Shown here: piece after piece, positions 1-20,675 of the stretch | How positions within the stretch are numbered: the first letter of the stretch is position 1 | Layout of the letters: each line of letters opens with the position of its first letter | DNA from: a virus | Length of the DNA stretch: 20,675 nt | IMG/VR virus record: IMGVR_UViG_3300000553_000305 | Coordinates: 2,018-22,692 of that record | Reading direction: 5' to 3' (one strand) | Program-made: the position numbers and the translations under genes | Notes under the pieces: model-generated | The model's input: only the letters and a program-made list of their open reading frames with translations | What the model was told of the DNA's origin: nothing | Databases searched by the model: none

Positions 1-1080
1 GCACAGGCGGCATTTAATCAAGTTCGGGCAATATGGCCATGGATGAGCCCTGCACAGGTTAACCAAGTGTTAGCATCTACTTCTAGCAGTTATATGACTG
101 ATGCAGGTATGGGCTTGGTATTAAATCCAGACAAGCTAATGAATCCAGTTGGAGCAATGAGTGTAGCCACAAGAGCAGGAGCAATGACATTAAACGGCGG
201 TATTGCTGGTGTTAATTTAGGCGGCCTGAATCAAATGCAGGCGTTTGATAGCCTTGGTCGTAACTATACTGTAAACTTTGCCAATAACAATTATGTAGGT
301 CCTAATAGTTTTCATACTAACACCGAACACACTGATCAATATAATATGACTAGTCATACAGAATACTTGTTAAATGGTCCTACCAATACAATGTATTCCC
401 CAATAGGAGCCATGAGACTAGGCTATGAAAATCGCAATCAATATAATACTATAGGTGCTCCAACTCCACCAAAAGAGTTTGGCGATAGTTCCGGTAACCA
501 AGGTATGTATCTAGGCATGATACAACCCAAGCAATGGAGTTTTGGTATGCCTGAAATTTATCGTAATGGTAACTTCTATACTGGATTGCAATATACTAGT
601 CTTAATACTAATCCTTGGTTAAACTTTAGTGGAGCATTTGGTTCAGTTAGTAGCAGTGGCACCCTGGAACACGTGGCTACCTATGCTACAAATGGCTTCA
701 GTGTCCAAGGCGCAGTCATGCGAACTACAACTAATTTTAGATCAGGAATAGTATCTAATGTAACACCAATTACAGCCGCTTGGGCTGAAACTGGTTACCG
801 ATATGCCGAAGATCAATTTGGAGACATGGGCGTATATCTTGGTGTTAAGCCAGTGGTATTAAATGGTAGTGTAACTGCAAACTTACCAACAGGTGTTGAC
901 AACAGTGGCAATACAGTATATACTACAAACAAGATGGGTATTATTAGCACTGCTACACCATATGTCCGAGTGCTATATACCGGCACTATTGATCGTAATA
1001 GTGGATATAGAATATCCGGAATGACTACACAAGACGGATTTTATCGTGCAATGGCCGAATATAGATATAATTTTAACTAA
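1..1080 (+). CDS. S8 (subtilisin-like) peptidase, C-terminal part with beta-rich tail (5' end outside window)
   Basis: The frame is open from the first base, so the gene starts upstream; the first ATG (43) lies inside a domain and is probably not the start. The first 45 or so codons (RAIWPW, SPAQVNQVLAST, then a G-x-V-x-N-P-D-K-L-like stretch) match the end of the subtilase fold, where SPAQVxxxLxxTA is followed by G.G.V+N. The catalytic Asp, His and Ser would lie upstream. FDSLGRNYTV follows, a phrase typical of S8 proteins with a C-terminal autotransporter-like region. The remaining ~270 residues are rich in Gly, Asn, Thr and aromatics in alternating patterns and end in YRYNFN, as a beta-barrel or beta-sandwich would. 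Similar S8 proteins occur in T4-like marine phages, so a virion or cell-surface protease is possible. The S8 assignment rests on the short N-terminal segment; a plain structural protein is the alternative. Confidence 0.6.
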   Translation, partial: AQAAFNQVRAIWPWMSPAQVNQVLASTSSSYMTDAGMGLVLNPDKLMNPVGAMSVATRAGAMTLNGGIAGVNLGGLNQMQAFDSLGRNYTVNFANNNYVGPNSFHTNTEHTDQYNMTSHTEYLLNGPTNTMYSPIGAMRLGYENRNQYNTIGAPTPPKEFGDSSGNQGMYLGMIQPKQWSFGMPEIYRNGNFYTGLQYTSLNTNPWLNFSGAFGSVSSSGTLEHVATYATNGFSVQGAVMRTTTNFRSGIVSNVTPITAAWAETGYRYAEDQFGDMGVYLGVKPVVLNGSVTANLPTGVDNSGNTVYTTNKMGIISTATPYVRVLYTGTIDRNSGYRISGMTTQDGFYRAMAEYRYNFN

Positions 1081-1088
1081 GGATAAAC

Positions 1089-1265
1089 GTGGGAATATTT
1101 GAAATAATGGGGGCCGCAGTGCTCTTTGGTTTTTGTAGTGTGTTTGGCTGGAACACTGGACAAATAATTTGGGACACTAAAATTGATCCTGATAACAAAA
1201 TTGAAAAGTCAATTATGGCAGACAAAGAAGAAACTCCGGCTGCACCTGCAAGCACTAATAAATAA
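1089..1265 (+). CDS. small protein with N-terminal hydrophobic segment
   Basis: A 58-residue protein starting at GTG 1089. The start is chosen because AAGGA overlapping the upstream stop region lies 5 bases before it; an internal ATG at 1107 would give 52 residues with no ribosome-binding site. Residues ~3-20 (IFEIMGAAVLFGFCSVFGW) are hydrophobic and could be a membrane anchor. The rest is charged and ends in an Ala/Pro-rich tail (PAAPAS). It begins 8 bases after the S8-like gene, so it is probably translated with it. I do not recognise the family; membrane location is inferred from composition only. Confidence 0.6.
   Translation: MGIFEIMGAAVLFGFCSVFGWNTGQIIWDTKIDPDNKIEKSIMADKEETPAAPASTNK
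1257..1264 (+). promoter_or_regulatory. possible late-type promoter AATAAATA
   Basis: AATAAATA fits the NATAAATA late-promoter form of T4-like phages. It overlaps the end of the preceding small gene and would start a transcript near 1270, leaving a ~17-base leader carrying AAGAAAGAG before the ATG at 1287. Such AT-rich octamers also arise by chance here. Confidence 0.35.
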
Positions 1266-1286
1266 GTCTATTAAGAAAGAGACATT

Positions 1287-1508
1287 ATGAGCCAAGAAAG
1301 AACTTTTCAACTTCCGTTAAAAAATGATCAAACTATTGAATTAAAATTTACATCAATTGATGCCACAGGCGATCGACTTTGGCAGATGTTTGCTACTACT
1401 GAGGCTCTTGATATGGTGCAACAATTGATTAGTCAAGCTAACCCCGATACTACTAGTTCCGCTAGAAAAACAGCACCAGCTAAATCTACAATCAAAAAGA
1501 AAAAATGA
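1287..1508 (+). CDS. small protein with basic C-terminal tail
   Basis: 73 residues, not recognised. The first ~50 residues look like a small beta-alpha fold (alternating hydrophobics around TIELKFTSIDATGDRLW, then an amphipathic helix ALDMVQQLISQ). The last ~20 are a flexible Ser/Thr/Ala stretch ending in KSTIKKKK, which could bind nucleic acid or another acidic partner. AAGAAAGAGA before the ATG is a plausible ribosome-binding site. Its stop overlaps the next start as ATGA (1505-1508), so the two genes are likely translationally coupled. Confidence 0.6.
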   Translation: MSQERTFQLPLKNDQTIELKFTSIDATGDRLWQMFATTEALDMVQQLISQANPDTTSSARKTAPAKSTIKKKK

Positions 1509-2170
1509 AACAATTAGTATATAAAAAAAATTATATATCGCTTGATCTGGTTAACGAAATACGTGACTACTTTAATAGTATAAACGATTCTTTGTCAGCG
1601 TCAAAAGGACCATTTGTAACACCAAAACATAAATTAGGCTGGCAAGGTTGTTGGGATCGACAATTACATTTTGAAAAAGAAAATAACCCAATTCATCTAG
1701 TAATTAAAAAACTTAAGGATGATTTCGGTAACTTTGAAGCCATTGAAAATAGCTGTAGTATTAGATACATGGCCGCTCCATTTTTGCCACATTCAGACAT
1801 ATCTTCAACTGACCTTTTAAGAACCATGAGAGACAATGGATATCGAGAAGGTTTTATTTTTTTAATACCATTGTGGTGGCGAGAAGGTTACAATCCAGCC
1901 ACTGTTTTTTTTAATAGCCCTGCAAATCTTAACGAACCTTTATACTCAGACATGTTAGATATTTTGCCTAACTACTCTGAAGAATTCAAAGAAGAATCAA
2001 AAAATTTCAGTATACGAAAAATTATTAATTGGGATTCCCCAGGAGATCTTATTGCTTGGGAGAATTTTCAATGGCACAGTTCAGGACAGATTGGAAAAGT
2101 TGAATATGACAAAACAACCTGGGTCAAAGAATTTATTTCAATTGATACAAGATTTAAAGTAGAATCATAA
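1505..2170 (+). CDS. 2-oxoglutarate/Fe(II)-dependent oxygenase-like protein
   Basis: 221 residues. The order fits a double-stranded beta-helix oxygenase: R87-Y-M then H96-S-D98 as the HxD iron-binding pair, a hydrophobic strand (FIFLIPLWW), and a distal H191 in the phrase WENFQWHSS after a G-D-L-I-A-W strand, with K208 or R216 available for the 2-oxoglutarate carboxylate. Putative phage 2OG oxygenases of this size are common in T4-like marine phages; their substrates (protein prolyl/lysyl residues, DNA bases) are mostly unknown. Coupled by ATGA to the previous gene, and the last gene before a promoter. The fold call is inference from the HxD...H spacing; the usual arginine seems to be replaced or displaced. 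Confidence 0.6.
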   Translation: MKQLVYKKNYISLDLVNEIRDYFNSINDSLSASKGPFVTPKHKLGWQGCWDRQLHFEKENNPIHLVIKKLKDDFGNFEAIENSCSIRYMAAPFLPHSDISSTDLLRTMRDNGYREGFIFLIPLWWREGYNPATVFFNSPANLNEPLYSDMLDILPNYSEEFKEESKNFSIRKIINWDSPGDLIAWENFQWHSSGQIGKVEYDKTTWVKEFISIDTRFKVES

Positions 2171-2200
2171 ACAACAAGCGGTCTTTCGGCGTCATCCCGC

Positions 2201-2229
2201 TTTACAAATTCTGCCGCCTATGCTATAAT
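2201..2229 (+). promoter_or_regulatory. sigma-70 promoter for the queD-like gene
   Basis: TTTACA (2201-2206), a 17-base spacer and TATAAT (2224-2229) with TG one base upstream (extended -10). The predicted start near 2236 gives a 13-base leader with AGGAG before ATG 2249, so this message has a normal ribosome-binding site. Confidence 0.85.
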
Positions 2230-2248
2230 CTAACATAGGAGAATTATA

Positions 2249-2752
2249 ATGGCAAATCAACCTAGGCAATACAAATACACTTCTACCAAGGAGTATCACG
2301 ATGCATTTCCCTGCGCTTATCGTCAGTGGCGAGCAGACAGTCATTGTAACTTAATTCATGGCTATTCATTTAGTATGAAGTTTTACTTTGGCACAGATGA
2401 CTTAGATGTGCGTAATTGGGCGGCTGACTACGGCGGACTCAAAGAACTTAAACAAGTGCTAGAAAGCCAATTTGATCACACGCTGTTAGTAGCAGAAGAT
2501 GATCCCGAACTTGAAACATACAAGTTGCTACAAGAAAAAAACATGGCCAAACTAACTATCCTACCTAAGTTAGGGTGTGAAGGACTAGCAGATCAACTAT
2601 ACAAGTATGTTAATGGTGTGTATATTCCAGACATGTGGGGTAATGCAGAAGCAGATCGGCTATGGTGTTATCGTGTAGAAGTTCGTGAAACACAGAGTAA
2701 TATGGCCCACCGTGAAGGACATCGTGAGTGGAATGAAGACCTCTTCGCCTAA
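2249..2752 (+). CDS. QueD-like 6-carboxytetrahydropterin synthase family protein
   Basis: 167 residues. QueD converts dihydroneopterin triphosphate to 6-carboxytetrahydropterin in 7-deazaguanine (preQ0) synthesis. Family signs here: C33 four residues before H37 (HCNLIHGYSF, matching KCxxLHGH), F75-D-H-T for the FDHxxL motif, and VEVRET at 143-148 for the conserved C-terminal Glu segment. Odd: two of the three usual zinc-ligand histidines appear to be tyrosines (Y24 in FPCAY where FxAAH is expected, and Y39 in LIHGY where LHGH is expected). I recall cyanophage homologues with similar changes, so it may be a phage-specific branch. It has its own promoter and AGGAG site. A queE-like gene lies 3.3 kb downstream, supporting a deazaguanine role; retained activity is uncertain. 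Confidence 0.8.
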   Translation: MANQPRQYKYTSTKEYHDAFPCAYRQWRADSHCNLIHGYSFSMKFYFGTDDLDVRNWAADYGGLKELKQVLESQFDHTLLVAEDDPELETYKLLQEKNMAKLTILPKLGCEGLADQLYKYVNGVYIPDMWGNAEADRLWCYRVEVRETQSNMAHREGHREWNEDLFA

Positions 2753-3014
2753 GGTGGAAGAAATCCTAGACATACTCCAAGAGGAGTGTGGCGAAGTAAT
2801 TGTTGCTATTAGTAAGATCCGCCGTTTTGGTATTGACAATTCATACAAGGACGGCGGAACTCAACGTGAGCACTTGATTCAAGAGCTAGGAGATGTTACA
2901 CTATTAGTAGAGTTACTCAAGGCGCATGGTGTTTTCACAGAAGGCGAATTACATAAGGCACAAGTTAAAAAAAGTCAAAAATTAACCAAGTGGTCAACAA
3001 TATACAACAATTAA
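2733..3014 (+). CDS. MazG-like nucleotide pyrophosphohydrolase
   Basis: 93 residues from ATG 2733. In-frame GTG 2724 (preceded by GAAGGAC) is a credible alternative; the ATG at 2685 further back would overlap queD by 68 bases. Metal-binding signature of the all-alpha NTP pyrophosphatase family: E17-E-C-G-E21 in the first helix and E51-L-G-D54 in the second, with KIRRFG between. MazG-type enzymes cleave (d)NTPs, or in some phages ppGpp-like nucleotides, to monophosphates plus pyrophosphate. It overlaps the 3' end of the queD-like gene by 20 bases in another frame and is probably co-transcribed. The family is clear; the substrate cannot be read from the sequence. Confidence 0.82.
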   Translation: MKTSSPKVEEILDILQEECGEVIVAISKIRRFGIDNSYKDGGTQREHLIQELGDVTLLVELLKAHGVFTEGELHKAQVKKSQKLTKWSTIYNN

Positions 3015-3035
3015 TTCTTGCCAATAATATACGTA

Positions 3036-3043
3036 TATAAATA
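3036..3043 (+). promoter_or_regulatory. late-type promoter TATAAATA
   Basis: Exact match to the T4 late-promoter octamer in the short gap before the glycosyltransferase gene. The predicted start (~3049) is only about 3 bases upstream of the ATG at 3052, and no ribosome-binding site is visible. Confidence 0.6.
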
Positions 3044-3051
3044 TTCACACT

Positions 3052-3870
3052 ATGTCAAACGAATACAAAATAGCCATTATATTACCTACACGTGGGCGCA
3101 CCGAAGCACTCACACGCAGTCTTGTTGGACTGCTAGAAAAAGCTTCAGACTTAAATAACATTCAAGTTTTATTAGGTCTTGACAACGATGACGAAGTTGG
3201 GATTGCACATTTTCAAGAATCATTACAACCTACACTAGATGAAATGGGTGTTGATTATACTGCTATGACCTTTGAGCCATTGGGCTATAGTCGTCTTAAC
3301 GAATACATTAACAAGCTAAGTGAGAATTCTAGTGCCGACTGGATATTCTTTTGGAATGATGATGCTATTATGGAAAGTCAAGACTGGGATGTTGAAATTG
3401 TTAAACATACAGGCGAATTTAAACTTTTAGCCGTTCATACTCACAATGATCATCCTTACAGTATATTTCCTATAGTTCCAAGAGAGTGGCTAGATCTTAT
3501 TGGTCATTTAAGTTTACATTCAATGACCGATGCTTGGTTAAGCCAAATTGCTTATATGGTAGATATTTGGGAACGAATTGATGTTCATGTTTTACACGAC
3601 CGCGCCGATCTTACTGGTAACAACTTAGATGCAACATACAAGCAACGTGAATTATTAGAGGGTAATCCTAGTAATCCTAGAGATTTCCATCACCCTCACA
3701 TGACTGTATTGCGTATGCAAGAGTGTGATGCAATTAACGAATATTTAAAATCAAAGGGATTAAACCATACTTGGTGGGAACGTGTCAAAGCTGGAGAACA
3801 AGATCCTTGGGAACACCTTCGTGAAAATGATACCAATGGACAAATGCGCCAGTTTAAAATCAAACGATGA
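3052..3870 (+). CDS. family 2-like glycosyltransferase (GT-A fold)
   Basis: 272 residues. N-terminal strand and loop IAIILPTRGR (8-16) is the usual nucleotide-sugar-binding opening of GT2 enzymes. L-D-N-D-D-E (43-48) and W-N-D-D (101-104) supply acidic residues, the latter at the place of the metal-binding DxD. The C-terminal ~100 residues are rich in Trp, His and Asp, as in phage-encoded GT2 proteins. It would move a sugar from a nucleotide-sugar to a glycan, protein or DNA acceptor. It is coupled by ATGA to an FkbM methyltransferase and then a GT8-like gene, so the three probably act on one glycan. No signal peptide or membrane segment is seen, so it is cytoplasmic. The acceptor is unknown. 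Confidence 0.8.
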   Translation: MSNEYKIAIILPTRGRTEALTRSLVGLLEKASDLNNIQVLLGLDNDDEVGIAHFQESLQPTLDEMGVDYTAMTFEPLGYSRLNEYINKLSENSSADWIFFWNDDAIMESQDWDVEIVKHTGEFKLLAVHTHNDHPYSIFPIVPREWLDLIGHLSLHSMTDAWLSQIAYMVDIWERIDVHVLHDRADLTGNNLDATYKQRELLEGNPSNPRDFHHPHMTVLRMQECDAINEYLKSKGLNHTWWERVKAGEQDPWEHLRENDTNGQMRQFKIKR

Positions 3871-4577
3871 ATTTTGAAATAACCACCCGTCATGGACGAA
3901 TGATTTTGCCTTACACGCAGGATCATATTGCCCGTGAATTAATCAATCGCGGTGAGTATGAGTGGTATGTTGTAGAAATTTTACAACAATTAGTAAAGGG
4001 TCATACCACAGGTATTTTTCTAGATATCGGCACCAATCTAGGCACAGTAACCTTGCCAATGGCCAGAGATTTTCCTAACATGACTGTTCATTCATTTGAA
4101 ATACAGCCATTTTTAATTTCGTCTTTACGCACAAATCTTGATCTTAACAAACTCACTAATGTTATTATACATGAGCACGGATTGGGCAACAAGCCAGATA
4201 CAATCACTATCAATCAGCCTGATTATACACAAGCAGGCAACGTAGGTGCCCTTAGTTTAAATCCTAAAGTTCAAGAGAACAGCGATATTGCTGTTGGACA
4301 CGGTGATAAAATCACTGTCAAAGTAGTTCCTTTAGATACAATTGATTTTGATCAGCCTATACGTGCTATTAAGTTAGATGTAGAAGGTTACGAACAATTT
4401 GTAATTGAAGGTGCATTAGAAACATTAAAAAAACACAACTATCCTCCTGTTGTCTATGAGCTCTGGGGATATAATGCCTGGTGGAACGAAGAACGTGCCC
4501 AGCTTGAAAAACTTCTAAACGATCTCGGTTACGCTGTTACTAAAATTGATGACACAGGCATTGCTATACACAAATGA
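3867..4577 (+). CDS. FkbM-family SAM-dependent methyltransferase
   Basis: 236 residues. FLDIGTNLG (51-59) is the SAM-binding glycine loop, H-S-F-E-I-Q (75-80) holds the acidic residue for the ribose, and I-K-L-D-V-E-G-Y-E (168-176) is the FkbM hallmark, followed by a VVYELWG strand. FkbM enzymes typically O-methylate sugars or polyketide hydroxyls. ATGA overlaps at both ends (with the GT2-like gene before it and the GT8-like gene after it) indicate a coupled three-gene unit, so a sugar hydroxyl is the likely target, perhaps capping a glycan. Length and motif order are normal for the family. Confidence 0.9.
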   Translation: MNFEITTRHGRMILPYTQDHIARELINRGEYEWYVVEILQQLVKGHTTGIFLDIGTNLGTVTLPMARDFPNMTVHSFEIQPFLISSLRTNLDLNKLTNVIIHEHGLGNKPDTITINQPDYTQAGNVGALSLNPKVQENSDIAVGHGDKITVKVVPLDTIDFDQPIRAIKLDVEGYEQFVIEGALETLKKHNYPPVVYELWGYNAWWNEERAQLEKLLNDLGYAVTKIDDTGIAIHK

Positions 4578-5299
4578 AAAACTATCTAGTAAAAAGCCTT
4601 TTTCAAGTTAAAGATGCAGATTGGAAAGTTTTAGATCGCAGTCACGAGGCTAATTTATTTGACACTTATCTTGCCATGCACGAAGTTAGTGCCGAAAGTT
4701 ATCGAGCATTTCTCGAAGGCGATTGGGAATTAAAGTTTATCACCGGCGAAGTCAGTCAAATCAATGAAGCATTTGAACGAACCTTTTGGGCTATACACGA
4801 CTTGTGGCATTCTGAGCCGTGTAATATTCTATATACCGACCCAGATACTATTGCAATCAAGCACTTCGATCCTTGGGATCAGTATAAACATTTTTTAATG
4901 TTTAATCATACTGATCCAAAACAGTTCGATCGACCAAACCCATACGGCAGAAGTTATCCACACTTCTTTAATGCTGGTGTAAGGTATTTTCCTTCTACTA
5001 TGTCTGAAACTATATGGAAGTTAGGCACAGACATGGCCAAGACTTGGGACTATGCAACCTACGATACCGAACAGATTATCCTAAATGCCATGCTTTGGGA
5101 TCAAGGAATCAAACTAGAAGAAGCACTAGATCCTACTGTGGCTTGGCAACTTTTCCATCCAGATTTAACATTTGGACAGCAGTGGAATGGGTGCTCAATA
5201 CAAGACGCTCGAATACTACACCTACATAGTAGTCGTGGTGCTGATAACCGATTGGCATTTATGCGTCATACCGCTGGTCAATTAGGCATTAAAATTTAA
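4574..5299 (+). CDS. GT8-like nucleotide-sugar glycosyltransferase
   Basis: 241 residues. Read as a GT-A transferase from a metal-binding D89-P-D-T92 preceded by a hydrophobic strand (NILYTD), then HFFNAGVRYFPS (130-141), the 'NAGV' segment typical of GT8/GT77-type enzymes, and D164-TEQIILN, the helix that usually follows. It ends with a HLHSSRG phrase near the C-terminus where GT8 enzymes have a conserved His. It is the last gene of the ATGA-coupled glycan block and is followed directly by a new promoter. The acceptor is unknown. The family call is moderately secure; a broader 'nucleotide-diphospho-sugar transferase' label also fits. Confidence 0.7.
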   Translation: MKNYLVKSLFQVKDADWKVLDRSHEANLFDTYLAMHEVSAESYRAFLEGDWELKFITGEVSQINEAFERTFWAIHDLWHSEPCNILYTDPDTIAIKHFDPWDQYKHFLMFNHTDPKQFDRPNPYGRSYPHFFNAGVRYFPSTMSETIWKLGTDMAKTWDYATYDTEQIILNAMLWDQGIKLEEALDPTVAWQLFHPDLTFGQQWNGCSIQDARILHLHSSRGADNRLAFMRHTAGQLGIKI

Positions 5300-5328
5300 T
5301 TGACTTTGTAAGATAATCATTGTATAAT
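5300..5328 (+). promoter_or_regulatory. sigma-70 promoter with +1 at the start codon
   Basis: TTGACT (5300-5305), 17-base spacer, TATAAT (5323-5328), then 6 bases to ATG 5335. With standard spacing the first transcribed base is the A of ATG, giving a leaderless mRNA. Confidence 0.85.
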
Positions 5329-5334
5329 AGTAAC

Positions 5335-5844
5335 ATGAAAAAAATCTATTACTCTTGGCAGGATGTCGAGAATCAAACACAAGAAATTCTACGTCAAATG
5401 GCACTGGACCCGTGGCGTCCTGACTATGTTGTAGGACTTACACGTGGAGGACTAGTGCCGGCTAATCTAATTAGCCAATACCTAGAAGTCCCAATGGAAA
5501 CTTTAAAAGTAAGTTTACGTGATGGCAACGAAGGCGAAAGTAACTTATGGATGGCCGAAGATGCATTTGGACACGGGCAGGAAGTTGCTAAGAATATCCT
5601 TATTGTGGATGATATTAATGATAGTGGTGCTACACTAAATTGGATTAAGCAAGACTGGCAATCCAGTTGTTTTCCAACAGAACCGCATTGGAATTTCGTA
5701 TGGAGTAATAATGTTCGTGTTGCTGTGTTAGTAGATAACGAAGCAAGTGCTAGCGAATTAAAAATTAGTTATTCGGCCGTCGATCTAAATAAGGCTGAAG
5801 AAGATTCGTGGATTGTTTTTCCTTGGGAAGATTGGTGGAAATGA
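5335..5844 (+). CDS. type I phosphoribosyltransferase
   Basis: 169 residues from ATG 5335. An upstream in-frame TTG at 5320 is rejected because it lies inside the promoter. The PRPP-binding signature I-L-I-V-D-D-I-N-D-S-G-A-T (88-100) is unmistakable, and G-L-T-R-G-G-L (34-40) is the PPi loop of hypoxanthine/xanthine-guanine-type enzymes. These transfer phosphoribose from PRPP to a nucleobase in salvage. The C-terminus is Trp-rich (FPWEDWWK). Message probably leaderless; stop coupled to the next gene by ATGA. A purine base is the best guess for substrate, from the PPi-loop resemblance to Gpt; a nicotinate-like or modified-base substrate cannot be excluded. Confidence 0.88.
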   Translation: MKKIYYSWQDVENQTQEILRQMALDPWRPDYVVGLTRGGLVPANLISQYLEVPMETLKVSLRDGNEGESNLWMAEDAFGHGQEVAKNILIVDDINDSGATLNWIKQDWQSSCFPTEPHWNFVWSNNVRVAVLVDNEASASELKISYSAVDLNKAEEDSWIVFPWEDWWK

Positions 5845-6038
5845 AAATACATTATCGTAAACCTTTATTAATAGAACAAATGAAAGCGGCTATTGCTAAT
5901 AGCAAAGAGCCAATTGATCATTTTGAATTAACTCAGGAAGAATTTAATCAACATTATAGCATGTTTGATAAATCAAATCAACGAGATGGAAGTGTTCAAT
6001 ATTTTTATAAAAGTTATCCAATAAAGGTTACACAATGA
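5841..6038 (+). CDS. small conserved-type hypothetical protein
   Basis: 65 residues from ATG 5841, chosen because it overlaps the previous stop as ATGA; an earlier in-frame ATG at 5808 would overlap 37 bases. Not recognised. It looks like a small helical protein: an amphipathic helix (LLIEQMKAAIANSK), an acidic stretch (FELTQEEFNQHY) and an aromatic C-terminal strand (VQYFYKSYPIKV). It sits between the phosphoribosyltransferase and queE, coupled to both by ATGA, so it is likely made in amounts matched to them. Confidence 0.6.
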   Translation: MKIHYRKPLLIEQMKAAIANSKEPIDHFELTQEEFNQHYSMFDKSNQRDGSVQYFYKSYPIKVTQ

Positions 6039-6895
6039 AGATCAAGGTAAGTGAAATATTTTACAGTCTACAAGGCGAAGGTCGCTTTGTTGGTGTTCCT
6101 AGCGTGTTCCTAAGAACATATGGTTGTAACTTTACCTGTGCAGGGTTTGGATGCAAGCCTGGTGAAAAGTCTACAGGTGCAGATGATGTAGCTGAAGTTG
6201 TTCATATGTATAATGACTTTACAGAGCTGCCTTTGGTAGAAACGGGCTGTGACAGTTATGCATCGTGGCATCCTGCATTTAAACATTTGAGTCCTAACTA
6301 TACTACGGAAGAACTTGTAGATCGTATGTTAGCACTAACACCTAACAAGATGTGGACACAAAATAATGGTAATGATGTTCACTTGGTTATTACAGGTGGT
6401 GAGCCTTTGTTAGGTTGGCAACGTGCTTATGCAGAATTACTAAGCCATCCACGTATGGCAGACTTAAAGAATATCACATTCGAAACTAACGGCACTCAAG
6501 CACTACACGAAGATTTTAAACAGTATCTAAGCGATTGGGAAGGTGCTGTTCCTGGACGTGATGTTACATTTAGTGTTAGTGCTAAGTTAAGTGCAAGTGG
6601 TGAAACTTGGGAAGATGCTATTCAGCCTGAGATTGTTAATAGCTATCAGACCTATGGACATGCTTATCTCAAGTTTGTGGTCGAAACACTAGATCATGTC
6701 AACGAAGCTGTTCGTGCTGTAGATGCTTTCCGTGCAGGCGGATTTACGGGTGTTGTATATCTAATGCCACAGGGTGGTGTTGTTACTCCATATGACGCAA
6801 ACAAATTAAACATTGCCAACATCTGCTGTGAACGTGGATTTAATTATAGTCCACGATTGCATGTGGACTTATGGGGCAACGGTTGGGGCAAGTGA
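6035..6895 (+). CDS. queE: QueE-like radical SAM protein (7-carboxy-7-deazaguanine synthase family)
   Basis: 286 residues. QueE rearranges 6-carboxytetrahydropterin to 7-carboxy-7-deazaguanine. The opening FYSLQGEG (9-16) and VFLRTYGCNFTC are classic for QueE, and T-G-G-E-P (120-124) is the radical-SAM GGEP strand that binds the SAM amino group. The cluster motif is unusual: C31-x3-C35 is present, but the third position of CX3CX2C is a Phe; the next cysteines are C40 and C72. There is also a ~50-residue insertion between the cysteine loop and the core, containing ETGCDSYASWHP, which I recall from phage QueE-like proteins. ATGA-coupled upstream, GTGA-coupled downstream. With the QueD-like gene it suggests a deazaguanine pathway; queC and folE would have to be elsewhere or from the host. 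Confidence 0.82.
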   Translation: MKIKVSEIFYSLQGEGRFVGVPSVFLRTYGCNFTCAGFGCKPGEKSTGADDVAEVVHMYNDFTELPLVETGCDSYASWHPAFKHLSPNYTTEELVDRMLALTPNKMWTQNNGNDVHLVITGGEPLLGWQRAYAELLSHPRMADLKNITFETNGTQALHEDFKQYLSDWEGAVPGRDVTFSVSAKLSASGETWEDAIQPEIVNSYQTYGHAYLKFVVETLDHVNEAVRAVDAFRAGGFTGVVYLMPQGGVVTPYDANKLNIANICCERGFNYSPRLHVDLWGNGWGK

Positions 6896-7167
6896 AAGTA
6901 AGATACGGCAATCATATGCCACCAATCCCAGAATCTATTGGAATCACTATGCCAGATGAATACAACGACAAAAAATTTTTAAGTCGTGCCACACCTGAAC
7001 TTAAATGGTCCTTATGGCCTAGACGGTGCCATTCTAGTGGACGACGTTTGTGGCTAACTCAGGCCTATCGTGCTCGGTATATTATTACTGGCCCCGAAGA
7101 TCCGGCTGTATGGACTCGCTGGTATAGCACTACGGAAATGCTTATATTGAAATTAAAAGGAAATTAA
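6892..7167 (+). CDS. hypothetical protein between queE and nadE
   Basis: 91 residues from GTG 6892, chosen because GTGA overlaps the queE stop; an ATG at 6871 would overlap by 25 bases and has no better site. Not recognised. Visible: a Pro-rich start (MPPIPESIG), a middle with many Arg and Trp residues (LWPRRCHSSGRRLWLTQAYRAR) and a C-terminal ITGPEDPAVWTRW phrase. The basic, Trp-rich middle could contact nucleic acid, but that is speculation. It ends one base before the NAD synthetase start. Confidence 0.6.
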   Translation: MKVRYGNHMPPIPESIGITMPDEYNDKKFLSRATPELKWSLWPRRCHSSGRRLWLTQAYRARYIITGPEDPAVWTRWYSTTEMLILKLKGN

Positions 7168-7168
7168 A

Positions 7169-7927
7169 ATGACGTTACAAGATCAAATTACAGAATGGAT
7201 TAGAGACTATGCTGTCAAAGCTAACATGCGATCGTTAGTAGTAGGCATCAGTGGCGGCATTGATTCAGCTGTAGTCAGCGCACTTTGCGCTCGCACAGGA
7301 ATCAACACGATTGCTGTTACTATGCCTATCCGTCAACGTCCCGAATTACACGATCTTAGTATGCGCCAAGGACAGTGGCTTACACAGAATTACTCAAATG
7401 TATTTCACGAAGTAGTAGATTTAACTTCAACACTTGATCAATTCGAAACGGCCATGCTCACTTGTAATAGTCGGTATGATAACTTGCTGGGGTTTGCCAA
7501 CAGCCGCAGTCGACTACGCATGGTTACCTTATATCAAATTGCACAGAGCCGACAAGGTATTGTAGTAGGCACAGGTAATAAAGTAGAAGATTTTGGTGTA
7601 GGGTTTTATACCAAATATGGCGACGGTGGTGTAGATATCAGTCCTATTGCTGATTGCTACAAAACAGAAGTATGGCAAATGGGACGTGAATTAGGCATTC
7701 TACAAGATATTATCGATGCTCCTCCTACTGACGGTCTATGGGATGATGGACGCACTGATCAAGATCAGCTAGGCATGACTTATGCCGATTTGGAACTGGC
7801 TATGCAAATTGACGAAGGTGAATTTATTACCGAAGATTCATTCCTACAACAAAAATGTGAAAAGTATCGCGCTATTCGTCGCCGCAGCCTACATAAAATG
7901 AATCCTATTCCTGTGTTTAAAAAATAA
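7169..7927 (+). CDS. nadE: NH3-dependent NAD+ synthetase
   Basis: 252 residues. NadE adenylates nicotinate adenine dinucleotide and amidates it with ammonia to NAD+. The N-type ATP-pyrophosphatase P-loop G-I-S-G-G-I-D-S (26-33) is intact, followed by N-S-R-S-R-L-R-M (111-118), G-T-G-N-K-V-E (134-140) and K-Y-G-D-G-G (149-154), the conserved substrate-binding segments, and a C-terminal YRAIRRRSLHKM segment. No glutaminase domain, so free ammonia would be the nitrogen source. Slightly shorter than the E. coli enzyme (275 residues). Starts one base after the preceding gene, with AAAGGAAA upstream. In a phage it could replenish NAD+ during infection or counter NAD-depleting defences (inference). 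Confidence 0.93.
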   Translation: MTLQDQITEWIRDYAVKANMRSLVVGISGGIDSAVVSALCARTGINTIAVTMPIRQRPELHDLSMRQGQWLTQNYSNVFHEVVDLTSTLDQFETAMLTCNSRYDNLLGFANSRSRLRMVTLYQIAQSRQGIVVGTGNKVEDFGVGFYTKYGDGGVDISPIADCYKTEVWQMGRELGILQDIIDAPPTDGLWDDGRTDQDQLGMTYADLELAMQIDEGEFITEDSFLQQKCEKYRAIRRRSLHKMNPIPVFKK

Positions 7928-7990
7928 TAGCCAGGCATTCAAAACCAGATAAATTAGTCTGTAGCACTCAATATTATCTCAAGGACTAAA

Positions 7991-9229
7991 ATGAAAAAAA
8001 TAGGATTTATTGGCATCGGCAAGCTGGGTCTTGACTGTGCAGAAGTATTTGCTGAAAAGCACGAAGTTCGTGGTTACGATATCTATCCACGCACTAGCGA
8101 TAGTGTAAAAGTATGCAGTATCGAAGAAGTAGTTAACGAAAGCGAATGGATTTTTATCGCTGTTCCTACTCCGCATGCCGAAGGTTACGATGGGTCAATC
8201 CCATCAAGCCACATGACTCCTAAGGACTTTGGTCACGATGCTGTTATTGATGCAATTAATAACGTAAACAAGTATGCCACAGATTCTAAAAAAGTAGTTT
8301 TAATTTCTACAGTCTTACCAGGAACAACTCGTAATAAATTTGTTCCGTTACTAGACAAAAAACATCAGTTTGTTTACAATCCATATTTGATCGCCATGGG
8401 CTCAGTTAAATGGGACATGGTCAATCCCGAGATGATCATGTTAGGCACCGAAGACGGTAGCTTAACTGGTGTTGCTGGTGAGCTTCGTGAACTGTATGAA
8501 ACAATCATGCAGAACAATCCACGCTACGAAGTTGGCACATGGGATGAGTGCGAAGCTATTAAGATTTTTTACAACACATTTATTTCGGCTAAAGTTGGTC
8601 TTGTAAACATGATTCAAGACTTTGCTATGAAGATTGGCAATATTAACGTAGACGTTGTCACTGATGCTCTTGCTAAGTCTACCATGCGTATCATGGGTCC
8701 CAAGTATATGACTGCAGGTATGGGCGATGCAGGTGCTTGCCATCCACGTGACAATATTGCCTTGCGTTGGCTAGCAGCAGAATACGATATCGGTTATGAC
8801 TTGTTTGATACAGTCATGCATGCTCGTGAAATTCAAGCTAAAAACTTGGCCTTGTTCTTAGTTGATCAAGCACAACGTCTTAGTTTGCCGATTGTAATTC
8901 ACGGTAAAGCCTACAAACCAGACGTTGAATACTGTATCGGTAGTTACTCAACTCTAGTTGGATTTTATGTTCGAGAAGCAGGATTACCTGTTGTTTACGT
9001 TGATCCACTAGCAGATGACCGCACACATTGCCTAGACACAATTGATGGTCCAGCAGTATTTTTATGGGCACATAATCGCAAGATCACTTACGAATATACC
9101 GGTGATCAACTTGACACACAACCATACTGCGAAATTCAACCAGGTAGTGTTATTGTTGATCCGTGGCGTAAGTTACCATTTGACATGCCCGGTATCGCTG
9201 TGTTACACTATGGTAATACTAGAACCTAA
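7991..9229 (+). CDS. UDP-glucose/GDP-mannose dehydrogenase family protein
   Basis: 412 residues with the family's three parts. The NAD-binding N-terminus has G-I-G-K-L-G (8-13), D30 ending the second strand, and S-T-V-L-P-G-T-T (106-113). The central helical part has E-A-I-K191-I-F-Y-N and the catalytic-loop Cys250 in AGACHPRD, corresponding to the GGxCxPKD thiol that forms the thioester. The C-terminal domain has G-K-A-Y-K-P-D-V (305-312). Such enzymes oxidise a nucleotide-sugar C6 alcohol to a uronic acid in two NAD+-dependent steps. The Arg usually found near the end of the last motif is not obvious (CIGSYS). AAGGAC provides the ribosome-binding site. It follows nadE, which makes its cofactor, and precedes the SGNH pair. 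Confidence 0.85.
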   Translation: MKKIGFIGIGKLGLDCAEVFAEKHEVRGYDIYPRTSDSVKVCSIEEVVNESEWIFIAVPTPHAEGYDGSIPSSHMTPKDFGHDAVIDAINNVNKYATDSKKVVLISTVLPGTTRNKFVPLLDKKHQFVYNPYLIAMGSVKWDMVNPEMIMLGTEDGSLTGVAGELRELYETIMQNNPRYEVGTWDECEAIKIFYNTFISAKVGLVNMIQDFAMKIGNINVDVVTDALAKSTMRIMGPKYMTAGMGDAGACHPRDNIALRWLAAEYDIGYDLFDTVMHAREIQAKNLALFLVDQAQRLSLPIVIHGKAYKPDVEYCIGSYSTLVGFYVREAGLPVVYVDPLADDRTHCLDTIDGPAVFLWAHNRKITYEYTGDQLDTQPYCEIQPGSVIVDPWRKLPFDMPGIAVLHYGNTRT

Positions 9230-9237
9230 AGGACAGC

Positions 9238-9627
9238 ATGAAATTATTTGATCGATTTCTAAAAAAGAAAAAGCCAGAAGTTAAGGCCGAACCAAAGCCT
9301 AAGAAAGTAGAAAAGACCGAAAAGGAACTTGCTACCGAACGCGGCGAGCCTTACGTAACTATTGTAAGTATGGAAGTCGATCCTAATAATATTCAAAACG
9401 GTGCATTTGAATTGGATTGGAATGACAAGTTTGTCGCTAATCTAATTCGTGCCGGCTATCAAATGGATCCAAAAGATGCCGACTCCGATATTGTAGACCG
9501 TTGGTTCACCGCAGTATGTCGTAACATAGTATTAGAAACCTACGAACAATACCGTGCAATGGATCCAGAACGTGATCGACTAGTTAAGACTCGTAATATC
9601 GGCGACGGACGTTCGGAGGTATCATGA
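9238..9627 (+). CDS. conserved T4-like phage hypothetical protein
   Basis: 129 residues. The N-terminus (KLFDRFLKKKK) is a short amphipathic helix followed by a Lys/Glu/Pro-rich disordered stretch to ~residue 35. The remainder is folded: GEPYVTIVSMEVDPNN, then FELDWNDKFVANLIRAGYQ and DIVDRWFTAVCRNIVLETYEQY, an alpha/beta arrangement I recall from uncharacterised cyanophage proteins. No catalytic motif is seen. GGACAGC lies just before the start, and the stop is coupled to the next gene by ATGA. Function unknown. Confidence 0.7.
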   Translation: MKLFDRFLKKKKPEVKAEPKPKKVEKTEKELATERGEPYVTIVSMEVDPNNIQNGAFELDWNDKFVANLIRAGYQMDPKDADSDIVDRWFTAVCRNIVLETYEQYRAMDPERDRLVKTRNIGDGRSEVS

Positions 9628-10274
9628 TTTTAGGCATAGGCGATAGTAACTTATATCCGGCCTGCACAGAATCAGACCAGCCTATCGACACTACTAATAT
9701 AATAGTAGAGTTTAGTCGACAACTGAATACGTCATTTAGTTGTTGGGCTAAGAATGGTGCTAGTAATTACTGGATTGAAAATCATCTTGACTATTTTCTA
9801 GCAGATCCAAGATGGGAACCAGATACTATGTTGTTTGTTGGTTGGACTAGCTTCGAACGTGAAGAATGGCCTTGGTTATACAACAACATTAGTGTATGCG
9901 GCGGTCCAGATTTTGGCATGCCTGAGCCAATGAAAGCTAGATTTAATCAATGGAAAACTACGCTAACTGGTGAATACTATCGCAAGATGACTGAGTTTTG
10001 GCATGATAGAATTTATGCTATACATTTAAAGTTACGCAATCGTGGGGTGCCACACTTGTTTTGGACTACTTATAATAACTTTAAAGAAATTAGCAATCAG
10101 CAAGATTGGCATGGAAATTTCTACAAGCCCTACGACAATAATGGATGCATGGCTAAGTTTTTTGAATCAAATAATTTGCCGGCCAATATTAACGATCCGT
10201 TCCATTACGGGCCAGATGCTCAGGCTGCCTGGGCTTTAGAATTAAGTCAATACGCCCAAGAAAATAATCTATGA
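9624..10274 (+). CDS. SGNH/GDSL-like hydrolase, first of a tandem pair
   Basis: 216 residues. Block I is I-G-D6...G-D-S at 6-8 right at the N-terminus, the usual nucleophile Ser position of SGNH hydrolases. D191-P-F-H194 near the C-terminus fits the DxxH block. The middle carries FVGWTSFEREEWPW and N-G-A-S-N, possible oxyanion-hole residues. SGNH enzymes remove acetyl or acyl groups from sugars and lipids, and some phages use them on capsule or O-antigen. It is a diverged paralogue of the next gene (shared W-T/S-x-F/W-E-R-E-E-W and H-F/Y-G-x-D-A). No signal peptide, so it acts in the cytoplasm or is packaged. Coupled on both sides by ATGA. Confidence 0.65.
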   Translation: MILGIGDSNLYPACTESDQPIDTTNIIVEFSRQLNTSFSCWAKNGASNYWIENHLDYFLADPRWEPDTMLFVGWTSFEREEWPWLYNNISVCGGPDFGMPEPMKARFNQWKTTLTGEYYRKMTEFWHDRIYAIHLKLRNRGVPHLFWTTYNNFKEISNQQDWHGNFYKPYDNNGCMAKFFESNNLPANINDPFHYGPDAQAAWALELSQYAQENNL

Positions 10275-10975
10275 TTTTGTATGTCAATGGCGATAGTCAC
10301 ACCGCTGGTGCTGAAGCTGTAAACACACACGCATTTGCTGAAGACGACCCTGATTTATTCTATCTAGGTCGAGCACCGCATCCTGAAAATCTTGCAGTTA
10401 CCTGGGGAAAACTATTAAGCCTGGCTCTTAATTCTGGATTTCACTGTGGAGCCGAAAGTGCTAGTAGTAATGCTAGAATACTTAGAACTACTCGTGCCTG
10501 GCTGGAAGAAAGAAAACACAGCGTCGAAGACAAGTTAGTTATTATACAATGGTCAACTTGGGAGCGTGAGGAATGGGAATATAATGGAGTTGTTTATCAA
10601 GTCAACGGCAGTGGTATTGATCACGTTCCAGCCGAAGCTGCAGAACGCTACCGCAACTATATAATTGGGCTCGACTGGCAAGCTAAAACCGAAGAAGCAC
10701 ACGATCAAATCTGGGAGTTCCACTTAGAATTAACTGCCCAAAATATACCACACGTTTTCCTTAATGGCAACAATGACTTTTCTAAAATTGCCGATCAAAA
10801 GGATTGGGGCGTTAATTACATTGGTCCTTACGATTCAGCCAGCACATTTGACAAACAAATTCGTTTAGCTGGTTATCAAACCGTTACCCCAAATTCTTAC
10901 CATTTTGGTAAGGACGCACACGCTTGGTGGTTTAAACGCATGCTCGATTATCTAATGTCCAACAAGTTTATTTGA
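10271..10975 (+). CDS. SGNH/GDSL-like hydrolase, second of a tandem pair
   Basis: 234 residues. Opens with V-N-G-D-S-H-T-A-G (5-13), a clear SGNH block I with Ser9. The C-terminal catalytic His is probably H211 in N-S-Y-H-F-G, meaning the Asp of the DxxH block is Asn (N208). In between are SSNARILRTTRAW and QWSTWEREEWEYNG. I recall proteins beginning NGDSHTAGAE in T4-like marine phages, all uncharacterised. It shares length, layout and two conserved blocks with the preceding gene, which points to duplication and divergence. Its stop TGA lies inside the -35 box of the next promoter. Confidence 0.7.
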   Translation: MILYVNGDSHTAGAEAVNTHAFAEDDPDLFYLGRAPHPENLAVTWGKLLSLALNSGFHCGAESASSNARILRTTRAWLEERKHSVEDKLVIIQWSTWEREEWEYNGVVYQVNGSGIDHVPAEAAERYRNYIIGLDWQAKTEEAHDQIWEFHLELTAQNIPHVFLNGNNDFSKIADQKDWGVNYIGPYDSASTFDKQIRLAGYQTVTPNSYHFGKDAHAWWFKRMLDYLMSNKFI

Positions 10976-11000
10976 CAAATTAATCAATATTTGTTATACT
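10972..11000 (+). promoter_or_regulatory. sigma-70 promoter with +1 at the start codon
   Basis: TTGACA (10972-10977), 17-base spacer, TATACT (10995-11000), then 6 bases to ATG 11007. The -35 overlaps the stop of the preceding gene. Predicted transcript is leaderless. Confidence 0.88.
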
Positions 11001-11006
11001 AGTTGT

Positions 11007-12005
11007 ATGAAATATGTTCTTATCGATACGGCTAATATGTTCTTTCGTGCCAGGCATGGTGCTTTTCGTGCCGCTGACACGTGGGAGAAAATTGGATTTG
11101 CCCTCCATGTAACCCTAATGAGTGCCAACAAGGTAGCCAGACGTTTTGAAGCTGATCATGTGGTATTTGCCTTAGAAGGGCGAAGCTGGCGTAAGGACAT
11201 GTATAAACCCTACAAAAATAATCGTGCTGTAGCCCGTGCGGCTCTAACAGAAGAGCAAGCAGAAGAAGATAAAATGTTCTGGGAAACGTATGATAATTTG
11301 ACTAAATACTTGAGTGAGAGGACCAACTGTAGTGTAATACGTTGTCCTACCGCAGAAGGCGACGATATCATAGCTCGCTGGATTGCACTACACCCCCAAG
11401 ATGAACATGTTATTATTAGTAGTGACACTGACTTTGTTCAATTAGTATCACCAAACGTCAAACAATATAATGGAATTACAGACGAATTAATTACAATAGA
11501 AGGAATCTTTGATGCAAAAGGTAAGCCAGTTATTGACAAGAAAAGCAAGGAGCCTAAGACTATTCCTGATCCGCAGTGGCTTCTCTTCGAGAAGTGTATG
11601 CGCGGCGACTCAAGTGATAATGTCTTCTCGGCATTCCCTGGCGTTCGGACGAAAGGCACCAAAAACAAAGTCGGCTTACAAGAAGCGTTTCTTGATAAGG
11701 ATAAAAAAGGCTACAACTGGAACAACCTTATGTTGCAAAGATGGAGCGACCCAGACGGTGTTGAGCATCGTGTCTTAGATGATTACGAGCGTAACAGAAC
11801 ATTGATAGACTTAACAGCACAGCCCGAAGAAATTAAACAAGTAGTAGACTCTGCCATTCGTGAACAAATTAGTCACAAGGACATCGGCCAAGTTGGTGTG
11901 CGCTTTATGCAGTTCTGTGGCAAGTATGAATTAAACAAATGTAGCGAGTCCGCCGATAGTTTTGGACGTTGGCTAAATGAAACATATAAAGGAATACTAG
12001 CTTGA
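11007..12005 (+). CDS. rnh: 5'-3' exonuclease / flap endonuclease (T4 RNase H-like)
   Basis: 332 residues. FEN-family enzyme expected to remove RNA primers and 5' flaps during phage replication. Metal-binding acids appear in order: D7 (VLIDTANMFFRA), D-K-M-Y-K-P-Y-K (RKDMYKPYKNNR, ~62-73; the arch Lys/Arg region), E117-G-D-D120, S-D140-T-D142, and the helix-hairpin-helix region around G200-D-S-S-D-N205 followed by FPGVRTKG. The length suits T4 RNase H (305 residues) with a slightly longer insert around 160-190 (DAKGKPVIDKKS). Expression starts from a consensus promoter whose +1 coincides with the ATG, so no ribosome-binding site is present. Coupled to the next gene by TTGA. Confidence 0.88.
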   Translation: MKYVLIDTANMFFRARHGAFRAADTWEKIGFALHVTLMSANKVARRFEADHVVFALEGRSWRKDMYKPYKNNRAVARAALTEEQAEEDKMFWETYDNLTKYLSERTNCSVIRCPTAEGDDIIARWIALHPQDEHVIISSDTDFVQLVSPNVKQYNGITDELITIEGIFDAKGKPVIDKKSKEPKTIPDPQWLLFEKCMRGDSSDNVFSAFPGVRTKGTKNKVGLQEAFLDKDKKGYNWNNLMLQRWSDPDGVEHRVLDDYERNRTLIDLTAQPEEIKQVVDSAIREQISHKDIGQVGVRFMQFCGKYELNKCSESADSFGRWLNETYKGILA

Positions 12006-13189
12006 TTACTGATAGTAAAACATTTTGCCCATTACCATGGACTCAATTGATTTTTAAACCTATCGGGGGTGTTGGTGTTTGCTCGTTCTCTCCAAAAATT
12101 GGAAATATTGTAGAAACTCCTATACAAGAAATTATAAACAGCAATACTATAAATGAAATAAAACAAGCTATAAAAAACGGTGAATGGCATAAAAATTGTA
12201 ACTATTGCCAACATTCAGAATTGCACGGTGGTGATTCTCAAAGAATCACCGAACTAAAGTGTATGACCGATGATACAAAACAAAAAATTAATCAAGAAGT
12301 TGATGCTTTTAAGGATATTGTATTAAATTGGGAAACCGATTGTAATTTGTCTTGTAACTATTGTGGGCCTCAATTAAGTAGCACGTGGAGACAAAAGAAA
12401 GGTATTAAATTAGTTCCTGTGGAAATAGCACAAGAAGAGCAGGCTGTTTCAGTAACAATGGATTATTTAATTAGTCGGCATAATGACATTGATCGTATAT
12501 TATTATTAGGTGGCGAACCATTGATGCAAAAAAACTTAGTAAAGTTTTTTGAAAATTTGCCCGCTAATAAAAAATATCGTGTTACAATTGCAACAAATCT
12601 TAGTGTTAATTTGAAAAAAAATCCTTTATTCAAATTAATGTTAAAAAGTAAAAATTTAGGAATTAATTGGTTAATTAGTTTTGACAACATCGGCGATCAA
12701 TTTGAATATGTGCGCGATGGTGCAAGTTGGGAAATATTTGAAAATAACATAAAAATTTTAAAAGAAAATACCGAATACGATATTGCAGCTCATCTCACTT
12801 ACAGTTTATATTGTGTCGACAGTTTAAAAGAATATTACGATTATTGCACAAAAAATAATTTACGAATTGAAGTAGGGAATTTAAGCACTCCGGTGGAACT
12901 TAACGTAACTAATGCTCCTAAAGAAATTCGTATGAGAGCTATAGAGGAAATTGACCAAATTTTAATTTCTTATAATAATGATGATATAAGTTTAGATATA
13001 TTACGTAATTATAAATCGATGTTAGAAAAAGCAGTGCCATATAAATCAGGTGGCGACAAGGATTATATTAAAGCTCAAAATATTTTAAATTTTAATTCTA
13101 GACTAGAAACAGAATTAAACAAAAATAAAAAATTTGAAGATCTTTGGCCTGAGTTACATAACATTCTAAAAAAGGTTCAAAATGATTAA
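12002..13189 (+). CDS. radical SAM protein with extra cysteine (twitch/SPASM-like) motifs
   Basis: 395 residues, starting with TTG 12002 that overlaps the upstream stop (TTGA); no ATG lies near. C114-x3-C118-x2-C121 (CNLSCNYC) is the canonical radical-SAM cluster loop, and L-L-G-G-E-P (168-173) follows. An N-terminal region has FCPLPW (C9), VCSFS (C27) and C66-N-Y-C69 plus C87, resembling the auxiliary-cluster pattern normally at the C-terminus of SPASM/twitch enzymes, here before the barrel. Similar 'twitch domain' radical SAM proteins are frequent in marine T4-like phages; substrates unknown, often peptides. The C-terminal ~100 residues are helical and charged. It is markedly richer in A+T than its neighbours, so it may have been acquired separately. 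Confidence 0.82.
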   Translation: MITDSKTFCPLPWTQLIFKPIGGVGVCSFSPKIGNIVETPIQEIINSNTINEIKQAIKNGEWHKNCNYCQHSELHGGDSQRITELKCMTDDTKQKINQEVDAFKDIVLNWETDCNLSCNYCGPQLSSTWRQKKGIKLVPVEIAQEEQAVSVTMDYLISRHNDIDRILLLGGEPLMQKNLVKFFENLPANKKYRVTIATNLSVNLKKNPLFKLMLKSKNLGINWLISFDNIGDQFEYVRDGASWEIFENNIKILKENTEYDIAAHLTYSLYCVDSLKEYYDYCTKNNLRIEVGNLSTPVELNVTNAPKEIRMRAIEEIDQILISYNNDDISLDILRNYKSMLEKAVPYKSGGDKDYIKAQNILNFNSRLETELNKNKKFEDLWPELHNILKKVQND

Positions 13190-13358
13190 AGAAATATTTG
13201 TAGTATTATTATTCACTGCATTTTGTATTACTTGCATTTTGTTGGTCGGATGGCCTGCCCAACATGTAACAGTAAAGTATGATTGTAGTATTGCAGAGAT
13301 TAGTCCCGACTATCCTGTGGAAGTAAAAGAAGCATGTCGAAAAAGGAATATTAAATGA
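13182..13358 (+). CDS. small membrane-anchored phage protein
   Basis: 58 residues. The ATG at 13182 overlaps the end of the radical SAM gene by 8 bases. Residues ~4-24 (EIFVVLLFTAFCITCILLVGW) form one hydrophobic segment; the rest (VKYDCSIAEISPDYPVEVKEACRKR) contains two cysteines about 24 residues apart that could form a disulphide outside the inner membrane. The phrase with AEISPDYP and VKEACR resembles small conserved proteins of T4-like cyanophages as I recall them. It fills the gap between two coupled genes, and its stop overlaps the next ATG (ATGA, 13355-13358). Confidence 0.75.
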   Translation: MIKEIFVVLLFTAFCITCILLVGWPAQHVTVKYDCSIAEISPDYPVEVKEACRKRNIK

Positions 13359-13813
13359 CATTAATAGCTAAACCCGTAATTGATAAACAATTCTGGATCT
13401 TGCAAGAAAATAATCGCAAGGTTGGAAATATTGAAGCCTGCGATGGTGGATATCAAGTTAAGATCAACGACCAAGTGGCACAATTTAAAACAATTAAATT
13501 GGCGGCACGAACTGTCGATATTGAATTTGTTCCAGCATTTAAAATCACTCGACCTAAAACTACCGTGGATCACGTCCATGGATATCCAGTTGCCGGTCGA
13601 GTATATAATCCCATGTGGGATGTCAGTCAACAACTGCCAGTCTATACCAAAACTAACAAAAGTAAAAGTTGGTTTGCCGCAGGATGGTATAATGTTAAGA
13701 AAGGTCGGCATTGGAGAACTGTCTTAGCACCAAAATTAATTGTGTTACAAAGATACCCTTATCAAGGTCCATACTATACTCAAGAAGACGCCAATGACCA
13801 TTCATCTAAATAA
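13355..13813 (+). CDS. conserved phage hypothetical protein
   Basis: 152 residues. Mostly beta by appearance: an N-terminal half of short strands (FWILQENNRKVGNIEACDGGYQVKI) and a second half rich in Tyr, Trp, Pro and Lys (HGYPVAGRVYNPMWDV, then WFAAGWYNVKKGRHWRTVLAPKL). The pattern resembles uncharacterised cyanophage proteins, but no catalytic motif is visible. Coupled by ATGA to the small membrane protein before it and overlapping the next gene by 20 bases. Confidence 0.7.
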   Translation: MTLIAKPVIDKQFWILQENNRKVGNIEACDGGYQVKINDQVAQFKTIKLAARTVDIEFVPAFKITRPKTTVDHVHGYPVAGRVYNPMWDVSQQLPVYTKTNKSKSWFAAGWYNVKKGRHWRTVLAPKLIVLQRYPYQGPYYTQEDANDHSSK

Positions 13814-14003
13814 ATTTGTTGACCGTGTGCGCGGCTTTGAATCTCGTGGCGCCAAAGATTTTATTATGAGTCTTAAAGACGCACAAGACTTACACGCTGA
13901 TATTACCAGATTGTTACTAGAGTTGCGTGAGTTGCGTGATCAAACAGCTAAAGTTGCCCAAGAAGAAGTAATTACAGTTAAAATGGATGGTGGATCATTC
14001 TAA
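13794..14003 (+). CDS. small coiled-coil-like phage protein
   Basis: 69 residues from ATG 13794; an upstream in-frame codon would extend deeper into the previous gene. The centre (SLKDAQDLHADITRLLLELRELRDQTAKVAQEE) has leucines and other hydrophobics in a heptad-like pattern, suggesting a two-helix or coiled-coil protein that probably forms oligomers. It ends in a short strand (VITVKMDGGSF). It overlaps the preceding gene by 20 bases. Function unknown; T4-like phages carry similar small helical proteins. Confidence 0.65.
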   Translation: MTIHLNKFVDRVRGFESRGAKDFIMSLKDAQDLHADITRLLLELRELRDQTAKVAQEEVITVKMDGGSF

Positions 14004-14020
14004 AACTACCTATATTTCTA

Positions 14021-14028
14021 GATAAATA
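14021..14028 (+). promoter_or_regulatory. possible late-type promoter GATAAATA
   Basis: GATAAATA in the 45-base gap before the 14049 gene. The predicted start near 14034 would leave a ~15-base leader with TAGGAG, a normal ribosome-binding site. An ATG at 14044 in the leader closes at once (ATG ATA TGA). Confidence 0.4.
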
Positions 14029-14048
14029 AAATATAGGAGTTTAATGAT

Positions 14049-14336
14049 ATGAGTCGCCCAAAACCCAGCGTATTAATCGAACACACAAACAAGGCCACCT
14101 ACAAGAGCGAGCAAGTGTTAGCCTCTGAAGGAGTATGGGCAGTGTTTTATGATGCCAAGCCGATTAATCTTAAGACTAGTCACATGCTTGTGCAATACCC
14201 CGGACCTAAATATAAAAAGGTCTCTTTCTCTAATCCAGGTCATGCTATCAACCTGGCTCGCAAACTTAACACACAATTTAAAAGTGACAAGTTCACAGTA
14301 GTGTTACTTAAAGCTGGCGAGCAAGTTTATCCTTGA
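14049..14336 (+). CDS. conserved phage hypothetical protein
   Basis: 95 residues with an alpha/beta look: strand (VWAVFYDAKPINLKT), strand (HMLVQYPGPKYKKVSF), helix (PGHAINLARKLNTQF) and final strand (KFTVVLLKAGEQVY). The central YPGPKYKK...SNPGHA...KLN phrase is one I recall from T4-like cyanophage hypothetical proteins. TAGGAG upstream is a good ribosome-binding site. The next gene begins one base after its stop. No enzymatic motif seen. Confidence 0.72.
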   Translation: MSRPKPSVLIEHTNKATYKSEQVLASEGVWAVFYDAKPINLKTSHMLVQYPGPKYKKVSFSNPGHAINLARKLNTQFKSDKFTVVLLKAGEQVYP

Positions 14337-14337
14337 T

Positions 14338-14709
14338 GTGCGAGACAAAAAGAAACTCACTGAAGAATTAGTTAAACTTATCCCCGAGGAGGATCGCACC
14401 AACTTGTCATCTACTATGCATGCTTGGTGGTTTAATATTCGACGTAACGGCGGAATGAGATTAACTACTATCGGCTATCAAACATTTACCGAAGACCTCG
14501 ATCTAGAACATTACTCTTATCCTATCGATAACCCTATGTTGTTTAACCAACAGACTATATTAAAATTAGATCGCAAAATGCAGATGCCTTACTACATCGA
14601 CGTAGTTAAGAAGATACCCAAAAGGATTGTGTTTTTTGGTAGCAAAGAAGCAGTAATGGTAAACCTGTATGGAAATCTACAGCAATTTCTTGACAATTAT
14701 AATCCTTAG
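14338..14709 (+). CDS. conserved phage hypothetical protein
   Basis: 123 residues, start GTG 14338 one base after the previous stop, so probably translated by reinitiation. The N-terminus is helical and charged. The middle has NIRRNGGMRLTTIGYQTF and LDRKMQMPYYIDVVKK, and the end VFFGSKEAVMVNLYGNLQQFLDN; this order of a G-G-x-R-L-T segment, an L-D-R-K...P-Y-Y segment and an L-Y-G-N-L segment matches uncharacterised T4-like cyanophage proteins. The last codons (LDNYNP) are shared with the -35 and spacer of the tRNA promoter. Confidence 0.72.
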   Translation: MRDKKKLTEELVKLIPEEDRTNLSSTMHAWWFNIRRNGGMRLTTIGYQTFTEDLDLEHYSYPIDNPMLFNQQTILKLDRKMQMPYYIDVVKKIPKRIVFFGSKEAVMVNLYGNLQQFLDNYNP

Positions 14710-14718
14710 TGTTATACT
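14690..14718 (+). promoter_or_regulatory. sigma-70 promoter for the tRNA with anticodon CAT
   Basis: TTGACA (14690-14695), 17-base spacer, TATACT (14713-14718). The -35 lies inside the last codons of the preceding gene and the stop codon in the spacer. The mature 5' end of the tRNA (14727) is 9 bases after the -10, so the primary transcript would carry only 1-3 extra bases. Confidence 0.88.
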
Positions 14719-14726
14719 ATAAATTA

Positions 14727-14802
14727 GGGCGGGTAGCTTAAGAAGTAAAGCGTCAAACTCATAATTTGGGGAGTGCGGGTGCAAGTCCTGCCCCGCCCAC
14801 CA
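14727..14802 (+). tRNA. tRNA with anticodon CAT (elongator Met or Ile2)
   Basis: 76 bases with encoded CCA. Acceptor GGGCGGG/CCCGCCC is perfect; D stem GCTT/AAGC; anticodon stem TCAAA/TTTGG with loop CTCATAA; T stem GCGGG/CCTGC. It pairs at 1-72, so it is not the initiator. Elongator Met and lysidine-modified Ile (AUA) share this anticodon and cannot be told apart here. Odd: the D loop (AAGAAGTA) lacks the GG pair, and the T loop is TGCAAGT, with G where the universal T55 stands. Confidence 0.92.
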
Positions 14803-14805
14803 ATA

Positions 14806-14812
14806 CTAAATA
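14806..14812 (+). promoter_or_regulatory. late-type promoter CTAAATA with +1 at the start codon
   Basis: CTAAATA, a late-promoter form described for T4-like cyanophages, followed by 5 bases and ATG 14818. With T4 late spacing (motif ending at -6) the +1 is the A of ATG. Confidence 0.5.
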
Positions 14813-14817
14813 TCTAT

Positions 14818-14988
14818 ATGGAACAGAATAAAAAAGAACCTGTAAAACAGTTTTTTTACTCTGAACGAGAGTGGGACCGTTTAGGGTGTGGTGAATTGCC
14901 CGAAAACCGTAGGCGTGAAAACTTCCAGGAAGCTCACGCACGAGGTAATCCCAAGGTTGACAATAATGTAATAAAAGGGTATAATTAA
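14818..14988 (+). CDS. small hydrophilic protein
   Basis: 56 residues from ATG 14818, the first ATG after the tRNA; no ribosome-binding site precedes it. It is polar and charged throughout (KKEPVKQFFYSEREWDRLG, ENRRRENFQEAHARGNPKVDNN), without membrane segments or a known motif. Its last codons double as a consensus promoter: VD is encoded by part of TTGACA, and the final YN plus stop by TATAAT and TAA. Expression probably depends on the CTAAATA motif as a leaderless message, or on read-through from the tRNA promoter. Confidence 0.6.
   Translation: MEQNKKEPVKQFFYSEREWDRLGCGELPENRRRENFQEAHARGNPKVDNNVIKGYN
14957..14985 (+). promoter_or_regulatory. perfect-consensus sigma-70 promoter inside a gene end, +1 at the next start codon
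   Basis: TTGACA (14957-14962), 17-base spacer, TATAAT (14980-14985): both boxes match consensus. It is embedded in the last ten codons of the 14818 gene. Six bases follow before ATG 14992, so the predicted mRNA is leaderless. Confidence 0.9.
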
Positions 14989-14991
14989 GGT

Positions 14992-15081
14992 ATGATATTT
15001 ATTGCATACTTTATTATTGCCGCGTTGGTTGTGTATGGACTAATCGAATTAAAAACCTGGTTAGACAGTAACGAACAGTAA
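14992..15081 (+). CDS. 29-residue single-pass membrane micropeptide
   Basis: Reads MIFIAYFIIAALVVYGLIEL followed by KTWLDSNEQ and TAA. Residues 2-20 form one strongly hydrophobic segment and the tail is polar, which suits a type of small membrane peptide that regulates or blocks a membrane complex. Evidence that it is real: a perfect consensus promoter places its +1 exactly on this ATG. No ribosome-binding site (AAGG overlaps the start too closely to be typical). Family and function unknown. Confidence 0.65.
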   Translation: MIFIAYFIIAALVVYGLIELKTWLDSNEQ

Positions 15082-15088
15082 GAGTTTT

Positions 15089-15110
15089 CGAACTTTTACA
15101 CAAAAGTTCG
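15089..15110 (+). repeat. perfect 9-bp inverted repeat upstream of the cold-shock gene
   Basis: CGAACTTTT and AAAAGTTCG separated by ACAC. No T-run follows, so it is not a standard terminator. It lies 8 bases after the micropeptide stop and about 50 bases before the cold-shock start. It may be a leader hairpin, an mRNA 3'-end stabiliser or a protein-binding site. Confidence 0.7.
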
Positions 15111-15161
15111 TGGTGGGTCGGATCGCAGTATTTAAAATTTTTTGAAAGAAAGTAAAGTAAC

Positions 15162-15365
15162 ATGGCATTTGGTAAAGTAAAATGGTTTAATGACGCAAAA
15201 GGGTTTGGATTTATCACCCTAGATGGAACTAACGAAGATATTTTTGCTCATTTTTCAGCCATCAACAGCAGTGGATTCAAAACACTAAAAGAGAATCAAG
15301 CAGTGACATTTGATATTGTTCAAGGTCCTAAGGGCAAACAAGCATCAAATATTGTAACAGTATAG
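15162..15365 (+). CDS. CspA-family cold-shock protein (single CSD)
   Basis: 67 residues, the normal CspA length. G-x-V-K-W-F-N (4-10), RNP1 K-G-F-G-F-I (13-18) and RNP2-like D-I-F-A-H-F (26-31) are all intact, so single-stranded RNA/DNA binding through the aromatic face is expected. CspA proteins melt mRNA structure and can act as transcription antiterminators. The ~50-base leader contains GAAAGAAAG near the start and is preceded by a perfect hairpin. Placed between small phage genes and the tmRNA, it fits a translation-support cluster. Confidence 0.95.
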
Positions 15366-15419
15366 TATAATATTTAGACTGACTGGATAAGTAATAATAT
15401 ATAAAAAGGAGTTTTAAAC

Positions 15420-15722
15420 ATGTTAATAAATTATGGTGACACAACTTATCTCACTCGTTGGAACGCAGTTGCACAGACCAACACGGCATTTGGTCGCCCT
15501 CTCACTGACAGTGAACAATCACAACTTGATGCCGAGCGAGCATCATTATTAAGTTCTGGAGTAATAAATGCAACTATTACACAATCTGGAACAACTACTA
15601 ATTATTGGTCCACTTTGGATGCTGCCAACGCCTGGGTAGCCGTTTGCAACACATTTAATCCGCCGCCAACAACGGCCACAGTGATCAATCCACCAGTGCC
15701 ATATGTTCCACCGGCAGGTTAA
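15420..15722 (+). CDS. hypothetical protein with Pro-rich tail
   Basis: 100 residues. AAAAAGGAG 8 bases before the ATG is one of the strongest ribosome-binding sites in the window, suggesting high expression. The N-terminal part reads INYGDTTYLTRWNAVAQTNTAFGRPLTDSEQ, the middle is Ser/Thr/Ala-rich, and the last ~22 residues are a Pro/Thr-rich tail (NPPPTTATVINPPVPYVPP) likely to be extended. This looks like a small structural or adhesin-type protein, possibly exposed; no family is recognised and no signal peptide is seen. Confidence 0.65.
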   Translation: MLINYGDTTYLTRWNAVAQTNTAFGRPLTDSEQSQLDAERASLLSSGVINATITQSGTTTNYWSTLDAANAWVAVCNTFNPPPTTATVINPPVPYVPPAG

Positions 15723-15780
15723 TTAGCAGTAAGTAAAGAACTGTGTAGTGGCTGACTTAAAAAATATGCCACAAAATAAA

Positions 15781-16140
15781 ATTCGTTGAAGATAGAAGTA
15801 GGGTGAGCAAGACTCGGGTTCAAGTCCCGACATCTCCACCGAAGTATATTGTGATGCGTTACCCAGCGTGAAGTTCAGAGGGTGAAAACAGTATGCTTCG
15901 GTGGGGATGAATATGGTATCGATTGGCACACAAGGGCTATTGGAGAATCGGCAAAGCCAAAGCCGTTAGGACTGGGACTACTCGGTCGAAGAAGCAAAAC
16001 TCGTAAATGCAACCGCATCTACAGGCGAAGTAACTGTTTCAGGTAAGAACATCAAGTTCTCTGCTCGCACAGTGAAAGCCGAATCTTTTGCAGTTTAATC
16101 ACCGCAATAGGGTAATTATACCTCGTAACAGAAAATAATA
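15781..16140 (+). ncRNA. ssrA: circularly permuted (two-piece) tmRNA
   Basis: The acceptor piece comes first: T stem TCGGG/CCCGA with loop TTCAAGT, then acceptor strand CATCTCC (15831-15837), A and CC. The coding piece starts with GGGGATG (15903-15909), which pairs with CATCTCC over 7 bp (one G-U) and continues as TGAnnnTGGnnTCGAnnGG, the conserved tmRNA 5' segment. The bases between extend the same helix (ACCGAAGTATA with TATGCTTCGGT), as expected of a permuted precursor whose loop is excised. P2-like pairings join the pieces: CAC/GTG, CTAT/ATAG and GAAT/ATTC, in nested order. The reading frame from GCA 16009 to TAA 16098 gives a 29-residue tag ending KAESFAV. A terminator follows at 16142. 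Host SmpB would be needed. The 5' and 3' ends given are approximate. Confidence 0.9.
16009..16098 (+). other. tmRNA tag-peptide reading frame
   Basis: From GCA 16009 the frame reads ATASTGEVTV SGKNIKFSAR TVKAESFAV and stops at TAA: 29 residues against about 10-16 in most bacterial tags. The frame was chosen because it alone is open this long and ends in a tag-like hydrophobic sequence. The exact resume codon is inferred; one codon either way is possible. The end lacks the usual terminal Ala-Ala. Confidence 0.75.
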
Positions 16141-16141
16141 G

Positions 16142-16165
16142 AACCCGCTTCGGCGGGTTTTTTTT
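16142..16165 (+). terminator. rho-independent terminator after the tmRNA
   Basis: AACCCGC/GCGGGTT stem closed by a TTCG tetraloop and followed by a T-run reaching 16165. It separates the tmRNA from the porin unit. Confidence 0.95.
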
Positions 16166-16230
16166 ATACGCAGTTAACTACAAAACTCCCAAGAAAGTCT
16201 GCAAAAATTGCTGGCCATTAGTGAAAACCA

Positions 16231-16237
16231 CTAAATA
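16231..16237 (+). promoter_or_regulatory. late-type promoter CTAAATA upstream of the porin gene
   Basis: CTAAATA about 50 bases before the porin start. The predicted start (~16243) would put a 5-bp hairpin (AGGGA/TCCCT, 16244-16260) at the very 5' end of the mRNA, which could protect it from decay. No sigma-70 promoter is visible between the terminator and the gene. Confidence 0.5.
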
Positions 16238-16284
16238 TTTGTCTAGGGATATCATGTCCCTATTCTTAAAAGGAAATCAATCAA

Positions 16285-17028
16285 ATGAAAAAAGTTCTAT
16301 TAGCAATTCTTGCTCTGGCTGGCTTTACTGCGGCTCACGCTCAGGTAACTGGCAATTTAGGTTTGACCTCTGACTACCGCTTCCGCGGCATTAGTCAATC
16401 CCAAAATGCTCCTGCTGTCCAAGGCGGCGTTGACTACACTCACTCTAGTGGTTTGTATATTGGTAACTGGAACAGCAGTGTTTCTAGTCAACTTTATACC
16501 AACGGTGCTGGTGTTGTGAGCGACTTGTATGCTGGATATAAGAAAGATATCTACAAAGGTATCACAATTGATGTTGGTAGTTACAACTACTTCTATCCAC
16601 GTGCTACTGTAAACGGCACAGGTAGTAACTTTGACACATACGAAGCGTTTGCTGGTGTTGGTTATGGTCCAGTTAGCGTTAAGTATAGTCAAACATTAGG
16701 TAATGGTTACCTTGGAACTGTTAATGCTAAAAACACAAATTACACACAAGCTGATCTAGCTCAATCATTTGAGCCATTGAGTGCTAAGTTGAAAAATTTG
16801 AGTTTCTTAGCTCATTACGGTCATACCGCAGTTGCTAATCATTCAACATTGAGTTACAATGATATCAACGTTGGTTTAGGTTATGCCTTGCCAAAAGATT
16901 GGACAATCACTGGCAAGTATTATACTAACAGCAATGTTAGTGCTGCCGCTCAAACTGCAGATACTGTAAATGGTCAAAAACTTTATCGTAATGCATTTGT
17001 GGCTAGTCTGACTAAAACATTTGAATAA
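16285..17028 (+). CDS. TorF-family outer-membrane porin
   Basis: 247 residues. A classic signal peptide (MKKVLLAILALAGFTAAHA, cut before Q20) is followed by VTGNLGLTSDYRFRGISQS, the hallmark opening of TorF-type putative porins, then Gly/aromatic-rich alternating strands (GGVDYTHSSGLYIGNWNSS, DLYAGYKKD, YNYFYPRA) and a C-terminal strand ending in Phe-Glu (SLTKTFE). Such proteins form beta-barrels in the outer membrane of Proteobacteria. An AAAAGGAAA ribosome-binding site lies upstream. A terminator on each side makes this a self-contained unit. The gene type is bacterial; I infer acquisition from the host lineage. Possible roles: nutrient uptake, receptor change or exclusion of other phages. 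Confidence 0.85.
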   Translation: MKKVLLAILALAGFTAAHAQVTGNLGLTSDYRFRGISQSQNAPAVQGGVDYTHSSGLYIGNWNSSVSSQLYTNGAGVVSDLYAGYKKDIYKGITIDVGSYNYFYPRATVNGTGSNFDTYEAFAGVGYGPVSVKYSQTLGNGYLGTVNAKNTNYTQADLAQSFEPLSAKLKNLSFLAHYGHTAVANHSTLSYNDINVGLGYALPKDWTITGKYYTNSNVSAAAQTADTVNGQKLYRNAFVASLTKTFE

Positions 17029-17046
17029 TTCTTATTCAATGTGACC

Positions 17047-17071
17047 AAAAAGGCGCTCAGGCGCCTTTTTT
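17047..17071 (+). terminator. rho-independent terminator after the porin gene
   Basis: AAAAAGGCGC / GCGCCTTTTT with a TCAG loop, running into T. It lies 18 bases after the porin stop. Confidence 0.93.
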
Positions 17072-17076
17072 AGTGG

Positions 17077-17105
17077 TTGACCTTGAATGCTAACTAGTAT
17101 ATAAT
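17077..17105 (+). promoter_or_regulatory. sigma-70 promoter (first of two in tandem)
   Basis: TTGACC (17077-17082), 17-base spacer, TATAAT (17100-17105), immediately downstream of the porin terminator. The transcript would run through the second promoter into the 47-residue reading frame. Confidence 0.8.
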
Positions 17106-17160
17106 TGATGTTCAGTTAGAAATATTTTTCAAAAAAAGCGAAAATTAGTAAAATCAGGGG

Positions 17161-17189
17161 TTGACAAAGTATAAATAACTCTATACAAT
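17161..17189 (+). promoter_or_regulatory. sigma-70 promoter with a late-type octamer in its spacer
   Basis: TTGACA (17161-17166), 17-base spacer, TACAAT (17184-17189); ATG 17199 lies 9 bases later, leaving a leader of only about 3 bases. The spacer contains TATAAATA (17170-17177), an exact T4-type late octamer, so early and late use of one site is possible. Confidence 0.8.
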
Positions 17190-17198
17190 AACACTATT

Positions 17199-17342
17199 AT
17201 GAAACATTTAAACATTCATTCTTATTGCGTAACAATATCAGGGAAACAGCCCGTGCCAGCCTTTTGGCCAAGCACACCGGCATCATCCCTAGATAGTATT
17301 CGTGGCGCAATGAATTTAGAATGTTCGGGAGTTTTTGAATAG
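17199..17342 (+). CDS. 47-residue hypothetical protein in a mini transcription unit
   Basis: Reads MKHLNIHSYCVTISGKQPVP ... and ends LECSGVFE then TAG. It has no long hydrophobic segment or known motif; two Cys (C10, C43) and a Pro/Ser-rich middle are the only features. It is bounded by tandem promoters upstream and a terminator 28 bases downstream, giving a transcript of about 200 bases. With no ribosome-binding site and almost no leader, it is either a leaderless micropeptide gene or a small regulatory RNA whose reading frame is incidental. Confidence 0.5.
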   Translation: MKHLNIHSYCVTISGKQPVPAFWPSTPASSLDSIRGAMNLECSGVFE

Positions 17343-17370
17343 AAGACAGTATATTATACAATATTCAAAG

Positions 17371-17400
17371 ACCCTGGAACTAAACACTCCGGGGTTTTTT
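17371..17400 (+). terminator. rho-independent terminator after the 47-residue gene
   Basis: ACCCTGGA/TCCGGGGT (8 bp, one G-U) with a 9-base loop, followed by a T-run to 17400. Confidence 0.88.
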
Positions 17401-17418
17401 ATTTCGAGGAAAGGAAAA

Positions 17419-17589
17419 ATGGACATAGATTATAAAAAATTGAACGATCGTATTGTAAAACAGGCTTATGAAGCTAGTGATGCATTCTTAACTGAGGCAC
17501 AGTTGCAGAAGCTGTTTCAGAATAAGATTGATCGAGCTCGTCAAATGATTGAAGCACGAGATGCGGTTTATCATCAAATAGAAGATTAA
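17419..17589 (+). CDS. small helical hypothetical protein
   Basis: 56 residues from ATG 17419, chosen because GAGGAAAGG stands 6-14 bases before it. Predicted to be almost wholly helical with many Lys, Asp, Glu and Gln residues (YKKLNDRIVKQAYEASDAFL, QLQKLFQNKIDRARQMIEAR). It could be a helix-hairpin dimer or a small anti-host or structural factor. Its start lies just after a terminator and no promoter is obvious, so partial read-through or an unseen promoter must supply it. Not recognised. Confidence 0.62.
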   Translation: MDIDYKKLNDRIVKQAYEASDAFLTEAQLQKLFQNKIDRARQMIEARDAVYHQIED

Positions 17590-17602
17590 TTCTTCAAAGT
17601 GG

Positions 17603-17631
17603 TTGCAGGAAACGAGATCCTGTGTTACACT
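17603..17631 (+). promoter_or_regulatory. sigma-70 promoter for the tRNA array
   Basis: TTGCAG (17603-17608), 17-base spacer, TACACT (17626-17631). Placed ~150 bases before the first tRNA of the array (Tyr). The boxes are less perfect than others in the window but share the exact 17-base spacing. Confidence 0.65.
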
Positions 17632-17639
17632 GTAAACAA

Positions 17640-17780
17640 ACACAAATGGGCGGCCTCGAGGATGGAATCTCTCTTGTGAGACGAAAAATCCGAGCGTAAT
17701 AAAGTATATTCGACCTCATACCGGAAGGGGTGACATGTAACAGAATATATTTTATTACACGCATTCTAAAGAGTGCGTTA
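17640..17780 (+). other. transcribed leader of the tRNA array with several hairpins, no gene found
   Basis: About 140 bases between promoter and tRNA-Tyr without a credible ORF or tRNA. It contains nested pairings CTCG..GAT/ATC..CGAG around TCTC/GAGA (17655-17693), TGTAA/TTACA (17736-17758) and CGCA/TGCG (17759-17776). It may be a small structured RNA, a decayed tRNA or only leader. Confidence 0.45.
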
Positions 17781-17781
17781 T

Positions 17782-17865
17782 GGAGAAGAAGCATCAATGG
17801 TGATGCAGTGGACTGTAAATCCGCCGCCTTTGGCACGACTGGTTCGATCCCAGTATTCTCCACCA
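17782..17865 (+). tRNA. tRNA-Tyr(GTA)
   Basis: 84 bases, class II with variable stem GCC/GGC, CCA encoded. Anticodon stem GTGGA/TCCGC with loop CTGTAAA; T arm ACTGG-TTCGATC-CCAGT. Position 7-66 of the acceptor stem is mismatched (G-A). Confidence 0.95.
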
Positions 17866-17874
17866 AAGTATTAT

Positions 17875-17952
17875 GCAACGGTGGCAGAGTGGCCCAATGC
17901 AACGGATTGCAAATCCGTAAAGCCGTAGGTTCAAATCCTACCCGTTGCTCCA
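17875..17952 (+). tRNA. tRNA-Cys(GCA)
   Basis: Acceptor GCAACGG/CCGTTGC with T before CCA; anticodon arm ACGGA-TTGCAAA-TCCGT; T arm GTAGG-TTCAAAT-CCTAC. U73 agrees with a Cys tRNA. 78 bases. Confidence 0.96.
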
Positions 17953-17957
17953 GTATT

Positions 17958-18032
17958 GGCTCGTTCGTATAGGGGTTATTACGGGGGATTGTCTATCCCT
18001 TCACGAGAGTTCGAGTCTCTCACGAGTCGCCA
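17958..18032 (+). tRNA. tRNA-Asp(GTC)
   Basis: Acceptor GGCTCGT/ACGAGTC (one G-U), G73 as in Asp tRNAs, CCA encoded. Anticodon arm GGGGA-TTGTCTA-TCCCT; T arm GAGAG-TTCGAGT-CTCTC. The loop ends in A after CT, slightly unusual at position 37-38. Confidence 0.95.
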
Positions 18033-18075
18033 AATAAGTTAGGACAATTAAATCACGCAAATAATAGGAGTTCAA

Positions 18076-18082
18076 CTAAATA
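18076..18082 (+). promoter_or_regulatory. late-type promoter CTAAATA with +1 at the nuclease start codon
   Basis: CTAAATA followed by 5 bases and ATG 18088, the same geometry as at 14806. An AGGAG at 18066-18070 is 17 bases before the ATG, too far for a normal ribosome-binding site. Confidence 0.5.
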
Positions 18083-18087
18083 CTATT

Positions 18088-18831
18088 ATGAAAACATGTC
18101 CTAAATGTAACACCACTCATAATAAATCTGGAACTTACTGTTCACGCACTTGTGCTAATAGTAGAGGTCCAAGAACAGAGGAATTTAAAGAAGCTGTGCA
18201 AAAACAACTTCGCAAAAACTTTTTATCTTGTATTGTGTGTGGTAATTTAACTGAGCGTAAACGAAAAACTTGTTCAGATAAATGTTTAACTGCTTACCAT
18301 ATTGCTAATCCTCCGCCAAAGACGCCCGGAGGGTATAGACCTGGATCCGGTCGTAGTAATTCTGGATACTACAAAGGAATATATTGTGGGTCAACTTATG
18401 AATTGTGCTGGGTTATATATAGTTTAGATCACGACATTAAATTTACAAGATTTGATAGCTTATTAGAAAAAGATGGATTAAAATATTATCCAGACTTTCT
18501 GTTAGCAGATGGTAAAACAATTATCGAAACTAAGGGATTCGAAAAAAAAGAATCTGTTGATAAGAAAACAGCGTTGGCAGAATCTTTTGGTTATACTGTA
18601 AAAGTATTACGCAAAGATGATTTAGAATATGCTTTTAAGTATGTAAAAGAAAAATATAACACTACGGAATATAAAACATTATATGATGGATATAAACTAA
18701 AATATAATTATATTTGTAGTCACTGCTCTGCAGAATTCAGCAGAGATAAAAAATTAAAAACTAATGTAGTTTTTTGCTCGCGTGGTTGTTGCGGCAAAGG
18801 GCACAAAGGTCGAAAAGTTCTGTCCCTATAG
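18088..18831 (+). CDS. zinc-finger PD-(D/E)XK nuclease, probable homing endonuclease in the tRNA array
   Basis: 247 residues. Cysteine pairs suggest three small zinc-binding knuckles: C4-x2-C7...C18-x3-C22, C48-x2-C51...C62-x3-C66, and C210-x2-C213...C230-x3-C234. Between them, YY-P135-D136-FLL...T-I-I-E147-T-K149 is a textbook PD-(D/E)XK catalytic core, preceded by GSGRSNSGYYKG and YELCWVIYSLDHD. Zinc ribbons flanking this fold suit a site-specific free-standing endonuclease of the kind found next to phage tRNA genes. It is notably A+T-rich and lies between tRNA-Asp and tRNA-Glu. Its last codons and stop (CTG TCC CTA TAG) are also the first 10 bases of tRNA-Glu. A repair nuclease is an alternative reading. 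Confidence 0.78.
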   Translation: MKTCPKCNTTHNKSGTYCSRTCANSRGPRTEEFKEAVQKQLRKNFLSCIVCGNLTERKRKTCSDKCLTAYHIANPPPKTPGGYRPGSGRSNSGYYKGIYCGSTYELCWVIYSLDHDIKFTRFDSLLEKDGLKYYPDFLLADGKTIIETKGFEKKESVDKKTALAESFGYTVKVLRKDDLEYAFKYVKEKYNTTEYKTLYDGYKLKYNYICSHCSAEFSRDKKLKTNVVFCSRGCCGKGHKGRKVLSL

Positions 18832-18898
18832 ATTATGTTGGTTAGATCATTGCCCTTTCAAGGCAAAGAGCCCGGATCGTCACCGGGTAGGGACGCCA
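18822..18898 (+). tRNA. tRNA-Glu(TTC)
   Basis: Acceptor GTCCCTA/TAGGGAC perfect, G73, CCA encoded. Anticodon arm TTGCC-CTTTCAA-GGCAA. T stem CCCGG/CCGGG is sound, but the loop is ATCGTCA: A at 54 and T at 58, the reverse of the universal T54/A58 pair. The first 10 bases overlap the end of the nuclease gene. Confidence 0.93.
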
Positions 18899-18904
18899 AT
18901 CTAT

Positions 18905-18979
18905 CGCGGGTTGTGATAGTCACCGCCGGGTCTCATAAGCCTGAGTCGTTATAGGGAGCGTTACCCTAGCCCGCAACCA
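18905..18979 (+). tRNA. initiator-like tRNA-fMet(CAT)
   Basis: C1 faces A72 without pairing while GCGGGT pairs with GCCCGC, followed by A73 and CCA; an unpaired C1-A72 is the bacterial initiator hallmark. Anticodon arm CGGGT-CTCATAA-GCCTG keeps two central G-C pairs, with G-U pairs beside them. The D arm is shrunken (GTGA-TAG-TCAC, no GG) and the T loop is AGCGTTA, lacking T54, T55 and A58. Confidence 0.8.
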
Positions 18980-18985
18980 AACAAT

Positions 18986-19068
18986 TCCACGGGAGCCGCC
19001 GGGTGTGGCAGCAGACTGTTAATCTGTGTCGAAAGACTAGCTAGGTTCAAGCCCTAGCCGTGGAGCCA
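18986..19068 (+). tRNA. tRNA-Asn(GTT) with an enlarged variable arm
   Basis: Acceptor TCCACGG/CCGTGGA, with U1-A72 and G73 as in Asn tRNAs. Anticodon arm GCAGA-CTGTTAA-TCTGT. T arm CTAGG-TTCAAGC-CCTAG. Between them are 13 bases that can form GTC-GAAA-GAC, a class II-like variable arm not normal for Asn. Confidence 0.88.
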
Positions 19069-19074
19069 AACAAT

Positions 19075-19163
19075 GGAGGGTTATCTGGGCTGGGCCCAGC
19101 TCTGTCTTGAAAACAGGTGGACTGCGCAAGCGGTTAGAGTTCGATTCTACTATCCCTCCTCCA
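19075..19163 (+). tRNA. tRNA-Ser(TGA), T arm imperfect
   Basis: Class II: variable stem ACTGC/GCGGT with GCAA loop; anticodon arm TCTGT-CTTGAAA-ACAGG. The acceptor GGAGGGT pairs over 6 bp with TCCCTCC (7-66 is T-T) and position 73 is T, not the G usual for Ser. With the normal TTCGATT loop only two T-stem pairs form; an alternative TAGA/TCTA stem shifts the loop. It may be impaired. Confidence 0.8.
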
Positions 19164-19169
19164 AACAAA

Positions 19170-19257
19170 GGAAAGTTGGCCGAGCGGTTAAGGCAACGGT
19201 TTGCTAAACCGTCACTTAGTAATAGGTGGATAGGTTCGACTCCTATACTTTCCGCCA
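19170..19257 (+). tRNA. tRNA-Ser(GCT)
   Basis: Class II, 88 bases. Acceptor GGAAAGT/ACTTTCC, G73, CCA encoded. Anticodon arm ACGGT-TTGCTAA-ACCGT; long variable arm CACTT/AGGTG; T arm ATAGG-TTCGACT-CCTAT. Confidence 0.96.
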
Positions 19258-19263
19258 AACCTT

Positions 19264-19338
19264 GCAGGATTAGTTCAGTGGAAGAATATTTCGTTGCCAA
19301 CGAAATGGTCATCGGTTCGAGCCCGATATCCTGCTCCA
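19264..19338 (+). tRNA. tRNA-Gly(GCC)
   Basis: Acceptor GCAGGAT/ATCCTGC, T73 and CCA. Anticodon arm TTTCG-TTGCCAA-CGAAA; T arm ATCGG-TTCGAGC-CCGAT. A regular class I tRNA. Confidence 0.96.
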
Positions 19339-19343
19339 CATAT

Positions 19344-19419
19344 GGGTCTTTAGTGAAATGGAAATCATATCGGTCTTCGAAACCGTAAGTTAGGGGTTCG
19401 AATCCTCTAGGACCCACCA
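19344..19419 (+). tRNA. tRNA-Arg(TCG)
   Basis: Acceptor GGGTCTT/AGGACCC (one G-U), A73, CCA. Anticodon loop CTTCGAA closed by CGGT/ACCG with an outer T-T mismatch; T arm AGGGG-TTCGAAT-CCTCT. Confidence 0.94.
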
Positions 19420-19422
19420 TAT

Positions 19423-19497
19423 AGCCGTGTAGCTCAGTGGTAGAGCAATCGCTTGATAAGCGATAGGCCGTTGGATCGTTCCCAACCATGGCTACCA
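19423..19497 (+). tRNA. tRNA-Ile(GAT)
   Basis: Acceptor AGCCGTG/CATGGCT, A73, CCA. D stem GCTC/GAGC with a normal GG loop; anticodon arm ATCGC-TTGATAA-GCGAT. T stem GTTGG/CCAAC with loop ATCGTTC: again A54 and T58 in place of T54 and A58. Confidence 0.94.
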
Positions 19498-19515
19498 AGC
19501 ATTAAATAGTAGTAT

Positions 19516-19591
19516 GTCTCCCTAGTTCATGTTGGCAGAACATCGGTCTCCAAAACCGAAGAGCGCGGATCGTCACCGTGGGGGGACGCCA
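19516..19591 (+). tRNA. tRNA-Trp(CCA)
   Basis: Acceptor GTCTCCC/GGGGGAC (one G-U), G73, CCA. D stem GTTC/GAAC with GG in the loop; anticodon arm TCGGT-CTCCAAA-ACCGA. T arm CGCGG-ATCGTCA-CCGTG has the swapped A54/T58 loop and closely matches that of tRNA-Glu, suggesting a shared origin. Confidence 0.94.
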
Positions 19592-19612
19592 TAACTTATA
19601 AGAAAGAAAACA

Positions 19613-20086
19613 ATGAAGTTCAATATTCCACACATCAAACAGTTTATAGACGCACAAGGTCCTGACACCCGTATCTATATTGGTGTGGATTCGGAGCGAG
19701 TTCGCGGACATGATCGTCAATGGTATGGTGTTTATACTGCGGCTATTGTAGTTCACATCAACGGTAACAATGGTTGTAAATTGTTTGGCGAAGTTACCAG
19801 AGAACGCGACTATGATCGAGTAGATCGTCCTAACACTCGCTTGATGACTGAAGTTTTTAAAGCATCCGAATTATACTTAAAATTAGCAGAAGTGTTAGAA
19901 GGTCGAGAAGTTGCTGTTCACTTGGATATTAACCCAGATGATCATCACGCAAGTTCTAATGTAGTAGCACAAGCAATTGGTTATATCCGTGGCACCTGTA
20001 ATGTTATACCAATGGTTAAACCTAATGCCTGGGCCGCAAGCTATGCAGCCGACAGGTTAAGAAGTCTTAAAGTAGCAAATGGGTGA
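19613..20086 (+). CDS. YkuK-like (DUF458) RNase H-fold protein
   Basis: 157 residues. IYIGVDSERVRG near residues 21-32 supplies the first acidic strand of an RNase H-like fold, followed by YTAAIVVHING, R-x-R-L-M-T-E-V, a helix (KASELYLKLAEVL), then AVHLDINPDDHHASSNVVAQAIGYIRGTC and MVKPNAWAASYAADR, all characteristic of the YkuK family (Bacillus YkuK). The family is uncharacterised, though the conserved Asp residues and the fold suggest a nuclease-type active site. AAGAAAG lies before the ATG. It sits between tRNA-Trp and tRNA-Leu, and its last codon and stop (GGG TGA) are the first 6 bases of tRNA-Leu(TAG). A role in RNA handling is inference from fold and place. Confidence 0.82.
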   Translation: MKFNIPHIKQFIDAQGPDTRIYIGVDSERVRGHDRQWYGVYTAAIVVHINGNNGCKLFGEVTRERDYDRVDRPNTRLMTEVFKASELYLKLAEVLEGREVAVHLDINPDDHHASSNVVAQAIGYIRGTCNVIPMVKPNAWAASYAADRLRSLKVANG

Positions 20087-20165
20087 GTGATGTAATTGGT
20101 AGCCATGCTGGTCTTAGAAGCCAGTGCCGCAAGGCGTGAGAGTTCGAGTCTCTCCTTGCCCACCA
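20081..20165 (+). tRNA. tRNA-Leu(TAG)
   Basis: Class II, 85 bases. Acceptor GGGTGAG/CTTGCCC (two G-U), A73, CCA. Anticodon arm CTGGT-CTTAGAA-GCCAG; variable stem GCC/GGC with GCAA loop; T arm GAGAG-TTCGAGT-CTCTC. Its first 6 bases overlap the end of the YkuK-like gene. Confidence 0.95.
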
Positions 20166-20173
20166 AGTAACAT

Positions 20174-20259
20174 GCGACTGTGACGTAATAGGTAGCCGTA
20201 GCAGACTTAAAATCTGCCGAGATTTTCTCGTGCCAGTTCGATTCTGGCCAGTCGCACCA
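20174..20259 (+). tRNA. tRNA-Leu(TAA)
   Basis: Class II, 86 bases. Acceptor GCGACTG/CAGTCGC perfect, A73, CCA. Anticodon arm GCAGA-CTTAAAA-TCTGC; variable stem CGAGA/TCTCG; T arm GCCAG-TTCGATT-CTGGC. Confidence 0.96.
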
Positions 20260-20263
20260 GTTC

Positions 20264-20345
20264 AATCTTATGCTATGGTATAAGATTAAGTCTTGGACAC
20301 GCAGACTTTAAAGTGAGGTGGAAGTAGGTGGAAGCCCTACACAAT
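20264..20345 (+). other. structured spacer in the tRNA array, no tRNA recognised
   Basis: About 85 bases. Perfect 8-bp hairpin AATCTTAT/ATAAGATT (20264-20287), a 6-bp hairpin AAGTCT/AGACTT (20288-20309), a direct repeat of GGTGGAAG, and GTAGG/CCTAC around a 7-base loop that resembles a T arm. It may be a processing signal, a decayed tRNA or a small RNA. Confidence 0.5.
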
Positions 20346-20419
20346 GCGGGATTCGTATAATGGTATTACTCCAGCCTTCCAAGCTGAGAACGAGGGTTCG
20401 ATTCCCTTATCCCGCTCCA
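20346..20419 (+). tRNA. tRNA-Gly(TCC)
   Basis: Acceptor GCGGGAT/ATCCCGC, T73, CCA. Anticodon arm CCAGC-CTTCCAA-GCTGA (outer C-A mismatch); T arm GAGGG-TTCGATT-CCCTT. Confidence 0.95.
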
Positions 20420-20424
20420 AATTT

Positions 20425-20498
20425 GGGCTGTTAGTTAAATGGGATAACATCGGCTTTGCAAGCCGAGATTGAGAGTTCGATTCTCTCACGGTCCACCA
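20425..20498 (+). tRNA. tRNA-Ala(TGC)
   Basis: Acceptor GGGCTGT/ACGGTCC with G3-T70, the G-U identity pair expected of Ala tRNAs, A73 and CCA. Anticodon arm TCGGC-TTTGCAA-GCCGA; T arm GAGAG-TTCGATT-CTCTC. Confidence 0.96.
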
Positions 20499-20502
20499 AA
20501 TA

Positions 20503-20580
20503 CTCAGTGTAGGCTAGCCTGGCCAAGTCACCTGCTTTGGGAGCAGGATATCGCTGGTTCGAATCCAGCCACTGAGACCA
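20503..20580 (+). tRNA. tRNA-Pro(TGG)
   Basis: Acceptor CTCAGTG/CACTGAG, A73, CCA. Anticodon arm CCTGC-TTTGGGA-GCAGG; T arm GCTGG-TTCGAAT-CCAGC. 78 bases. Confidence 0.96.
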
Positions 20581-20586
20581 TACAAT

Positions 20587-20660
20587 TGAGGTATGATGTA
20601 ATGGTAGCATTACGGATTTTGATTCCGTCCGTTGGGGTTCGAGTCCCTATACCTCTGCCA
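20587..20660 (+). tRNA. tRNA-Gln(TTG)
   Basis: Acceptor TGAGGTA/TACCTCT with an unpaired T1-T72, in keeping with the weak first pair of Gln tRNAs, G73 and CCA. Anticodon arm ACGGA-TTTTGAT-TCCGT; T arm TGGGG-TTCGAGT-CCCTA. The array probably continues beyond the window. Confidence 0.94.
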
Positions 20661-20675
20661 CGCTCTTATAGGTAA

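Follow-up and report, generated by a model that had tools for sequence, protein, structure and literature searches.

The window, a 20,675-nucleotide stretch of DNA from an IMG/VR virus record of 25,205 bases, contains a circularly permuted, two-piece tmRNA gene of a phage at positions 15781-16165 (Table 1). The Rfam covariance model RF04321 (tmRNA_permuted) matched positions 15781-16041 with 63.8 bits (its gathering score being 47), and with 64.9 bits when the search was confined to 15700-16220. ARAGORN independently called a permuted tmRNA at the same locus. Beyond this score, the gene possesses the features of an RF04321 member, namely the piece order with a spacer, the G3-U70 pair and A73, the P2 helix, and a resume codon, tag frame and stop. 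The betaproteobacterial model RF01850 (beta_tmRNA) matched the tRNA-like part alone at 35.5 bits, below its gathering threshold of 84 bits, indicating that the coding half has diverged. Matches to the Rfam families OrzO-P and rsmX were rejected, being sub-threshold and due to terminator similarity. An earlier sequence-only reading had proposed a two-piece tmRNA with the acceptor half preceding the coding half, and the RF04321 alignment, ARAGORN and the fold all bear this out. The check that it suggested with Infernal and Rfam models came out in its favor for RF04321 but not for RF01850.

Table 1. Features of the phage tmRNA gene, in window positions.
Feature	Positions	Strand	Basis or remark
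Acceptor (3' tRNA-like) piece, transcribed first	15781..15840	+	RF04321 alignment; ARAGORN 3' tRNA domain
P2-like strand AUUC	15781..15784	+	pairs with 15945-15948
P2-like strand GAUAG	15791..15795	+	pairs with 15937-15941; one compensatory A-U/G-C change in relatives
P2-like strand (15801-15805, 15808-15810)	15801..15810	+	pairs with 15927-15931 and 15923-15925; two compensatory changes
T-arm UCGGG-UUCAAGU-CCCGA	15814..15830	+	
Acceptor 3' strand CAUCUCC, discriminator A15838, then CCG	15831..15841	+	sequence
Intervening spacer, 62 nt, predicted to be removed; adds 15 pairs to acceptor helix	15841..15902	+	fold
Acceptor 5' strand GGGGAUG; predicted RNase P 5' end of coding piece	15903..15909	+	G3-U70 kept
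Hairpin GACUGGG-ACUA-CUCGGUC, between tRNA-like domain and tag	15970..15987	+	fold
Tag reading frame: UAAAU, resume codon GCA, 29 codons ATASTGEVTVSGKNIKFSARTVKAESFAV, stop UAA	16009..16098	+	
Intrinsic-terminator-like hairpin and T-run	16140..16165	+	

The acceptor stem pairs 15831-15837 with 15903-15909 (CAUCUCC/GGGGAUG) and includes G3-U70. This pair is the identity element for alanine, and A73 also belongs to alanine charging. The discriminator is followed by CCG instead of CCA, so that the terminal A of CCA is not encoded. In the predicted fold, acceptor and spacer form a single hairpin of 22 pairs (15831-15852 with 15888-15909), comprising the 7 acceptor pairs and 15 more. The spacer thus lengthens the acceptor helix as the sequence-only reading had claimed, although by 15 pairs rather than the approximately 11 given there. 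The only candidate pseudoknot element in the predicted fold around the tag is the hairpin at 15970-15987. The terminator-like stem and T-run at the 3' end agree with the earlier claim that the gene has its own terminator.

Comparison with relatives supports this architecture, including the three nested P2-like pairings that had been described from the single sequence. In six related sequences, 99% of the cells in the 17 pairs of the P2 helices were standard-paired, with compensatory double changes at three pairs, while control alignments in which the partner strand was slid by one to three columns were at most 54% paired. Over 73 parsed loci, the acceptor stem was formed by eleven different sequence pairs and G3-U70 was found in all 73; the parser favored such placements, but position 70 is nonetheless set by the distance from the T-stem. 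The 3' end is encoded as CCA in 27 copies, CCG in 27 and CCT in 17, and the presence of CCA in merely 27 copies implies CCA addition or trimming. The contact residues of the T-loop and D-loop also co-vary. Among distinct combinations, TTC loops occurred with GG (19 of 19) and [T/G]GC loops with AG (9 of 9), three combinations that the script had labeled T/AG (e.g., ACAAGGTT) having been re-read as GG. The equivalent of T-loop position 55 (U/G) changes with D-loop residue 18 (G/A) in phage tmRNAs at L131, L134, L143, L145, L151, L153, L156, L159, L173, L174 and other loci. Overall, these patterns portray a real, functional-looking phage tmRNA gene.

The gene sits within a tRNA-rich region, in keeping with the translation-support setting proposed for it. 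A tRNA-Tyr(GUA) at 17782-17862 and a tRNA-Ser(UGA) at 19075-19159 were both missed by ARAGORN; the latter scored just under the threshold of the selenocysteine-tRNA model, but its anticodon is UGA. Directly downstream of the tmRNA, positions 16285-17028 encode an outer-membrane-protein-like Gcw_chp protein (PF09694), and the relative L117 has an outer-membrane-protein-like gene with a porin-like signal peptide downstream of its tmRNA. The metabolic genes at 2249-9229 encode a 6-pyruvoyl tetrahydropterin synthase family (QueD-like) protein, an NAD synthase, an FkbM methyltransferase, a UDP-sugar dehydrogenase and, assigned by eye, a QueE-like protein. The NAD synthase shares 50-57% identity with those of T4-like Pelagibacter and cyanobacterial phages. 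A search of 15 large relatives yielded no tyrosine integrase, which fits the apparently lytic phage of the earlier reading; the window's own record is a 25-kb fragment.

Regarding the source of the gene, six relatives with the same tag exceed the RF01850 threshold (L083, L084, L088, L092, L101 and L113, with 127.9, 129.2, 117.0, 115.2, 110.9 and 89.1 bits, respectively). Because these relatives pass the beta_tmRNA threshold, it is likely that the gene descends from a host gene of betaproteobacterial type. The suggestion that the phage took its tmRNA from a host is made likely by these relatives, but not by the score of the window copy itself.

The unusual part of the gene, which the sequence-only reading overlooked, is its tag. 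The tags of tmRNAs are usually short degrons with an Ala-Ala end. The window tag, ATASTGEVTVSGKNIKFSARTVKAESFAV, has 29 residues, about three times the usual length, and its C-terminus is FAV, that is, Ala-Val in place of the Ala-Ala of an ssrA-type degradation tag. A scan of IMG/VR with the tag alignment detected relatives of this tag on 113 contigs, the best 80 of which were used for comparisons. All of these best 80 of 113 have TAAAT followed by a resume codon GC[A/C] and a stop after 28-30 codons, and the encoded tag ends in LAV in 51 and in FAV in 29. A readable long tag is present at 31 loci, the window's own among them, of the RF04321 matches linked to the NAD-synthase clade. The carriers are very large phages of freshwater type, with contigs of up to 344 kb. 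A variant of 27 residues, ANVNKTVTVSGKNIKFSARSAKEALAV, is encoded in a 347-kb record, and L201 and L202 encode the variant AKASTGEVTVSGKNIKFRTLAAKGQSLAV, whose middle seems to have undergone a local frame change, with the LAV end retained. Searches of 84,980 bacterial and archaeal genomes and of 50,697 annotated phage records (INPHARED) recovered no relatives of the long tag, and a DNA-level search of isolate phages returned nothing but terminator-like and short T-arm matches. Within each phage record, the peptide occurs once, in the tmRNA only.

The tag sequence is conserved as a peptide. The 45 distinct 29-codon sequences encode 38 peptides, in all of which A28 and V29 are invariant (45 of 45), and a core of 13 residues, VTVSGKNVKFSAR, is conserved. 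For codons 5-20, the in-frame pN/pS was 0.26, compared with values of 1.25 and 1.59 when the whole tag was read in the two other frames. A minimum spanning tree assigned 61 synonymous and 34 amino-acid changes to codons 5-20, against an expected synonymous share of about 30% (p ~3e-12, counting repeated and possibly recombinant changes as independent). Counted in the same way, codons 27-29 had 7 synonymous changes and 1 amino-acid change, while comparable constraint was absent from codons 1-4 and 21-26. These counts indicate that the tag core is under purifying selection at the peptide level. Neither Pfam nor PHROGs contained a match for the tag. Its PDB matches to repeat proteins arose from many weak repeats, none of them significant singly, and were rejected as repeat artefacts; a by-eye likeness to the C-termini of HU proteins received no support from Pfam. 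An AlphaFold model of the tag was uninformative (mean pLDDT 55), and no fold is claimed.

Other members of the same NAD-synthase clade possess ordinary tags, for example ANDSQFALAA (L097), ANASNDETFALAA (L114), ANDDVYAEDLRLAA (L115) and ANASNDEVFALAA (L117). The RNA upstream of the tag is 71.5% common to L117 and L121 over 193 aligned columns. When the ordinary ANASNDEV-FALAA is compared with the long ANASTGEV-...-LAV, 20 of 24 bases are alike at the 5' end and an ungapped match covers 10 of 14 bases at the 3' end. Together with the close relatives that have canonical tags, these matches suggest that the long tag arose when an ordinary ANAS(N)DEVFALAA-like tag gained an internal insertion and its final A was replaced by V, an order of events that hangs on the short matches of 20/24 and 10/14 bases. 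A bacterial source for the canonical ANASNDE tag was also sought, but the sole match among genome contigs, in a Chitinophagales MAG, fell within a gene that encodes a protein and was rejected as a chance match.

The larger phages also encode proteases that could act on such a tag. The first four records searched, all above 300 kb and belonging to the NAD-synthase clade or the long-tag group (G042, G044, G082 and G084), as well as G049 and G085, all encode ClpP, ClpX and a ClpA-like ATPase (loci L203-L223). The phage ClpX has about 400 residues with a zinc finger and intact Walker, GYVG and IGF-type loops, the ClpA-like ATPase has about 760 residues, and there are one or two ClpPs. A scan of IMG/VR for ClpX confirmed 253 matching stretches. 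In Escherichia coli, no part of the ssrA degron matters more to ClpXP than the terminal Ala-Ala, which is contacted by Thr199 and His230 of ClpX; loss of these two residues strongly raises the KM (PMC7652416). One or both of these residues are altered in all five of the LAV-tag phages checked, which have S/Q, A/S, T/V (with V202I), S/(T or gap) and S/T at positions 199/230. Five phages with ordinary tags have S/N, S/S, T/N, T/H and T/H, and both phages with E. coli-like ClpX loops thus carry ordinary tags. However, G042 and G092, which are close relatives with ALAA tags, also possess a ClpX without His230 and Thr199. With ordinary-tag members of the clade altered too, a strict coupling of the loop changes to the LAV end is not established on these ten phages. 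The association of ClpX changes with the tag end is a lead toward a possible co-evolution.

Based on the current evidence, this gene is probably a working permuted tmRNA of betaproteobacterial type in a clade of huge tailed phages, which would use the SmpB of the host and a phage-specific tag of about 29 residues. The gene form, G3-U70, the P2 helices, the resume context, the peptide conservation, the restriction to phages and the Clp set of the larger relatives can be read directly from the sequences. After transcription, tRNA-processing enzymes would cleave the precursor into its acceptor and coding pieces, which would remain base-paired with each other, and the RNA would be charged with alanine, bind host SmpB and enter stalled ribosomes. 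A search of 25 related or ClpX-bearing records revealed no SmpB, so the host protein must serve should the system work. Rescued proteins would then gain a phage tag, about 29 residues long, with an [L/F]AV end in place of a host-type ending. This could re-route them, the phage Clp enzymes reading the tag, host ClpXP degrading the tagged proteins more slowly, or both. Phage Clp handling or slowed degradation would be the most plausible fate of these proteins.

If the long LAV tag were a private degron for the phage ClpX or ClpA with ClpP, proteins from rescued ribosomes could be cleared without host proteases. This explanation is possible but falls short of an even chance. The Clp set with its intact loops, the altered tag-end-reading residues of the LAV-tag phages and the invariance of A28 and V29 all argue for it. 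In contrast, the similar loop changes of the two ALAA-tag phages mean that the pairing may reflect clade history, no SspB was found in 16 records, and several long-tag records, all of them fragments, showed no ClpX. An alternative in which ribosomes are freed without rapid destruction of the product would follow if the AV end were a poor substrate for host ClpXP, leaving truncated proteins longer-lived. The importance of the terminal Ala-Ala in E. coli and the conservation of the AV end point in this direction, but hydrophobic L-A-V ends may still undergo degradation and the conservation of the 13-residue core is left unexplained, making this account rather unlikely.

That core could instead be a binding or nascent-chain element, for example one that recruits a phage adaptor or acts in the ribosome exit tunnel, with a secondary role as a degron. 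The strongest selection, at codons 5-20, does lie away from the C-terminus. However, the searches of Pfam, PHROGs and PDB gave no homologous domain or partner and the AlphaFold model offers no help, and this possibility is given a low probability as well. Host tmRNA genes commonly serve as integration sites (PMC4131195), and the gene might accordingly be a functionless relic acquired as an attachment site or passenger. This is very improbable given the peptide-level selection, the covarying stems, the wide conservation and the lack of an integrase in the large relatives. Within the preferred reading of a working phage tmRNA, a fully private form of trans-translation, in which phage tmRNA and host SmpB add a phage-only tag that is handled by phage ClpX/ClpA-ClpP with altered loops, would uncouple rescue from host degradation. 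We regard this extension as doubtful. If true, ribosome rescue in infected cells would be separated from the degradation system of the host. The phages may also provide a host-independent pair of tag and protease. A long tag that many phages conserve, that has no Ala-Ala end and that none of the searched bacterial genomes contained suggests that phages rewrite the message on rescued proteins, and it makes testable whether a phage keeps a tmRNA to free ribosomes or to control the fate of the tagged protein.

The permuted gene form is already known from phages, and the novelty of this gene is the conserved long tag without an Ala-Ala end. A survey of 402 phages reports 133 tmRNA structures, 53 of them two-piece (PMC9004378), and the importance that the sequence-only reading attached to a phage-borne permuted tmRNA as such was therefore overstated. 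A tmRNA database of 2025 includes 79 phage sequences, and its tags are most often 10 residues long (PMC11915505). No description of the long tag was found in the open-access papers searched. The betaproteobacterial permuted tmRNA (RF01850) resembles the phage gene in its piece order, tRNA-like domain, spacer and UAAAU-GCA context, but its tag is short and ends in ALAA. The two-piece tmRNAs of marine phages, including Melnitz, Pelagibacter phages and cyanophages, are likewise complete permuted ssrA genes, and Melnitz is a T4-like myophage without an integrase; its ssrA is assigned to an alphaproteobacterial lineage, unlike the betaproteobacterial-type lineage of the window (PMC9004378). Huge phages with both tmRNA and SmpB are known (PMC7162821), whereas SmpB was not found among the records searched here. 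The one-piece tmRNAs of mycobacteriophages and Bacillus phage G are also phage-encoded parts of trans-translation, while the window gene is permuted (PMC4131195). In mycobacteriophage DS6A, a phage-altered tmRNA consists of the TLD only and lacks a tag, and molecules of this kind inhibit the host tmRNA (PMC4131195). In the phages described here, the tag has instead been lengthened and conserved.
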